From: Atopobium massiliense
Lineage (GTDB): Bacteria; Actinomycetota; Coriobacteriia; Coriobacteriales; Atopobiaceae
Assembly (NCBI GenBank): GCA_900343135.1
Contig: OPYK01000006.1
Location: 1 to 64,000 of the forward strand
Reading direction: 5' to 3'
DNA: 64,000 bases
The notes under the pieces are model-generated. The model had not been told where the DNA came from. It saw only the letters and a program-made list of their open reading frames with translations, and made no database searches. How positions within the stretch are numbered: position 1 is the first letter of the stretch; each line of letters opens with the position of its first letter. Below, piece after piece: positions 1 to 64,000 of this stretch. A program made the translations under genes and the position numbers.

Positions 1-34
1 ACGCCGCTCCTAAGAAATAGGTTTATGTATTCAA

Positions 35-110
35 AGCAGGCGCACGCAGTTTTGATTTTGGAGTGCGCTAAAGCGAAACTCCAAATCAAAACAGCTCTTT
101 AGCGCCTGCT
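35..110 (+). repeat. Palindromic unit A1, intact, un-nested copy
   Basis: This is a two-tier palindrome. The outer arms are AGCAGGCGC (35-43) and GCGCCTGCT (102-110). The inner arms are 49-64 and 78-92, which pair along about 15 bp with one bulged T. The apex is GCGCTAAAGCG. The same unit, in reverse orientation and split open by other units, forms the outer shell of the nest at 50296-50647. The core has the asymmetric form AGTGCGC..GCGAAACT, shared with the units at 18533 and 49766, which allows the copies to be oriented. No protein is encoded here. Confidence 0.8.
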
Positions 111-149
111 TTCGTGCATCTAGCTTGATTTTCTTGCCACAACAAAAGC

Positions 150-205
150 AGACTGAAGAGCAATGAGTGCACTGCCTTGCAAAACCCGCAAGGCAGTGCG
201 TTTTT
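150..205 (+). terminator. Terminator-like hairpin with GACTGAAGAGC head, half of a repeat module
   Basis: The head GACTGAAGAGCAATGAGTGC (151-170) leads into a perfect 12-bp stem (169-180 with 188-199, 7-nt loop), followed by TTTTT at 201-205. This has the form of a rho-independent terminator on the plus strand. The same head plus hairpin plus T-run occurs at 18650-18705 and 49882-49938 as the left end of the central modules there. Here the rest of the module (the 34-bp arms and the right-hand hairpin) is absent. Confidence 0.7.
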
Positions 206-582
206 ATGGGTTGCGTTCAGCCGTGTCGTTGGTGCGCTGCGAGTACAAAGTCAATATTTTTACCGAAAAAATTACTCGCACCGCTTAAGCATAAAACTGG
301 TTAACAAAGGGAACATGCGCGGAGCACTGGTTTTAATAAAACACAACGTAAAGGTATGTATTCGCACATACCTCTTTCTTTGCAATGTTGCGCTTACCGT
401 CGTTTTACTACCGCTCGCGGGTTCGTAATAATCCTTAACGAAAAATGCTCCTCGTCGTACTAAACTATACATGTGGTTACAACCACTTGCGGATTTGAGC
501 CGCGTTTGAGACGAGTTTGACCCGCATTACAGGTGCACGCGCAGCTGCATGCGCGCACACGTAAAGCTAGTTGGAGGACACT
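206..582. other. Non-coding leader of the amino-sugar PTS operon with three small palindromes
   Basis: No convincing gene is present. Visible structures are an 8-bp inverted repeat TGCGAGTA (238-245) / TACTCGCA (273-280), an 8-bp hairpin AGGTATGT (352-359) / ACATACCT (366-373) with flanking AAA/TTT, and GTGGTT-AC-AACCAC (473-486). The last lies about 100 bases upstream of the EIIA gene and is a candidate operator for a GntR-type regulator. I could not place a good -35/-10 pair. Confidence 0.4.
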
Positions 583-1035
583 ATGGTTGGTTGCGTTATT
601 ACAGGTCACGGCGATTTTGCTACGGGTATGCTTTCCGCGCTTACGATGATTGCGGGCGATCAGCCATGCATTCAGGCCGTTCCGTTTCACGAGAACGCTG
701 CCGCCGAGTTTCCCAGCACGCTGCAATCCGCTATTCACGCAGCCATCAACCAGTACGGATCGGTGATTGTATGCTGCGATCTTGTTGGCGGTTCGCCGTT
801 TAATCAAACTGTTCTCGCTGTACAAAATTTGCCCGCCGAAGTTGTTGCCGGCGCCAATTTGCCCATGTTGCTTGAGCTTACATCTATGCTCGACACAGCC
901 CAGCTAAACGACCTTGCAGAAACGGCTCAGGAGGCAGGTGCAGCGGGCGTGTATCGCGTGGGAGCCGAAATGCTCAAATCGTCCAATGACAGCGCATCTT
1001 CCCAGGATACCGATAGCGAAGAGGACGGCATTTAA
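583..1035 (+). CDS. PTS EIIA component, mannose/sorbose family (amino-sugar type)
   Basis: This 150-residue cytoplasmic protein is a phosphocarrier that would take phosphate from HPr and pass it to EIIB of the same permease. The N-terminus GCVITGHGDFATGM carries the conserved active-site His of EIIA-Man-type domains (His9), and CDLVGGSPFNQT is a second family motif. Family domains are about 130-140 residues, so this is a single-domain EIIA with a short acidic tail. I chose the ATG at 583 rather than the upstream TTG at 571 because GGAGG lies 5 nt before it. The stop overlaps the next start (TAATG). It heads a cluster with EIIB, EIIC, EIID, AgaS and NagA, so N-acetylgalactosamine/glucosamine or a derived disaccharide is the likely substrate. 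The exact sugar is not resolved. Confidence 0.9.
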   Translation: MVGCVITGHGDFATGMLSALTMIAGDQPCIQAVPFHENAAAEFPSTLQSAIHAAINQYGSVIVCCDLVGGSPFNQTVLAVQNLPAEVVAGANLPMLLELTSMLDTAQLNDLAETAQEAGAAGVYRVGAEMLKSSNDSASSQDTDSEEDGI

Positions 1036-1343
1036 TGAGCGACGTGTTTCCTACAGCGTTTTTAGCGTCGTGCCTTGCGCTTGCCATCTTGCTTACCATT
1101 TGCTGCGCTGTTGTGTTTTTTGTTATGAGCAGAACAAACAAGAAGCAGCAAAAAAAGTTTGTTGCTGTTCAGCAAACGCTCCAAGTTGGCCAAAAGGTAA
1201 CTATTATTGGCGGCATTTATGGTGAGATTGCAGCTATCAGAAAAGATACCTGCGATATTAAAGTTAAGTCGGGAGCGGTGCTTGAGGTTGATAGAAGTAT
1301 GGTGCAAGCACAGCGTACAGATGCGCACGTCAAGCACGCGTAG
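1035..1343 (+). CDS. YajC-like small membrane protein inside PTS operon
   Basis: The 102-residue protein has one N-terminal membrane segment (about residues 8-32), a basic stretch NKKQQKK, and a small soluble domain with LQVGQKVTIIGGIYGEIAAI, which matches the YajC pattern (vGd.VvTigGiyG.V). YajC is an accessory subunit of the SecDF-YajC translocase. YajC-like genes are, however, also known next to mannose-family PTS genes in streptococcal glycosaminoglycan/hexosamine operons, as here. The start overlaps the EIIA stop by one base, so the two are co-translated. The role in a PTS operon is not established; membrane assembly or stabilisation of EIIC/EIID is a guess. secD/secF are not in the window. 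Confidence 0.75.
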   Translation: MSDVFPTAFLASCLALAILLTICCAVVFFVMSRTNKKQQKKFVAVQQTLQVGQKVTIIGGIYGEIAAIRKDTCDIKVKSGAVLEVDRSMVQAQRTDAHVKHA

Positions 1344-1452
1344 CACGTGTAGCAAGCACGCGTAGCACCTGGCACAAAAAGACAGCACGTAGCGCCTAAC
1401 CCGCCGTATCTACATTTCATTTGGTTACAAACGTCACGAAAGGGTGATTGCA

Positions 1453-1935
1453 ATGGCAGAACCAAACATTGTTTTAGCACGTATTGATAATCGTTTAATA
1501 CATGGACAAGTTGCCACGCAATGGAACTCATATGTTGGAGGCAACCTTATCCTCGTTGCTAACGACGAAGTTGCTTCAAACAAAATGCGTCAAAACCTTA
1601 TGGATATGGCAGCTCCTGCGGGCGTTGCAACGCGTTATTTTACGCTCCAAAAAACGATTGACGTTATTCACAAGGCAGCAGCTCGCCAGCACATTTTCCT
1701 CGTTATTGAAACGCCGGAAGACGCACTTGCGCTGGTAGAGGGTGGCGTGCCTATTAAATCGCTTAACATTGGTAACATGCACATGTCGGAAGGCAAACGT
1801 CAGGTTGCAACCAGCGTTGCTGTAGACGATAAGGATGTTGCCGCGTTCAAAAAGCTCCAGGAGCTTGGCGTTGAGCTTGTTATTCAGCGTGTACCAACCA
1901 CCGCTGTAGAAGATTCAGACAAGCTCTTTAGTTAA
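1453..1935 (+). CDS. PTS EIIB component, mannose/sorbose family
   Basis: The 160-residue protein begins MAEPNIVLARIDNRLIHGQV; the His in RLIHGQV is the residue phosphorylated by EIIA in this family (His17 here). It would hand the phosphate to the sugar bound in EIIC/EIID on the inner face of the membrane. Length matches stand-alone EIIB domains (about 155-165). The ATG at 1453 is preferred over the GTG at 1444 because GAAAGGG ends 9 nt upstream. It is separated from the YajC-like gene by 109 bases and from EIIC by 156 bases, in which I see no clear terminator. Confidence 0.92.
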   Translation: MAEPNIVLARIDNRLIHGQVATQWNSYVGGNLILVANDEVASNKMRQNLMDMAAPAGVATRYFTLQKTIDVIHKAAARQHIFLVIETPEDALALVEGGVPIKSLNIGNMHMSEGKRQVATSVAVDDKDVAAFKKLQELGVELVIQRVPTTAVEDSDKLFS

Positions 1936-2091
1936 TTTTGGCCTTAATGCATATGTCTGCCGTGGGGAGCAGCGTATGTTGGCATAACAAAACCCTGTGC
2001 GCACGTTTTGCGCACGTCGTGCAACACGTATGCACATGCATATGGGGCATCATGCCTCGGTACATAGGATAAGTTGAAAGGAGGAGCACAG

Positions 2092-2895
2092 ATGGAATAC
2101 TCATTTATTCAGGTAGCGTTGGTATTTATAGTTACGTTTATTGCAGCTATCGACCAATTTAGTTTTCTGGAGTCGCTGTATCAGCCACTGGTAACAGGTT
2201 TGGTAATTGGCCTTATTTTGGGCGATGTAAACACCGGTCTTATCGTTGGTGGTACGTATCAGCTGATGACCATCGGAAATATGCCCATTGGAGGTGCACA
2301 ACCACCTAACGCTGTTGTAGGTGGCATTATGGCAGCAGTGTTGGCTATTTCACTACATTTGGATCCGAACATTGCCGTTGCTACCGCAATTCCATTCTCA
2401 CTGCTTGGCCAGTATGGCGTAACTCTTATCTTTACTCTTATGTCCCCACTTATGAGTAAAGCGGATCAATATGCTCATGACGCAAATCCACGCGGCATCG
2501 AGCAGATCAACTACCTTTCAATGGGTTTGCTTGGCCTTGTCTTTGGCCTGGTTGTAACCTTGTTCTTCGTAGGTGGTGCAGCAGTTGGACAATCGGTTGT
2601 AGACTCCATTCCAAAATGGCTCTCCAACGGTCTTTCCGCAGCAGGTGGCATGATGCGTTTTGTTGGTTTTGCTATCTTGCTCAAGTTCATGATGAACAAA
2701 GACATGTGGGCATTCTACTTCCTTGGCTTTGGTGTAGCGCTTATCGTAACCAACATCCCTGCGCTCAGCACACCAGCATTGCTTATCTTGGCAATGATTG
2801 GTTTCGGTATTGCATACTGGGACTACCAGCAAAATACCGAGCTTAAGGGAACCATGGTAGCGGCTGCTGATGGAGGTGAAGAAGATGGCATCTAA
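2092..2895 (+). CDS. PTS EIIC component, mannose/sorbose family
   Basis: The 267-residue polytopic membrane protein carries the family features GLVIGLILGDVNTGLIVGGTYQL and MPIGGAQPPNAVVGG near the N-terminus, followed by several hydrophobic segments. With EIID it forms the translocation channel and sugar-binding site. Start: AAAGGAGG lies just upstream of the ATG at 2092, which makes the TTG at 2074 unlikely. The C-terminal end overlaps the EIID start by 11 bases, typical of coupled translation of the two membrane subunits. Sequence type is closest to N-acetylgalactosamine (AgaW-like) permeases, but this is judged by eye. Confidence 0.9.
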   Translation: MEYSFIQVALVFIVTFIAAIDQFSFLESLYQPLVTGLVIGLILGDVNTGLIVGGTYQLMTIGNMPIGGAQPPNAVVGGIMAAVLAISLHLDPNIAVATAIPFSLLGQYGVTLIFTLMSPLMSKADQYAHDANPRGIEQINYLSMGLLGLVFGLVVTLFFVGGAAVGQSVVDSIPKWLSNGLSAAGGMMRFVGFAILLKFMMNKDMWAFYFLGFGVALIVTNIPALSTPALLILAMIGFGIAYWDYQQNTELKGTMVAAADGGEEDGI

Positions 2896-3952
2896 TGAGC
2901 AAACTACATACAAAAATTTGAATGAGGGACCAACTCTTGATCAGCGTACCCTCAACAAAATGGCGTGGCGTTCATGCTTCTTACAAGCCTCTTTTAACTA
3001 TGAGCGTATGCAGGCAGCTGGCTGGCTGTACTCAATCTTGCCTGGTTTGGAACAAATCCACACCGACAAAGAAGACCTTGCAACGTCCATGGGTCACAAC
3101 ATGGAATTCTTTAACATCCACCCGTTCTTGGTAACGTTTGCTATGGGTGTTATCCTCTCCATGGAGCAAAAGAAAATCGACATTCCTACCATCCGTGCAG
3201 TCCGCGTTTCTCTTATGGGCCCGCTTGGTGGTATTGGTGACGCACTCTTTTGGATGACATTGGTACCTATCACCGCAGGTATTGCTTCTAACATGGCTAT
3301 CTCCGGCAGCATTTTCGGACCTATTTTGTTCCTGCTCATCTTTAACATCGTTCAATTTGCACTCCGTTTTGGTTTGATGAATTGGTCGTACAAGATGGGT
3401 ACACAGGCCATCGACTCCTTGATGGCTCACATGAAGGCGTTTACCCGCGCAGCTTCAATCCTTGGTGTATTTATTGTTGGTTGCCTTACTGTATGCATGG
3501 GCGGCACCCAGCTTAAGCTTGCATTGCCTAACGGTACTACCGAAAGCTATGTTGCACACAAGGCTGTTGTAGCCAACAAAGACGTTGCCTCCTTTGATGT
3601 TATTAAGAAGGCCGACGACGGTATTACGCTTATTGGTACCAAAGATGCCCAAGGTAAGGCATTGAAGGGCCAGGACGAGAAGGGCGCACCTGCTCAGGCT
3701 GGTGCTAAGGATCTCGGTAATGGTATGAGCGAAGTTACCTACATGGAAAAGGTTTCCAAGCCTGTTACCGTAGACTTTGCAAAGATTCTCGACAGCATTT
3801 GTCCTAAGCTTGTTCCACTCGCAATTGTTATGCTGTTGTACTATCTGTTTGCCTACAAGCGCTTTACGCCAATGAAGGGTATTATTTTGGTACTCATTAT
3901 TGGTATTTTGGGCGCAGGTCCATTCGGCCTTTGGCCAAACATTTGGGGCTAA
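2885..3952 (+). CDS. PTS EIID component, mannose/sorbose family, with an enlarged loop
   Basis: The 355-residue membrane protein has the family start TLNKMAWRSCFLQASFNYERMQ, the motif FNIHPFLVTFAMGVI and SLMGPLGGIGDALFW, and ends with LDSICPKLVPLAIVMLLYYL plus two hydrophobic segments. EIID proteins are normally about 260-300 residues. The extra length sits between the segment ending near residue 207 and the LDSI.P.LVPL motif near 302: about 90 polar, Lys/Asp/Gly-rich residues where ManZ-type proteins have about 25. By topology of the family this loop should face outward. The ATG at 2885 has GGAGG 8 nt upstream. A hairpin follows at 3986-4034. Confidence 0.9.
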   Translation: MASNEQTTYKNLNEGPTLDQRTLNKMAWRSCFLQASFNYERMQAAGWLYSILPGLEQIHTDKEDLATSMGHNMEFFNIHPFLVTFAMGVILSMEQKKIDIPTIRAVRVSLMGPLGGIGDALFWMTLVPITAGIASNMAISGSIFGPILFLLIFNIVQFALRFGLMNWSYKMGTQAIDSLMAHMKAFTRAASILGVFIVGCLTVCMGGTQLKLALPNGTTESYVAHKAVVANKDVASFDVIKKADDGITLIGTKDAQGKALKGQDEKGAPAQAGAKDLGNGMSEVTYMEKVSKPVTVDFAKILDSICPKLVPLAIVMLLYYLFAYKRFTPMKGIILVLIIGILGAGPFGLWPNIWG

Positions 3953-3985
3953 CGCTCCGTCCGTATTCTTAACGCGGATACATCT

Positions 3986-4034
3986 AAAGGAGCGTGCAGT
4001 GTATGAGAATATCTCGTAGCTGTGCGCTCCTTTT
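3986..4034 (+). terminator. Stem-loop terminator candidate after EIID
   Basis: AAAGGAGCG (3986-3994) pairs with CGCTCCTTT (4025-4033), with further pairing CAG/CTG inside and an inner GAGA-ATA-TCTC palindrome in the loop. The 3' arm runs into TTTTG. It separates the PTS genes from the regulator gene and may terminate part of the transcripts. Confidence 0.5.
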
Positions 4035-4119
4035 GTCCATGTATACAGCTAAGTCGTGCGTAGCGTGTGCGTTTTCATGTGTGTGATTAGGTTTTTTGTT
4101 GTTATGAGGGGTATTGAGT

Positions 4120-4848
4120 ATGAGTATAACTTCACGTCAGCAACCGCTATACAGCCAGCTCGTTGATACTATTCGCGAAAAAATTGATAACGATATGAAA
4201 CCCGGGGATTTGCTGCCATCTGAGCGTGACCTTTCGGTGAAGTATAACCTCTCACGTACAACGGTGCGCCTTGCTTTGGCTGAGCTTGAAGCTTTGGGCG
4301 TGGTTGTGCGCAAGCACGGTAAAGGTACGTTTGTATCCGACATGACCAACGAGGCAGCAAACCTTATTTCGGCATATAGTTTTACCGAAAAAATGAAAGA
4401 GATGGGGCGCGTACCGGCAACGCGTATTCTCGACTTTAAAATTATGCCCGCCAAGCGCAATATTGCCGAAAGTTTGCACATATCCACCGGGGCAAATGTG
4501 TACATGGTAAAGCGCCTGCGTCTTGCTGACAAAGTGCCCATGATGATTGGCGTGAGCTATTTGCCGTTAGAGCTGTTCCCCAACCTTAATTTGGATAAAT
4601 TGGTTGAGCAACCACTCTACGACTTGCTTGAAAAGCAATACAACCAGGTAATCCATATTGCTAATGAAGAATGCTCGGCAAGCATAAGTCGCCCCGATGA
4701 AGCGCGGCTGCTGTGCATTGAAGAGGAAGTGCCCGTGCTGCGTATTCTGCGCACCACGTTGAATAACCGCGGGCAAATTATTGAGTACACGCGCGCTGTT
4801 GCACGTGGCGATAGGTTTAAGTATTCGATTTCGCACGTACGCGCGTAG
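4120..4848 (+). CDS. GntR-family transcriptional regulator with UTRA domain (amino-sugar locus)
   Basis: The 242-residue protein has a GntR winged helix-turn-helix (about residues 5-75, with PSERDLSVKYNLSRTTVR and HGKGTFV) and a UTRA ligand-binding domain (about 95-240, ending RGDRFKYSISH). HutC/NagR-subfamily members of this architecture sense sugar phosphates such as glucosamine-6-P or GlcNAc-6-P. The position between the PTS genes and agaS makes it the probable local regulator. The palindrome TGGTAT-G-ATACCA at 4922-4934 just downstream is a likely binding site. GAGGGG 8 nt upstream supports the ATG at 4120 over the TTG at 4114. Confidence 0.9.
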   Translation: MSITSRQQPLYSQLVDTIREKIDNDMKPGDLLPSERDLSVKYNLSRTTVRLALAELEALGVVVRKHGKGTFVSDMTNEAANLISAYSFTEKMKEMGRVPATRILDFKIMPAKRNIAESLHISTGANVYMVKRLRLADKVPMMIGVSYLPLELFPNLNLDKLVEQPLYDLLEKQYNQVIHIANEECSASISRPDEARLLCIEEEVPVLRILRTTLNNRGQIIEYTRAVARGDRFKYSISHVRA

Positions 4849-4921
4849 GCTGTAGCGCTGTCGTGTTGGTTGTGTGAGATTGGCGCGTAATGCCAATTTA
4901 GGGTTCTGGCGGGCTCGATAG

Positions 4922-4934
4922 TGGTATGATACCA
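4922..4934. promoter_or_regulatory. Candidate GntR-type operator over a -10 box, upstream of agaS
   Basis: A perfect palindrome, TGGTAT-G-ATACCA, lies between the regulator gene and agaS. It includes TATGAT (4925-4930), which could act as a -10 box, so a bound repressor would block the promoter. The half site TGGTAT resembles the TGGT..ACCA operators of NagR/DasR-like proteins. No good -35 is visible. Confidence 0.55.
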
Positions 4935-4998
4935 GTAGTGGTTTTCGCAGGTAGTGCGGGTAGCACAGGTTGGAACATCAAACGAAAGAGGGTTAGGT

Positions 4999-6168
4999 AT
5001 GTTCGAAAAACAAGAGGACGAACTTGTTCGTCTTGGCGCACAGATTACAACAAAAGAAATTTATCAGCAGCCCGAGTCGTGGCAAAAAACGTATGACATT
5101 TATCGTGAGCAAAAAGATGCCATTTGCGCGCATCTTGCCAAGGCTGTTAAAGAAGCTGCAGGTAAACAGGTTCAAATTATCTTTACTGGTGCAGGCACCT
5201 CAGCGTATGTAGGCGACACGCTTGTTCCATATCTGCGTGCCATGGGCGATAGCAGCTTGTACGAATTTTCTGCGCGTGCTACCACCGATATTGTGTCGGC
5301 ACCATATGATTTTCTTCGCCCCGATGATCCGTGCGTGCTTGTTTCGTTTGCACGCAGCGGCAACAGCCCCGAGAGCTTGGCTGCTTATGAGCGCGTAGGC
5401 CAGGTGTGCAAGCAGGTACACTACCTCAACATTACCTGTGCTCCCGAAGGCAAGCTTGCCGTACAATCCAAAAACGACCCGCGCGCCTTCACCGTGCTGT
5501 TGCCTTTTGCAAACGACCAAGGTTTTGCCATGACGGGTAGTTTTACCTGCATGGAGCTTCTTGCATGCCTGGTGTTTGACACCACGCCCGAAGATAAAAA
5601 AGCTCAGTTTGTAAAAACAACAATTGCCATGGGCGAGAATACCCGCAACCGCGAAGATGAACTTGCGTCATATTTGAACTGCGACTTTAACCGTATTACC
5701 TATCTTGGAAGCGGATCTTTGGGTGCACTTACGCGCGAAGCTCAGCTTAAGATTTTGGAGCTTACAGCAGGTAAAATTGCCACATCGTTTGATACATCGA
5801 TGGGTTATCGTCACGGACCTAAATCATTTGTTGATGCGCACACGCTGGTGTTCGACTTTGTAAGCAACAACGCCTACACACGCCAGTACGACCTGGACAT
5901 TCTTCACGAAATTGATGGTGATAGCATTGCGGCACACACCGTTGCTATTCAGCAGCATGCATCCACTATGTTTGAGCACGAATCGTTTAGCTACGACGTA
6001 TCGTTTGAGGCGCTGCCCGAGGCCTACCTTGCACTGCCTTACATTTTAGCTGCTCAGATTATTGCGCTTAACACATCAATTAAGGTTGGTAATACACCCG
6101 ACACGCCGTCGCCAACAGGTACTGTAAACCGCGTGGTAAAAGGCGTAACAATTCATCCTCTGGTGTAA
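4999..6168 (+). CDS. agaS: AgaS-family SIS sugar-phosphate isomerase/deaminase
   Basis: The 389-residue protein contains two SIS domains: FTGAGTSAYVGDTLVPYL with FARSGNSPES in the first (about residues 55-200), and LGSGSLGALTREAQLKILEL with MGYRHGPKSFVD in the second (about 230-370). AgaS proteins convert galactosamine-6-phosphate to tagatose-6-phosphate with release of ammonia; close relatives act on glucosamine-6-phosphate. Length fits the family (about 385-390). AAAGAGGG upstream supports the ATG at 4999. Together with the downstream deacetylase it would complete conversion of an imported N-acetylhexosamine-6-phosphate. No tagatose-6-phosphate kinase or aldolase gene is present in this window. 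Confidence 0.9.
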   Translation: MFEKQEDELVRLGAQITTKEIYQQPESWQKTYDIYREQKDAICAHLAKAVKEAAGKQVQIIFTGAGTSAYVGDTLVPYLRAMGDSSLYEFSARATTDIVSAPYDFLRPDDPCVLVSFARSGNSPESLAAYERVGQVCKQVHYLNITCAPEGKLAVQSKNDPRAFTVLLPFANDQGFAMTGSFTCMELLACLVFDTTPEDKKAQFVKTTIAMGENTRNREDELASYLNCDFNRITYLGSGSLGALTREAQLKILELTAGKIATSFDTSMGYRHGPKSFVDAHTLVFDFVSNNAYTRQYDLDILHEIDGDSIAAHTVAIQQHASTMFEHESFSYDVSFEALPEAYLALPYILAAQIIALNTSIKVGNTPDTPSPTGTVNRVVKGVTIHPLV

Positions 6169-6277
6169 CAGACAACAAGCAATTGCACGCTAAACGCATA
6201 GTATGTGCACGGTATGTGCACGCTGAATGCATGCTACATGCAAGTTAAACGCAAAGAAAACGCAAAGTGAGGACGCA

Positions 6278-7450
6278 ATGTATGCAATAAAAGCAGGTCA
6301 CACCGTACTATCCACGCATGTTGCGCGCGATGGCTACGTGCTTATCGACAACGGCACATTTGCAGGCTTTACCCACGATAAGCCGCTCGATATGCAAATT
6401 GTTGACTATAGCACCAAATGGGTAGCTCCCGGCTATGTTGATGTGCACATTCACGGCTTTATTGGCTTTGATGTCATGGACGCCAACCCCTCTGAGCTGG
6501 CGGATGTTTCGTGTGCGTTAGCTCAACAGGGCACCACGTCGTGGGTGCCAACAACGCTCACACAAACGGTGCCGCAAATTCGCACCGCATGTGCCGCGGT
6601 GGCAGAAGCCGAGGAAAACCAGCGCAACGCAGATGCTGACGCGCGCAATCAAGCTCATATCGAGGGCATTTTTCTTGAAGGTCCTTTCTTTACCGAAAAA
6701 CACAAAGGTGCTCAAAATCCAGCGCACATGATAAATCCCTCAATTGACGTGCTCGAAGACTGGCAAAAAGCAGCTCATGGTCTTATTTGCCGCTCGGGTT
6801 TAGCGCCCGAACGTGAAGGTTCGGTGCAGTATTGCCGCGATGCAACAAGCATTGGCGTTTTGTGTGCGCTTGGTCACTCCGACGCTACGTATGAGCAGGG
6901 CATGGCGTGTTTGGATGCCGGTGCCAACAGCTTTATCCACGTGTATAACGGTATGAGCGGTCTGCACCATCGCAACCCTGGTCTTGTTGGCTGCGCGATG
7001 TCTACCTGCAATACCTTTGGCGAGCTTATTTGTGATGGCATGCACGTTAATCCTGCTGCTATTGCGGCTGTTGTGCGTGCGAAGGGCTATGAGCACGTGC
7101 CACTGGTAACCGATTGTTTACGCTGCGGCGGTATGCCTGAGGGCGATTACATGCTGGGCGATTTCCCTATTCGCATGCAAGACAACCTGGCTCACCTCAT
7201 CTTGGAGGATGGGTCGATGGGCAGCATTGCGGGTTCGGTTCTTACGCTTCAACAGGCGGTAAAAAACCTCGTTACCTGGAACATTGTTTCGGCTGAGCAA
7301 GCAATTCGTATGGCGAGTGAAGTAAGCGCAAAGTCGTCGGGCATAGACGATGTGTGCGGTAGCATTTTGCCTGGCAGACGTGCCGATTTTAATATTCTCG
7401 ACGATGATATGACCGTGTGCGCTACCTATATTGAAGGAAAACGCATCTAG
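6278..7450 (+). CDS. nagA: N-acetylglucosamine/galactosamine-6-phosphate deacetylase
   Basis: This 390-residue amidohydrolase-superfamily enzyme would remove acetate from GlcNAc-6-P or GalNAc-6-P in the cytoplasm. Visible motifs are VDVHIHG (metal-binding HxH), GIFLEGPFF (metal-ligand Glu), LGHSDATYEQ, HVYNGMSGLHHRNPG, LVTDCLRCGG (catalytic Asp in VTD) and GSIAGSVLTL, all in NagA order. Length is normal (380-395). GTGAGGA 5 nt before the ATG at 6278 sets the start. It lies 109 bases after agaS, with no clear terminator between, so the pair is probably co-transcribed. Whether GlcNAc or GalNAc is the natural substrate cannot be decided from sequence; pairing with AgaS leans to GalNAc. Confidence 0.9.
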   Translation: MYAIKAGHTVLSTHVARDGYVLIDNGTFAGFTHDKPLDMQIVDYSTKWVAPGYVDVHIHGFIGFDVMDANPSELADVSCALAQQGTTSWVPTTLTQTVPQIRTACAAVAEAEENQRNADADARNQAHIEGIFLEGPFFTEKHKGAQNPAHMINPSIDVLEDWQKAAHGLICRSGLAPEREGSVQYCRDATSIGVLCALGHSDATYEQGMACLDAGANSFIHVYNGMSGLHHRNPGLVGCAMSTCNTFGELICDGMHVNPAAIAAVVRAKGYEHVPLVTDCLRCGGMPEGDYMLGDFPIRMQDNLAHLILEDGSMGSIAGSVLTLQQAVKNLVTWNIVSAEQAIRMASEVSAKSSGIDDVCGSILPGRRADFNILDDDMTVCATYIEGKRI

Positions 7451-7565
7451 GCTTCTGGTGTACATACGCCTATGTGCTTGTAGGAGCATGGATGTATAGG
7501 TGCTTTTACTGCTGCAACCGTTGCGACATGTGTAACCTCTGCAGCCCCGCGGCGCAAAAAACGGT

Positions 7566-7640
7566 TATAATAGCGCTAGCGCATGAGATTTGCGCAGGTG
7601 TAAGGTGGGGCAGTGCGCCCTTGCCTTGCACCTGCGTTTT
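7566..7640 (+). promoter_or_regulatory. -10 box followed by a strong terminator-like hairpin
   Basis: TATAAT at 7566-7571 is followed 21 nt later by a long stem: CGCAGGTGTAAGG (7593-7605) pairs with CCTTGCACCTGCG (7624-7636), then TTTT. It may simply end the nagA transcript, or form an attenuator or small RNA ahead of the HAD gene. No -35 box is convincing. Confidence 0.45.
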
Positions 7641-7666
7641 GTTATAACGCACAGCATTTGCCTTTG

Positions 7667-7718
7667 CAAATAACGAGTACAAATAACGAGTGCAATTAAA
7701 GAATGTAAATAACGAATA
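7667..7718 (+). repeat. Four tandem 13-bp repeats before the HAD gene
   Basis: The units are CAAATAACGAGTA, CAAATAACGAGTG, CAATTAAAGAATG and TAAATAACGAATA, directly abutting, and ending a few bases before the ribosome-binding site GAGAAGGA of the gene at 7734. The first two differ at one position; the others are diverged. They could be iterated regulator sites or a small slippage-prone tract. Confidence 0.7.
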
Positions 7719-7733
7719 GCGAGAAGGACATGT

Positions 7734-8555
7734 ATGACACCAGACATTAAGCTCATTCTTTCTGACATCGACGGCACTATTTTGCCATTTGGCGCAACGC
7801 AGGTAAGCGAGCGCACGCGTCAGGCTTTTGTGCGCGCGCAGGAAAATGGTATTGCAATGGGGCCTGCGTCGGGTAGGGTGTTTGGCCAGCTTCCGGCTAT
7901 GTTTAATAACGATATGAAGTGCCTTCAAACCGCTATTGCAACAAACGGCTGCCAGGTGTTTTACGATGGCAAAACCATTCGCGAAGTAATTGTCCCGCGC
8001 GACAGGCTTTATGCCTTGCGCGATGCCACCTCTAAGCTCAGCCAATGTGGCATGTTGGTGTTCGACGGTATAACGCCGCTGCTAGTTAGCGGCACGCGCG
8101 ACGATTTACGCGTGCATTTTCCCACGTATGCAGATATATGCATTCCTGTAGATGACATTCCCAACATTCCCATCGTAAAGGCAAACGTGTTCATGGCGGC
8201 GCCTGAGCAGGGCACTCGTGCGGTTATTGATACACTCAATAAAGAAGTAGACGGCCTTGATTTCGATTATCCGCGTGTTGGTTTTTCAAATGTTATGGTG
8301 AGCGGCAACAACAAGGCAACGGGTATAGATGCGCTGGTAGAAGCCATGGGTATTACGCTTGACAACGTGGTAGTGTTTGGCGACGCTGGAAACGACCTTA
8401 CCATGTTTAACCATGTTACCAACTGCGTTGCGGTTGCTGGTGCAACGCCTGAAGCTGCTGCGGCCGCGCGCTGGCACATTGGTGCGTGCGAAGACGACGC
8501 AGTGGCATGTGCAGTTGAGATGCTTGCCTGTGGTGAATGGCCATTTACGCACTAG
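7734..8555 (+). CDS. Cof-type HAD-superfamily (IIB) phosphatase
   Basis: The 273-residue cytoplasmic hydrolase starts KLILSDIDGTILPFG (motif I DxDGT, nucleophile Asp). A conserved Lys sits within the cap-to-core region (NNKATGIDALVEAMGI), and VVVFGDAGNDLTMFN is motif IV (GDxxND). Members dephosphorylate sugar phosphates, pyridoxal phosphate or flavin intermediates; substrate cannot be predicted from sequence. GAGAAGGA lies 5 nt before the ATG. It follows nagA in the same direction but is separated by 283 bases that include a terminator-like hairpin, so it may be a separate unit. Confidence 0.88.
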   Translation: MTPDIKLILSDIDGTILPFGATQVSERTRQAFVRAQENGIAMGPASGRVFGQLPAMFNNDMKCLQTAIATNGCQVFYDGKTIREVIVPRDRLYALRDATSKLSQCGMLVFDGITPLLVSGTRDDLRVHFPTYADICIPVDDIPNIPIVKANVFMAAPEQGTRAVIDTLNKEVDGLDFDYPRVGFSNVMVSGNNKATGIDALVEAMGITLDNVVVFGDAGNDLTMFNHVTNCVAVAGATPEAAAAARWHIGACEDDAVACAVEMLACGEWPFTH

Positions 8556-8589
8556 ATGCGCGTACACTGTGCTATCATAACAACGATGC

Positions 8590-8930
8590 AATGACGGAGA
8601 GGGTTTATCTTTCGACGTATGTTGTCACGCTACAGAGAATGTGTTCACGGCTGAGAAACACAGTGTGTCAAGATAAACGTTCACTCTATCAGCAGCAATC
8701 TGAACAATTCGCGCGCATTTCGTGTGAGTGGAGTGCGAGCGTATTAAGTAGGTGCGCCGTGTGCTCACGATACGAGCATAAATAAGGGGGTATGTGACCG
8801 CCTGTCGCGCTCGCGTGATTGCACGTGGTTGCACACGCAGGAACATAAGCTCACATACCAATCGAGGTGGTACCGCGGAATATTTCGTCCTTGAGTTATG
8901 CATATGCATGGCCAAGGGCTTTTTTATGCG
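8590..8930 (+). ncRNA. T-box leader (tRNA-sensing riboswitch) of pheST
   Basis: The diagnostic T-box sequence GAGGTGGTACCGCG is at 8864-8877. It is followed by a terminator hairpin GTCCTTG (8887-8893) / CAAGGGC (8913-8919) with a T6 run at 8920-8925. A long Stem I has base arms GTTTATCTT (8603-8611) and AAGATAAAC (8670-8678). The T-box competes with the terminator when uncharged tRNA binds. By position the effector is tRNA-Phe; I could not place the specifier codon with confidence. The leader occupies essentially all of the space between the HAD gene and pheS. Confidence 0.92.
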
Positions 8931-8985
8931 CCGGCTTTGACATATGCAAACCAACAAGATTGTATTCCGATCGAAAGGGGAATGT

Positions 8986-10053
8986 ATGTCGATGTCCGAA
9001 CAACTCACCGACATTGAGTGTTCGTGCAAGCAGGCGGTAGCTGCTGCTCAAACGCTTGAAGAGCTCGATGCTGTGCGCGTGAGTGTACTAGGCAAAAAGG
9101 GTAGTTTAACTGCAGTTATGCACATGATGGGTGGGCTTTCTGCCGAAGAGCGCCCGCTTATGGGTAAGCGCGCAAACGAAGTGCGCTGCGCTCTTACGCA
9201 GCTACTCGAAACGCGCAAAGAAGAGCTCCACCGTGCGCATTTGCAATCTAAATTTGCTGCTGAGGCCGTGGACGTTACCCTTCCTGGGCGTACTCTCACG
9301 CAAGGTACGCAGCACCTCATTTCGCAAATTCGCGAAGAAATCGAAGATATATTTTGCGGTTTGGGCTACACCGTTGAAGATGGTCCATTTGTTGAAACAA
9401 CGTACTACAACTTTACCGCGTTAAACGCGCCCGAAGACCACCCGTCGCGCTCAGCTAAAGACACGTTTTACGTGTACGACAACGCGCCCGAAGGCAAACA
9501 GGCGCACGTATTGGGCGAATCGGATGTACTGTTGCGTACTCAAACGTCGGGTGTGCAGGTGCATGTTATGGAGCAGCGCAAGCCACCTATTTATATGATT
9601 TGCCCGGGCACTGTGTTTCGTCCCGACACTGCCGACGCCAACCACCTGCCACAGTTTACGCAGGTAGAAGGTCTTGTTGTGGACGAGGGCATTACGTTTG
9701 GCGACCTTAAAGGTACGCTTGATTATTTTTGCAAGGAAATTTTTGGTAAGGACCGCGCAACGCGTTATCGTCCGCATTTCTTCCCATTTACCGAGCCAAG
9801 CTGCGAAGTTGATGTATCATGTGGCGTTTGCAATGGTAGCGGGTGCCGTTTTTGCAAATACACCGGCTGGCTTGAGATTTTGGGCGCCGGTCTTGTCGAT
9901 CCAAACGTGTTTGGCTATGTACACATCGATCCCGAGAAATACTCTGGTTTTGCTTTTGGTATTGGTGTTGAGCGTGTTGCCGCGCTTCGCTACGATCTGG
10001 CCGATTTACGCATGCTTATAACTGGTGATATGCGTTTTCTTCGTCAATTTTAG
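8986..10053 (+). CDS. pheS: Phenylalanyl-tRNA synthetase alpha subunit
   Basis: The 355-residue protein has an N-terminal coiled-coil tRNA-binding arm (residues 1-90, with SVLGKKGSLTAVM) and a class II synthetase core: HPSRSAKDTFYV, LLRTQTSGVQVHVME (motif 2 region), PGTVFRPDTADANHLPQF and, at the end, GFAFGIGVERVAALRY (motif 3). A CGVCNGSGCRFCKYTGW segment near residue 280 contains four cysteines and could bind metal, a variant seen in some PheS proteins. AAAGGGG 5 nt upstream favours the ATG at 8986; the ATG at 8992 is possible. It is controlled by the T-box upstream and followed by pheT after 90 bases. Confidence 0.97.
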   Translation: MSMSEQLTDIECSCKQAVAAAQTLEELDAVRVSVLGKKGSLTAVMHMMGGLSAEERPLMGKRANEVRCALTQLLETRKEELHRAHLQSKFAAEAVDVTLPGRTLTQGTQHLISQIREEIEDIFCGLGYTVEDGPFVETTYYNFTALNAPEDHPSRSAKDTFYVYDNAPEGKQAHVLGESDVLLRTQTSGVQVHVMEQRKPPIYMICPGTVFRPDTADANHLPQFTQVEGLVVDEGITFGDLKGTLDYFCKEIFGKDRATRYRPHFFPFTEPSCEVDVSCGVCNGSGCRFCKYTGWLEILGAGLVDPNVFGYVHIDPEKYSGFAFGIGVERVAALRYDLADLRMLITGDMRFLRQF

Positions 10054-10143
10054 TTGGCTTGTAGCGGTTTAGTGAGCGCTTATGCGCCGCACGAAGGCAC
10101 ACAGCTGTAGGCTGCGTGCTAACAATACATGAAAGGTTGTACT

Positions 10144-12633
10144 ATGCGTATTTCTTATGAGTGGCTTTCTAGTTTAATCGATTTGCCAGCAGCGCCACAG
10201 ACGCTGGTAGATGAGTTCATTCGGACGGGTACTGAGGTAGAAGCGGTTGAAACAATTGGCGCCGATATTACGCACGTTGTTACGTCGCAAGTAGTATCAA
10301 AGGTGCCACATCCCGATTCGGACCACATGTTTGTGTGCATGATGGACGTGGGAACCTACAATACCGACGAGGCGGGAAATCCTGCGTTGCTTCAGGTTGT
10401 GTGCGGCGCGCAGAATTTTAACGAGGGCGATAAAACCGTAACTGCCCTGGTTGGAGCAACGCTGCCCGGCAATGTGCACATTAAGGAAGGTAAGCTGCGC
10501 GGTGTTAAATCGTGCGGTATGAACTGTTCCGAATCGGAGCTTGGCCTTGCAAGCGAGTCGGCGGGCATTATGATTTTGCCGCCCGATGCGCCCGTTGGTG
10601 TTGATTTTTGCACGTGGAAAAATCTAAGCGATACCGTTATCGATTGTGAAATTACACCAAACCGTCCCGACTGTTTAAGCATGGAGGGTATGGCATACGA
10701 AGTATCGGCTATGCTCAATGAGCCCGTGCATATTACGCACCCGCAGCTCAAAACCACGTCTTCCGAAAAAACGAGCGATATTGTTGATGTAACAATTGCC
10801 GATGAGAGCTTGTGCTCACGTTATACCGCGCGCGTTATTCGCAATGTTACTATAGCGCCGAGCCCTGAGTGGCTGCGTCGTCGCCTTATTGCTGCAGGTA
10901 CGCGCCCCATTAACAACGTGGTAGATATTACAAATTACGTGCTGTACCTTACCGGCCATCCGCTTCATGCGTTTGATTTGTCTAAGATTAACTGCGGCGA
11001 TGATGGCAAGCGCCACATTGTTGTGCGTGCGGCGCGCGACGGCGAGAAGCTAACGTTGCTCGATGAATCCGAACGCACGCTTACAAGCGACATGATTGTT
11101 ATTTCTGATGGTGATGAGCGTGCTGTATGCCTGGCAGGCGTTATGGGCGCGCAAAATTCCGAAATCGACGAGAATACCTGCGACGTGCTGCTCGAATCGG
11201 CGGCGTTTAATGCTGGCCACGTTTCGCGCACTTCGCGTAATCTCGACCTTATTTCCGAAGCCTCCATTCGCTATGAGCGTCAGGTAGACCCTTCTAGCTG
11301 CGATATTGCGTCGGAGATTGCCTGCGCACTGTTTGAGGAATGTGCTGGGGCTCAGGTGTCCTGTGGCTTGGTAGATGTGTATCCAACGCCCGAAGCTCCG
11401 CGTGTTATTGATCTTCGTCCGCAGCGCGTGTGCGCACTTGCTGGCGCTGATATTCCGCGCGCTTTTATGTGTGAGCGTTTGAGCCGGTTGGGCTGCAGCG
11501 TGGTAGACGATGGTGCTGGTAGCGGTGCTGACGCGGTTGATGGCGGCGTACTCCACGTAACGGTGCCGCCCACACGCTTCGACCTTACCCGCGAAATTGA
11601 TTTGGTAGAAGAAGTAGTGCGTCTTTGGGGCGAGGGTGATATTGCTGCTACGCTTCCTGCCGCAAAAAACCATGCTGGCGGATTAACGCCTCAGCAACAG
11701 CTCAAGCGCACCATTGGCCGCGTGCTGCGCGCGCAGGGCTTAAGTGAAACCGTTACGTACAACTTTGCCGACCCGCGCGATTTGGCGCAGCTTGGCATGA
11801 GCGAGGAGGGCAAGGGCGTACCCGTGCGCATTATGCGCCCACTTGTTGCCGACCAAAGCGAAATGCGTCGCGACATTATCCCTGGTTTGCTTCGTGCGGT
11901 GGCGTACAATATCGACCACGGTGTTGCCAATGTTCATCTCTACGAAATTGGCCGCGTGTTTTATGGTCACGAACACAAGAGTTTACCTCGCGAAACGCGT
12001 ATGGTTGCCGCCGTTATGAGTGGCGCATGGGACGACAAATCCTGGTGTAGTGCGCCTTCTGCATTCGACTTCTTTGATGCAAAGGGCATTGTTGAGCAAC
12101 TTTTGCGTGCCTTGCGCATTGAAAAAGTGCGTTTTCAGCCTGCCGATCCTGACACATGTGGTTGGCTTCAGCCGGGCAATGCAGCACAGGTGCTTATTGG
12201 CGGGCAGCCAGCCGGTTGGGTTGGTGCCATTCACCCGCTGTCGCTTCAAAAATTTGGTGTTGATACGCCCGTGTTTGCGTTTGAACTTTCGTTTGATGAG
12301 CTCGTACGTAACGCGCACAAGGAGCTTGCTTATACCGAAGTGCCCACCTTGCCTGGTGTAAGCCTCGATTTGGCAATTGTAGTTCCTGAGGAGCTCAGCT
12401 ATGAGAGTATAATGCAACGCATTAGGTCGGCGGGCGGCAAGCTGTTACATGAGGTGCGCCTGTTTGACATGTACCGCGACGATGTGCGTGTGGGTGTAGG
12501 CAAAAAGTCGATGGCGTTTGCACTTACCTATCGTGCAGACGATCACACGCTTACGTCGCAAGAGGTTGACAAAGCTCACAAGAAGCTTATCGAAAAAATT
12601 TCACGCAGCTGTAAGGCAGAAATCCGCAGCTAA
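10144..12633 (+). CDS. pheT: Phenylalanyl-tRNA synthetase beta subunit
   Basis: The 829-residue subunit forms the (alpha beta)2 enzyme with PheS. Domains in order: MRISYEWLSSLIDLP N-terminus, EMAP/tRNA-binding-like domain (about 40-150, DSDHMFVCMMDVG), B3/B4 editing domain (about 210-400, with TRPINNVVDITNYV and HAFD), B5 domain, the pseudo-catalytic core, and the C-terminal FDX-ACB domain (about 735-829, PGVSLDLAIVV). Full length for the family (about 790-830). GAAAGG upstream supports the ATG at 10144 over the in-frame ATG at 10129. Confidence 0.97.
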   Translation: MRISYEWLSSLIDLPAAPQTLVDEFIRTGTEVEAVETIGADITHVVTSQVVSKVPHPDSDHMFVCMMDVGTYNTDEAGNPALLQVVCGAQNFNEGDKTVTALVGATLPGNVHIKEGKLRGVKSCGMNCSESELGLASESAGIMILPPDAPVGVDFCTWKNLSDTVIDCEITPNRPDCLSMEGMAYEVSAMLNEPVHITHPQLKTTSSEKTSDIVDVTIADESLCSRYTARVIRNVTIAPSPEWLRRRLIAAGTRPINNVVDITNYVLYLTGHPLHAFDLSKINCGDDGKRHIVVRAARDGEKLTLLDESERTLTSDMIVISDGDERAVCLAGVMGAQNSEIDENTCDVLLESAAFNAGHVSRTSRNLDLISEASIRYERQVDPSSCDIASEIACALFEECAGAQVSCGLVDVYPTPEAPRVIDLRPQRVCALAGADIPRAFMCERLSRLGCSVVDDGAGSGADAVDGGVLHVTVPPTRFDLTREIDLVEEVVRLWGEGDIAATLPAAKNHAGGLTPQQQLKRTIGRVLRAQGLSETVTYNFADPRDLAQLGMSEEGKGVPVRIMRPLVADQSEMRRDIIPGLLRAVAYNIDHGVANVHLYEIGRVFYGHEHKSLPRETRMVAAVMSGAWDDKSWCSAPSAFDFFDAKGIVEQLLRALRIEKVRFQPADPDTCGWLQPGNAAQVLIGGQPAGWVGAIHPLSLQKFGVDTPVFAFELSFDELVRNAHKELAYTEVPTLPGVSLDLAIVVPEELSYESIMQRIRSAGGKLLHEVRLFDMYRDDVRVGVGKKSMAFALTYRADDHTLTSQEVDKAHKKLIEKISRSCKAEIRS

Positions 12634-12682
12634 GCGCGGTATGTTGGTACAGTTGTAATAACGGTAGGAGATGGCGGCATTT

Positions 12683-13378
12683 ATGCCTAGTTGGAATGTT
12701 CATATTGCTCACGTTGAGTACGTACTTGCGCATCACACGTTACGCGAGATAGCGGTGCACAATCCTTCGGCATTTTTGCTTGGAAATCTCCTACCCGATT
12801 TGTACGTGGGCTATATGGTGCCCGATATTTCTAAAAAGATTTCGTATAACACAACGCACCTTGCCGATCCGTCGCAGGTGCCCTTGCCCGATTACGACGC
12901 GTTTGAGGCGCGCTATCTTACGCAGCTGCCATGCACATACGACGAGCAGGAGCATTGTGATGTGCTTTTGGGCGCGTGGTGCCACATGATGTGTGATCAT
13001 TGCTATAACAAGCAAACGCGCGCGTTTTTGGCCGCTCACGGTATTCCTCGTGGTGAGAAGGCGCGTATTGGCAAGCAAACCGATTTGGCAACTTTTGGCA
13101 AAACGATTGATATTGCTTCGCACATTACCATTGACACCGATGTAATGCAGCAGATAGCTCGCTTTCCGCAGTATCGCATTGAGCGCTGCGACGTTGATGC
13201 GTGTGCGCGTGTGGTTGACGAAATCGTGGCGCAAAATCGCGCGGAGCATATTTACACTCAGCCCACGTATATCATGTTGCACCAACGCTTTTTTGATGAT
13301 ACCTTTACTATGGTAAATAATTTACTTCATGCACAATTAACAGCCTATGCACGACAGCATCTAGTGGAGAGGGATTGA
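12683..13378 (+). CDS. Zinc-dependent phospholipase C-like protein (conserved hypothetical)
   Basis: The 231-residue protein is His-rich: MPSWNVHIAHVEYVLAHH at the start, GNLLPDLYVGYM and GAWCHMMCDHCYN. The pattern (HIAH..., N-LPD, H..CDH) resembles the Zn_dep_PLPC fold, in which His and Asp residues bind a trinuclear zinc site. There is no signal peptide, unlike secreted phospholipases, so an intracellular role is more likely; the reaction is unknown. AGGAG directly abuts the ATG at 12671, so I prefer the ATG at 12683 (12 nt spacing). Its TGA overlaps the next start by one base, so it is translationally coupled to the GntR regulator. Confidence 0.6.
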   Translation: MPSWNVHIAHVEYVLAHHTLREIAVHNPSAFLLGNLLPDLYVGYMVPDISKKISYNTTHLADPSQVPLPDYDAFEARYLTQLPCTYDEQEHCDVLLGAWCHMMCDHCYNKQTRAFLAAHGIPRGEKARIGKQTDLATFGKTIDIASHITIDTDVMQQIARFPQYRIERCDVDACARVVDEIVAQNRAEHIYTQPTYIMLHQRFFDDTFTMVNNLLHAQLTAYARQHLVERD

Positions 13379-14124
13379 TGTCCATGCCAAAGTTCGATAA
13401 ATCGACAGGCGAATTGTACTATGAACAAGTATCCGACTATGTTCGTGAAAAAATTTATTCAAAGGAATGGGGTATTGACGAGGCCATTCCATCAGAACAT
13501 GAACTTATGGACATGCTCGACTTATCGCGGGGAACCGTGCAAAAGGGCATTCGTCAGCTTGTTGACGAGGGTTTACTCGTACAGCAGCGCGGCCGTGGCA
13601 CCTTTGTAGTGCAGCCGGTAATGGCGCGCCCGTCGTCTAATCGCTTGCTTTCGTTTGGCGAATCGATGAGCGATCAGGGTGTAATTTTTGAAACAAAAGT
13701 GGTACACAAAGAGGTAAAACCTGCCGATACGGTGTGTGCTGAAAACCTGCAAATTGAGGTGGGCGAGCTGTACCTGTACATTTGCCGTGTGCGTTATGTT
13801 CGCCAGCGCCCGGTTATGTTTATTGAGTCGCACATTAATCTTACAGCGTGCCCGGGTATGGATAAGCAAGATTTTTCAACGATGCCGCTGTTTGCGTTTG
13901 CCGAACGGCTTAGTGGTCACAGCATTGGTAAAAGCGAAATTGTGTATTCGGCGCGCGTTGTGGGCAAAAAACGTGGTAGGTACCTTGAGTATGATGAGCA
14001 TGCGCCCGCGCTTGAGATAGACCAGCTGGTGCGCCTTGATGATGGTACACCGTTTGAATGGGGAAGCGTGTGGCTGCCCGCTAACCGCTGTGTTATTTCG
14101 AGCGAAATGAAGCGTACCGTGTAG
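13378..14124 (+). CDS. GntR-family regulator with UTRA domain (second)
   Basis: The 248-residue regulator has an N-terminal winged helix (about residues 8-78; PSEHELMDMLDLSRGTVQ, RGRGTFVV) and a UTRA effector domain (about 90-245; RPVMFIESHIN, PFEWGSVWLPANRC). It is most like TreR/HutC-subfamily repressors of sugar genes. It overlaps the preceding phospholipase-like gene by a base, so the two are co-translated, and it is followed by a strong terminator. The SD GGAGAGGG is 4 nt from the ATG at 13378 and 10 nt from the ATG at 13384, so either start is possible. The ligand and target genes are not evident. Confidence 0.88.
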   Translation: MSMPKFDKSTGELYYEQVSDYVREKIYSKEWGIDEAIPSEHELMDMLDLSRGTVQKGIRQLVDEGLLVQQRGRGTFVVQPVMARPSSNRLLSFGESMSDQGVIFETKVVHKEVKPADTVCAENLQIEVGELYLYICRVRYVRQRPVMFIESHINLTACPGMDKQDFSTMPLFAFAERLSGHSIGKSEIVYSARVVGKKRGRYLEYDEHAPALEIDQLVRLDDGTPFEWGSVWLPANRCVISSEMKRTV

Positions 14125-14232
14125 GCTGCGGACTAGGCTACTGACGTTGCACGCGTGCGCGCGTGACTGCAGTGCGACTGCAGCGTGCGTTCATGCTTAG
14201 GTGCCTGCTTAGTATAAGTATCAGCAATACAA

Positions 14233-14268
14233 CAACACCCGACTGCGAAAGGCAGCCGGGTGTTTTTT
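14233..14268. terminator. Rho-independent terminator between convergent genes
   Basis: A GC-rich stem, ACACCCGACTGC / GGCAGCCGGGTGT, with GAAA loop is followed by a T6 run at 14263-14268 on the plus strand. It ends the gntR transcript. The complement lacks a clean T-run, so it may serve pyk only weakly. Confidence 0.85.
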
Positions 14269-14361
14269 GTTAAACAAAGTTCAAAGTTCAAGATTCAAAC
14301 TAAGTTCAAGGTTCAAAAGTTCAATTAAGAACCTGTTATGCCTTGTATCAGCAGCTATATA

Positions 14362-15792
14362 CTACTGAATTTGTGCAACCATCGTCATGTTGGTTGAGGT
14401 AATGTAGTCACCCTGCGATGGCGAGGTTTGTGGGTCGCCCGCAGTAATAACTACCAAATCGCCCTTATCAACACAGCCGTGCTCTTTTGCTTCACGCAAT
14501 GCGTTGTAGCAGGTACCCGAAAGCGAGCCTTGCTCAGGCGTTTTGTACGATGTTACGCCCCAGTAGAAGCACGTTTTGCGAATGGCATGATTTGAAGGTG
14601 ACATTGCAATAATTGGCAGGCTCGGACGGAAGTTAGAAATAAGGCGTGCGGTGCGACCAGAGTGCGTTGGGCAAATGATGCATTTTGCATGTACGCGGTT
14701 TGCGCACTCAACAGCGGCAAGACCGATAGCTGCGTTAACTTCGTCTCCAGAGTCGTGATACACGCCACGCTCCTCAAGGAAGCGCTCGGTTTCGCGACAT
14801 ACGGTGGCCATCATCTTAACAGCCTCAAGCGGGTATTTACCAGCGGCGCTTTCACCCGAAAGCATAACGCAGTCGGTACCGTCGTAAATTGCGTTAGCAA
14901 CGTCGGCAACTTCAGCACGCGTTGGACGTGGGTTGCGAATCATGGAGTCGAGCATCTGCGTTGCGGTAATAACGGGCTTGTACACAGCTGCGCACTTGTT
15001 AATGATGCTCTTTTGAATGTGAGGAACCTTTGCAGGTGGAATTTCTACACCTAGGTCGCCACGAGCAACCATAATACCATCGGAGTGCTCAAGAATTTCG
15101 TCGAAGTTCTTTACACCAAGTGTGCACTCAATCTTGGGGAAGATGTCGATGTGACGCATGCCGTGGTCGAGGCAAATACGACGGATTTCATCTACAGCAG
15201 CGCCATTACGAATGAACGATGCAGCAATGGCGTCGATGCCCATCTCGCAACCAAAAATAATGTCTTTGCGGTCTTGCTCGGTAACAGATGGCAGGCCAAC
15301 TTCTACGTTTGGTACGTTAACGCCTTTGCGTTCGCCTAGCTCACCACCATTATCAACGATGCAGTGGATGTCGTTGCCCTCAACGTGATCTACACGAAGC
15401 TCAATTAAGCCGTCGTCGATAAGAATGCACGAACCTGGCTCAACTTCATGTGGCAGCTCTTTGTAGTCGAGCGAGAAACGCTCTTTGGTACCGATAACGT
15501 TGTCATCGGTGGTTACAACGGTTTTCTCACCTGTTACAAGGGTAACTTTTTCGTGATTTTCGAGCTCACCGGTACGAATTTCGGGGCCTTTAGTGTCGAG
15601 CATAATGGCAACGGGGATGTGGAGCTCATCGGAAATACGACGCACACGTTCGATGTTTGCGCGGTGGTATTCGTGTGAACCATGGCTAAAGTTAAAACGT
15701 GCTACGTTCATGCCTGCTTTAATAATCTCGCGAAGGATGTCGTCATCCTCGGTTGCGGGGCCCATGGTGCAAACGATTTTGGTACGTTTCAT
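14362..15792 (-). CDS. pyk: Pyruvate kinase
   Basis: The 476-residue glycolytic enzyme transfers phosphate from phosphoenolpyruvate to ADP. Landmarks: MKRTKIVCTMGPATED, NVARFNFSHGSHEYH (substrate and K+ site), MLDTKGPEIRTGE, FPKIE with the catalytic Lys, MVARGDLGVEIP (Mg2+-binding region), ITATQMLDSMIRNPRPTRAEV and the C-terminal allosteric domain (about 345-476). It lacks the extra PEP-utiliser-like domain of Bacillus-type enzymes. GAAAGGA upstream sets the start. It lies 81 bases downstream of the dehydrogenase gene on the same strand, so the two may share a transcript. Confidence 0.97.
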   Translation of the reverse strand: MKRTKIVCTMGPATEDDDILREIIKAGMNVARFNFSHGSHEYHRANIERVRRISDELHIPVAIMLDTKGPEIRTGELENHEKVTLVTGEKTVVTTDDNVIGTKERFSLDYKELPHEVEPGSCILIDDGLIELRVDHVEGNDIHCIVDNGGELGERKGVNVPNVEVGLPSVTEQDRKDIIFGCEMGIDAIAASFIRNGAAVDEIRRICLDHGMRHIDIFPKIECTLGVKNFDEILEHSDGIMVARGDLGVEIPPAKVPHIQKSIINKCAAVYKPVITATQMLDSMIRNPRPTRAEVADVANAIYDGTDCVMLSGESAAGKYPLEAVKMMATVCRETERFLEERGVYHDSGDEVNAAIGLAAVECANRVHAKCIICPTHSGRTARLISNFRPSLPIIAMSPSNHAIRKTCFYWGVTSYKTPEQGSLSGTCYNALREAKEHGCVDKGDLVVITAGDPQTSPSQGDYITSTNMTMVAQIQ

Positions 15793-15873
15793 GTAATTCC
15801 TTTCAGATTAACTTCTATCGTTCTTTATAACGGCAATACTTTACAACTTTACATGCATATTGTGAATGCATTT

Positions 15874-16878
15874 TTAACAAACAACACTACGTTCAATGAA
15901 ATCTTTGCCATCTGCATAGCGCTGAGCGTTTTCAAGCGTAACTTGCGCAATCTGGCGCAAGGCCTCATGCGTAAAGAACGCCTGGTGCGACGTCATAACA
16001 ACGTTGGGGAACGAGCACAAACGCGCGGTTATTGAGTCGAACACGTCGCAGGTGCGGTCTTGATACACGTTTGGACCTTCTTCTTCATATACGTCCAAGC
16101 CGCATGCACCAATCTTGCCCGATTTAATGCCGCGGATAAGAGCCTCGGTATTAACCAAGCCGCCACGTCCCGTGTTAACGAAAATAACGCCTTCTTTCAT
16201 TTTTTCGATTGACTCATCGCAAATCATGTGATAGCTCTGATCATTTAGAAATGCGTGCAAGCTAATGAGGTCGCTTTTTGCGTACAGCTCATCGAGCGAC
16301 ACGTATGCGTCAACGCAATGTTCTTCATCAACAAGTTTTTGATTGGGGTACAAATCGTAGCCCAATACTGTCATGCCAAAGCCTTTGCAAATGCGGCACA
16401 ACGCGGCACCAATACGACCGGTACCAACGATACCTGCGGTTTTACCATAAAGCGTTTCGCCCACAAGGCCGGTAAGTGAAAAGTTGTTTTCACGAATGCG
16501 CATAAAACCACGGCTTATACGGCGGTTTGCATCGAGTGCAAGTGCCATTGCATGTTCGGCAATTGCCTCGGGCGAATAGGCAGGTACGCGCGTTACTTTA
16601 ATGCCAAGCGACGCAGCAAAGTCTACGTTAACGGCGTCGAAACCGGCGCAGCGCATAAGGATGAGCTTAACGCCAAGGCCGCGTAGTACTTCGAGTGTCA
16701 TTGCAGAGATGTCCGAATTAACAAACGCACATACTGCGTCGTAGCCTTTTGCCAGCGCTGCAGTTGTGGGTGTTAGCTCGGTTTTTATAAAATCGAAGTT
16801 GAGTTCAGGGTATGCAGAAAGTTCCTGCTTAAAAGAGTGTTTGTCATAGCTTGTACTACCAAACATAAGCACATTCAT
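15874..16878 (-). CDS. ldhA: D-lactate dehydrogenase-type 2-hydroxyacid dehydrogenase
   Basis: The 334-residue NAD-dependent enzyme would reduce pyruvate to D-lactate. The Rossmann domain is marked by GKTAGIVGTGRIGAALCRI (about residues 144-162). Active-site residues are visible as Arg in FVNTGRGGLVN, Glu in the ACGLDVYEEEGPNVY region and His in MTSHQAFFTHEAL. Overall it is closer to fermentative LdhA than to phosphoglycerate dehydrogenase. AAGGAG lies 4 nt before the ATG. Its position directly before pyruvate kinase fits a fermentative role at the pyruvate branch point. Exact 2-oxoacid specificity is inferred. Confidence 0.88.
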   Translation of the reverse strand: MNVLMFGSTSYDKHSFKQELSAYPELNFDFIKTELTPTTAALAKGYDAVCAFVNSDISAMTLEVLRGLGVKLILMRCAGFDAVNVDFAASLGIKVTRVPAYSPEAIAEHAMALALDANRRISRGFMRIRENNFSLTGLVGETLYGKTAGIVGTGRIGAALCRICKGFGMTVLGYDLYPNQKLVDEEHCVDAYVSLDELYAKSDLISLHAFLNDQSYHMICDESIEKMKEGVIFVNTGRGGLVNTEALIRGIKSGKIGACGLDVYEEEGPNVYQDRTCDVFDSITARLCSFPNVVMTSHQAFFTHEALRQIAQVTLENAQRYADGKDFIERSVVC

Positions 16879-17081
16879 AGTTGCTCCTTAACTTCGTTTT
16901 ACCTTTAGCACATGCTTATTTTAATGCAGTGACACCGTATTTTCATGCATAAACGCAAGAGCACACTCCTATATCACATTCTGTATACAAATGAGTAGTT
17001 ATTTTTGTAAACGGTGGTGGATAGGCGTGTGAGTGGTAGTTTTGCGAAGGGTATGTGGTGATACACGCGTATGTGCGCGCT

Positions 17082-17125
17082 AAAAAACCACCCTCAAGCC
17101 GTGGCGTCGCGCGTACTGAGGGTGG
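17082..17125 (-). terminator. Terminator of carbamate kinase transcript
   Basis: On the minus strand the stem CCACCCTCA (plus 17117-17125) pairs with TGAGGGTGG (plus 17088-17096) across a 20-nt loop and is followed by T6 (plus 17082-17087). Confidence 0.85.
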
Positions 17126-17160
17126 CTTGCTGTTACACATTTGTGCATGCAATGGAGCAA

Positions 17161-18099
17161 TTATGCAACAATTGCGGTTCCTGTTTTGCCCAAAAGACCG
17201 TCTTTTGCACATTCAAGCGAAGTGATAAGTGCTTGTCCACCTTTTGTTTCTTTAACAAAGGTAACGCAAGCAGAAATCTTTGGCAGCATCGAACCTGGTG
17301 CAAACTGACCTTCGTCGCTATATTGCTTGGCTTGCGCAACGGTAAGCGTGTCAAGATTTTGTTGGTTGGGAGTGTTAAAGTTAATGGCAACTTTTTCAAC
17401 AGCCGTTAAAATAACCAGGCGATCGGCCGCAATGTCGTGTGCAAGCAAGGCTGCCGTGTTGTCTTTGTCGATAACTGCAGCAACGCCCTTATAGCCAGCA
17501 TCGGTTTTAATAACAGGGATGCCGCCGCCGCCTGCAGCAATAACCACGCAACCGCTGTCTACCAGCTGTTTGATGGTGTCGGTTTCAACAATGCGCTTTG
17601 GTAGGGGCGAGGCAACAACCCAGCGCCAACCTCTACCAGCATCTTCTACATACGTGTCGCCCGAGTGTTCCATGCGTTTTTTGGCTTCTTCTTCGGTGTA
17701 AAATGCGCCTACCGGCTTTGTTGGATGCTCAAACGCCGGGTCGTTTGCATCAACAAGCGTTTCGGTAACAACAGAAACAACAGGCTTTTCAATGCCGCGG
17801 CGCGCAAGCTCATTAATCATTGCTTGCTGCAAATGATAGCCAATGTATCCTTGCGACATGGCACCGCATTCGGCAAACGGGATTTCCGGACCTACTTCGT
17901 GCTGTGCTGCATAGTCGGTTGAAACTTTAATGGCGCCAACCTGAGGACCATTACCATGGGTAATAACAACGCGATAGCCCTCTTGTATCATATCTACCAG
18001 CGATGATGCTGTATTTTGAATGAGCATCAGCTGCTGTTGGGGCGTTTTACCAAGGGCGTTTCCGCCAAGCGCTACAACGATAGTTTGTTGAGAACTCAT
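17161..18099 (-). CDS. arcC: Carbamate kinase
   Basis: The 312-residue amino-acid-kinase-fold enzyme makes ATP from carbamoyl phosphate, the last step of arginine or agmatine/allantoin fermentation. Landmarks: VVALGGNALGK at the N-terminus, VVITHGNGPQVGAI, CGAMSQGYIGYHLQQA, RGWRWVVASPLPKRI, GCVVIAAGGGGIPVI and ASVIDKD-like AAVIDKDNTAALLA. Length is normal (about 310). AAAGGAG lies 6 nt before the ATG. There are no arcA, arcB or arginine antiporter genes beside it; it stands alone between ldhA and the palindrome cluster. ArgR is encoded elsewhere in the window (30856-31299). Confidence 0.96.
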   Translation of the reverse strand: MSSQQTIVVALGGNALGKTPQQQLMLIQNTASSLVDMIQEGYRVVITHGNGPQVGAIKVSTDYAAQHEVGPEIPFAECGAMSQGYIGYHLQQAMINELARRGIEKPVVSVVTETLVDANDPAFEHPTKPVGAFYTEEEAKKRMEHSGDTYVEDAGRGWRWVVASPLPKRIVETDTIKQLVDSGCVVIAAGGGGIPVIKTDAGYKGVAAVIDKDNTAALLAHDIAADRLVILTAVEKVAINFNTPNQQNLDTLTVAQAKQYSDEGQFAPGSMLPKISACVTFVKETKGGQALITSLECAKDGLLGKTGTAIVA

Positions 18100-18453
18100 G
18101 TATATCTCCTTTACGTGAATACAGGCGTTTAGTTATGCAGGACGTATGCTCTAAAAGTGCATAAATCTGGCAAAATACCCGATATTTAGTAGGTACTACT
18201 CGTTCACTCATAGCGATGCATAATACCCGCGATGCATTGTGCATCCTTATGAGATTTTCATTATGCTACAAGCGCGTTCATCGTGGATAAAAAGTTACAA
18301 TAAAAACGATAAACGGTTGAATTTAGCGGGTGAAAGTATCTGTCATCACAGTTTATACATGTAATAATTTGCTCGTTTTGTGCAAAACTGCACGTGCATA
18401 CTATGCATAGTTTTTGCGTGCGTGTACGCGCCGAACGTTTTGCGCTGCTGCAG
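18100..18453. other. Upstream region of arcC, no gene seen
   Basis: This is an AT-rich stretch upstream of the minus-strand arcC. I see no open frame with a ribosome-binding site and no clear promoter box pair. ArgR-like sites could be present but none stands out. Confidence 0.3.
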
Positions 18454-18474
18454 CGCGGATAGATCCTATCCGCG
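18454..18474. repeat. Solo hairpin CGCGGATAG, collapsed copy of a palindromic unit
   Basis: CGCGGATAG-ATC-CTATCCGCG is a perfect 9-bp stem. The same arms (CGCGGATAG / CTATCCGCG) form the outermost stem of the unit at 19084-19307 and the innermost unit at 50433-50498. Here nothing lies between them except ATC, so this is either a deleted copy or a minimal form. Confidence 0.7.
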
Positions 18475-18532
18475 TTTAGGCATTAACAACATTTCGGTGC
18501 AACACTGCTAAGTAAACCTGTTTTATGTAAAC

Positions 18533-18614
18533 ACAAACGGGCAGACGCTTTGTTGTCTGCGAAGTGCGCTTTCGCGAAACTTCGCCACAACAAAGCTCCC
18601 AGCTGCCCGTTTGT
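18533..18614 (+). repeat. Palindromic unit B1, intact, un-nested copy
   Basis: The outer arms are ACAAACGGGCAG (18533-18544) and CTGCCCGTTTGT (18603-18614). The inner arms are GCTTTGTTGT..GCGAAGT (from 18547) and ACTTCGCCACAACAAAGC (18579-18596). The apex is GCGCTTTCGCG. The unit and its flanks (AGTAAACCTGTT.. left, GCATCTCACTTAC right) recur at 49766-49847. The core AGTGCGC..GCGAAACT matches the other units. Confidence 0.8.
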
Positions 18615-18648
18615 GCATCTCACTTACTTTCTGCATCACCAATACAAG

Positions 18649-19047
18649 AAGACTGAAGAGCGATTACTGTTGCCGCAGTGCTAACGCACCGCGGCAACGT
18701 TATTATGGGGAACATGCGGCGTGCGTTTCGCTCGTTACAAAACTTTTTCACTCATATTAGAAAATTACCCCACTTTGACACGCGTTTCGGTGTCGTTCAA
18801 GCGCGCATCATGCCGCTGAAAAAACGTGCGTTTTCCAAACGCCCAGGTAGGAGCGTTGGGGCTTTTTTGACCTGTGTCCTACAGTGCAAAGTTTGGCAAT
18901 TTTTGGGTTCAAAACGCGTGTCAAAGTGGGGTAATTTTCTAATATCGATCAACTTTTTTTGTAAGCAGCGATCCGGCTTCAAATATCCTCTAAAACGCGC
19001 TGCCTTGCGGGGTTTGCAAGGCAGCGCACTCATTGCTCTTCAGGCTT
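18649..19047. repeat. Central module B: inward-facing hairpins around a 34-bp inverted repeat
   Basis: The outer inverted repeat is AAGACTGAAGAGC (18649-18661) and GCTCTTCAGGCTT (19035-19047). Inside are a left hairpin (18669-18698) and a right hairpin (18997-19008 with 19016-19027, 12-bp perfect stem). Centrally there are two perfectly complementary 34-nt arms at 18754-18787 and 18912-18945 with a 124-nt spacer. The same layout with the same arm sequence and the same spacer length occurs at 49882-50260. An open frame runs through the plus strand but has no ribosome-binding site, and both strands are open; I treat it as non-coding. Confidence 0.85.
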
Positions 19048-19083
19048 CCCGCTTGAGCGGAGAGAAGGTCAAGCTAGATGCAT

Positions 19084-19307
19084 AAACGCGGATAGCGGAG
19101 AGCTTTGTTGCATGCGAAGTTTCGCGTTTATAGACCTGCGTATTTGATTGAAAAACGTGTGTTGCTGGGAGCTGCTCTATTTTGAAGTTTCGCGAAAGCG
19201 CACTTCAAAATAGAGCTGCGCCAACACACGTTACACGTAAGGCGATTTACGTATGCTATGTACCTGCATACGCGCACTTCGCCCACAACAAAACACCTAT
19301 CCGCGTT
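19084..19307 (-). repeat. Nested palindromic units B2 (CGCGGATAG unit containing CGTGTGTTG unit)
   Basis: The outer arms are AACGCGGATAG (19084-19094) and CTATCCGCGTT (19297-19307), with inner arms 19102-19120 and 19276-19292. The core of this unit, AGTTTCGCG|GCGCACT, is split by a second complete unit. Its outer arms are ACGTGTGTTG (19155-19164) and CAACACACGT (19222-19231), its inner arms GCTCTATTTTGAAGT (19173-19187) and ACTTCAAAATAGAGC (19202-19216), and its own core TTCGCGAAAGCGC is intact. At 50296-50647 the same two units are nested in the opposite order. Confidence 0.85.
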
Positions 19308-19443
19308 ACAGTGGCGAGAGATGTGCACCCGCCGCGCACATACTGATGATGCGAAGCGCGTGTAAACTCTATTTGTTCACACATTATCATTGTCTTTTTC
19401 TTACAATATAACTACCACTACCGTGCCTGTATTCGGAGGTTTT

Positions 19444-21540
19444 ATGAGCACTCATACTACGCCAGCACCCATGTCGCGAAAGACATTCGTATCACTTGCA
19501 GCCCTTGCCTGTGTTTCGGGCCTTGCGGGGTGCATGAGCTGGCCAGAGCCAAAGCCTACGCTCCCCGAAACCCCGGATGTGCCCACGGCTACCACCAAAA
19601 ACGAATTCCAAGCGCTTGAGCTCAATCACGCGGGGTGGAACTACGACAAAGAGCACAATTGTTTTTATCAACTTGCTATTCCATATTGTTTAAATCCTGC
19701 GTCTAAGTCGTACATGTCGCTTTCGATATTTGTGCCGGGTAGCTATTTTGTTGCAAAGCAGCAGGGCGATACCTGGTCGTGCGAGCCAAACGAGAAGGGC
19801 GCGGTAGGCGATTTTACCATTCACAATGCACCGTTTGTTATGCCGCTTAACTCCGCGTACTTTACGCCGCAGCTGTGTCCTACCTCATATGATTACGAGG
19901 GTATTCGTCGCTACCTTCAAGCGGGATTTATTTACGTGTACGCTGGTTTTCGTGGCCGTAGCTCGGGCTTTGAGAGCGACAAAAAAGAAGTATTTTCCGG
20001 CGGCGCTCCCTGGTCGGTTGTGGATCTTAAAAGTGCCATTCGCTATCTGCGCTACAACGCAAAAAGCCTGCCTGGCAATATTAATAGCATTGTGGCTATG
20101 GGTTACGGCGCAGGCGCAACGATTGCGTCGGTGCTTGCGGCAAGTGGTGATAGCGATTTGTATACACCCTACCTTAAGGCTGTTGGCGCTGCTACCTGCG
20201 ATGCAAATGGCAATACGCTTTCCGATGCTATTCAGGCAACCGCGCTGTGGTGCCCACTTGTCGATTCTGCGTTTGGTAACACGGGGTATGAGTGGCTGAT
20301 GGGTCAGTTTGTTGAGGACGCATCGCGCGCACATGGCAGCTGGAAGCAGGCATTATCACACCTGCTGGCCGCTCGTTATGCACAGCAGCTCAAAGGGCTT
20401 GGGCTTCATACCACCAAAGGTGCAGCGCTTACGCTCGACCAAACGCAAGACGGCAGCTTTGTTGATGGTAGTTACTACGCCTATGTAATGGACACGCTGG
20501 TGTCTGCGGCAACAGACTTCTTTGCACACACGCAGTTTCCTTACACGCAAACGCCGTCGCGCCTGGTTGAGCCGGCGTTTCCGGGTAATCCAAGCATGTA
20601 TCATGTGCCTTTTGACGAAAAAACAAAGGGCGACGCTGCTGGTAGTGCGTCGGCTAACAAAACTGACGGCGCTCCTGCGCAAGACGGCAAACAAGACGGC
20701 AAACAGAGTGCCAAACAGGATGGCAAGCAAGATGCCAAACAACCTGCAGCCGCGCCCGCGCAGCCGCAAAAACCCGCAGATGCGCAAGGCATTTCGGGCG
20801 TGCAACAGGTGCAAAGCGTTGTGTTCGAAAACCCGCAGAGCTATATTGCGTCGCTTAACAAAGATGGCAAGTGGCTTACCTATTCGGCGTCACGCGGTAC
20901 GGTGCGCATAACGAGTTTGTGGGATTTTGTGCGCCATTGCCGCCGGCCATCAAAGGCGGTGTGCGCGTTTGACGCTATCGATAAATCTACGCCAACCAAC
21001 CAGTTTTTTGGTATTGATAACGAGTCTACGCTGCACTACGACGACGCTATAGCGCAGGTACTTCGCGAGCATCAACAGGAGTTTGCTAACGATAAATCCT
21101 ATTCTGATAAAATTGCTGAACAATGGCACGTCGACATTGCCAAACTCGATAGCCTTAAGCAAACGATGGCTACCCGCCGACTTATGATGGATCCGCTTTA
21201 TCATTTGTGCAACACGTACGAGGGCTATAACAAAGCGCACGTGGCTCCGTATTGGCGTATTAACACCGGTCTTACGCAAACGGCAACTACGCTTACCTGC
21301 GAGCTTAATTTGGTGGCTGCGCTTTCTACCTATTCGGGCATAACCAAGGTTGATTTTACACCCGTGTGGGATAAGGGCTTTGAGCTGTGCGAACGCAGCG
21401 GCAATGCACAAGACAACGCCATTGCATGGATTCAGGCGGCTGCACTTGAGATTGGTCGTGCCAATGCTGCCAATGCTGCTGCTTCTGGTGACGGTTCATC
21501 TTCTGAGTCTTCCGATAATTCTTCAGCCAACGGCCAATAA
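19444..21540 (+). CDS. Lipoprotein with tannase/feruloyl-esterase-like alpha/beta hydrolase fold, probably catalytically dead
   Basis: The 698-residue protein has a lipoprotein signal with lipobox LAGC (Cys30), so it should be anchored on the outer face of the membrane. The hydrolase fold is recognisable: AGFRGRSSGF, FSGGAPWSVVDLKSAIRYLR, then GYGAG at 220-224 where a GxSxG nucleophile elbow is expected, and C-terminally NTGLTQTATTLTCELNL and VDFTPVWDKGFELCERSG, which look like the Asp and His regions of bacterial subtype-B tannase/feruloyl-esterase relatives. Ser, Asp and His appear replaced by Gly222, Ala614 and Phe646. A Lys/Gln/Asp-rich linker with KQDGKQ-type repeats (about 404-445) interrupts the fold. 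GGAGG precedes the ATG at 19444 by 4 nt; the ATG at 19471 is an alternative. Function may be substrate binding only. Confidence 0.7.
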   Translation: MSTHTTPAPMSRKTFVSLAALACVSGLAGCMSWPEPKPTLPETPDVPTATTKNEFQALELNHAGWNYDKEHNCFYQLAIPYCLNPASKSYMSLSIFVPGSYFVAKQQGDTWSCEPNEKGAVGDFTIHNAPFVMPLNSAYFTPQLCPTSYDYEGIRRYLQAGFIYVYAGFRGRSSGFESDKKEVFSGGAPWSVVDLKSAIRYLRYNAKSLPGNINSIVAMGYGAGATIASVLAASGDSDLYTPYLKAVGAATCDANGNTLSDAIQATALWCPLVDSAFGNTGYEWLMGQFVEDASRAHGSWKQALSHLLAARYAQQLKGLGLHTTKGAALTLDQTQDGSFVDGSYYAYVMDTLVSAATDFFAHTQFPYTQTPSRLVEPAFPGNPSMYHVPFDEKTKGDAAGSASANKTDGAPAQDGKQDGKQSAKQDGKQDAKQPAAAPAQPQKPADAQGISGVQQVQSVVFENPQSYIASLNKDGKWLTYSASRGTVRITSLWDFVRHCRRPSKAVCAFDAIDKSTPTNQFFGIDNESTLHYDDAIAQVLREHQQEFANDKSYSDKIAEQWHVDIAKLDSLKQTMATRRLMMDPLYHLCNTYEGYNKAHVAPYWRINTGLTQTATTLTCELNLVAALSTYSGITKVDFTPVWDKGFELCERSGNAQDNAIAWIQAAALEIGRANAANAAASGDGSSSESSDNSSANGQ

Positions 21541-21616
21541 AACGAGTAGAGCTGGCTTCTGCGCTGCAGCGTGCGGCCTTCATAACGAATCATAACGAAT
21601 GCTAAAAACCTATAGC

Positions 21617-21661
21617 AAAACGTGCACATGCGCTGTACTAAGCAACGTATGTGCACGTTTG
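21617..21661. terminator. Bidirectional terminator between convergent genes
   Basis: AAACGTGCACAT and ATGTGCACGTTT form a 12-bp stem with a loop of about 20 nt, flanked by A-rich sequence on the left and TTT on the right. It sits between the lipoprotein gene and the kup gene, which point toward each other. Confidence 0.7.
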
Positions 21662-21694
21662 TATGTGTTTGTTTGTGGCGTAGTGCTTTGTGAC

Positions 21695-24115
21695 TTAGTG
21701 CTTAGGCTGCACGGCGGGCACGCTCTGCCCGGCGCCTGCGCTGCGTCCCATCAAATCGTGCGACGTTTCGTCGAGCGGCTCAAAAATACCGGTTTCATCT
21801 ACAAAGTCATCTTCAAAGCTGTCGTCACTCTCGCTTGCATCGTCATCTTCATCAAGCACAAGCGGTCTAAACGAGGCGGTGTCGCCACCAATAACAGAGT
21901 GTTCAACCGTTTCTACCGAATTGACCAAATCGGGCTTCATGGTTACCGAGAAGATATCATCGTCCGGGTCGTCGAAGGTAAACTTTTTAGTAATGTCTAC
22001 CAGCGGTTTTGCTGTTCGTTGCGGGCGCGTAATGCGAGTTAAGCGGTGTTGTTGCTTAGCACGGGTAAACAGCGGTACATACTCAAATACAATGCTTGAG
22101 TTTTCGAGTCCATACCATTTTACCGGTGAACCACACATGCGCCGTATCATGTATTTTGCTTCAACAACAACGCGGTTAATACCCGAAATGTTTGTTTCGG
22201 GCGAGAGAACTTTGCGCAAGAGACAAAATCTAAAGTCGCCCACGTTGCTGTCTTCTCGATAAATTGAATACTTGTGATGCTGAGGATGTAGCTGATTGCT
22301 TTCAACCAAATCGGAAACAATTTGGTACAGATAGGTGTTAATACGCTGGTTAACGCGGAAGCCAAGGCGCAGCTGCACTTTAAACACAAAATTGGTGCCA
22401 AAGTTTTCGATAAGGTATTCGCTTGTATAAGGTTCGTTGGTAACGTTGATATTTACAAACCAGTATGCTTTTGCACGTTTGGGGCGCTTGTCCAAAATGG
22501 AATACAAAATGTCGCGGTCGAGCCTGTCAAACGACGAATCGTTTGACAAAAATACCAGGTTGTCGGCTATAAACGGTACTTCGCGGTCGCGGCGCAGGCG
22601 GCGTAGCTGGTCGATGTATTTTGCAACCGGCAAAAACACGATTTGTGTGCGTTCAACTGCAGTAGCGCGGCGCCAAATGTACATAACGGCAAACATGGCA
22701 GCAGCCATAATAACGGTAAAGTAACCACCGTGGAAGAACTTTGTTAAGCTCGAGAAAAAGAACATTGCCTCAATTGCACCAAAGAACACGGCAAAAATGA
22801 TGGCAGGAACTTGCTTGTGTCGCACGTCGGCAAGGTAGGTATACAGCAGAATGGTAGTCATAAGCATGGTGGCGGTAATAGCAAGGCCATATGCTGCTTC
22901 CATGTGGTTTGACGTTTGAAACAGGGCAACAATGCTAATGCAGCCAATCCACATAATGTTGTTTACCAGCGGAATGTATATTTGACCCTTGTTCATGGAT
23001 GGGTAATTAATTTTCATGTGAGGCATAAGGTTAAGACGAATAGCCTCTGAAATAATGGAATACGAGCCGGTGATAAGTGCTTGCGAGGCAATAATTGCGG
23101 CAAAGGTAGAAAGAATAACGGCAAACGCACGCAGCTCAGTGGGAATCATTTGGAAAAACGGGTTGAGGTCGTCGACCATAGCGAGGCTGAGCGAATTGTT
23201 GTGCGTGAGAATCCAGGCGCCTTGTCCAAGGTAGTTAAAAATAAGGCAGGCTTTTACGAATGGCCAGGTAGCAAAGATGTTTACGCGCCCAACATGACCC
23301 ATATCGGAGTAGAGCGCCTCGGCACCGGTTGTACACAAAAATACGTTGCCGAGCACCATAAGGCCAGCAGCGTTTATTTGGTTGTTAAACAAAAACATGA
23401 TGCCGCGAAACGGGTTGAGCGCACGCAGCACCGTAAAGTCGGCGCTCATATTAAGCAGGCCTGAGATGCCCAAAAACAAAAACCACAGCGTCATAATAGG
23501 GCCAAACGCCTTACCAATCGACGATGTGCCCGAACGCTGCACAAAGAACAGCACGCAGATAATGGTAATGGTAATGAAAATAACGATGCTTTGTTTATCG
23601 CCAATAATTGCATGAATAAACGGTATGGTACGAAGACCTTCGATAGCTGTAGTAATGGTAACGGCGGGCGTTAAAATACCATCGGCAAGCAGCGCCGCGC
23701 CACCAATCATAGCGGGAATAATAAGCCATTTACCATAGCGTTTAACGAGGGCATACAGCGCAAAAATGCCGCCTTCGTTGTGGTTGTCGGCACTCATTGC
23801 AATAAACAGATACTTAACGGTGGTAATAAGCGTAAGCGTCCAAATAATGAGTGAAAGCGCGCCTAACACGGTATCGGTTGACATTGAATTAAGGCCACCG
23901 TTGCCGCACATAATTGCTTTGAGCGTATACATGGGGCTGGTACCAATGTCGCCATACACAATACCCAAGGTAATGAGCATCATTGCGGCAGATAGGGGGA
24001 TGCTTTTGTGCGCGCCTTTATGTGGCTTGCGCACCCGCGCTACGTGCGACTGTTGTGCATTCATACCGGAGCCATCTGGCATGGGCGTGCTATCCGTTGT
24101 AACCGATGCAGACAT
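21695..24115 (-). CDS. kup: KUP/HAK/KT-family potassium uptake protein
   Basis: The 806-residue membrane protein has about 12 hydrophobic segments between residues 40 and 470 and a long hydrophilic C-terminal domain. Family motifs: LITLGIVYGDIGTSPMYT at the first membrane segment, NEGGIFALYALVKR, and GNVFLCTTGAEALYSDMGH. It would import K+ with H+. The N-terminal 35 residues and the acidic tail (DEDDDASESDDSFEDDF region) extend beyond the E. coli protein (622 residues). The start is supported only by a weak AGGTG. It is not in an obvious operon: it converges with the lipoprotein and diverges from the S10 gene. Confidence 0.95.
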   Translation of the reverse strand: MSASVTTDSTPMPDGSGMNAQQSHVARVRKPHKGAHKSIPLSAAMMLITLGIVYGDIGTSPMYTLKAIMCGNGGLNSMSTDTVLGALSLIIWTLTLITTVKYLFIAMSADNHNEGGIFALYALVKRYGKWLIIPAMIGGAALLADGILTPAVTITTAIEGLRTIPFIHAIIGDKQSIVIFITITIICVLFFVQRSGTSSIGKAFGPIMTLWFLFLGISGLLNMSADFTVLRALNPFRGIMFLFNNQINAAGLMVLGNVFLCTTGAEALYSDMGHVGRVNIFATWPFVKACLIFNYLGQGAWILTHNNSLSLAMVDDLNPFFQMIPTELRAFAVILSTFAAIIASQALITGSYSIISEAIRLNLMPHMKINYPSMNKGQIYIPLVNNIMWIGCISIVALFQTSNHMEAAYGLAITATMLMTTILLYTYLADVRHKQVPAIIFAVFFGAIEAMFFFSSLTKFFHGGYFTVIMAAAMFAVMYIWRRATAVERTQIVFLPVAKYIDQLRRLRRDREVPFIADNLVFLSNDSSFDRLDRDILYSILDKRPKRAKAYWFVNINVTNEPYTSEYLIENFGTNFVFKVQLRLGFRVNQRINTYLYQIVSDLVESNQLHPQHHKYSIYREDSNVGDFRFCLLRKVLSPETNISGINRVVVEAKYMIRRMCGSPVKWYGLENSSIVFEYVPLFTRAKQQHRLTRITRPQRTAKPLVDITKKFTFDDPDDDIFSVTMKPDLVNSVETVEHSVIGGDTASFRPLVLDEDDDASESDDSFEDDFVDETGIFEPLDETSHDLMGRSAGAGQSVPAVQPKH

Positions 24116-24222
24116 ATCGTTAACACCTAATTTCTAGAATGACGAAACACTAAATAACCAGTAAACTAAAGAATATATGTTATCCTATCTGATTTAAAAA
24201 ACTATGCAAGAGAGGATGTTGT

Positions 24223-25908
24223 ATGGATCAGTCACAATCCCAAACAATTCATCAGGTACCATCGGCGCAAGACGCCGCTGCGATGTGCACTCCTGGCGCA
24301 CAAATGCCTGGTCAAGTAGGCATGTATACCCAATTTGGCTACGCACCGAGCGCCGTTTCTGCGCCCGCTTCGCAAGCGCCTGTGCAAGCTGCTGCTGCCG
24401 ACGCATCCGCCGCAGCTTCGCCGGCAGGTCTTAAAGACGCATTTATCATGACGTCTGCCGAAAAACGCATACCTTTGCCGCAGGCGGGCAGTGCCAATCT
24501 TGTGTGGAAGGGTTCGGGCATTTCTGAGGGCGAAACCATTGCCTATCGGGCATGCGCTTCGCATATCGATGTTAGGAGTGATACCGGCTCGCTTATTGGC
24601 AAAATGTTTTCGATGAGCTATGTTGCCCTCGATGAGCAGGGAAATCCTCAGCAATCGCGCCCAATTACCTTTGCGTATAACGGCGGTCCTGGTTGTGCAT
24701 CGGTGCCTATTAACTTTGGTGGTATGGGTCCGTTGCGCGTTAAGACGAACGGCGTAAAGCACTTGGCGCACCCCATTGAGGTTGAGGATAACCCCTGCAC
24801 GCTGCTGCGCGAAACCGACATTGTATTCTTGGACGCGCTTGGTACGGGCTGGTCGGCGCTTGCCGAAGGCGTTGATACGTCAACCGTATTTGGTGTTGAT
24901 GGCGATGCCGATGCATTTTGCCGTGCTATCACAACCTGGCTTGAGCAACAGGGCCGCTGGATGAGCCCCGTGTATTTGTTTGGCGAATCGTATGGTACCG
25001 TGCGCAACTCGGTTCTTATGCGTCTTTTGGGCGAAAAGGACATTAAAGTTGCTGGTGTAACCATGTTAAGCTCCATTTTTGATTACGCGCAAACCGAAGA
25101 GGGTAGCGACCTGTACCATTTGGGCATGACACCAACGATGGCGGCGTGCGCGCAGTACTTTGGTAAGGCTGGTAGCGATGCTACGCCCGAGGCGTGGTTT
25201 GACGAAGTGATGGATTGGACCGATAAGGTGCTTGCACCAGCGCTTTTATTGGGTGATCGTCTTGATGCCGACACCGAAGAATCCGTTGCGCAACAGCTTA
25301 GTCATTACATTGGTCTTTCCGAGGCACACATTCGCAACCGTCACCTTCGCATTACGCTCGACGATTTCCGTCGCCATTTGCTTTACAGTGAAGATCGCGT
25401 TGTTGGCCGACTTGACATGCGTTTTTCGAGCGATGCGCCGGTTGCCATTCAAGAGAGTACGTCGTGGTTTGGTAGCGAAGATGCCGCCGATGATGCTGTA
25501 GAAACAAGCTGGACAAGCGCCTTCCGTGCATTTTGTCACGATATGCTTCACTTTAGCTTCAACACGCCCTACTTGTCGATGAACTATCACCGCGTTGGCG
25601 TAAATTGGAAATGGGAGCACAAAGTGCCTGGTAAAGACTATGCGTCGCCAACAGCAAACGTTGGATACGACATTGCCGTTGCTATGAGGCGCAATCCTGC
25701 CATGAAGGTTTGCATTTTGGGTGGTCGCTACGACGCCGCAACGCCGTTTTGGAACGTTGTGCACGACATGGCACGCCAGTACCTTTCGTGTGAGCTTAAA
25801 GAGCGCCTTGAGTGGCATTTGTATGGCTGTGGTCATATGGCCTATGTTGATGTACCTACGCTTGAGCAGCTCAGCCGCGATATGAAGGAGTTCTACGCAA
25901 AGCAGTAG
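24223..25908 (+). CDS. Peptidase S10 (serine carboxypeptidase)-like protein
   Basis: The 561-residue alpha/beta hydrolase has all catalytic elements of family S10: FAYNGGPGCAS (oxyanion region, residues 149-160), LFGESYGTVR with nucleophile Ser256, LGGRYDAATPF with Asp504, and YGCGHMAYVD with His538. S10 enzymes remove C-terminal residues from peptides. The N-terminal 70 residues are Ala/Pro/Gln-rich and low complexity with no signal peptide, so unlike eukaryotic lysosomal members it appears cytoplasmic. GAGAGGA precedes the ATG. A strong hairpin with T-run follows the gene. Natural substrates are unknown. Confidence 0.88.
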   Translation: MDQSQSQTIHQVPSAQDAAAMCTPGAQMPGQVGMYTQFGYAPSAVSAPASQAPVQAAAADASAAASPAGLKDAFIMTSAEKRIPLPQAGSANLVWKGSGISEGETIAYRACASHIDVRSDTGSLIGKMFSMSYVALDEQGNPQQSRPITFAYNGGPGCASVPINFGGMGPLRVKTNGVKHLAHPIEVEDNPCTLLRETDIVFLDALGTGWSALAEGVDTSTVFGVDGDADAFCRAITTWLEQQGRWMSPVYLFGESYGTVRNSVLMRLLGEKDIKVAGVTMLSSIFDYAQTEEGSDLYHLGMTPTMAACAQYFGKAGSDATPEAWFDEVMDWTDKVLAPALLLGDRLDADTEESVAQQLSHYIGLSEAHIRNRHLRITLDDFRRHLLYSEDRVVGRLDMRFSSDAPVAIQESTSWFGSEDAADDAVETSWTSAFRAFCHDMLHFSFNTPYLSMNYHRVGVNWKWEHKVPGKDYASPTANVGYDIAVAMRRNPAMKVCILGGRYDAATPFWNVVHDMARQYLSCELKERLEWHLYGCGHMAYVDVPTLEQLSRDMKEFYAKQ

Positions 25909-25942
25909 CGTTTTGTTTGTGCTTTGTGGTTGAACAAATAAC

Positions 25943-25983
25943 CGCGCGCCTGGCTTGCATCTGCAAGCTGGGCGCGCGTTTTA
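25943..25983 (+). terminator. Rho-independent terminator after S10 gene
   Basis: CGCGCGCCTGGCTTGC pairs with GCAAGCTGGGCGCGCG (ATCT loop, one internal mismatch) and is followed by TTTTA at 25979-25983. Confidence 0.85.
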
Positions 25984-26020
25984 TATGCGCGTGGCGTCGT
26001 GTGCTCTGTTACGCGTTTTG

Positions 26021-28759
26021 TTACGCGCTTTGCTCGCGCGTAATGATAAAGGCGCGGTGCACGTGTTTGCTACGGGCAAAGTCAAAGGGAACGCTTGCGT
26101 TGCCAAGGGGCTCTACGTGCACGTGGGCTTTTTCGAGCGTATCGGCATCGAGCGTAAACGTGCGCAAATTGCAGCTAAAAATGGCCTTTCCGTTTTTGGT
26201 AAGTAGTCGCGAGAGCGTAATAATAAGCTCAGCATGGTCGCGCTGCACGTCCCAGCTTGAGCGTTTCATGCGACTCGAATTAGAAAACGTTGGTACATCG
26301 CACAAAATAAGATCCCACCTGTTAGCGCTATGACGCATGTCTTGCACCCACTCAAGCACATCTGCCTGCACAAACTCGTGTTCACTTCCCGTAAACCCGT
26401 TGCGCGCCATGTTGCGCTGCGCCCACGCGAGGCTCGGGGCGCTCATATCCACCGTGGTAGTAAATTTTGCACCGCCGTCTGCTGCGTAGCAGGTAGATGT
26501 ACCTGTATAGGCAAATAGGTTGAGAAAACGCTTCGATCCGTGTGTTTGCTTTGCCATCTCACGAATTTCGCTTCGAATGTCGCGCAAATCCAAAAAGATA
26601 CCGCAGTCGTGGCGCTCGGTAAAGTTTACTTCAAAGCACAAGCCGCCCTCATCAATAAGGTGCGCACCTGCAGGAATGCGGGTGAGGGCACCGCGCCCGT
26701 CGCGGTCGTCGCTGCTGTTCATACGTGCTTTTGGCGCAGTCTTCAAACTTTGCGCCTGCTCACTATACTGGCTTCCGCCTTTGGCACGCGTGCGTTTGTG
26801 CACGTAAATACGGGTATAGGGTACGTTACAAATAAGAGAGGCAAGTTGTATGGCATCGTATAAGCGACGTTTTGCTTTGTTTGCGTCAATCTCGCGCGGC
26901 GCGGCATACTCATCAATCATCAAAAACTGCGCTGGCTCATGATGCCCGCGCCCAAATTCGCTTAAATAGCCTGCATCCTCAGTGTACATATCTATCGACA
27001 GAGCAAAATCGGGAAGATCGCAATCGTAGATGCGGTAGCAACTTACATCCTGCGCCTGCGCGGCTGAGCGGCGCTGCTTGTACATCTTTTTTAAGCGGTC
27101 GGCAAACTGCTGTGCGCCTTCGTCTAATACCGAGTATGTGCGCTTTTCTCCATTGCTAAAGTCGCCTGCAAGCACTACGTGCGTCCTTGTACGCGCGTTT
27201 TCTCGTAGCTGCGCAAAGGTCATGCTATCGCGCCCTTTTTGCGTGAGAAGCGGCTCCTGCTGCATAGGATAGTGTGTTTCGCGCAAGAGTGCCAGCAGGT
27301 CAGCGGGTGCATATACCACCGCTGCCGGCTGCGTTTGCGCTTGTGGCTGCGTTTGTTCTTGCAGCTGTGTATTGGCTGATACAGGCTCAGTTGCACCAGT
27401 TTCCAGCTGTTCTTGCGCTGGTGTTTGCGCCTGAGCATCCACATAGGCAATAAAGCTGCGAAGCTGCGCGAGCGCTTGGCAGCATGCGGCATCGTTGTGC
27501 ACATGTGCAGCTGTTACATCAGCAATGTAGCAGGGCTCCTGCTCATTTGTAGCAGCGCTCGCATTTGTACCAGCTGTCTTTCGCGCTATTACGTTCGCCG
27601 ACCGCGCGCTAGCATCAAGGGGAGCGCTACGAATATCAACATAATCGGGGTTAACGCCATAGCTTCGAAGTGCCGCAATAAGTGCATCGGTACGCATTGT
27701 ATGCGCGGCGTCTATGGTAAGAACCTGTACGTGCACGCGTCCTACCTGCTCTTGTTGCGCGCGCTCTTGTGTTTCGCTTTGCGCCAGAGCACGCTTCCAG
27801 CTTTGGGCGTTGTGCTGTTTCCAACCTTCAAAGCCCCAGTGCATACGCTGTTTTCCAGGTGCAACGCCAAGTGCCTGGGCAACTGCTTCTATAATAAGCT
27901 CCTTGTGCGATGTACTCAACACAACAAGCGTTGGGTGAGGATGTCTACATGTCGCAAACCAGCGTGCATAGCTTAAGAGTGCGCATGCATAATCACTGCG
28001 CAAGCTGGGTGATGCTGCAGCTGATGTGCGTTTGTCAAAGGGGTTTGCAGCCAAAAACCCTCGGCCAGAAAATCCTCGGCCAGAAAATCCTCCTCGTACG
28101 CTGCTTTTTCCGGCTCCTTGAGGACGCGGCGCTGCAAGTTTGCGCTCATAGCCGCGAATACACAGTGCTGTACCCGAAAAATCAATGCCAACGGTGGCGC
28201 GATTTTGAGAAAGATGCACGTCAATGGTGAGATTGGGGGAGTGCACGTCTATTTCGGGTCGCCAGCCTGTGTGCGCAAGGCACGTGTCAACAATTGCGTC
28301 TTTTGTTTTAAGCGCAACAAACTGGGTGTTTGTAAGCTTTGTATTGGTGCCATGAGCGCTAACAGCAATGCGCGTATATTGCGTAATGTGATCTTCCCAG
28401 CGTATGGCACATACATTGTGGTAAAGCTCTTCGGCACACGATGCATCAACACGTGCAATAACACAGATAATGCGCGAAGCAATGCGTGAGCACAAACAGG
28501 CGCGATAGCCATCGGGCACGGTTCCAAAAAACGATACACGGCCGCTTAACGGGCGAATGCGTTCAAGCTGCAAACTGGCAAGTTCACGGGCAAGGAGCTG
28601 CTCAAAGCCGCGCGGGCAGGTGGCAAAAAACTCGTAGCATTGTTCCGCAGTTGCGGTAGATGTCGACGCGTCAGCCAGCGCGTCGCGTGCTGCGCTCGCT
28701 TTGTTCGTTTGTTCGTTATTGCGTGGTAACAATGAGCTCTGCATGCTCTCGTATAACAT
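26021..28759 (-). CDS. RlmKL-type 23S rRNA methyltransferase with degenerate N-terminal methyltransferase domain
   Basis: The 912-residue protein is collinear with bifunctional RlmL/RlmK enzymes (N2-G2445 and N7-G2069 methylation of 23S rRNA). A THUMP-like region lies at about 40-195, ending with the LCIRGYERKLA motif. The RlmL-like domain follows (about 250-480) and keeps HWGFEGWKQH (308-316), but where the SAM-binding PMCGSGT motif should be the sequence reads LVVLSTSHKELIIEA, and the NPPYGER motif is not recognisable. A Gln/Thr/Ala-rich linker separates it from the RlmK-like domain, which is intact: NLFAYTGTSTC (747 on), TTVDMSAPSLAWAQRN, LILCDVPTFSNSSRM and DVQRDH. A short duplication (FSGRGFSGRGF, 225-235) sits in the first linker. 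Only the G2069-type activity is likely to survive. Confidence 0.82.
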   Translation of the reverse strand: MLYESMQSSLLPRNNEQTNKASAARDALADASTSTATAEQCYEFFATCPRGFEQLLARELASLQLERIRPLSGRVSFFGTVPDGYRACLCSRIASRIICVIARVDASCAEELYHNVCAIRWEDHITQYTRIAVSAHGTNTKLTNTQFVALKTKDAIVDTCLAHTGWRPEIDVHSPNLTIDVHLSQNRATVGIDFSGTALCIRGYERKLAAPRPQGAGKSSVRGGFSGRGFSGRGFLAANPFDKRTSAAASPSLRSDYACALLSYARWFATCRHPHPTLVVLSTSHKELIIEAVAQALGVAPGKQRMHWGFEGWKQHNAQSWKRALAQSETQERAQQEQVGRVHVQVLTIDAAHTMRTDALIAALRSYGVNPDYVDIRSAPLDASARSANVIARKTAGTNASAATNEQEPCYIADVTAAHVHNDAACCQALAQLRSFIAYVDAQAQTPAQEQLETGATEPVSANTQLQEQTQPQAQTQPAAVVYAPADLLALLRETHYPMQQEPLLTQKGRDSMTFAQLRENARTRTHVVLAGDFSNGEKRTYSVLDEGAQQFADRLKKMYKQRRSAAQAQDVSCYRIYDCDLPDFALSIDMYTEDAGYLSEFGRGHHEPAQFLMIDEYAAPREIDANKAKRRLYDAIQLASLICNVPYTRIYVHKRTRAKGGSQYSEQAQSLKTAPKARMNSSDDRDGRGALTRIPAGAHLIDEGGLCFEVNFTERHDCGIFLDLRDIRSEIREMAKQTHGSKRFLNLFAYTGTSTCYAADGGAKFTTTVDMSAPSLAWAQRNMARNGFTGSEHEFVQADVLEWVQDMRHSANRWDLILCDVPTFSNSSRMKRSSWDVQRDHAELIITLSRLLTKNGKAIFSCNLRTFTLDADTLEKAHVHVEPLGNASVPFDFARSKHVHRAFIITREQSA

Positions 28760-28852
28760 ATGATTTTCCTTAATATACAGGTTGATTGTAGTTTGCTTAT
28801 ATGCTAGCGTAACATTTTTACGTGGTATATAGCCGCCTTGTGCAAGAATAGT

Positions 28853-28858
28853 TATAAT
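28853..28858 (+). promoter_or_regulatory. Candidate -10 box upstream of phosphoglucomutase gene
   Basis: TATAAT at 28853-28858 lies 84 bases before the start codon in the divergent spacer between the methyltransferase and pgm genes. TTGTGC is only 9 nt upstream, too close for a standard -35, so the promoter assignment is tentative. Confidence 0.3.
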
Positions 28859-28941
28859 TACTCATACCTTTGTAGTATACCTATGTAATGATGAGTTTTT
28901 AGTAAGCGTCATATACCACACCAACAGGCAAGGAGAGAAAT

Positions 28942-30666
28942 ATGGAACAAGATATTCAAGCGCGTGTTGAGCAATGGCGCACGCATGTTACCGATAAAGC
29001 GCTTGCAGACGAGTTGCAGCAGCTTATTGCCTCAAATGACGAAACAAAACTCTACGATGCTTTTTATCGCGATCTCGAATTTGGAACTGCAGGCCTGCGT
29101 GCTGCGCTAGGCGTTGGCACTAATCGTATGAACATTTATGTTGTTGCGCGCGCAACGCAGGGTGTTGCACAATACTTAAACGCACACTTCGACCACCCAA
29201 CAGTGGCAATTGCGCGCGACTCGCGTTTGTGCGGCGAAGATTTTCAGCGTGTTGCTGCATCGGTGCTTGCGGCTAACGGTATTCACGTATATGTATATCC
29301 GCGTATTGAGCCTGTACCTGCGCTTTCGTTTGCTGTGCGTCACCTTGGCACTTCGGCAGGTATTGTAATTACCGCGTCGCACAATCCGGCAATTTACAAC
29401 GGCTACAAGGTGTACAACGATAACGGTGGCCAAATTACGAACGAGTGCTGCAGCGAAATTACCGCGTCAATTGCTCAAACGCCAATGTTTGGTGGCGCGC
29501 GTATGATGGACTTTGACGAAGCCATGAAGCAAGGTCTTATTGAGTGGACACCCGAAGAAGTTATCGATTCGTTTATCGAAAACGTTATGCGCACATCGGT
29601 ACCAAACTTTACCGCCTCAAAGGGCTACAAAGTGGTATATACGCCGCTCAACGGTACCGGTCTTGAGTGTGTTACGCGCATTTTGCATAAGCTTGGTGTT
29701 AACGACGTTACCATTGTGCCCGAGCAAAAAGACCCCGATGGTCATTTTCCAACCTGCACGTATCCCAACCCTGAATTTCGCGAAACGTGGAATTTGGGGC
29801 TTGCGCTTGCCGACAAAGTAAAACCAAATTTGCTTGTTGCAACCGACCCCGACGCCGACCGTATGGGTACTGCCATCCCGCATAACGGCGATTACGTGCT
29901 CTTATCGGGCAACGAAATGGGCGTGTTGCTCATGGACTGGCGTGCGCGTATGGCATGCGAGCACAACGAAGACATCACGCGCAAAGTGTGCGTGTCGTCT
30001 ATCGTTTCGTCGGATATGTCTGCCGCGCTCGCAAAAGATTGGGGCTTTGAGCTGCGCCGCGTGCTTACGGGCTTTAAGTATATTGGTGAGCAGGTCGATT
30101 TGCTTACACAAGCAGGCGAGCAAGACCGTTTTCTGTTTGGTTTTGAGGAGTCGTACGGCTATCTTGCTGGCACGCACGCGCGCGACAAAGACGCCATTAC
30201 GGCTACCATGCTTGCTGTTGAGATGGCAAGTTACTATGCTGAGCAGGGCTTAGACTTATACGAAGCAATGGATACTCTGTATCAAAAGTATGGCTACTTC
30301 CTTAACAAAACGATTAACGCTACTTTTACTGGAGCTTCGGGTGCGCAAAAAATTTCAACCATTATGTCTAAGCTGCGTACCAACGTGCCGTGTGAATTTA
30401 GCGGTCTTGAGGTTGAGTCGTTTATCGACTATGCAAACAACGTTACGATGCAGCGTATTGGCGGTCTTCAAAAAGAGGAGCCGTCGCTTTTGCCGCACGC
30501 AAACGTGCTAGAGTTCCAGCTTGAAGGTCACAATAAGATTATTATTCGCCCCTCGGGTACCGAACCCAAAATTAAAGCGTACGTGTTTACCTACGCACGC
30601 CACCGCGATGTTGCCGAGAAAATCCAGCATGAAATTTCGGTTGTTATCGACGAGCTGTTTAAGTAA
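28942..30666 (+). CDS. pgcA: Phosphoglucomutase / phosphomannomutase (alpha-D-phosphohexomutase family)
   Basis: The 574-residue enzyme interconverts glucose-1-phosphate and glucose-6-phosphate (or mannose phosphates). Landmarks: EFGTAGLRAALGVGTNRMN near the start, VITASHNPAIYNGYKVY with the phosphoserine Ser146, ATDPDADRMG metal-binding loop, GFEESYG sugar-binding loop, and IIRPSGTEPKIKAY phosphate-binding loop near the C-terminus. Length and order match the long PgcA/PGM2-type class (about 575 residues). AAGGAGAG precedes the ATG. It supplies sugar nucleotide precursors, which fits the cell-surface glycosyltransferase further along. Glucose versus mannose preference is not decided. Confidence 0.95.
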   Translation: MEQDIQARVEQWRTHVTDKALADELQQLIASNDETKLYDAFYRDLEFGTAGLRAALGVGTNRMNIYVVARATQGVAQYLNAHFDHPTVAIARDSRLCGEDFQRVAASVLAANGIHVYVYPRIEPVPALSFAVRHLGTSAGIVITASHNPAIYNGYKVYNDNGGQITNECCSEITASIAQTPMFGGARMMDFDEAMKQGLIEWTPEEVIDSFIENVMRTSVPNFTASKGYKVVYTPLNGTGLECVTRILHKLGVNDVTIVPEQKDPDGHFPTCTYPNPEFRETWNLGLALADKVKPNLLVATDPDADRMGTAIPHNGDYVLLSGNEMGVLLMDWRARMACEHNEDITRKVCVSSIVSSDMSAALAKDWGFELRRVLTGFKYIGEQVDLLTQAGEQDRFLFGFEESYGYLAGTHARDKDAITATMLAVEMASYYAEQGLDLYEAMDTLYQKYGYFLNKTINATFTGASGAQKISTIMSKLRTNVPCEFSGLEVESFIDYANNVTMQRIGGLQKEEPSLLPHANVLEFQLEGHNKIIIRPSGTEPKIKAYVFTYARHRDVAEKIQHEISVVIDELFK

Positions 30667-30747
30667 GCGCGTGGTGTGTGGCATGTGTACCTCGTGTGAT
30701 ATGAGCTGAGGTTACCAACCGCAACAAAGCAGTTAAAGAATAAAGAA

Positions 30748-30780
30748 ATCGGCCGCCCTTATGGACGACCGATTTTTTTG
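30748..30780. terminator. Bidirectional terminator between pgm and argR
   Basis: AATCGGCCG pairs with CGACCGATT across a short loop, followed by T7 on the plus strand. The minus strand has TTTCTTTATTC after the same stem, so argR may use it too. Confidence 0.8.
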
Positions 30781-30855
30781 ATTTGTACGTGTTAAAAAAC
30801 CATGCACACGCGCGTATAATAAACTCGGCTTTACGCCAATGCGCGCCTGTGCGTG

Positions 30856-31299
30856 TTAGTGCAGCAACGTTGAATTGCGCAGTTTAAGAATGAGATTAAC
30901 AAAGTCTTCGGCGGCTTCGCTATCGTCGGTAATAACCAAAATAGTGTCGTTACCTGCAACGGAACCCTTTACTTCGGGCAAGCATGCCGCGTCAACAGCA
31001 GCAGCAACGCCAGGAGCGGTTCCCGGCTGCGAGCGAATAACAACAAGATTGTTTGCTCTATCAATCGAAATAACAAACTCAGAAACCATGCGCTGAAGGT
31101 GCAGGTCTTCGGCAAGAACATAAATGCCTTCTTGTAATTTGCGCAAACCCATATCGGCAATATCACGCGAAACAGTTGCCTGCGTGCAGTTAAAACCGAT
31201 AGACTGAAGCTCGTCTACCAGGGCTTTTTGTGTACGTATTGACTGACCGCGTACGATATCGCGGATAGCGTCTTGTCTATTATTGCGACGCTTTACCAT
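30856..31299 (-). CDS. argR: Arginine repressor ArgR
   Basis: The 147-residue regulator has an N-terminal winged-helix DNA-binding domain (residues 1-75, RQDAIRDIVRGQSIRTQ and CTQATVSRDIADMGL) and a C-terminal arginine-binding/oligomerisation domain with PGTAPGVAAAVDA and GSVAGNDTILVI. ArgR hexamers bind ARG boxes when arginine is present, repressing biosynthesis and in some species activating the deiminase pathway. The carbamate kinase gene in this window is a plausible target, though no clear ARG box was found. It is divergent from the C39-like gene across a 303-base AT-rich spacer. Confidence 0.96.
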   Translation of the reverse strand: MVKRRNNRQDAIRDIVRGQSIRTQKALVDELQSIGFNCTQATVSRDIADMGLRKLQEGIYVLAEDLHLQRMVSEFVISIDRANNLVVIRSQPGTAPGVAAAVDAACLPEVKGSVAGNDTILVITDDSEAAEDFVNLILKLRNSTLLH

Positions 31300-31602
31300 A
31301 GCTGCCTCCGACGTTTATTACGTGAGTAATGTTCAAAACTAACAAGCATGTATAAAAATAAAAAGTCATACCAAAAAAGTCAACATTAATTCTCTTTTTG
31401 TAATAAATTAGCAATAATAAGCTCAAAATTTGCAAAGAATGGCAAAAAGTATTCTTAAAAATCACAAAATAGTGTATATAATCTGGATAGACCCTGCAAT
31501 GTATACAGACTATCTGTCTATCGTTCATTTTCTTTTTCATTAAAATACTATACACTAGCGATATATAGGTGGCTTATGGGCTTTGCCAAGGAGGCATACA
31601 GC
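31300..31602. promoter_or_regulatory. AT-rich divergent spacer between argR and C39-like gene
   Basis: No gene is convincing here. ATTAC-GTGA-GTAAT (31318-31331) is a small palindrome just upstream of argR and could be an autoregulatory site. On the plus strand TATAAT (31477-31482) preceded by TTAAAA with a 16-nt spacer is a candidate promoter for the gene at 31603. GAATGGCAAAAAGTATTC is an imperfect inverted repeat in the same area. Confidence 0.4.
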
Positions 31603-32718
31603 ATGGACTCACATCGCTTGGGGCGCACAACAAACTCGCTATCAATGCAATCATCAGGCGCGCCGCGTGCGCGCGGATCTGCGCAAGCTACACATCAAAA
31701 TCGTGCTACGCCAAACGATCACAGTCGCCGCCAGCGCTTTTTGCCTTACAAAAGTCATCGCAACTATCGCACCATTCGCGGCACCGACGCTGGCCTTAAT
31801 GTACGCCACATCTCTAAGCGTCGTCGCCGCCGCTTGTTTGGCAATGCAAGCGACACAACTGTTATGTATGCCCTGCTCGCAATAAGCGCCGTTGTGCTCA
31901 TCGCTCTTCTTGTGTTGGTGGGTGGCTGTGTAAGCAGCTGTGTGCGCGGTTGGCTTTCGCCTGCAAGTACAAAGGTTGAGGTAAACGCTATCGATAGCCG
32001 TGTTAGTCCAAAAGCCTCCGACAATCTAACTCAAAAGCTTATTCCCGCGCTTAATTACAGCGACACCATGCTGTATATTGCGCAGCACGCGGGCGAGTAT
32101 ACCGATGAGCGTTTGGTTGAGCTTGCGGTAAACGAGCCACAGGCAGCGGAATTTGTGCGCGCACAACTTTCGAGCGATGGCAAGGCGTCTGCATACGACG
32201 GCGAAATTGCAAAAGGCACCGTTCCTGCCGTGTACAACTGGGATTCGCACTGGGGTCACGTGCCATTTTTGTCGTCGGTGCTTGGTGTTGATGGTTCGGG
32301 CTTAACGGCGCTGTTTATGGCCGACGCATACCTTACCGGCTCAAACGAGCATACGCCCGACGTGCTTGCGCAATTGGCGGGCGATTATGCCGAAGCAAAC
32401 CGCGGTGTTAATGCAGCGTTCTTTAAGGATAAGGCAGCCGAGCTTGGGCTTTCTGTAAAAGATTACACGCCATCTGCCGAAAATATTAAAGTGGCTACAT
32501 CCGACGCTTCCAAAGCGGCGCTTGTGTCGGTAAAAGAGGGCTTTACCAGCCCGTATGCGCACTGGGTGTTGCTTACCGGCTTGCGCAAAGATGGCAGTGT
32601 TGTGCTGTTCGATCCAACAAGCTATAAAGCAACCAATACCAGCTGGGCGCTTGGCTCTGTTGCCGATAATGTAACCGAGTTGTATTCAATAAGCGTAAAA
32701 GCAGCCGATAAAAAATAA
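31603..32718 (+). CDS. Membrane-anchored C39-like (papain-fold) domain protein with Ser in the Cys position
   Basis: The 371-residue protein has a basic, disordered cytoplasmic N-terminus (1-80, ending SKRRRRRLFG), one membrane segment (about 86-108) and an extracellular C-terminal domain. That domain resembles peptidase C39-like (C39_2) proteins: PAVYNWDSHWGHVPF (209-222), GVDGSGLTALFMADAYLTG (228-246) and HWVLLTG (320 on) followed by VVLFDP. In active members the second motif contains a catalytic Cys (SGCGPT); here Ser232 stands in its place, while His320 and Asp337 are kept. A binding or scaffolding role is therefore likely. AAGGAGG lies 8 nt before the ATG at 31603, which rules against the ATG at 31576. 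Confidence 0.7.
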   Translation: MDSHRLGRTTNSLSMQSSGAPRARGSAQATHQNRATPNDHSRRQRFLPYKSHRNYRTIRGTDAGLNVRHISKRRRRRLFGNASDTTVMYALLAISAVVLIALLVLVGGCVSSCVRGWLSPASTKVEVNAIDSRVSPKASDNLTQKLIPALNYSDTMLYIAQHAGEYTDERLVELAVNEPQAAEFVRAQLSSDGKASAYDGEIAKGTVPAVYNWDSHWGHVPFLSSVLGVDGSGLTALFMADAYLTGSNEHTPDVLAQLAGDYAEANRGVNAAFFKDKAAELGLSVKDYTPSAENIKVATSDASKAALVSVKEGFTSPYAHWVLLTGLRKDGSVVLFDPTSYKATNTSWALGSVADNVTELYSISVKAADKK

Positions 32719-32808
32719 ATGCATACTCGTGCGTAAACAAGCCGCAAACAGCAGTAACACGCAGCTGATTACGTGCGCTTTATGCACGCTATTATGCACG
32801 CAGGCACT

Positions 32809-35445
32809 CTAGCCGATGGGGTCAAACAGTCTGCCGCTATATGCACCGTGCATGCGAGAAAGCGGCGCTGCGTGGCGTTTTGCCGCGTCAAGTGCGCGAC
32901 AGACGCGCTGTATGTATACCGGTACATCGGAGTTATGCAACAGGGTGCAATCAACCAAAAAGCGTGACATGCCGCAGCTTAGCAGTTGCGGAATTTCGGG
33001 CGTAGCATCAAATACATGACCTGCATAAATGCGGCTTCTACCTTCAAGATCTACCGTAACGCGGTGCACGTCGCCGCGCTCGCTTTTAAGATACATCGTT
33101 TTTTTGCGCAGCGTGCAGCGAACGCAATTGTGAATACACATATGCGCAGCTTGGAGCACACAGTGTTCGGTGGTCATGGAGCGCGGACGTCCAAGTACGA
33201 GCGTACCAAAGGCAATATCTGCCCTTGTGCTGCTTAAGTCGCACAGCTCATCTAAGCTCAGCTCGTTTGAAAACCAAATGCCGCGCGCACCTTCTTGCGC
33301 TATGGATGCTATAGCAGAGCTGTTAAGAATGGGTATGCACGAGCGAATTTCGGGGTATGCGCCGCGCTGTTTGCATAATGCAAGCTCTGAGATGTTGCCA
33401 ACAGCGCAGGTTGCGTGTGCGGTAACAAAGCTATCGCAGCGTGGATAGTCGCGCATGCGGCATACTTCATCAAGAATACTGATAGGGGAGCTTAGGCGCT
33501 CATAGGCGTGCGTGTGCGGATTATACGTGGTATATGATGGCCAGGTTTGGCCTGCGTGTGCGGCTGCAATGAGCGCATCGGTTGTGGCGTATAGCCGCGT
33601 TGCGCCTGCTTCGAGGGCACGCATGGCCATGTCGGGCGTGGTAACAAGCGCGCATACTTCAACAGGCAGCGCGTCCTTGTTCTGCATGCGTGCCGCTGCA
33701 GATGCAGCTGAAATATTCGTGACGCCAGTGCCCGCGTGTCCAGCGGCAGCGCCAGCGCTCATGCTGGGCACAGGATGCGTTTCTTTCGCCTCGTCGAGCA
33801 AGCGTTTTCGCGCGTGGTATTCCCATGGCTCAAGGATGCGTGCCTCAAGTGCGTCTGTAGCTTGACTTCGTAGTTTATGCAACGTAGAAAAGCCCAGACC
33901 AACGCCTTCGCCCACGCTAATATCCCAATGTGCAATTTCAAACGCCGTGGTACCAATGCGTCCTACATGTTCCTCAATGTCTAAGGCACTAAGCGCTTTT
34001 GTGCGCGCGGCTTCGAGCACATCGCCTGTCACTTCAACGCTGCAGCGGCTATCATCAATTGGCCACATGCGTATAGAAATTGGGGCTCCTACGTGGGCAT
34101 ATACACAAACTGCAATGGGGCGCTTGCGCGCGAGTGTATGGTTGCTGCACGCCTGTGCAATATCCATGTATGCTTGAGAGCGAATAAGTCGCACCGGGCA
34201 GCCAACAGGCACGCAACGCGCCGTTTGGCATTCGATAATGTCGCCCGCTTTTGCATCGCTTGTAACTTTTGATGTTAAAAAGTCGCTGTGACCATCGAGT
34301 CTAAGCTCCAAAAGGTCGTCTTTTTGCACCGCCCGCGTGAGTTTTACCTGCAGTTTTGCTGTTGGTTTATAGCGAAAACGCCCCGGCTTATCCGGACGTG
34401 GACGTTTATACACGCCCAAATTTTCCGCCGCACACACCTGTCCTATAAGCTCACCGCGGTTGTTCGACCGCTCGTAGCTCATCATTTCGTTTCCCGATGT
34501 GCCTTTTAGGTATGCAGTGGTAAACCCGCGGTTAAAGCTGCGGTACAGCAGGTTGTGAATTTCCTCTTCCTCGGCGGCGCTAAGGGTTCTACCTGCATAT
34601 ATGGCGTCAAGTCGCATGCGATAGGCTTTTACAACGGCATACACATACGCTGCGCTTTTCATGCGGCCTTCAATTTTAAGCGAGTGCACTCCAGCGGCAG
34701 CCATATCCTCCAGGTTTTGCTGCGTGTTGTAGTCTTTTGGGCACAACAAATGGTCGGCGGCTTTGGTGTTGTACACGTGATTGTCTTCGTCGATAAGTTC
34801 GTAATGCAAACGGCAGGGCTGTGCACACAGGCCGCGGTTTGCGGAGCGCTGACCGTTAAGCGAACTTAGCATGCATATGCCCGAGTAGCAAAAGCAAATG
34901 GCACCATGACCAAAACACTCCAAGTCAACTTGTGTTTTTGAAAGCTCTTTGAGCTCAGGTAGGCTGAGTTCACGCGAGAGCGTTACGCGCGTTGCGCCGT
35001 GATGTTTACACCACATAATGCCGCGCGGGTCGTGAATGTTCGATTGCGTAGAAACATGCAGCTCAATAAAGGGAAAACGCCTGCTGAGCTCATACATAAC
35101 GCCCCAGTCTTGCACGATAAACGCATCAGCTCCAAGCAGCCACGCGCGTTGTACAAGTGCACACAACGGCTCAATTTCGCTGGTACGAACCTCAATATTT
35201 ACGGGCACATACACGTGCACGCCAAGCAGGTGTGCATCTTTGCATGCCTGCTGAAATTCCTCGTCCGAAAAATTATCGGCACCGCGGCGGGCATTAAAAT
35301 CGCAGCCCAGTGCACAATAAATGGCATCCGCGCCCGAATACAGCGCAGCGTAAAACGCAGCAGGCGAGCCGGCTGGCGCAAGGAGCTCCAGCGTATTGGA
35401 CGTATGAGCGGTAGTATGGTGTTGTTGCGTGGCAGCAGTTGTCAT
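32809..35445 (-). CDS. Peptidase U32 family protein (RlhA/YegQ-like), with C-terminal DUF3656-type region
   Basis: The 878-residue protein starts with the U32 domain (about 18-330): LELLAPAGSPAAFYAALYSGADAIY, QDWGVMYELSRRFP, VTLSRELSLPELKEL and ECFGHGAICFCYSGICMLSS, followed by NRGLCAQPCRLHYEL. The conserved cysteines probably bind an iron-sulfur cluster. Characterised relatives (RlhA, TrhP, UbiU/V) use prephenate for RNA hydroxylation or act in ubiquinone hydroxylation, so collagenase is a misleading legacy name. The C-terminal half contains a second, U32-like barrel with a C..H..C..C pattern (CVLQAAHMCIHNCVRC). It lies 15 bases after the glycosyltransferase on the same strand, so they probably share a transcript. 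The start codon lacks a good ribosome-binding site. Confidence 0.85.
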   Translation of the reverse strand: MTTAATQQHHTTAHTSNTLELLAPAGSPAAFYAALYSGADAIYCALGCDFNARRGADNFSDEEFQQACKDAHLLGVHVYVPVNIEVRTSEIEPLCALVQRAWLLGADAFIVQDWGVMYELSRRFPFIELHVSTQSNIHDPRGIMWCKHHGATRVTLSRELSLPELKELSKTQVDLECFGHGAICFCYSGICMLSSLNGQRSANRGLCAQPCRLHYELIDEDNHVYNTKAADHLLCPKDYNTQQNLEDMAAAGVHSLKIEGRMKSAAYVYAVVKAYRMRLDAIYAGRTLSAAEEEEIHNLLYRSFNRGFTTAYLKGTSGNEMMSYERSNNRGELIGQVCAAENLGVYKRPRPDKPGRFRYKPTAKLQVKLTRAVQKDDLLELRLDGHSDFLTSKVTSDAKAGDIIECQTARCVPVGCPVRLIRSQAYMDIAQACSNHTLARKRPIAVCVYAHVGAPISIRMWPIDDSRCSVEVTGDVLEAARTKALSALDIEEHVGRIGTTAFEIAHWDISVGEGVGLGFSTLHKLRSQATDALEARILEPWEYHARKRLLDEAKETHPVPSMSAGAAAGHAGTGVTNISAASAAARMQNKDALPVEVCALVTTPDMAMRALEAGATRLYATTDALIAAAHAGQTWPSYTTYNPHTHAYERLSSPISILDEVCRMRDYPRCDSFVTAHATCAVGNISELALCKQRGAYPEIRSCIPILNSSAIASIAQEGARGIWFSNELSLDELCDLSSTRADIAFGTLVLGRPRSMTTEHCVLQAAHMCIHNCVRCTLRKKTMYLKSERGDVHRVTVDLEGRSRIYAGHVFDATPEIPQLLSCGMSRFLVDCTLLHNSDVPVYIQRVCRALDAAKRHAAPLSRMHGAYSGRLFDPIG

Positions 35446-35460
35446 GGGTGTGTAAGCGCC

Positions 35461-37446
35461 TTACTGGTGTTGATCCGGGTGCTGAGTGTGGTCTTGGGTC
35501 TGAGCATGCGTATTCGCATCATCAGCTGCAGCTTCATGTTCAGACGCATCTACGCCCAGGTAATTAAGCCAAAACGCATCGGACGTCATGGTGCTAAATG
35601 CATCGCGGTACGCACGCACGAGCTCGTCTTTGTGCTTAGCAAAGTAGGCAAGGTCGCTCATCAGGCGTTTGTGGAGATCAGCAAAGCGCTTTTCATCGCG
35701 TGTACGTATGCAACCAGCGCCACTAAAGCGGTTGATAACAATAAGATGCTCACGCTGCGAAATAACGCCCGGCTGATACAGCCAACCTGCGTGGTCGATA
35801 ACTGCAGGTTCGGGCTTGTTTGTTGCAAACATGCGCATGCGCTGTCCGTTAAAGGTTATGTAGTCGATAACGCGCTGCTTAAGGCTGCGCCGCACGTCGA
35901 ATGAACCTTCAAAATTGGTGAGATAGGGCGATGCATACGCTTGAATAATTGAGTCCCAGCCGTGCTCTTGAAGCGCTTTTTTGAAGTCTTGTTTGGACAA
36001 GAGCTTTTCGCAATTGCGATTGGCATACATAAAGCGCTCTTCTACCTGGCCTTTTTTCATAATAAACGAGGGGCCTTTAAGGAAGTCTTCAAAACCTTCA
36101 AGTGCCAACGCAGCATCGGTGTAATTAAATTTGCGAAGGTCGAGCTCGCAGGCAAGGCTCTTAAAGCGAATAAGAAGGCTTTCAAACGAGCAAATATCCG
36201 ACGTTGCTTGCGTAATAAACGAGTTGCGCGTAGTTTGGTAGCGCTCAACTGCGGCGCTGTATTTTGTGTTAAAGCCCATGTGCCACACGGCAATGCCGTT
36301 CATCGTAATAAAATCGCAGTGCGCACGCAGCGAATATTCAATATCGTCAAAGCGCACAAACAATGGCAGCGGCAGACCAATCTCTTCGATAGTTTGCATT
36401 GGTATAACGCAGTACCACCAGCCTGCATACTGGCTTTCTGTTTCGATAATATTTGTAAGATCGCTTTCGTTGCACATTACTTCGTTGCGCACTACGTTTG
36501 AGAAGAGCGTCATCATATTGGGGCTTTTAAGCGACAAACACTGTCCGTTAGGAAGCATGTGACCAACGTCTTCCCAGCGCATGCCGGGGTCTTCAAGGCA
36601 CATCATAGCGCCGCTGATAAACGCCGAGCTATAACGCGGTTTTATAATTGAAAGCAGCGTATAGGTGCGAATAATGCTTTCGGGGCACACTTCAACGTCG
36701 TCGTCCATGAGCAGCACGTGCGTTGCGCGCGGTGTTTGGCGTTTGGCTTCTATCATGCCGCGGGCATAGCCACCCGAACCGCCCGCATTGGGGTTGGGGT
36801 GCAGGTAAATGCCCTTGCATACCACGTCTTCTTTGGTGAGCGTGCGGCCGTTATCCACAATATGCATCGTAAGGTGCTGTGCGATAGGCTCATTGCTTTC
36901 AAGAATGGAGTGGCGAATGCGACGAGCATTGTTAATGATATAGGGCTCTTTTTTAAAGGTGGTAGTGCAAAGTGCGAGCTCAACAGGGGTGATATCTGCT
37001 TCTTCTACATGCGTGTAGTAGTAGGCATTCTTAAGTTCGCACGCGCCGCTTGTAACAAGCTGAAATCCAAGTAGTACGGGGTTGTCGCTGCAGTCAAGCG
37101 AGATGTCCACCGCTTGCCACGCGTCTGATTGCTCGATGTGGTGCTTTGAGCTGCGTGTTCGTGGTGTTTCATCAAATTCTTGAGCGTAGGTTGCAATCAG
37201 ATCAACCGCACTACCTTTAAGTTCAATATGTAGCCATACGTCGCTGGTGTGCGTGTACGTTTTCCACTTTTGATACGAAAACGCATTCATAAACGTCGTG
37301 GCATCAAATGTACCCGCACCCATAAGGGCAACGCTTCGCTCGCCCGTAATATGAACGGTTACATTGGTGTGATAGTAGAGTGTTGGTACATCATATGCAC
37401 GCTGTTCTTGTTCGAAAACAACGTGAGCAAGGGTATACGTCTGCAT
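35461..37446 (-). CDS. GlfT2-like family 2 galactofuranosyltransferase
   Basis: The 661-residue protein has an N-terminal beta-rich domain (1-150), a GT-A catalytic domain (about 155-400) and a C-terminal helical domain, the layout of mycobacterial GlfT2. Motifs: ALCTTTFKKEPYI, HIVDNG, NPNAGGSGGYARGM, HVLLMDDDVEV (metal-binding DDD at 248-250), FVRFDDIEYSLRA (catalytic-base region) and VWHMGFNTKYSA. GlfT2 builds galactofuran from UDP-galactofuranose on a lipid carrier at the inner membrane face. Related enzymes are common in actinobacteria and Coriobacteriia for cell-wall or capsular glycans. Start: ATG 37446; an upstream GTG at 37458 is possible but nearly abuts its SD. Confidence 0.82.
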   Translation of the reverse strand: MQTYTLAHVVFEQEQRAYDVPTLYYHTNVTVHITGERSVALMGAGTFDATTFMNAFSYQKWKTYTHTSDVWLHIELKGSAVDLIATYAQEFDETPRTRSSKHHIEQSDAWQAVDISLDCSDNPVLLGFQLVTSGACELKNAYYYTHVEEADITPVELALCTTTFKKEPYIINNARRIRHSILESNEPIAQHLTMHIVDNGRTLTKEDVVCKGIYLHPNPNAGGSGGYARGMIEAKRQTPRATHVLLMDDDVEVCPESIIRTYTLLSIIKPRYSSAFISGAMMCLEDPGMRWEDVGHMLPNGQCLSLKSPNMMTLFSNVVRNEVMCNESDLTNIIETESQYAGWWYCVIPMQTIEEIGLPLPLFVRFDDIEYSLRAHCDFITMNGIAVWHMGFNTKYSAAVERYQTTRNSFITQATSDICSFESLLIRFKSLACELDLRKFNYTDAALALEGFEDFLKGPSFIMKKGQVEERFMYANRNCEKLLSKQDFKKALQEHGWDSIIQAYASPYLTNFEGSFDVRRSLKQRVIDYITFNGQRMRMFATNKPEPAVIDHAGWLYQPGVISQREHLIVINRFSGAGCIRTRDEKRFADLHKRLMSDLAYFAKHKDELVRAYRDAFSTMTSDAFWLNYLGVDASEHEAAADDANTHAQTQDHTQHPDQHQ

Positions 37447-37520
37447 GGTGTAAAGCACATCTCCATAAAGGTAGTAGGTTTAATGTACGTAGTAGATATT
37501 ATGTGCAAAACATAACGCAC

Positions 37521-37559
37521 GAACACACATACAAATAATCTCAACATGTATGTGTGTTC
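37521..37559. other. 12-bp stem-loop between tyrS and glycosyltransferase genes
   Basis: GAACACACATAC (37521-37532) and GTATGTGTGTTC (37548-37559) are perfectly complementary with a 15-nt loop. Neither side has a T-run, so it may be an mRNA-stabilising or weak termination structure after tyrS. Confidence 0.5.
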
Positions 37560-37589
37560 CTGCAAATAATACTCACAATTCAAAAGCGG

Positions 37590-38807
37590 CTACACAAGGC
37601 GCGCCCAGGATCGTTTACCAAATTGCATAACACAGCCGCTTGTAAACGTATCGGCTGGCAGGTTATAGCATTTTGGCTTTACAGCAACGCCGTTTATCTT
37701 AACGCCGCCACCGTCGATGCGTCTGCGTGCTTCTCCTGTTGATGGTGCAAGCTTTACATCAACAAGCAGTTTAGCAAGGTACACCATGTGTTCGTCGTTT
37801 TCTTGCACGCACGAGAGCGAAAACTCAGGAATATCTTCTGGAATATCACCATGCTTAAACGTTACGTCAAACGCATCTTGCGCCGCAGCACCGGCACCTG
37901 CACCGTGGTACAAATCAACGATGTTTTCCGCAAGTTTGCGTTTGAGCTCATAGGGATTTGCAGTATTGTCTTTAAACTGCTGGTCAACGGCATCAATTTC
38001 GTCGATGCTAAAGGTTGAGCACAACCGGTAATACGAGGCAATAAGTTCGTCGGGAATAGACATGAGCTTGCCAAACATGTCGTTTGGCTCATCGGTAAGA
38101 CCAACGTAGTTGCCGTAGCTTTTGGACATCTTTTTGCTGCCGTCGATACCTACAAGCAGCGGCATGGTAAGTGCTACCTGCGGCTCCATACCTTCGGCGC
38201 GCATAAGGTCGCGACCGGCAAGCAGGTTAAAGATTTGGTCATTGCCACCCATTTCCAAATCGGCAGATACAACTACCGAGTCGTAAGCTTGCAGCACAGG
38301 ATAGATAAATTCGTGGAGGGAGATTGATTGTTCGTTGGTATAGCGCTTGTGAAAGTCTTCGCGCTCAAGAATACGTGCAACATTAAATTTGCTCATAATC
38401 GAGAGCATGTGCGCAAGGTCGAGCGGTTTTAGCCAGTCACCATTGTGAACAATGGACGTTTTTTCGGGGTCGAGAATTTTCATTGCCTGAGCAACGTAGG
38501 TTTGCGCATTAGTTTCTACCTGCTCTTCGGTAAGAGGCGGGCGCGTAGAATCGCGACCCGATGGATCGCCAATAAGTGCGGTGCCGTTACCGATAATAAG
38601 TACAACGCGGTGCCCCAAATCTTGGAACTGGCGCATTTTGCGTAAGGGAACCGCGTGGCCAAGGTGCAAATCGGGTGATGTTGGATCGACGCCAAGTTTG
38701 ATGGTGAGCGGTTTTCCTTTTTCGAGCTTTGCCTTAAGCTCATCTATAGGTACAATTTGCATGGTGCCCGAGGTAATAACCTTGAGCTGCTCTTCTACTG
38801 ATACCAA
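37590..38807 (-). CDS. tyrS: Tyrosyl-tRNA synthetase
   Basis: The 405-residue class I synthetase carries the HIGH-type signature HLGH (48-51, in DPTSPDLHLGHAVPL), the KMSKS motif (in GIDGSKKMSKSYGNY) and a C-terminal S4-like RNA-binding domain (KLLVDVKLAPSTGEARRRI, GGVKINGV). No ATG lies near the conserved N-terminus. The start is taken as TTG at 38807, because GGAGGA ends 5 nt upstream and the downstream LVSVEEQLKVI fits the family. Longer in-frame ATG starts add an implausible basic extension. No T-box signature is visible upstream. Confidence 0.93.
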   Translation of the reverse strand: MVSVEEQLKVITSGTMQIVPIDELKAKLEKGKPLTIKLGVDPTSPDLHLGHAVPLRKMRQFQDLGHRVVLIIGNGTALIGDPSGRDSTRPPLTEEQVETNAQTYVAQAMKILDPEKTSIVHNGDWLKPLDLAHMLSIMSKFNVARILEREDFHKRYTNEQSISLHEFIYPVLQAYDSVVVSADLEMGGNDQIFNLLAGRDLMRAEGMEPQVALTMPLLVGIDGSKKMSKSYGNYVGLTDEPNDMFGKLMSIPDELIASYYRLCSTFSIDEIDAVDQQFKDNTANPYELKRKLAENIVDLYHGAGAGAAAQDAFDVTFKHGDIPEDIPEFSLSCVQENDEHMVYLAKLLVDVKLAPSTGEARRRIDGGGVKINGVAVKPKCYNLPADTFTSGCVMQFGKRSWARLV

Positions 38808-38970
38808 CGATGTCCTCCATATCGTCGAAGTTTGCGATGCGCGAGCATATGCGATGCGCACGATAGCTTTTGTTATTGTAGCGTATAGCACCATCAAACA
38901 TGAGTACAGATGCACGGTAGATGCAGATTTTTTGCGCGCGTACATAACAACTGCACGTGCGTAATGCATT

Positions 38971-39001
38971 TTGCAACAAATGATCTTAAATCGCTTATAA
39001 T
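38971..39001 (+). promoter_or_regulatory. Candidate promoter for the PBP gene
   Basis: TTGCAA (38971-38976) and TATAAT (38996-39001) are separated by 19 nt, slightly longer than ideal. The -10 lies 30 bases before the start codon at 39032. Confidence 0.45.
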
Positions 39002-39031
39002 AAGAACATTGAACTACTTCTAGGAGGTTGT

Positions 39032-41212
39032 ATGGGCGTCAGAACCCGTAGAGCGCGACAACACAGCAAAACACATGTTGCAAAGTTTGGTATTGCCGGA
39101 TTTTTTGGTTTTATTGCCCTGCTTTGCTTAGCACTTGCCATGTCGTTGGGGTCGCTTGTGTCGTCGTGGCTGGAGGATTTGCCTAACTACACCTCTGCCG
39201 ATTCATACGTAGTAGGCGAGCCCACCACTGTGTATGCCGCCGACAACTCTGTTATTGCCGAATTTTATTTGCAAAACCGCCGCAGCGTTACGAGCGATCA
39301 AATCTCGCCCTACGTGCTAAAAGCCGTGGTAGATACCGAAGATTCGCGTTTTTATAAACACAACGGTGTCGACCCGCAGGGTATTGTGCGCGCCATCGTA
39401 AAAACTGCCCGCGGCCGCTCCGAGGGTGCTTCTACCATTACGCAGCAGCTTGTGCGTAATACCGTGTTGTCAAAAGAGCAGTTTGAGCAAACGTTGCGCC
39501 GTAAAGTGCGCGAGGCATACATTTCCATTCAGATGGAAAAAATTTACACCAAAGACCAAATTCTTAATATGTACCTCAACACCATTTACTTTGGACATGG
39601 TGCATATGGTATTCAAGCTGCGGCAATTACCTACTTTAATACCTCTGCCAAAGATCTTACTCTCGCGCAAGCAGCTATGATTTCGGGTTTGCCGCAGGCG
39701 CCTTCGCGTTACGACCCGTTTGTAAACCCCGATGCTGCTACCTCGCGCCGCAACATGGTGCTCGATCGTATGCTTGCTGCCGACGATATTTCGCAAGAGG
39801 AGCACGATGCCGCTGTGGCTGAGCCGCTCGAAATTCACCCCGGTAAATTTAGCACCGCACACGGTCGCTATCCTTACATCGCCGACTACATTAAGCAGCT
39901 GCTCCTTGCCGATTTCGACCAAGACACCGTTATGCAAGGCGGGCTTAAGGTGTACACCACTATAGACCCGGCTATTCAGGACAATGCCCAAGCTGCCGTT
40001 GCTAGTCGTCTTAAAGCAATTGGCAATAAGCGTCTCGAATCGGCGCTCGTTGCTATCGACCCGCAAACAGGCTACGTAAAGGCCATGGTGGGTGGCAAAG
40101 ACTACAACAGCAACCAATTTAACCTGGCAACGCAGGCGCACCGTCAAGCCGGTTCTGCATTTAAGACGTTTACCCTTGCCTGCGCGATAAACGAGGGTGT
40201 CGACCCAACCGTGCGCATTAACGCAAACTCGCCCTATCAAGCGTCGCCTGTGTGGAAGGTTTCAAACCTTGGTTTTCATAGCTATGGCACCATTTCGCTT
40301 ACACAGGCGTTTGCCGTTTCTTCGAACACGGCATTTGTACAGCTTATTCAGGCTATTGGTGCCGATAAAGTTGCCGAGATGGCACACAATTTGGGCATTA
40401 AAACCAAGCTGCCGCCCTACGATTCCATGACACTTGGTACCGACGGCATTCCTGTTTTGCAAATGGCCGATGCATATGCAACGCTTGCAAGTGGCGGCAT
40501 TCACCGCGATCCCGTTTCGATTACCGCTATTAAAGACCGCAATGGTAACAGTGTGTATGAGCACGCCGATAAGCCAACGCGTGTGCTTTCGCCCGAAGTT
40601 GCCGAGGCTACGCTTAATGTTATGAAAGCAGTGGTACAAACAGGTACCGCAAAATCGCTGCAGGGACTTGTACACATTAAGCAGCCTATGGCTGGCAAAA
40701 CTGGTACGTCAGACGCTTTCCGCGACCTGTGGTATTGCGGCGTTACGCCAAGCTTAAGCGTTGCTGTGTGGAGCGGTTATATCGAAGAAGCATCCGTGCG
40801 TGTGCGTGGTGCCAATGGTTCGCCCGCGCTTACCAGCGTGCCCATTTACGCCGATTTTATAAACCGCGTGCTTGGCAATGCGCCGTCTGCCGATTTCCCG
40901 CACACCGATGCCACGGTGCAATATAAGCCCAACACTACCTGGGTGTTTAAGAACACAACGCCCGATGCAAATATCGAACGTCACGATGATGTAGCCGATG
41001 CGCCACAAGAAGCTACGCCAACCGACACCACCTCGCGCCAAGAGCGTCCAGGAGAAGAAGCAGCGCCTCGAGAGCAAAACGGTCAAACGCCGCCAGCACA
41101 AGAGCACCCGCGGCAAACGCCGGCTCCCACGCCTGCGCCGCGGCCAGCACCAGCGCCTGCGCCCGCTCCGGCACCTGCACCTGCACCTGCGCCACCTGCG
41201 GAGCATCATTAG
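39032..41212 (+). CDS. Class A penicillin-binding protein (transglycosylase/transpeptidase)
   Basis: The 726-residue bifunctional peptidoglycan synthase has a membrane anchor at about 18-45, a GT51 glycosyltransferase domain (VDTEDSRFYKHNGVD with catalytic Glu103; EGASTITQQLVRN at 131-143) and a transpeptidase domain with SAFK (Ser375, Lys378), SSN (430-432) and KTGTS (556-560). The usual RQPGS.FKP motif is RQAGSAFKT here. The C-terminus from about 650 is a low-complexity Pro/Ala/Gln/Thr tail ending in a long PA repeat, outside the cell, possibly wall-spanning. AGGAGGT precedes the ATG. A glucose-type EIIA gene follows 63 bases later. Confidence 0.95.
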   Translation: MGVRTRRARQHSKTHVAKFGIAGFFGFIALLCLALAMSLGSLVSSWLEDLPNYTSADSYVVGEPTTVYAADNSVIAEFYLQNRRSVTSDQISPYVLKAVVDTEDSRFYKHNGVDPQGIVRAIVKTARGRSEGASTITQQLVRNTVLSKEQFEQTLRRKVREAYISIQMEKIYTKDQILNMYLNTIYFGHGAYGIQAAAITYFNTSAKDLTLAQAAMISGLPQAPSRYDPFVNPDAATSRRNMVLDRMLAADDISQEEHDAAVAEPLEIHPGKFSTAHGRYPYIADYIKQLLLADFDQDTVMQGGLKVYTTIDPAIQDNAQAAVASRLKAIGNKRLESALVAIDPQTGYVKAMVGGKDYNSNQFNLATQAHRQAGSAFKTFTLACAINEGVDPTVRINANSPYQASPVWKVSNLGFHSYGTISLTQAFAVSSNTAFVQLIQAIGADKVAEMAHNLGIKTKLPPYDSMTLGTDGIPVLQMADAYATLASGGIHRDPVSITAIKDRNGNSVYEHADKPTRVLSPEVAEATLNVMKAVVQTGTAKSLQGLVHIKQPMAGKTGTSDAFRDLWYCGVTPSLSVAVWSGYIEEASVRVRGANGSPALTSVPIYADFINRVLGNAPSADFPHTDATVQYKPNTTWVFKNTTPDANIERHDDVADAPQEATPTDTTSRQERPGEEAAPREQNGQTPPAQEHPRQTPAPTPAPRPAPAPAPAPAPAPAPAPPAEHH

Positions 41213-41275
41213 TGCGTGCTGGTTGATTGTTGATAGCTTCGTCCAAAAAAGTAGGCTCGCCACAGGAGGTAGCGT

Positions 41276-41761
41276 ATGTTTTTTACCAAAAAAGACACCA
41301 TCGTAAGCATGTGTGACGGCACTTGGAAGCCCGCCTGCGAGCTTTCCGACCCCGCCTTTGCGCAGCAGCTTATAGGACCCACGTTGGCGATTTCTCCGCT
41401 TTCACAAGATGCGCCTATCACCATATGCGCGCCATTTGATGCGCAGGTAACAACCGTATTTCCCACGCATCACGCTATTGGTCTTACGTCAAAAATTGGC
41501 GTTGAATACATTTTGCATTTGGGTCTTGACACCGTTGAGCTTAAGGGCGAAGGCTTTGAGCCCTTTGTTTCTACCGGCGCGCGCGTGCGCGTAGGTGAGC
41601 CCCTTGTGCGCATGGATACGCAGCTTATTAGTGAGCGCGGCTACGCTACCGACGTGCTACTTATTGCAACCAACGGCAAACCTTACACCTTTGTGCGCAC
41701 GTTTGAATCGGCTGAGCGCATCGAGGTGGGCGAAGCTCTTGCGCAGTGTTCCAAGCAGTAG
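41276..41761 (+). CDS. PTS EIIA component, glucose family (Crr-like)
   Basis: The 161-residue protein has the EIIA-Glc fold signature GPTLAISPLSQ.. start, PTHHAIGLTSKIGVEYILHLGLDTV with both active-site-region histidines (the second, in ILHLG, is the phosphorylated one) and LKGEGFEPFV. It receives phosphate from HPr and passes it to the EIIB domain of a glucose/N-acetylglucosamine-type permease, very likely the EIICB encoded 296 bases downstream. As a free-standing EIIA it might also serve other permeases. AGGAGGT lies 5 nt before the ATG. Confidence 0.93.
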   Translation: MFFTKKDTIVSMCDGTWKPACELSDPAFAQQLIGPTLAISPLSQDAPITICAPFDAQVTTVFPTHHAIGLTSKIGVEYILHLGLDTVELKGEGFEPFVSTGARVRVGEPLVRMDTQLISERGYATDVLLIATNGKPYTFVRTFESAERIEVGEALAQCSKQ

Positions 41762-42057
41762 GGCATGTATCTGCAGTAACGCTTGATATGTAGTTGAAAT
41801 GCTGCAGATATGTGGCGTTTTGTGCGCCTTCGCGCTGCACCCGCACGGGCTTCATGTGCACCGTTTATCGTTCACAATGTAAACTGGCTCAAAATTAATG
41901 TACCAGCTTTTTTCTATGTTATCATCGAAGTAACTTCCCTGCTCGCACACATGCATTAGGCGTGCTACACGCGCTACAGGTGCATATGCGCCCTCGTGCT
42001 AGCATGCTGTGTGAGCGTGGTATGCGTTTGTTGAATAACACGCTGAAAGGAGTATGT

Positions 42058-43569
42058 ATGTTCAAAACTCTGCAAAAAATAGGTAAAGCGTTTATGCTTC
42101 CTATTGCAATTTTGCCTGCCGCAGGTTTGCTGCTTGGTATTGGTGGTGCGCTTTCGAATGCAACAACCGTTGCAACGTATCCCGTCCTTGCAAACCCCAC
42201 CTTGCAGGCAATTTTTCAGGTAATGAGCGCTGCTGGTAGCGTTATCTTTGGTAACCTTGCCATGCTTTTGTGCGTGGGTCTGTGTATTGGCCTTGCCAAA
42301 CGCGATAAAGGTACCGCTGCACTTGCAGGTGTTACCGGTTACCTGGTTATGAAAGCAACTATCGATGCTATGGTTAAGCTGTTCATGGAAAAAGGCGCAG
42401 CTATCGACACCGGCGTTGTTGGAGCAATTGTTATCGGACTTGTTGCCGTTAACCTGCACAATAGGTATTACAACATCCAATTGCCGCAGGTACTTGGCTT
42501 TTTTGGCGGTTCGCGTTTTGTGCCTATCGTAACTTCCATTGCCAGTGTGTTCATTGGATGCATCTTCTTCCTTATTTGGCCTCCGTTCCAAAAGTTGCTT
42601 GTTGCTACCGGTGGCTACATTTCGCAGGCAGGTCCCGTTGGTACGTTTTTGTATGGCTTCCTTATGCGTTTGTGTGGCGCGGTTGGTTTGCACCACATGA
42701 TTTACCCCATGTTTTGGTTTACTGAGCTTGGTGGCGTTGAAACCGTTGCAGGTACAACGGTTGTTGGCGCGCAAAAGATCTTCTTTGCTCAGCTTGCCGA
42801 TCCCAATCACGTTGGTTTATATACCGAAGGTACGCGCTTTTTTGCCGGTCGTTTCTCAACCATGATGTTTGGTTTGCCAGCTGCATGTTTGGCCATGTAC
42901 CACTGCGTACCAAAAGAGCGTCGTCCTAAATACCGCGGCTTGTTTATTGGTGTTGCGCTTACCTCGTTTATCACGGGTATTACCGAGCCTATTGAGTTTA
43001 TGTTCCTGTTTGTAAACCCGCTGCTCTATGTTATTCACTCGTTCCTCGACGGTGTAAGCTTCTTTATTGCTGATATTCTTAATATTTCCATTGGTAACAC
43101 GTTCTCTGGTGGTGTTATCGACTTTACTCTGTTTGGTATTTTGCAAGGTAACGACAAAACAAACTGGCTACTCGAAATTCCGTTTGGTTGCGTGTGGGCA
43201 GTGCTCTACTACGTGCTGTTTAGGTGGTATATTACCTTCTTTAACGTTCCTACTCCTGGTAGAGGTGCCGAAGGCGACGACGATGCCGCGCAGGCTGCTG
43301 CAGCACCAACATCGAGAAGCGAGCTTCATGACATTTCGATGCAAATTATCGAAGCACTTGGTGGTGCTGAAAACATCGAAGACATTGACGCGTGCATTAC
43401 GCGTTTGCGCGTGAGCACCAAAGACGCAAGCGCTGTTAATCGCGACAAGCTTATGCAGCTTGGTGCTACTGGTGTGCTTGAAGTTTCTGGTGGTATTCAG
43501 GCCATTTTTGGTGCAAAGGCTGTTATTTATAAAAATGCCATTGCCGAGATTTTAGGCGTTGAAGACTAG
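42058..43569 (+). CDS. PTS EIICB component, glucose/N-acetylglucosamine family
   Basis: This 503-residue permease has an EIIC domain first (about 1-400, many membrane segments; KAFMLPIAILPAAGLLLGIGGAL at the start, ITEPIEFMFLFVNP characteristic of the family) and then a C-terminal EIIB domain (about 420-503) with the phosphorylated Cys in IDACITRLRVS. A disordered Ala-rich linker (DDDAAQAAAAPTSR) joins them. No EIIA domain is fused; the EIIA gene is upstream. Imported sugar is probably glucose or GlcNAc; I cannot separate these by eye. GAAAGGA upstream selects the ATG at 42058. Confidence 0.92.
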   Translation: MFKTLQKIGKAFMLPIAILPAAGLLLGIGGALSNATTVATYPVLANPTLQAIFQVMSAAGSVIFGNLAMLLCVGLCIGLAKRDKGTAALAGVTGYLVMKATIDAMVKLFMEKGAAIDTGVVGAIVIGLVAVNLHNRYYNIQLPQVLGFFGGSRFVPIVTSIASVFIGCIFFLIWPPFQKLLVATGGYISQAGPVGTFLYGFLMRLCGAVGLHHMIYPMFWFTELGGVETVAGTTVVGAQKIFFAQLADPNHVGLYTEGTRFFAGRFSTMMFGLPAACLAMYHCVPKERRPKYRGLFIGVALTSFITGITEPIEFMFLFVNPLLYVIHSFLDGVSFFIADILNISIGNTFSGGVIDFTLFGILQGNDKTNWLLEIPFGCVWAVLYYVLFRWYITFFNVPTPGRGAEGDDDAAQAAAAPTSRSELHDISMQIIEALGGAENIEDIDACITRLRVSTKDASAVNRDKLMQLGATGVLEVSGGIQAIFGAKAVIYKNAIAEILGVED

Positions 43570-43633
43570 GACTAGGCTCACGTAAGCTGTGTAGCTTAGG
43601 GTTTGTGCGATGTAAAAACGCACGGTAACGTTT

Positions 43634-43670
43634 TGTGCGCGCATAAGCAGCTGCTTGTGCGCGCACATTT
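43634..43670. terminator. Stem-loop between EIICB and MFS genes
   Basis: TGTGCGCGCATAAGCA and TGCTTGTGCGCGCACA form a 16-bp stem (one mismatch) with a GC loop, flanked by TTTT on the left and TTT on the right. It lies between convergent genes and probably ends both transcripts. Confidence 0.7.
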
Positions 43671-43753
43671 GTGTAGTGTGCATTTTTCTACCCTGATTAT
43701 GTCTATCCTGATTATGTGTTTGTTGCCGCGCGTGCCTGCAACGTGGCGCGCTA

Positions 43754-45043
43754 TTAGCGCACGTAAATGGCGGAGTTCAAGCGATCTTTATAGCACATAT
43801 ACACCAAAATGCACAACGGCACGATAAATAATATTGAGGGATAAAACCAAAATCTATCAACCGCGGTGTATAAATAGCCGCCCAAAATTGGTGCCGATGA
43901 CATGCCAATATCGAGACCCAAATAAAACGTGGAGCTAGCAAGTCCTTGTTCAGACGTGGGTGCAAGCATCATGGCGGTAGATTGGTTTATTGAGTAAATA
44001 ACACCATAACCAACCGATAGCAGCGCCGCGCATACAATCATCATAAGCGTATTAACCATAAACGCCATACCAATAAGGAAAAGTGCGCTTGCAAGCAGGC
44101 ATTTCCAAAACCATTTGCCGTATGGCACGGTGTCGAAGTAGCGTTTGAGCGTCATGCGGATAATTAGAAGCACAATTGCATATACCACAAAAAAGTAGCC
44201 AACTGCAACGTTTAGGTGGCCTTCCTGCACGTAGAGCAAGATGTCGGCCTGCGTGGCAAAATAGGGGATTGAAAATAGGAGCATGAGCAGACTGATGGGG
44301 AACGCGTTTTTTTGCAAAATGCGGATGTGACGCAGGGTGCTAAGCGCTGTATGCAGGCGTGAGCGTGCGGGCTGGGATGTTTGTGCTGGTTGGGATGCTG
44401 TGGGTGTGACTGCTGGTTGGGATGGTTGTGCTGTCACTACTTTGACAGGATGCGCGTGATCGCTCACAAATTGAATGCTTATAAGCATGGCAACTGCCGA
44501 CATGCCCGCCAAGGCTAAGCACGGACGGTATCCAATGTACGTTACCAAATTCATTGAACACGCTGGTGCAACAGCCATGGCAAGTGCATTCATAAGTCCG
44601 TAAAAGCCCATTGCTTCGCCCACGTGCTCGCGTGGAACAAGAAGGCCAAGCCAGGTTGTCATGCACACCGTTGCGAGGACAAAGCCACAGCCGTTAAGAA
44701 TGCGAAAGGCGAGCAAAAGATTGCCCTCGGGTGCCCACGCGCAGCCAAACACGCCGAGCGCAATGAGCGCACCGCCGATGCACGACAGGCGATATTTTGA
44801 AAAGTGATCAGACAAATTACCTGCTACAGGGCGCAAAAAGAGGGAGATAATGCTCATGGAGCCCGTAATAACACCCGCAAAAAGCGCAGTTGTGCCAAGA
44901 CTTTGGGCAAAGCCGTTGATGAGCGGCGTGACCATCATAATTGAAAACATAAAAAAGAACGAGGCTGCCATAACAAGAATAACGTCTTTTGTGTAAATAG
45001 ATGGTTTGCTTTTGGTGTCGCATTTGGTGTCGCAGCAGCTCAT
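43754..45043 (-). CDS. MFS transporter
   Basis: The 429-residue membrane protein has about 12 hydrophobic segments in two halves. MFS markers include the loop 2-3 motif GNLSDHFSKYRL (of the G...DR.GRR type) and the N-terminal Pro/Gly pattern. A central hydrophilic loop of about 40 residues (THR/SER/PRO/GLN-rich, around 205-240) separates the halves. Overall it is like drug/sugar efflux or nutrient exporters of the multidrug-resistance type, but substrate cannot be inferred. The N-terminus MSCCDTKCDTK is Cys/Lys-rich. AAAGGAG precedes the ATG. It is monocistronic between two convergent or parallel terminators. Confidence 0.85.
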   Translation of the reverse strand: MSCCDTKCDTKSKPSIYTKDVILVMAASFFFMFSIMMVTPLINGFAQSLGTTALFAGVITGSMSIISLFLRPVAGNLSDHFSKYRLSCIGGALIALGVFGCAWAPEGNLLLAFRILNGCGFVLATVCMTTWLGLLVPREHVGEAMGFYGLMNALAMAVAPACSMNLVTYIGYRPCLALAGMSAVAMLISIQFVSDHAHPVKVVTAQPSQPAVTPTASQPAQTSQPARSRLHTALSTLRHIRILQKNAFPISLLMLLFSIPYFATQADILLYVQEGHLNVAVGYFFVVYAIVLLIIRMTLKRYFDTVPYGKWFWKCLLASALFLIGMAFMVNTLMMIVCAALLSVGYGVIYSINQSTAMMLAPTSEQGLASSTFYLGLDIGMSSAPILGGYLYTAVDRFWFYPSILFIVPLCILVYMCYKDRLNSAIYVR

Positions 45044-45361
45044 AGTGCTCCTTTATGATGTGCGTGGGCGCATGTCGTGGCTCGTGTGCGTGCGCTTGTG
45101 TGTGCGGACGCGCGCGTACCGCGCAAGTTCGTGCATATGTAAAAATGCATTCTACACGCTTGCGCTCATGTTGTACCCCTTTTGTGCTGAGCGGTTTCAA
45201 AGGGCACAGTTTGAACAAATTTACCCCGCTGCGCAACAATCTTGCGCGCAAAACCCCGCCGTGTAATAATCTTGCCTGCAAAACTCTCATAAAAAAACTC
45301 CTGCTTGCGCGTACGCAAACAGGAGCGTGAGTAACTAACCGTGCGTTATGGAAGGTGCCAG
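45044..45361. other. Spacer with a 30-bp tandem repeat and a terminator, no gene seen
   Basis: Two tandem 30-bp units (45223-45252 and 45253-45282; consensus start ACCCCGC, end TTGC.TGCAAA-like) share most positions. On the minus strand a terminator for the coiled-coil gene consists of the stem CTCCTGCTTGCG / CGCAAACAGGAG (plus 45298-45325) followed by T7 (plus 45291-45297). Upstream (right) of the MFS start I see no clear promoter boxes. Confidence 0.6.
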
Positions 45362-47341
45362 CTACGCTTGAAGATCTTCTGCTTTTCGCTCCTCAACGCG
45401 AGCTTGTGGCATATCAAAACGTGTCTTAACCTGGGAATTTGTAGCTGCTAGGGTTGTGGCAGCGTGCAGGGCGTGTTGCGCATGTCTCGCGCGTGGTTTG
45501 ATGTGACGTGCGCTCTTTACCCGTGCGTTAGCATGGCTCAACGTCGCATGTACGACATCCGTGTGTGCCGGGTTGTTTAATTCATGCGCTCCCTTGGCGT
45601 GTGCGCCACTTTGCGCGCGTAATCCATCTTTTACCTGCAAAAATGCATCACTTTCAAGAGTTTTTGTCTTCATCTCAATTTCGAGCTTCGACATGCCTTG
45701 CTGAACCAAATATGCAATCAACACTTTTTTGTACGAGTCCCGTGCTTCGGTAAACGTTTTGATTGCATTGTCAAACGTGCGCTGAGTGGCGTCAACATAG
45801 CTGCTTTGACGTGCGTATACGTGTTGCGCTGCAGCTAGCGCTTGTTTCGCGTGCTCCATCGCAAGCCGCGCTTCCTCTTTCTTGTGTGCCTGTGCAAGCA
45901 CCTCGTTGTAGCGAGCCGTTTTTTCTGCTAGCTCAGCTGCTTTGGTGCTTACGTCTTGCGCGGCTGCGTCTTTGTTGCTACGTGCTTGTTTGTGTGCAAG
46001 CGCTGCAGCATCTGCCTTTTGGCTTTGCTGGCTATACTCGGCTTGCTTTTCCTGCACCTGTGCCAGCGCGGTTTGGTGCTGTGCGTTCTTTTCTTCTACT
46101 TTGCGTATAAGCTGTGACACTTCGCCTGTAAGCTCTGCTTCTTTTTGTGCGTCTGCAGCCTCTTGTCTTTGTGCTTCTTCCTTTAGACTTGTACTCTTTT
46201 CCGCAAGTTCGGATTGCTTTCTTTTAAGCGTATCAACCTCGTTTTGAACGCGTTCTTGCGCTTGCGCCGTTCTCGTTTTTTCTTCGTCCAACTTTGCTTT
46301 TTTGTCTGTCGCGTTCGTTAGTGCTTCTTGTGCTGCTGCTTTGTTTTTGGCGGCCTGCTCAAGATTTTCTGCGTTCTTTGCCTGCTTTTTCTGCTCTTCC
46401 TCTAGGGTTCGTTGTGACTCTTTAAGTCCTGCAGTTAAGCCTGGGTCACCTGGCTTTTGCTTTAGCTCGCGTTTTGCATCCTCTACCGCCTGCTTTTGGT
46501 GAGGGAGTTTTCTTTCGATATCTTCTTTTTCTTTCTTAAGTGTTTGTTCCCACGCTTCCGCTTTCTTCTTTTCTCCTTCTTGCTTTGCTATTTCTTCATC
46601 GTTCGCTTCAGCAGCATGTTTTGCCTGCTCTGCCTTCTCGTTCGCTTGGTCAAGTTCTTGTTCTTTGGGTGTAAGCTCGTCTTGCGCTAGTTTCTTTTCT
46701 GCTTCTGCGTTTGCTTCTATGTCGCTCTCACGTTGCGTTTTAGCTTGAGCTGCCTTTTCTTTGTGTGCAGCAAGTTCTTTCTCTTTAGCAGTTTTTGCGC
46801 TATCTGCGGCTTTGAGCTCTTCTAATATGGCTTCTGCGTTGCTCTCAGCACGTTTCAGCTCAGATTCCGCCTTGTCCTTTTTTGTAAGCGCATCCTTTGC
46901 CTTTTCGGCTTCTTTTTGTAGCTCAGCTTCTTTTTCTTGTAGTGTACGTTCAGCCTGCTTTTTTCCTTCTTCAGCTGCGGTTTTTGCGTTCTTTGCTGCT
47001 TCTACATCTTTTTGCGTAACGTTAGGTGCTATCTCATACGTTTTTTTTGCCTCGTCGTAGCGTTGTTTTGCTTTATGTGCTGCATTGCTTGCATGGTATT
47101 CGCTGCTTTGCGCATCCTTCAACTCTTTGTGTGCATTGGCAGCTGCATGGTGTGCTTCCTTATATGCGCGCTCTGCCTTATCAACATCGTGCTGTGTTAC
47201 TGGTGCAGATGGTTCTGCAAACGCAGTGTGCGGCGTTGCTGTAGTTCCTGTATACGCTGGCACTTCTGTCGCAAACGCGCAGGTAGGTGCTGTTATTGCC
47301 AAAGTAGCAGCTATTGCTGCGAGTTTCGTTTGATGCGTCAT
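45362..47341 (-). CDS. Secreted long coiled-coil protein, function unknown
   Basis: The 659-residue protein has a cleavable signal peptide (residues 1-25, MTHQTKLAAIAATLAITAP, cleavage near AFA-TEV). It is followed by about 480 residues of Ala/Lys/Glu/Gln-rich heptad sequence (about 50-560) predicted to form a long coiled coil, then a shorter helical region with YVDATQRTFDNAIKTF and a basic His/Ala/Arg-rich tail. I see no LPXTG, lipobox or membrane anchor, so it is released or held non-covalently. It resembles coiled-coil surface or cell-wall-hydrolase regulatory proteins only in composition. AAGGAG lies 7 nt before the ATG and a terminator follows. It is divergent from the surface protein gene at 47769. 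Confidence 0.75.
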   Translation of the reverse strand: MTHQTKLAAIAATLAITAPTCAFATEVPAYTGTTATPHTAFAEPSAPVTQHDVDKAERAYKEAHHAAANAHKELKDAQSSEYHASNAAHKAKQRYDEAKKTYEIAPNVTQKDVEAAKNAKTAAEEGKKQAERTLQEKEAELQKEAEKAKDALTKKDKAESELKRAESNAEAILEELKAADSAKTAKEKELAAHKEKAAQAKTQRESDIEANAEAEKKLAQDELTPKEQELDQANEKAEQAKHAAEANDEEIAKQEGEKKKAEAWEQTLKKEKEDIERKLPHQKQAVEDAKRELKQKPGDPGLTAGLKESQRTLEEEQKKQAKNAENLEQAAKNKAAAQEALTNATDKKAKLDEEKTRTAQAQERVQNEVDTLKRKQSELAEKSTSLKEEAQRQEAADAQKEAELTGEVSQLIRKVEEKNAQHQTALAQVQEKQAEYSQQSQKADAAALAHKQARSNKDAAAQDVSTKAAELAEKTARYNEVLAQAHKKEEARLAMEHAKQALAAAQHVYARQSSYVDATQRTFDNAIKTFTEARDSYKKVLIAYLVQQGMSKLEIEMKTKTLESDAFLQVKDGLRAQSGAHAKGAHELNNPAHTDVVHATLSHANARVKSARHIKPRARHAQHALHAATTLAATNSQVKTRFDMPQARVEERKAEDLQA

Positions 47342-47768
47342 GGTATTCGCTCCTTAACGGGGTGAAAGTATCAATAATGTGGTTTCATTTTATCCAATAA
47401 ATTGAGGATTATTTTATGGTTCAATTCAGCTTTATTTGGAGTTAGTGGTTTTCGTGTGCGCTGCTATTCATATGTTATTTATGCAGCTAAATACCATTGT
47501 TTAAATGTAGTTACTTGCCTAAGTTCAATAATAGCTTTTTCAGTATTCGTTCATTACTGTGCATAATATATGAGTATTAATACATGTTGTTTGTGCGTTT
47601 TAACGAAACCGAACTTTGCATAACTTGAATTATGGAATCTTTTCAGATATATGGATTATTTCTAAATTTGCTGCTTTTTTTTTTCTTCTTTGTAATTGTC
47701 CTACACTTTGTTGTACGAGATGCCCACTGGTTGAGCTTGACATTCGTAGGTACATATGGAGGTATAGG
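47342..47768. promoter_or_regulatory. AT-rich divergent spacer with T10 tract
   Basis: The 427-base spacer between two divergent exported-protein genes is markedly AT-rich. It includes a run of ten T (47675-47684) in a pyrimidine-rich stretch, 85 bases before the surface protein start. An in-frame extension from 47616 reads through this tract but has no ribosome-binding site. Homopolymer runs here could vary in length and affect expression. No other structure stands out. Confidence 0.45.
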
Positions 47769-49748
47769 ATGACAGCTTGCTATATGCATAGTAAACAACA
47801 CAACAGCAAAGCAAAGCACAATTTTGGCAGCTGCTCTTTAGCGTGTATAAAACCCGCTCAATTCGCACCGTATAACCGTGCGTGGTATGGAAAATCACTC
47901 TGCGTCGTTGGAATATCCTTGGCGTGTGCATGTTCGGCTGTATGCGTTGGATTGAACAACGCAGCTTTTGCAGATGAGCCGGTAGGGCAATCTTCGACCA
48001 ATACAATCCCTGCTCAGCAGCAAACGCCAAAGCGCACGTTAACTAAAAAAGATGTTGCAGCAATGGCTGGTTGCGACGCTACAATTGATGGTGACAAGCT
48101 TGTTATTGCTCCTCAAAACAAAGCAGCTGATGGTGTTATAAGTAAAGATCAAAAAGAGGATAATTTTAATACATTGCGAGACGCTATAAAGAGTGCTGCC
48201 GCTCGAGGTAAAACACTGGAATTTAGAGGCAACATTTACGGCTACGGCAATATCAGTGAATTATTTAAGGAAAGCAAAATTTCTAGTCTTGGCAATATTA
48301 ATCGCTTTGATGTATCGAACGTTACAGATATGAGCGAGCTTTTTAGCGGGTGCTCATCTCTAAAAGGCTCCCTTGAACCTCTTGCGTCGTGGGATACAAG
48401 TAATGTTACAAATATGAAAGAAATGTTTTCATCCTGCACAAGGATTTACGGTTCGTTAACACCGCTTAACAGCTGGAACACATCGAAAGTAACAAATATG
48501 GGCGGGATGTTTTTTGGTTGCAATTCACTTTCGGGTGTAAACGACTTAAGCAACTGGGACATTAGCAATGTTGTAGATAATCCTAAAGGAGATACGCCAG
48601 ATAAACGCTACGGTGAGCGTTTTGGCTTAAAGTACCTCTTTGCGGCTTACTATGACGCAACTGATAAGTGGCATGGTGTTGGAAATGGGAATTTCGTGCT
48701 GAACTTTAGTAATAAGAAATTCCCAGATAAGGTTACAACTGCTAAAATGTTCAAATATTTGGGCTGTACCCTTGTTGCTACTAATTGGCAAAATTATAAG
48801 CTGAATCATTCTTTTACTTCTCATGATATATTCGATTTCGCGAAACATGGGTGGATCTTTGCTGATAACCATGGAGCAGACTTTACTTTTGTAACAGACG
48901 TCACTACAGGACTTGCCGACTCCGATTTTGTTAAAGAGGGAAGCTATAAAATAGTGAACTATAACGTGACTGTTACATATAAAACTCCTGATGGTAAAAC
49001 ATGTACTAAAACGGTGGCTTTGAAGTATGCACGCGCACTTAAAAAGCCAGGTACAAATAACCAAGAGGAAAAGCCCCCTACATTCGATTTGGCCGAGCAA
49101 GAGGCATATCGAACAGCAGCTCAAGCGATTGTTCAGTACGATATAGATGGCCTTAAAAAGCAGCATCCTAATTGGATTATTACTAATAAATTTCACGTGG
49201 GCGCTCAGCTACCAGCAACGCTGCCTACCACCATTGATGAAGTGAAGGATATTACGATTGATTTAGGACAAATCACTGTAAATCAAGAGCATAAACCCAA
49301 TTTGGAACCTGAACTAACAGTTCTGTACCGCCTGTACAACCCGTACACACATGAGCACTTCTTTACCGCAGAAACGGTAGAAAACGACAACTTGGTACGT
49401 CTTGGCTGGAAGAGTGAAGGTGGCGTAGGATACGTTTACAAACATGGCGAGAAAGGCGGCGTATACCGCTTGTACAACCCCACCACAGGCGAACATCACT
49501 ACACTATGAATGAAGACGAAGTTGCTACATGCGTTAAAGCAGGCTGGAAAAGCGAAGGCGTAAAGTGGTTTAGCGCCCAAGACAAAGAGGTAACGCTAAA
49601 TAAGCTTTACAGTATGTACAACCCGTATGAGAAGAAGTTTTACCATCACTACACGGCAGACGCTAAAGAAATCGAGCAGATGGTAAAGGCTGGCTGGCGC
49701 AAAGAGGAAGTAAAGTGGTGCACGCTGCCAGCCAGTGCTGTTAAGTAA
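47769..49748 (+). CDS. Exported surface protein with DUF285/BspA-type repeats and three C-terminal WK-type repeats
   Basis: The 659-residue protein has a late signal peptide (hydrophobic core about 43-60, cleavage near AAFA-DEP at 68). DUF285 repeats follow (about 165-270; FDVSNVTDMSELFSGCSSL, WDTSNVTNMKEMFSSC, WNTSKVTNMGGMFFGC), as in BspA-like and Mycoplasma/Lactobacillus surface proteins. After a middle region of about 240 residues come three repeats of about 45 residues (about 515-650): LYRLYNPYTHEHFFTA, VYRLYNPTTGEHHYTM and LYSMYNPYEKKFYHHYTA, each ending in a GWK/GWR motif (DUF5648-like). The repeats may bind cell-wall glycan; there is no LPXTG. GGAGG lies 6 nt before the ATG at 47769. 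Codons are more AT-rich than in neighbouring genes, suggesting transfer. Confidence 0.75.
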   Translation: MTACYMHSKQHNSKAKHNFGSCSLACIKPAQFAPYNRAWYGKSLCVVGISLACACSAVCVGLNNAAFADEPVGQSSTNTIPAQQQTPKRTLTKKDVAAMAGCDATIDGDKLVIAPQNKAADGVISKDQKEDNFNTLRDAIKSAAARGKTLEFRGNIYGYGNISELFKESKISSLGNINRFDVSNVTDMSELFSGCSSLKGSLEPLASWDTSNVTNMKEMFSSCTRIYGSLTPLNSWNTSKVTNMGGMFFGCNSLSGVNDLSNWDISNVVDNPKGDTPDKRYGERFGLKYLFAAYYDATDKWHGVGNGNFVLNFSNKKFPDKVTTAKMFKYLGCTLVATNWQNYKLNHSFTSHDIFDFAKHGWIFADNHGADFTFVTDVTTGLADSDFVKEGSYKIVNYNVTVTYKTPDGKTCTKTVALKYARALKKPGTNNQEEKPPTFDLAEQEAYRTAAQAIVQYDIDGLKKQHPNWIITNKFHVGAQLPATLPTTIDEVKDITIDLGQITVNQEHKPNLEPELTVLYRLYNPYTHEHFFTAETVENDNLVRLGWKSEGGVGYVYKHGEKGGVYRLYNPTTGEHHYTMNEDEVATCVKAGWKSEGVKWFSAQDKEVTLNKLYSMYNPYEKKFYHHYTADAKEIEQMVKAGWRKEEVKWCTLPASAVK

Positions 49749-49765
49749 GCCTGTTATATATAAGC

Positions 49766-49847
49766 ACAAACGGGCTGACACTATATTGTGGGCGAAGTGC
49801 GCTTGCGCGAAACTTCGCCACAACAAAGCTCCCAGCTGCCCGTTTGT
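49766..49847 (+). repeat. Palindromic unit C1, intact, un-nested copy
   Basis: Same unit as at 18533: outer arms ACAAACGGGC (49766-49775) and GCCCGTTTGT (49838-49847), inner arms TTGTGGGCGAAGT (49786-49798) and ACTTCGCCACAA (49812-49823), apex GCGCTTGCGCG. The conserved left flank AAGTAAGCCTGTT reaches into the stop codon of the surface protein gene (TAA at 49746-49748). It would be transcribed as the 3' end of that mRNA. Confidence 0.8.
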
Positions 49848-49881
49848 GTATCTCACTTACGTTCCTTAACGCCAATACAAA

Positions 49882-50260
49882 AAGTCAGAAGAGCAATGAG
49901 TGCGCCGTTTTGCACAACCCGCAAAACGGCGCGTTTTTGTGGAGCGGGCGTTACAAAAGTCTTTCACTCATATTAGAAAATTACCCCACTTTGACACGCG
50001 TTTCGGCGTCGCACAAGCGCGCTGGAGCTCGCCGCAAAAAAGTGCGTTTTGCATTTACGCAGGTAGGAGCGTTGGAGCATTTTTGCTCAGCTGGCACATG
50101 TGCCTCAAAGGACAATTTTTGGGTTCAAAACGCGTGTCAAAGTGGGGTAATTTTCTAATATCGCTCAACTTTTTTTGTAAGCGCTGAGAAGGTTTCAAAA
50201 ATCCATTAAAACGCACCGCCTGGCAGCAGCCAGGCGGTGCACCAATTGCTCTTCAGTCTT
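49882..50260. repeat. Central module C: inward-facing hairpins around a 34-bp inverted repeat
   Basis: The outer inverted repeat is AAGTCAGAAGAGC (49882-49894) and GCTCTTCAGTCTT (50248-50260). The left hairpin is GCGCCGTTTTGC (49902-49913) / GCAAAACGGCGC (49921-49932) followed by TTTTT. The right hairpin is GCACCGCCTGGC (50213-50224) / GCCAGGCGGTGC (50229-50240), preceded by AAAA. Two perfect 34-nt inverted arms lie at 49970-50003 and 50128-50161 with a 124-nt spacer, identical in arm sequence and spacer length to module B. The spacer is conserved near its ends (CGG.GTCG, TTTTTGGGTTCA) but diverged in the middle. Non-coding. Confidence 0.85.
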
Positions 50261-50295
50261 CTTTGCTTTGAACAGTAAATTCAGGCTATAGACAA

Positions 50296-50647
50296 AAAGC
50301 AGGCGTCTGGGAGCAGTTTTGATTTGGAGTTTCGCGTTTAAAGACGTTCGTATTTGAATGAAAAACGTGTGTTGCTGGGAGCAGCTCTATTTTGAAGTTT
50401 CGCGTTGAAAAGACGCACGGTTGCAATGCATAAACGCGGATAGCGGAGAGCTTTGTTCGCAAGTGCACTTCGCCTACAACAAAGCGTCTATCCGCGTTAC
50501 AGCTGCGAGAGTTATTTGCTCACGTTACACCTGCATACGCGCACTTCAAAATAGAGCTGCGTCAACACACGTTACACGAAAGTTGATTTGCGTTTGCTTT
50601 GCACGTACATACACGCACTCCAAATCAAAACTGTGCGTGCCTGCTTT
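50296..50647 (-). repeat. Triple-nested palindromic units C2
   Basis: Shell 1 has outer arms AAAGCAGGC (50296-50304) / GCCTGCTTT (50639-50647) and perfect 16-bp inner arms at 50315-50330 / 50617-50632; it is the unit found intact at 35-110, in reverse orientation. Its core is opened by shell 2, with outer arms ACGTGTGTTG (50365-50374) / CAACACACGT (50563-50572) and perfect 18-bp inner arms at 50381-50398 / 50543-50560. The core of shell 2 is opened by unit 3, with arms AACGCGGATAG (50433-50443) / CTATCCGCGTT (50488-50498). Each junction lies at the same point, AGTTTCGCG | ... | GCGCACT, and each insert ends in a CATAC-type sequence. Confidence 0.88.
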
Positions 50648-50691
50648 GCGTTTTTTGTGGAATGGGCGTTAATGCAATACGTTCATGAACG

Positions 50692-52044
50692 TTAGCGGGC
50701 AAGTGAACCCATCGGATCCCACGGTTCAAGTACGGTGGCTTCTTCGTGTTCAAAGGTGTCGCGCTGCTCTTGGGTGAGGTATTTTTTATCAACAACTACC
50801 TGGTACACATACTCATCAAACCAGGCGTCGCTCAAAGTATCAAAGCCGTCGCGGCCGTGATCTTTACCCCAGCTGTTTTCAACTTTCCACATAACAGGCT
50901 TTTTGTTGGCGTCAAAACGTACGCCCTCGAGCACCATAGCATGTGTCATCAGCGATTCGCCGTAATCAAGACGCGTAGCTTTATCCATGCTTTGTTCAAT
51001 TTCAAATCCAAACAGCGCATCTACATCAAGTGCTGCCAAGTCCATCATACCTTCATCGCGCAAGTACGATTGCGCAACGTCGCAGCCAAACCACACGGGC
51101 AAATTATCCGAAAGCTGAGCGATTGCAACGCGTTTAAGCTCGGCAGGTTCAAGATTGAGGTAGCGCACGCCGTGGTCTTCCCACACGTTGCCCAAACGGC
51201 TTACGGTATAGGTGTGACCAAAAGGTTTATCAGCTGTTGGTGCAGAGATAAGCGAAATATAATCGTCGAGGTTCATACCTACGGCTTCATCAAAGAATTG
51301 CTGCGGGGTATAGGTGCCAGCAAGTACCAATTTGTCGTTTTTGTCGCGAAGACGCACGTCAAACGATGCAGGTGGTTCACCAAGTGAAATAACAAGCAGG
51401 TGGTACACGTTGTCCATCATGCCTTTTTTCATGTTCAAAAGCTCGTCAATTGAACTTCCCTTAGCATGTGCTTCGCGCAGGCGAGCAGCGCACTTACGCA
51501 GGTAGCGGGTAAGGTAGCGATCCATATCGGACGTGTTGCATGAGTTGGCAGTTTCGGGCATGCTTGCCTTGGGGCACACGCCATATTTTTTAACTAAACT
51601 TTTGAACATGTCCCACTGACCGCCGTCGCCTACGGGCGCATCAAGTAAAAAGCTTACCAGTCTGCCATGAACATCTTCATCGAGCGTGTCGAGAATGTTC
51701 TCCAAAAACCAGTTGCTTTTTTCCATTTTGTCCCAAAATAGGGGGTATACCTGCGAAAGTTCAAATGTTTTAAGATTGAACTTTTTGATGATGCGGTAGC
51801 GCATCGTGTTGAGTGATGCAAACATCCAGCAGCGACCCGAGCGTTGCTGATTGCAGCGATCGCCTTGCGTAACCTCAATGTCAAAATCGAGCGTGTTCTG
51901 CGCAACGCCCTCGGGGACGCGCGCCGCTTTGCGGATGCCGCATGAACTTGCTGCATTTTTTGCAACGGTAAGGGCTCTATCAGCATCAAAGCGCTTTTGC
52001 GCTGCTGTTACATCACTTGTGGTAATACTACGCATGGTGTCCAT
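50692..52044 (-). CDS. pepC: Aminopeptidase C (bleomycin hydrolase family C1B)
   Basis: The 450-residue cytoplasmic cysteine peptidase releases N-terminal amino acids from peptides. The catalytic triad is visible: Cys72 in NQQRSGRCWMFASLN (with the oxyanion Gln), His368 in MTHAMVLEGV and Asn390 in WKVENSWGKDHG. Length fits the hexameric C1B enzymes (about 440-455). The penultimate C-terminal region ends MGSLAR rather than the typical short autoprocessed tail. CGGAG precedes the ATG at 52044. It is a lone gene between palindrome cluster C and thrS (divergent). Confidence 0.95.
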   Translation of the reverse strand: MDTMRSITTSDVTAAQKRFDADRALTVAKNAASSCGIRKAARVPEGVAQNTLDFDIEVTQGDRCNQQRSGRCWMFASLNTMRYRIIKKFNLKTFELSQVYPLFWDKMEKSNWFLENILDTLDEDVHGRLVSFLLDAPVGDGGQWDMFKSLVKKYGVCPKASMPETANSCNTSDMDRYLTRYLRKCAARLREAHAKGSSIDELLNMKKGMMDNVYHLLVISLGEPPASFDVRLRDKNDKLVLAGTYTPQQFFDEAVGMNLDDYISLISAPTADKPFGHTYTVSRLGNVWEDHGVRYLNLEPAELKRVAIAQLSDNLPVWFGCDVAQSYLRDEGMMDLAALDVDALFGFEIEQSMDKATRLDYGESLMTHAMVLEGVRFDANKKPVMWKVENSWGKDHGRDGFDTLSDAWFDEYVYQVVVDKKYLTQEQRDTFEHEEATVLEPWDPMGSLAR

Positions 52045-52182
52045 AAAACTCCGTTCTTTCGTGACTGTGTACTGTAGCGTGATACAACCTTACCATGCAA
52101 TATGAAAGCTGTGTTATCAGTTGGCAAAATTAAACGCAATGGTAACGACTTGTGCTACACTTCACCTACTGTAAGGTTACTA

Positions 52183-52228
52183 TTTGTGCACGTACGTACA
52201 TATGCAAATGCTGCATATGGTGCACAAA
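52183..52228 (+). promoter_or_regulatory. Two-tier hairpin in the thrS leader
   Basis: TTTGTGCA (52183-52190) pairs with TGCACAAA (52221-52228), and inside it CATATGCA (52199-52206) pairs with TGCATATG (52212-52219). It lies about 55 bases before thrS. There is no T-run and no T-box motif, so if regulatory it would work differently from the pheST leader. Confidence 0.5.
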
Positions 52229-52282
52229 GGCTCATAGCAGCTCAAGCATGTTGTGGTTGTTTGAACTGCGGAAAGGCGACTC

Positions 52283-54052
52283 ATGAAAATTCTTTATAAC
52301 GATGGCCACGTTGCAGAATGTTCACAAGAAGAACAAACTCACACTATTCGCCATTCGTGTGCGCACCTGTTGGCTCAAGCCGTAAAGCGCTTGTATCCCA
52401 ACACCCACTTTGCCTACGGTCCGGCTACCGAAAACGGCTTTTATTATGATATGTCGTTTGGCGAGGGTGTAAAAATTAGCGAAGACGATTTGCCCGCTAT
52501 CGAAGCCGAAATGAAAAAAATTGCAAAAGAAAATCTTAAGGTTGAAACATTTGAACTTCCGCGTGCCGAAGCAATCGCATTTTTGAACGAGCGTGGCGAG
52601 CGGTTCAAAGTTGAACACATTGCCGATTTTCCTGAGTCGACCCGTCTTACCTTTTATAAGCAGGGCGAATACGTCGATATGTGCACCGGTCCGCACGTGT
52701 GCTACACCTCTAAGCTGCGCGCGTTCAAGTTAACGGGTATTTCGGGCGCGTACTGGAAAGCAAATAGCGACAACGAAATGCTTACGCGTATTAGCGGCGT
52801 TGCGTTTGACACCAAAGAAGAACTTGCCGAATACGAGCGTCTTATTGCCGAAGCCGAAAAGCGCGATCACCGTAAAATTGGTAAGGAAATGGATTTGTTC
52901 ATGCTTAACGAAGCTGGTCCGGGTTTTCCGTTTTGGCTTCCTAATGGTATGCGCATTCGCAATGAACTTATGAAGTACTGGCAAGAAATGCAAGATCAGT
53001 ACGGCTATGAACAAATTCAAACGCCTATTATTTTGTCGCGTAAATTGTGGGAAACTTCAGGTCACTGGGATCACTACAAAGAAAATATGTACACGACCGT
53101 TATCGACGACGAAGACTTTGCAATTAAGCCGATGAACTGCCCGGGTGCGTGTTTGGTGTACATGAGCAAGCCGCGCTCTTATCGCGATTTGCCCCTTAAG
53201 CTGGCAGAAGCTGGTCTTGACCACCGCCACGAACTTAAAGGTACCCTGCACGGTTTGTTCCGTGTGCGCGAGTTTACGCAAGACGATGCGCACTTGTTTA
53301 TTCGTCCCGACCAAATTTGTGACGAGGTACGCGAAGTTACCGAGCTCATTTCTGCGTATTACAAGCAGTTTGGTTTCCCATACAAAGTTGAACTTTCTAC
53401 GCGCCCCGAAAATTCGATGGGTTCCGATGAAGATTGGGCAACTGCCGAAGCCGGTTTGCGCGATGCACTTGAGGCAATGGGTCTTGACTACACCATTAAC
53501 GAGGGCGACGGTGCATTTTACGGTCCTAAAATCGACTTCCACCTTAAGGATTGCCTGGGACGCACCTGGCAATGTGGTACCATTCAGCTCGACTTCCAAT
53601 TCCCGCACAACTTTAACCTTGAATACGTTGACAGCGACGGCCAAAAGAAGCGCCCAATTATGATTCACCGCGCCGGTTTTGGTTCGTTTGAGCGCTTTAT
53701 CGGTATGCTTATTGAGCAATACGAAGGAAAATTCCCAGTTTGGCTTGCTCCGCTGCAGGTAAAAGTGTTGCCCGTGTCCGAAAAAACCCGTGATTACGCG
53801 CGCGAGCTCACGAAAAAGCTGCTCAAGCTTAAAATTAGAGTAAAGCTCGATGACCGTGACGAAAAAATTGGGTATAAAATTCGCGAAGCACGCTCAATCG
53901 ACCGCGTGCCCTACATGCTTATTGTGGGCGAACAGGAGGCGCAAGCAGGCAATATTTCTGTGCGCGACCGCTCCAACACCACCACGCAATATGCGTTTGA
54001 CGATTTTGTTGCACTGCTTCAACGTCAAATTGCCGCGCGTAAAGACGATTAG
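52283..54052 (+). CDS. thrS: Threonyl-tRNA synthetase lacking the TGS domain
   Basis: The 589-residue class II synthetase begins almost directly with the editing (N2/SAD) domain: HTIRHSCAHLLAQAVKRLYP with the zinc-ligand-like HxxxH at residues about 24-28 and CTGPHV near 133. The catalytic core follows (about 190-480): GPGFPFWLPNGM, KPMNCPGACLVY, RVREFTQDDAHLF (motif 2) and HRAGFGSFERFIGMLIE (motif 3). The anticodon-binding domain is at about 485-589. Typical bacterial ThrRS is about 635-645 residues; the missing 55-60 residues correspond to the N-terminal TGS domain. GGAAAGGCGAC precedes the ATG, and no upstream in-frame start restores the domain. Confidence 0.95.
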   Translation: MKILYNDGHVAECSQEEQTHTIRHSCAHLLAQAVKRLYPNTHFAYGPATENGFYYDMSFGEGVKISEDDLPAIEAEMKKIAKENLKVETFELPRAEAIAFLNERGERFKVEHIADFPESTRLTFYKQGEYVDMCTGPHVCYTSKLRAFKLTGISGAYWKANSDNEMLTRISGVAFDTKEELAEYERLIAEAEKRDHRKIGKEMDLFMLNEAGPGFPFWLPNGMRIRNELMKYWQEMQDQYGYEQIQTPIILSRKLWETSGHWDHYKENMYTTVIDDEDFAIKPMNCPGACLVYMSKPRSYRDLPLKLAEAGLDHRHELKGTLHGLFRVREFTQDDAHLFIRPDQICDEVREVTELISAYYKQFGFPYKVELSTRPENSMGSDEDWATAEAGLRDALEAMGLDYTINEGDGAFYGPKIDFHLKDCLGRTWQCGTIQLDFQFPHNFNLEYVDSDGQKKRPIMIHRAGFGSFERFIGMLIEQYEGKFPVWLAPLQVKVLPVSEKTRDYARELTKKLLKLKIRVKLDDRDEKIGYKIREARSIDRVPYMLIVGEQEAQAGNISVRDRSNTTTQYAFDDFVALLQRQIAARKDD

Positions 54053-54322
54053 TTTGTAGCGCGGCGCCCCCATATGGGCGCTCATCTCCGCGGCAGCTAC
54101 GTACGGCTACGTGCAGCTACGTGCGCGGATTATTCTCCGCAGGGTATTTCCATCTTGCGGATAGTACGTTTACATGAAACCGAGTGTGCTGTGCAAACGG
54201 CGCACTCGGTGCTGTATACCACGGCAGCTCTCATACGCATGTCAGTTCATCTATGCATCGCAGCTGCTTTATGCAGCTCATTACTATCTTCTCAACATCC
54301 TCTCGTAAGAATCGAAGTAATT

Positions 54323-55621
54323 ATGGCGTCTATCAGCAATAATCATCCCACCCCAGCATCCACAGCAGCGCCCGCACCAAAGCCCACAGCAAAGCAAATT
54401 TGTGCCTGTGCAAAGCGCGTGCTAAGCAATCTTGACGCAACGCAAGCCGAGCGTGAGGCGCTCTATAAGGAGTTTCACAACCATCCTGAGCTGGCATTTT
54501 TGGAAGAGTGGACATCGCAGCGCATTTTCGACGATCTAACAAGCGCGCACATTGAGGTTGTGCGTATTGGCAAAACGGGGCTTGTTGCCCGCATTAAAAA
54601 TGGCGATGGTCCTTGCGTGTGCATGCGCGCCGACATCGACGGTCTTCCCGTTAAAGAGGCGTCCGGAAAGCCGTATGCATCTACGTTTACTATGACCGAC
54701 CCTGCAAGTGGTGCCACTGTTCCTATGACACACGCCTGCGGTCACGACTTTCACATTATGAGTTTGCTTTCGGCACTGCATGCGTTTGCCGCTCACAAAG
54801 ACGCGTGGCACGGCACGTTTATGGGCGTGTTTCAGCCGGCAGAAGAGGTTGGCCAAGGTGCGCTTTCACTCATTCGCGAAGGGCTTTGTACGCAGTTTGA
54901 GAAGCCCGACGTGTATTTGGGTCAGCATGTTATGCCCACGCTGCCTTCTGGCTGTGTTGCAACAAAGGTGGGGCCATTTTTCTCGGCCGCATATTCCATT
55001 CGCATTACGCTTCACGGCAAAGGTTCCCACGGTAGCATGCCCGAGCTTGGCATCGATCCTGTGGTACTTGCTGCAAGTGTGATTATGCGCCTGCAAACAA
55101 TTGTGTCGCGCGAAATGCCTTCAGACGAGCGCGTTGTACTTACGATTGGCTCTGTTTCGGCTGGTAGCAAGGCAAATATCATACCCGATACCGCCGTGTT
55201 GCTGCTTAACACACGCACCTATAATGCACAGCTCGAAAAGCGCTTGTTTGCGGCGATTGAGCGCATTGTGCGTGCGGAATGTGACGCTGCAGGGTGTACG
55301 CAACCGCCCGATATTGAATATTTTGATAGAGGCCCTCTTACCAGCAACGATGCTCAAACCACGCCGCGCGTGCAGGAAGCGTTTGCAGCATATTTTGGTG
55401 AGCATGCACTGTTGGGTGAGCCGCAAAGTGTGTCTGAAGACTTTTCGTACATTCCCGATGAGTGGGGTTGTCCGTACACGTTTTGGACGCTGGGTGGCTT
55501 TGCCGATGTGGCACATGCCCCTGCAAATCATAGTCCGTTCTTTACGCCCGATTTGCAGCCAACGCTTAATTGCGGTGTGAGCGCCGTAGTGGTGGCTGCG
55601 TCAGCGTGGCTGGCATCCTAG
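54323..55621 (+). CDS. M20-family amidohydrolase (peptidase M20D)
   Basis: The 432-residue metallohydrolase is of the N-acyl-amino-acid / hippurate amidohydrolase type. Motifs: HNHPELAFLEEWTSQRI, MRADIDGLPV (metal Asp), THACGHDFHIMSLL (metal Cys/His pair), FQPAEEVGQGA (catalytic Glu pair), the dimerisation-domain segment GKGSHGSMPELGIDP, and SVSEDFSYIP plus NHSPFF near the end. Members remove acyl groups from amino acids or split dipeptides. The 20-residue Ala/Pro-rich N-terminus is probably unstructured. The ATG at 54323 lacks a strong SD (only GAAG), and an in-frame upstream start at 54074 gives an unlikely extension. Substrate is not predictable. Confidence 0.88.
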   Translation: MASISNNHPTPASTAAPAPKPTAKQICACAKRVLSNLDATQAEREALYKEFHNHPELAFLEEWTSQRIFDDLTSAHIEVVRIGKTGLVARIKNGDGPCVCMRADIDGLPVKEASGKPYASTFTMTDPASGATVPMTHACGHDFHIMSLLSALHAFAAHKDAWHGTFMGVFQPAEEVGQGALSLIREGLCTQFEKPDVYLGQHVMPTLPSGCVATKVGPFFSAAYSIRITLHGKGSHGSMPELGIDPVVLAASVIMRLQTIVSREMPSDERVVLTIGSVSAGSKANIIPDTAVLLLNTRTYNAQLEKRLFAAIERIVRAECDAAGCTQPPDIEYFDRGPLTSNDAQTTPRVQEAFAAYFGEHALLGEPQSVSEDFSYIPDEWGCPYTFWTLGGFADVAHAPANHSPFFTPDLQPTLNCGVSAVVVAASAWLAS

Positions 55622-55720
55622 GTTACCTGGGGCTTTACCTGCGGGTGTTTAAGCTATTGGCACTTGCATACGGGTGTCTAACCTGCCGTTTTTATGGTTT
55701 TCATTTACTAAAGGAACATT

Positions 55721-56545
55721 ATGAATTTAGTTGCAAAAGTGCACGAACCCACGCCAGCTGCGGTTGTACGCGAGCTGCTTAATAGGGCGCATACCGAATA
55801 TTACGCCGACGATGCCGACTGTTTTATTGATTATTACGATGCCGCTCCTGTGCCCGCACCCGCTGCACTTGCATCAGCACCCGCGCCTAACGCAGCGCCC
55901 GCAAAAACCAATCCCGCGCGCGTTATCGTTATCGTACACGGCGGCTACTGGCGCCAAGACATCGACGTTCATCGCCGTCTTGATGTTGCAAAATGGCTGA
56001 TAGATAGGGGAGAAACGGTTGCGTGCGTTGAGTATCGTCGTGGTGCTCACGGCCCTTGGCCACAGCCCCTCTCAGACGTTCGTTGTGCTATTGCCGCAAT
56101 TCGCGCCCGCTATCCGCACGCGCAGCTTGTGGCGCTTGGCCATTCGGTTGGCGGCGGTCTTGTGCTTCTTTCTGCAAACGATTTTGATGTGGTGGTTGCG
56201 CTTGCGCCCGTTACCAACGCTGCTCGCGTGTATAGCGAAGGTAAGGGCGATGATGCCGCAAAAGTGTATTTTGGCGAGGACGCAACGGCCAATTTGCTCA
56301 TGAGTGCGTCGCCGTTTTATCAACCGGCTGTTCAGGTGCCCTGCCTTATTGTGCATGGTGCACAAGACCCCGAAATTTCACTTACGCATACGCTCGATTA
56401 TTTGCAAAACCCGCAGCATTTTGGGCATGTTGATGCACAGATCCTTGCGTTGTGCGATCATATGGACTTGGTCGATCCGCGTTGCGCATTTTGGCCATCT
56501 ACCTGGGCGTGGATTAATACGCATACATCTTCCGCGCGCTCGTAA
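55721..56545 (+). CDS. Alpha/beta hydrolase (esterase / arylformamidase-like)
   Basis: The 274-residue cytoplasmic hydrolase has HGGYWRQD (oxyanion-hole motif, residues about 74-81), GHSVGGG with the nucleophile Ser, HGAQDPE with the Asp and CDHMDLVD with the His, in that order. The HGGYW motif and length resemble kynurenine formamidase-like and carboxylesterase-type enzymes. A Pro/Ala-rich insertion (PAPAALASAPAPNAAPAK, about 45-65) interrupts the N-terminal strand region. AAAGGAAC lies 4 nt before the ATG. It follows the M20 gene by 99 bases and may be co-transcribed. No other kynurenine pathway gene is here, so the substrate remains open. Confidence 0.8.
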   Translation: MNLVAKVHEPTPAAVVRELLNRAHTEYYADDADCFIDYYDAAPVPAPAALASAPAPNAAPAKTNPARVIVIVHGGYWRQDIDVHRRLDVAKWLIDRGETVACVEYRRGAHGPWPQPLSDVRCAIAAIRARYPHAQLVALGHSVGGGLVLLSANDFDVVVALAPVTNAARVYSEGKGDDAAKVYFGEDATANLLMSASPFYQPAVQVPCLIVHGAQDPEISLTHTLDYLQNPQHFGHVDAQILALCDHMDLVDPRCAFWPSTWAWINTHTSSARS

Positions 56546-56615
56546 AGTACCTTGTGTAGCGCGCGGTTAAGCTCTCGTGTTGTTCAGTTGCACGCGCAAC
56601 ATCGTGCGCGCACGG

Positions 56616-57584
56616 TTACGCCGTTTTTTGTGCAATAACATATAAGTTTGAGCGATTGTTTTTTCCATCGGCATACCAATGTGTGCAATACGAAAGTTGC
56701 GATTCACCTGCTATAAGCTGCAGCGCTTCTGTTTCGGTAAAGCTGTGAGCATAGCGCATAACGCCTTGCGTGTGTTTCCACCCAAGCATAAAATCGTTGG
56801 GCTCAAAATCTTCGGCGGTAAGGATAGGTTTGTTGGCTGCAGCGCCTTCTGCACCGGCTTCTGCACGTGCTGTAAGCGCCTCAAACGCCTGCGTTGTTTC
56901 ACGACTAGCCTTTGCAGCTCCCTGTGCACTTGCAGCAAAACACCAAAACGAAACTATCATAACGCCGCCCGGTTTTACCTGCGCACAAAGCTCTGCAAGC
57001 ACGCGTGCCCGCAATGCCGCGCTTGGTATGTGGTGCATAAAACCAAAGCACACGAGCATATCAGCCCGATGTTCAAGGCAGGGAAGCGCCGGCGTGCCCT
57101 TCAGTGCACCTTCCAGAATATCGTGTGTGTAGAGTGTTACGTGTGGCGCGGCTTGTGTTGGCGCATTGCGCATTGTTGTCATCCCGCGTGCAGTAAGTTC
57201 GGGTTGCTTATCTATACCAACGTATAAAAACGTATTACCCTGCGGCGCTGATGTATTGTGCGCCGTGTTTTTTGTAGGGGTAGCCGTTTGCATATACGCA
57301 CAAAGAAAATGCAAAAAACGCAGGTTGCCACATGCTACATCAATACAGCAAAACGGCTGAGATGCGCTGGTGTCGTTGTCTGCGTGCGTGTTTGTGCTTG
57401 CACCAAACCCGGCAGCTGTGCGTGTTCCAAACGGCGGCATCGTGTGTGCACGTAGAAAGTCCATCGCCTCATGCCAGCCGTCCCAGGGTCGCTCTCGGCT
57501 ATCCGAAAACGACTGTGCTTCATGCGCGTAAAATTCACTCGTAAGCTCAATCAGCGTTTGTATGGTTGTTTTCTTCACCGACAA
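56616..57584 (-). CDS. Trm9/ALKBH8-like class I SAM methyltransferase (putative tRNA cm5U34 methyltransferase)
   Basis: The 322-residue protein opens with FYAHEAQSFSDSRERPWDG (18-36), closely matching the FY...A..FS.TR..PW segment of yeast Trm9 and human ALKBH8. SAM motif I IDVACGNLRFL is at 81-91, then YVGIDKQPEL (motif II), FGFMHHIPS (where Trm9 has VVHH) and VKPGGVMIVSFWCF. The C-terminus PNDFMLGWK ... MRYAHSFTETEALQL ... NLYVIAQK also follows the Trm9 pattern. In eukaryotes Trm9 methylates the carboxymethyl group of cm5U34 made by Elp3. Here it is divergent from an Elp3 gene with starts about 54 bases apart. A TTG at 57584 is the likely start; the GTG at 57578 is possible. Low-complexity insertions at about 55-77 and 225-250 are not in Trm9. 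Confidence 0.72.
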   Translation of the reverse strand: MSVKKTTIQTLIELTSEFYAHEAQSFSDSRERPWDGWHEAMDFLRAHTMPPFGTRTAAGFGASTNTHADNDTSASQPFCCIDVACGNLRFLHFLCAYMQTATPTKNTAHNTSAPQGNTFLYVGIDKQPELTARGMTTMRNAPTQAAPHVTLYTHDILEGALKGTPALPCLEHRADMLVCFGFMHHIPSAALRARVLAELCAQVKPGGVMIVSFWCFAASAQGAAKASRETTQAFEALTARAEAGAEGAAANKPILTAEDFEPNDFMLGWKHTQGVMRYAHSFTETEALQLIAGESQLSYCTHWYADGKNNRSNLYVIAQKTA

Positions 57585-57637
57585 TCAATCTTTCTGCAAT
57601 GGGGGATATGTGCGCCTACATGCGCTACACTAACACT

Positions 57638-59647
57638 ATGACTACTACACCAGATTACATATATCATACCACGCCAACTATCGACACGACTTTGCGCAAA
57701 CTTATCGCGCGCGTGACGCAGGTGGGCGTGCTTTCTGCTTCTGAACTCAACTCGTTTTTAAATGCGTGCAACCAGGGCATTACGAACGATGCTGCTCATA
57801 CGTCAAAAAAACAGCTGATACCGCGCTATATGGAAATTAAATATTACGATCCTAAGCGTTGGGAATCGTGGCAGATAACACCGCAGCTTGAACGCGAGCT
57901 TTTGCAAACACTGCGCATAAAGCCGCGCCGCACGGCTTCGGGTGTTGCAACAATAACCATCCTTACAAAGCCATGGCCGTGCAGTTCAAATTGTATTTTT
58001 TGCCCGAATGATATTCGCATGCCAAAAAGCTACATGGCAAATGAACCTGCCTGCCAGCGCGCTGAACAGTGTTTATTCGACCCATTTTTGCAAACAAGTT
58101 TGCGCTTGCAAGCGCTTATGAATATGGGGCACCCTACCGATAAAATTGAAATCATTATTTTGGGCGGCACGTGGAGCGACTACCCCAAGGCATACCAAAT
58201 GTGGTTTGTGCGCGAAGTATTTAGGGCGCTTAACTGCGGTTATGCAAGTACCGATGCGCGGCGCGCGTGCGCTCAGGTATATCAAGAGTGCGGGCTTGTG
58301 CTTGATGCCAAGGTGCGTGCAGCGCAGTACGCCAGCTTGCAGGAGGCTATCGATAAGGGAGATTCCTCGTATAACGATGCATTTTATGCAAGTTACGCGG
58401 CAAGCCCCAAGTGGCGGCAGCTTGCCTTGCATCAGGTGGCAACGTTTGATGATGTTGCGCATGAGCAGCGCATTAACGAAAGTTCGCACCATCGTGTGGT
58501 TGGTCTTGTTATCGAAACGAGACCCGACACCATAACAGTCGATAATCTTCGTCTTATGCGTGCGCTTGGTGCAACAAAAGTGCAGATGGGTATTCAGGTG
58601 CTCAACCAGCACATTCGCAGCATTAATCACAGGCGGGGTACGCGTGAGGACATTGATCGCGCGTTTGCGCTGTTGCGGCTGTTTGGCTTTAAAATTCACG
58701 TGCATGCTATGGTAAATCTTATGGGTTCAACGCCTGCTCTCGATAAGGCTGATTTTCGCGAGCTTGTTTCCGATGTGCGCTATCTTCCCGACGAAGTAAA
58801 GCTCTATCCGTGTGTGCTTGTATCGTCGGCGCACTTATGCCGCTGTTTTCAAACGCAGGCATGGCAGGCATATACCCCCGAAGAGTTGGTAGATGTGCTG
58901 GTAGACGACGTGCTTCAAACGCCCGTGTATACGCGTATTTCTCGCATGATTCGTGACATTGCATCAAGCGATATTGTGGCTGGCAACAAAAAACCAAACT
59001 TGCGTCAGCTGGTAGAAACTACTATTGCTGCACGGTGTGCAGCGTCGCCGCAGGTTCACGTGCGCGAAATACGCATGCGTGAAATTGCTGGTAGCGCTCT
59101 TAACCCCGCGTCGCTTCGCATGGAAGAGATTCCCTTTACAACGGCAGTGTCGCAGGAGTATTTTTTGCAATGGGTTGATAAAGACTATCACATTGCGGGC
59201 TTTTTGCGTCTTTCTCTGCCGTTTGAACGCGCGCTGCACACGTACGGAAACACGGATGACAATATGGTGGATGCGGCTACAGCTACGGATACAGCTGCGG
59301 CTACAGCTGTGGGCTCTCCTGCAACAACAACGAAAGGGTCGTTGCCTATACATGAGGGTGAAGCGATGATTCGTGAGGTGCACGTGTATGGCACAGTGGC
59401 GCGCGTCACGCAGGACGATGCCGGAAATGCCCAGCACCATGGCTTGGGAAAGCAGCTTGTGCATCGTGCAAAACAAATTGCTCGTGCGCATGGGTATACA
59501 AAAATAAATGTTATATCGGCGGTTGGTACGCGAAATTACTATCGTATGCTGGGGTTTTATGACAATGGCCTTTATCAGCAGGCGCTTTTATTGCAGGATG
59601 ATGGTTCGGCCGACGAAGATGATACAGCTCATACAGCGGCGCATTAA
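57638..59647 (+). CDS. elp3: Elp3-family radical SAM/GNAT tRNA U34 modification enzyme
   Basis: The 669-residue protein has the Elp3 layout. A radical SAM domain (about 95-400) carries a CxxxCxxC cluster, Cys115, Cys119 and Cys122 in TKPWPCSSNCIFCPND, followed by MPKSYMANEPACQRAEQ, IIILGGTWSDYP and GLVIETRPDTI, VQMGIQVLN, IHVHAMVNLMGSTP. A C-terminal GNAT acetyltransferase domain (about 500-655) has HHGLGKQLVHRAKQIA and VISAVGTRNYYRMLGFY. Elp3 attaches an acetyl-CoA-derived carboxymethyl group to U34 of tRNA. Other Elongator subunits are not expected in bacteria. A low-complexity Ala/Thr insert (DAATATDTAAATA region) sits in the GNAT domain. No good SD is visible; I chose the ATG at 57638, but 57608 or 57620 could be used. 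Confidence 0.9.
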   Translation: MTTTPDYIYHTTPTIDTTLRKLIARVTQVGVLSASELNSFLNACNQGITNDAAHTSKKQLIPRYMEIKYYDPKRWESWQITPQLERELLQTLRIKPRRTASGVATITILTKPWPCSSNCIFCPNDIRMPKSYMANEPACQRAEQCLFDPFLQTSLRLQALMNMGHPTDKIEIIILGGTWSDYPKAYQMWFVREVFRALNCGYASTDARRACAQVYQECGLVLDAKVRAAQYASLQEAIDKGDSSYNDAFYASYAASPKWRQLALHQVATFDDVAHEQRINESSHHRVVGLVIETRPDTITVDNLRLMRALGATKVQMGIQVLNQHIRSINHRRGTREDIDRAFALLRLFGFKIHVHAMVNLMGSTPALDKADFRELVSDVRYLPDEVKLYPCVLVSSAHLCRCFQTQAWQAYTPEELVDVLVDDVLQTPVYTRISRMIRDIASSDIVAGNKKPNLRQLVETTIAARCAASPQVHVREIRMREIAGSALNPASLRMEEIPFTTAVSQEYFLQWVDKDYHIAGFLRLSLPFERALHTYGNTDDNMVDAATATDTAAATAVGSPATTTKGSLPIHEGEAMIREVHVYGTVARVTQDDAGNAQHHGLGKQLVHRAKQIARAHGYTKINVISAVGTRNYYRMLGFYDNGLYQQALLLQDDGSADEDDTAHTAAH

Positions 59648-59886
59648 CGCGTATGTGTGGCGCAGCGTTCCTAACATTCGCCAATGAAGAAAACCTAAGT
59701 GTAGTTTATGAGATTTTGTGATTTGTATTGTATAAGTCTTGCGTTGTGGGTATTATCTACATAGTTGCAAAACCACGTAGTACGTGCACTACATACTTTC
59801 ATGCACTCTGTACCGTGCGGTCTTTGCACTCTTTGGTTTGTTTGGAACTGTGCGCGTTTTCGCGCATGCATAAGGAGGTTAACATT

Positions 59887-60177
59887 ATGACCCTTAAGCC
59901 TTTGGCCGACCGCGTTTTGGTAAAGCCGGCTCCTAAAGAGGAAAGAACTTCAACCGGTTTGTATATTTCAAGTGGAGCACAAGAAAAACCCCAGCGTGGC
60001 GAGGTTGTTGCTGTTGGCGCAGGTAAGCTCAATGATAAGGGCGAGCGCATTGCACTCGACGTACATGTGGGCGACCAGGTATATTACGGTAAATTTGGTG
60101 GCAACGAAGTTAAGATTGACGGCGAAACTTATTTGCTGCTTCGTGCCGACGACATTTACGCTATTTTGTGCGACTAG
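59887..60177 (+). CDS. groES: Co-chaperonin GroES
   Basis: The 96-residue protein starts MTLKPLADRVLVKPAPKEE. The mobile-loop region ERTSTGLYISSGAQEKPQ (about 18-36) and the VVAVGAGKLNDKG and GDQVYYGKFGGNEVK motifs are typical. It forms the heptameric lid for GroEL. AAGGAGG lies 8 nt before the ATG at 59887; longer in-frame starts are not supported. The groEL gene follows after 75 bases. The 239-base upstream spacer contains no CIRCE inverted repeat that I can see, so regulation may not be through HrcA. Confidence 0.98.
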   Translation: MTLKPLADRVLVKPAPKEERTSTGLYISSGAQEKPQRGEVVAVGAGKLNDKGERIALDVHVGDQVYYGKFGGNEVKIDGETYLLLRADDIYAILCD

Positions 60178-60240
60178 TGCATACCTGCTTCGCACGGTAT
60201 TTTTGACATACACGCAGGTACATGCATGTGCCTGATATAA

Positions 60241-61890
<1,650 letters not shown>

Positions 61891-61984
61891 TCTGCACTAA
61901 TCTGCACTAATCGTGAGCGCATAGTTTGCTGATGCGGCTGTGTAACTAGTCGCAGTGCAGCATAGAACTGGCATACGTGCAAGG

Positions 61985-62022
61985 AGCACATATGATCTTT
62001 TGGGGTCATATGTGCTTTTTTT
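61985..62022 (+). terminator. Rho-independent terminator after groEL
   Basis: AGCACATATGATC pairs with GGTCATATGTGCT (short TTTTG loop, one G-T pair) and is followed by a T7 run ending at 62022. Confidence 0.9.
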
Positions 62023-62179
62023 ACATGTATCCTGCACACGTTAACTTTCGCCTGGCTCTAGTAGCAAAACCGCAGCAATTTGAGGTACCATTATGAGGTG
62101 ATTTGTAAGGAAATCACAGAACGTGATCTACTCGTGCAAAAAGGAGAGGTTTTGTACGTAGAACAAAGGAGAGGTGTCA

Positions 62180-63490
62180 ATGAGTGATAAGCGCGATATG
62201 CTTGATGAGCTCATTGATATACGGCAAGATTGGGCAGCGCTATCAAACCCCCTTTCTACCATTACTAAGGTAATGACGGGGGAGGCAGAGCCTCAGACGC
62301 CTTACAATCCATCGGATTATAAGGAGCGTCCGCGCGTAAACTCAATGTTTTGTCTTAACGTGTGTGCAGCTTCAACCGAAAAAAACGATGACATACCCCT
62401 GCCTACGACCACTACCTGCAGCGCGTGCATGGCGGTGTGCCCGGTTGATGCCATTACCATTGAAGGCACCACGGTGCGCGTGTCAGACGATTGCCGCATG
62501 TGCGGGCTGTGCACGATGGTGTGTCCTACCGAAACATTTTTGGTTCAGCGTTTGATGGCAAAATCGCTGTACGACAGCATTGCGCGCGCTGCCAGTATGT
62601 TCGAAACTTGTTATGTTACCTGCACTCGTGCGCTTGGCCGAAAACCCTATGATAACGAAATTGTGTTGCCGTGTGTTGGTGCTGTTCCGCGCGACGTGTG
62701 GATAGCGCTGCTTGCGGAGTATTCAAACATTAGCGTGTTTTTGCCGCTTGGTGTATGTGATAGGTGTAAAACCACAACGGGCGAAGAAGCCTATTGCAAC
62801 GAAATTGGTGCTGCTGAGGAGTTTATGGACAGCTCCCTTGGCATGGAAGTAGACGCAAAAGCGCTTTCACACGAGCTTTCACGTGCATTTAAGCGTCAGG
62901 AGTTTATGGGCGATGTGGCGCGAGCCGGGCAAAGTTTGCTTGCTGCGCAAAACCCCGTTATTGCTGGCGTGCAAGCCGTTACAAAAAAGCTGCAACAGCA
63001 TTCAAACGAGCTTTACGAGCTGCAATGTACGCTCGAAAATGCCCTGGGCGATAGTACCACATCGCACACGCGGCGCATTTTAACCCAAAAACGCAAGCTT
63101 CTACTTGGTGTTATTCAAAAAAATCCCGTGCTTGCAAATCGTTGTAGCGAAAGTATGCAGGTGCCTGTGTGCAATCAAACGGCATGCACGGCGTGTTTGG
63201 CGTGTGTGCGGGTGTGCCCCGAGCACGCATGCAATATTGACGAGCATGGTCGCTTTAGTGTTGAAGGCGCGTATTGTTTGAATTGCTCGGCCTGTGCCAT
63301 TATTTGTCCCGAACAATGCCTTGAGATGAAGCCGGGCGATGTGCAGGAGCTTGTGGTGCGCGACCCCGAAGCCGAGCGCCTTAAACGCCAAAAGGCCCTG
63401 CGCCAGCAGCATGTGCGCGAGGTTAAAACTAAGGGCAAACAAGTTGTAAACGCTGTGCTAAACTCTATTTCACATATGGATGATGAGTAA
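62180..63490 (+). CDS. Multi-cluster 4Fe-4S ferredoxin-type protein, function unknown
   Basis: The 436-residue cytoplasmic protein has two pairs of ferredoxin motifs. The N-terminal pair is CSACMAVCP (a shortened CxxCxxxCP, about residue 76) and CRMCGLCTMVCP (about 105). The C-terminal pair is CTACLACVRVCP (about 337) and CLNCSACAIICP (about 370). Between them lies a region of about 200 residues with VLPCVGAVPRDVWIALL and LGVCDRCK, which has extra cysteines, then helical sequence. The tail is basic. It could shuttle electrons for an unidentified oxidoreductase; no partner gene is beside it. AAAGGAGAGG about 6 nt before the ATG at 62180 sets the start. It lies 64 bases before ychF. Confidence 0.75.
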   Translation: MSDKRDMLDELIDIRQDWAALSNPLSTITKVMTGEAEPQTPYNPSDYKERPRVNSMFCLNVCAASTEKNDDIPLPTTTTCSACMAVCPVDAITIEGTTVRVSDDCRMCGLCTMVCPTETFLVQRLMAKSLYDSIARAASMFETCYVTCTRALGRKPYDNEIVLPCVGAVPRDVWIALLAEYSNISVFLPLGVCDRCKTTTGEEAYCNEIGAAEEFMDSSLGMEVDAKALSHELSRAFKRQEFMGDVARAGQSLLAAQNPVIAGVQAVTKKLQQHSNELYELQCTLENALGDSTTSHTRRILTQKRKLLLGVIQKNPVLANRCSESMQVPVCNQTACTACLACVRVCPEHACNIDEHGRFSVEGAYCLNCSACAIICPEQCLEMKPGDVQELVVRDPEAERLKRQKALRQQHVREVKTKGKQVVNAVLNSISHMDDE

Positions 63491-63554
63491 ACACATGCAT
63501 ACTAACTAACAGTATGCATACTAACTAGAGTAATAACCAGAGGAGCTGAGAAGT

Positions 63555-64000
63555 TTGTCGCTATCGATTGGTATTGTAGGACTTCCAAATGTTGGTAAAT
63601 CAACGCTGTTTACCGCACTTACAAAACAGGGTGGATTAGCTGCAAATTATCCGTTTGCAACCATCGATCCTAATGTGGGCATTGTGCGTGTTCCCGATGA
63701 GCGTCTGCAAAAACTTGCCGACATCGTGCACCCCGCGCGTGTTGTGCCTGCTACCGTAGAATTTGTGGATATTGCAGGTTTGGTAAAGGGCGCAAATAAG
63801 GGCGAGGGGCTCGGCAACCAATTTTTGGCAAACATTCGCCAATGCGATGCTATTTGCGAAGTGGTGCGCTACTTTAAAGACCCCGACGTTATGCATGTTG
63901 AAGGTTCCATTAACCCTGCTAACGACGTTGAAACAATTAATACGGAGCTTGTGCTCGCCGATTTGGCTACCCTTGAGCGTGCAATACCCAAGCTCGAAAA
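63555..64000 (+). CDS. ychF: GTP/ATPase YchF (OLA1 family), 5' part, cut by window end
   Basis: Only the first 148 codons are in the window. The translation [16 protein letters not shown] carries the P-loop (G1), [14 protein letters not shown] follows in YchF style, [16 protein letters not shown] is the G3 region, and [15 protein letters not shown] comes next. YchF proteins bind ATP more readily than GTP and associate with ribosomes. The start is a TTG at 63555 with AGAGGAG about 9 nt upstream; there is no nearby ATG in frame ahead of the conserved N-terminus. Confidence 0.95.

What the first reader, a model, noticed from the sequence alone, without database searches (positions are those of the whole stretch)
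50296..50647. Three palindromic elements nested inside one another at the same core site
Read from both ends, this 352-bp stretch is a set of Russian dolls. A unit with 16-bp perfect arms (50315-50330/50617-50632) is opened at its core by a second unit with 18-bp perfect arms (50381-50398/50543-50560), which is itself opened at its core by a third (50433-50443/50488-50498). Every break is at the same place, AGTTTCGCG | GCGCACT. This is what repeated insertion of a small palindromic element into the loop of an earlier copy would produce. The outer unit exists uninterrupted at 35-110, a natural empty-site control. A self-targeting non-autonomous element family is the simplest reading.
Basis: partly seen in the sequence, partly recalled or inferred. 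Interest (0 to 1): 0.85.

Follow-up and report, generated by a model that had tools for sequence, protein, structure and literature searches.

The report
Nested copies of a 3'-end RNA hairpin
A bacterium related to Atopobium and Olsenella carries palindromes inserted into the loops of other palindromes; the palindrome turns out to be an uncatalogued RNA hairpin with a conserved cap that sits just after the stop codons of genes in this bacterial class, so the nesting is real but the basic unit looks like a working mRNA-end structure rather than only a selfish DNA element.

Summary
In detail: 50296-50647 is three hairpins, each placed in the cap of the next. The genome has about 20 more copies, with other nesting orders (3[2] at window 19078-19311; 2 inside a type-1/3 chimera; half-lost 1[3]) and empty caps. 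Insertion of a hairpin-bearing module of about 140-150 bp into a cap loop is well supported; how it moves is unknown.

'Self-targeting non-autonomous element' misses what the unit is. The same cap (mRNA sense U-G-CGC-NNN-GCG-RA-A on a compensated stem) occurs in all 31 Thermophilibacter genomes and in 9 of 125 Coriobacteriia genera sampled. It lies 34-59 nt past stop codons, 40:1 in one polarity, at the same genes (rplX, groEL, pnp, leuS) in different species, with compensatory changes even in the cap stem. No Rfam family matches and it is not RAYT/REP.

Best reading: a capped 3'-UTR hairpin RNA, in relatives probably built on intrinsic terminators, amplified here with DUF5648 surface-protein genes and secondarily inserted into itself.

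The parts
50296..50647 (+). Nested stack 1[2[3]] (strand = strand carrying AGTTTCGC..GCGCACT; the mRNA-sense strand is the opposite one). Outer unit is type 1 and lies 45 nt behind the stop of the minus-strand gene 50692-52044
50336..50614 (+). Module 2 (279 bp, itself holding module 3) inserted in the cap of the type 1 unit
50364..50573 (+). Type 2 unit: arms 50364-50374/50563-50573 and 50381-50398/50543-50560
50404..50540 (+). Module 3 (137 bp) inserted in the cap of the type 2 unit
50430..50501 (+). Type 3 unit, innermost, with part of its cap deleted
19078..19311 (+). Second nest in the window: type 3 unit with type 2 in its cap (3[2])
19126..19273 (+). Module 2 (148 bp) inserted in the type 3 cap; its own cap is empty (CGCGAAAGCG)
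30..115 (-). Type 1 unit, uninterrupted (empty state)
18531..18616 (-). Type 4 unit, uninterrupted; no intact gene end beside it
49764..49849 (-). Type 4 unit, uninterrupted, 16 nt behind the stop of the DUF5648 gene 47616-49748
47616..49748 (+). DUF5648/DUF285 surface-protein gene, typical neighbour of the units
50692..52044 (-). Gene whose 3' end carries the nested stack (by eye a C1 peptidase of the PepC type; not tested against a library)

Best explanation
The unit is a structured RNA hairpin placed just after stop codons in some Coriobacteriia. Its conserved cap reads in the mRNA as U-G-CGC-(3-4 nt)-GCG-RA-A (a 1x2 internal loop under a 3-bp capped stem) on long arms that change freely but stay paired. 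In Thermophilibacter the arms appear to be those of the gene's intrinsic terminator, so the element most likely acts at mRNA 3' ends (termination and/or protection of the upstream mRNA), with the cap recognised by a protein or RNase. In the window's genome it sits mainly behind paralogous DUF5648 surface-protein genes and is followed by a separate terminator. In a few intergenic places a segment of about 140-150 bp holding one complete hairpin plus its own flanks was inserted, always in the host's polarity, into the cap loop of another copy, giving Russian dolls that still fold as one extended hairpin. Shown here: sequence, family, structure, covariation, polarity, orthologous sites, empty and filled caps. 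Inferred: what the cap does, and the insertion mechanism (mobile module, or capture of a fragment at a cut hairpin tip).
For: Own-genome family and nests. Structure: own units 96.4% paired cells, 20 of 29 pairs with changes on both sides, covariation 0.499 vs 0.172 shuffled; relatives 94.3%, 23 of 28 pairs, 0.562 vs 0.168. Same cap in all 31 Thermophilibacter genomes, 3-44 copies, and in 9 of 125 genera of the class; exact cap pattern 16 vs 0 in the own genome and up to 20 vs about 1 in Thermophilibacter against its reversed control. 41 of 55 hairpins of relatives lie 34-59 nt past a same-strand stop; polarity 40:1; own genome 10-45 nt past the stop in most units. Same genes in different species: rplX, groEL, pnp, leuS, an ABC transporter. 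Cap stem co-varies CGC/GCG, CAC/GTG, CTC/GAG. Some species have a plain terminator with T-run at the same gene end (groEL in G166 and G152). Inserted modules share ends GTT.A.AAGACG..CCTGCATACGC in different hosts; two module-2 inserts are 148 bp each and 92% identical.
Against: The relatives' hairpins examined for position were partly chosen by best score. T content behind the hairpins is only modestly raised (2.2 vs 1.6 per 10 nt), so terminator function is weakly shown, and in the own genome another terminator follows. Distribution is patchy and some orthologous sites lack the cap, which a mobile cap would also give. 13 of 55 hairpins have no close gene end in my simple gene calls. No expression data.
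Confidence: 0.72

Rival explanations
1. Self-targeting non-autonomous mobile element (MITE-like): the palindrome is a selfish DNA unit whose preferred target is the cap of its own kind, moved by an unseen transposase.
For: Nests in different orders, empty and filled caps, shared module ends with weak inverted similarity GCGTTTATAGACGTGC / GCGTATGCAGGTGC; patchy distribution.
Against: Strict position and polarity behind stop codons; maintenance at orthologous genes with compensatory changes; no clear target duplication; no Y1/RAYT gene in the own genome; no autonomous relative in the own genome; no plasmid or phage match; no nests seen in relatives.
Confidence: 0.15
2. The nests arose without insertion, by unequal recombination and conversion between the many copies, which share cap and flanks.
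For: Chimeric type 1/3 host at C8:174142, half-lost hairpins at C8:123633 and C8:121241, shared left outer flank of 19078 and 174142 with different inner arms and right flanks; tandem half-hairpins in Thermophilibacter.
Against: A nest needs two joins (host cap to module end on each side) with almost no shared sequence; the module carries constant ends of its own in different hosts.
Confidence: 0.1
3. REP element spread by a REP-associated Y1 transposase (RAYT).
For: Hairpins behind genes with an asymmetric stem resemble REPs.
Against: No Y1_Tnp in the own genome or in G003, both with the hairpins; where present, the Y1 genes are flanked by unrelated palindromes such as GGGACAGTCCC.
Confidence: 0.02
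4. Paired DNA uptake signal sequences placed in terminators, as in Neisseria and Pasteurellaceae.
For: Short conserved word in inverted pairs at gene ends.
Against: The words are not enriched outside hairpins: AAGTGCGC 3 observed, 2.1 expected; AGTGCGC 8 observed, 10.9 expected in 73 kb.
Confidence: 0.01

Closest known systems
Intrinsic (Rho-independent) terminators and 3'-UTR stem-loops that stabilise mRNA
   Same: Directly after stop codons, long GC-rich stem; plain T-run terminators stand at the same gene end in some species
   Different: A conserved asymmetric cap with a covarying stem is not part of the definition of terminators; in the own genome a second terminator follows the hairpin
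REP / BIME elements and RAYT transposases
   Same: Intergenic palindromes with an asymmetric stem at gene ends; palindromes as insertion targets
   Different: No RAYT association, arms not repeated between sites in relatives, no GTAG or CGTC tag seen
IS elements that insert into REP palindromes (IS1397, IS621, ISKpn1, ISPpu9; PMC1525189) and REPs lying inside other palindromes (PMC3733652)
   Same: A palindrome serves as insertion target
   Different: Here the inserted piece belongs to the same family as its target and carries no gene
MITEs
   Same: Small, gene-free, present in several copies, with filled and empty sites
   Different: No clear target duplication, no autonomous partner, vertically kept at orthologous genes in relatives
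Integron attC sites
   Same: Imperfect palindrome behind each gene in one orientation (recalled from general knowledge)
   Different: Conserved part is the apex, not the base boxes; no integrase association was examined

Membership tests
Conserved structured RNA at mRNA 3' ends | Compensatory base changes supporting the stem | tested here: met
Conserved structured RNA at mRNA 3' ends | Fixed position and polarity relative to the gene | tested here: met
Conserved structured RNA at mRNA 3' ends | Present in the transcript | not testable with these tools
   no expression data
Rfam families | Match at a curated score to one of 4227 families | tested here: not met
Intrinsic terminator | Stem followed by a T-run | tested here: inconclusive
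   2.2 T per 10 nt behind the stem against 1.6 expected; clear T-runs in plain versions at the same site
REP/RAYT | RAYT gene in the genome, flanked by the element | tested here: not met
MITE | Terminal inverted repeats with target-site duplication | tested here: inconclusive
   constant module ends, weak inverted similarity, no unambiguous duplication
MITE | Empty and filled target sites | tested here: met
   between paralogous sites of one genome; strains of the species were not available
MITE | Matching autonomous element | tested here: not met
   in a draft genome (95% complete), so weak
DNA uptake sequence | Single words enriched genome-wide | tested here: not met
   (73 kb of T. gallinarum)
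Integron attC | Integrase gene and core boxes at the base of the palindrome | not tested
   no integrase search was made

The most novel reading that the evidence does not exclude
The cap is a recognition module for a dedicated RNA-binding factor or ribonuclease of Coriobacteriia that governs mRNA 3' ends, and the same cap, as a DNA hairpin, is the entry site at which hairpin modules insert into each other, so that an mRNA-end structure is also a self-propagating sequence.
Probability: 0.2. Interest if true: 0.8.

Novelty: new variant of a known kind. Interest (0 to 1): 0.58.

Why it matters
It turns a curious nested palindrome into a testable, uncatalogued RNA element found in every Thermophilibacter genome examined, at central genes such as rplX, groEL, pnp and leuS. 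A constant cap on free but compensated arms implies a specific partner, which could be isolated. The nests show that 3'-end hairpins can be insertion targets for their own kind, a possible route by which such structures grow.

Tried and rejected
RAYT/REP origin: Y1 genes absent or flanked by other palindromes. Uptake signals: no enrichment outside hairpins. Rfam: nothing relevant; weak microRNA matches are chance for any long hairpin. Plasmid and phage relatives: no match. Four exact cap matches in IMG/VR are within what I would expect by chance from the size of the collection (rough estimate) and were not followed. Nests in relatives: none among sampled loci, only tandem half-hairpins (that scan also lists intact caps because of a filter flaw). 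Longest-ORF gene calls in the GC-rich relatives were unreliable and were replaced by codon-position scoring. Direct DNA search of 60 relatives found nothing; only structure models reached them. Literature searches found no paper on this element, in an open-access library only.

Full report
What is there. The 352 bp at 50296-50647 contain three nested hairpins as described: outer arms 50314-50330/50617-50633 (17 bp) with a further 9-bp arm at the very ends, middle arms 50381-50398/50543-50560 (18 bp), inner arms 50433-50443/50488-50498 (11 bp). The stretch folds far better than shuffles in either chemistry (z -8.9 and -9.3). Two corrections: the innermost hairpin is not broken but has lost part of its own cap, and the right-hand break of the outer unit is degenerate (ACACGCACT).

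The family in this genome. The genome (G000, 1.55 Mb in 16 contigs; an Atopobiaceae by its threonyl-tRNA synthetase) contains about 20 full units with at least five kinds of arms but one architecture: outer arm of about 11 bp, internal loop (CTGGGAG or similar against CGTC), inner arm of about 17 bp, a 2x1 internal loop, and the CGC-loop-GCG cap. 20 of 29 pairs show changes on both sides. Most units begin 10-45 nt behind a stop codon, in the same polarity. Most of those genes end in a DUF5648 domain, and the kind of arm tends to go with the gene's C-terminal tail, which suggests that gene end and hairpin were duplicated together. A separate terminator with a T-run follows.

The nests. These arrangements were read: 1[2[3]] at window 50296; the same with right halves lost at C8:123633; 3[2] at window 19078-19311; 2 inside a type 1/3 chimera at C8:174142; and 3 inside 1 with the left part lost at C8:121241. 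Type 1 caps are empty at C12:30, C11:181389 and C8:174834; the type 3 cap at C8:70059; type 2 caps in the inner units of 19078 and 174142. The inserted modules begin GTTTATAGACG or GTTGAAAAGACG and most end CCTGCATACGC or nearly so, whichever hairpin they sit in, and keep the host's polarity. Two module-2 inserts are 148 bp each and 92% identical. This is what insertion into the cap loop predicts. However, the left outer flanks of 19078 and 174142 are 81% alike while the right ones are not, so recombination between copies has also been at work and the number of independent events is uncertain; at least two kinds are needed (2 into a host, 3 into 2).

The family elsewhere. DNA search found nothing in 60 relatives, but the covariance model did, and the hairpins found share the cap, not the arms. 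The cap pattern is enriched in the own genome (16 vs 0 for the reversed control) and in Thermophilibacter (up to 20 vs about 1), and hardly elsewhere in the family. The genus name rests on a contig of the same length as one of T. gallinarum DSM 107455. A model from 24 relatives (94.3% of cells paired, covariation 0.562 vs 0.168 shuffled) matches all 31 genomes of that genus, 3-44 times each, and 58 of 298 genomes, 9 of 125 genera, of the class. In T. gallinarum the hairpins follow rplX, pnp, groEL, leuS, ABC transporters and others (gene identities by eye from protein sequence). Of 55 hairpins, 41 have a same-strand stop codon 34-59 nt before the cap, and polarity is 40 to 1.

Orthologous sites. 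The 3' regions of rplX and groEL across the genus show the capped hairpin in most species with arms that differ but stay paired; the cap stem itself changes in a compensated way (CGC/GCG, CAC/GTG, CTC/GAG). A few species have a plain terminator instead (groEL in G166 and G152), and G149 has the rplX arms of G077 with the cap missing, between short TCTC repeats, so a deletion is at least as likely as an empty site. An extra outer stem encloses many of these hairpins, so multi-level hairpins are common here even without nesting.

Interpretation. Position, polarity, conservation at orthologous genes and covariation argue for a functional RNA at mRNA 3' ends. That the arms in Thermophilibacter are terminator stems is suggested by plain terminators at the same places and by T-rich tails in some, but the T enrichment is modest. 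The cap's constancy on changing arms implies a partner; this is inference. The nests look like a secondary phenomenon, seen only in the window's genome. Whether a mobile module or capture at a cut hairpin tip made them cannot be settled with one genome of the species.

Novelty. No Rfam family matches, and RAYT association was tested and not met. IS elements that target REP palindromes (PMC1525189) and REPs lying inside other palindromes (PMC3733652) are known, so palindromes as insertion targets are not new. A 3'-end RNA hairpin inserted into the cap of its own kind, in different orders, appears to be a new variant, with the limit that only open-access literature was searched.

Noticed in passing
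window 18754-18945 and 49970-50161; also L032 1002-1193, L041 733-924, L240 2616-2807, L241 2570-2761: A separate element of about 192 bp with 34-bp perfect inverted ends ATATTAGAAAATTACCCCACTTTGACACGCGTTT, about 8 copies in the genome, several between convergent gene ends next to the hairpins; L036 near 370 may be a deleted or empty version.
   Followed up: partly
genome-wide; window 47616-49748: About 20 DUF5648 matches in a 1.55-Mb genome, several at contig ends, so the assembly breaks in this gene family and its hairpins.
   Followed up: partly
L033 near 740 (C8:70046): The flank of module 3 resembles the last codons and stop of an acyltransferase-like gene (GCAAAGCAAGCAAATGA), so the module may have begun as a gene end with its hairpin.
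   Followed up: partly
L225, L246, L247, L249 between rplX and rplE: Thermophilibacter has an unusually long rplX-rplE spacer (about 300-770 nt) holding the capped hairpin and, in several species, a conserved stretch that looks like a promoter and leader before rplE.
   Followed up: no
L212-L224: Y1 (RAYT-like) genes of Olsenella and Thermophilibacter relatives are flanked by GGGACAGTCCC-type palindromes, an independent REP-like system.
   Followed up: partly
L262, L264, L265, L267 (Olsenella): Capped hairpins enclosed in a longer palindrome with GAGTTC..GAACTC ends and without a clear gene end nearby, possibly in coding sequence.
   Followed up: no
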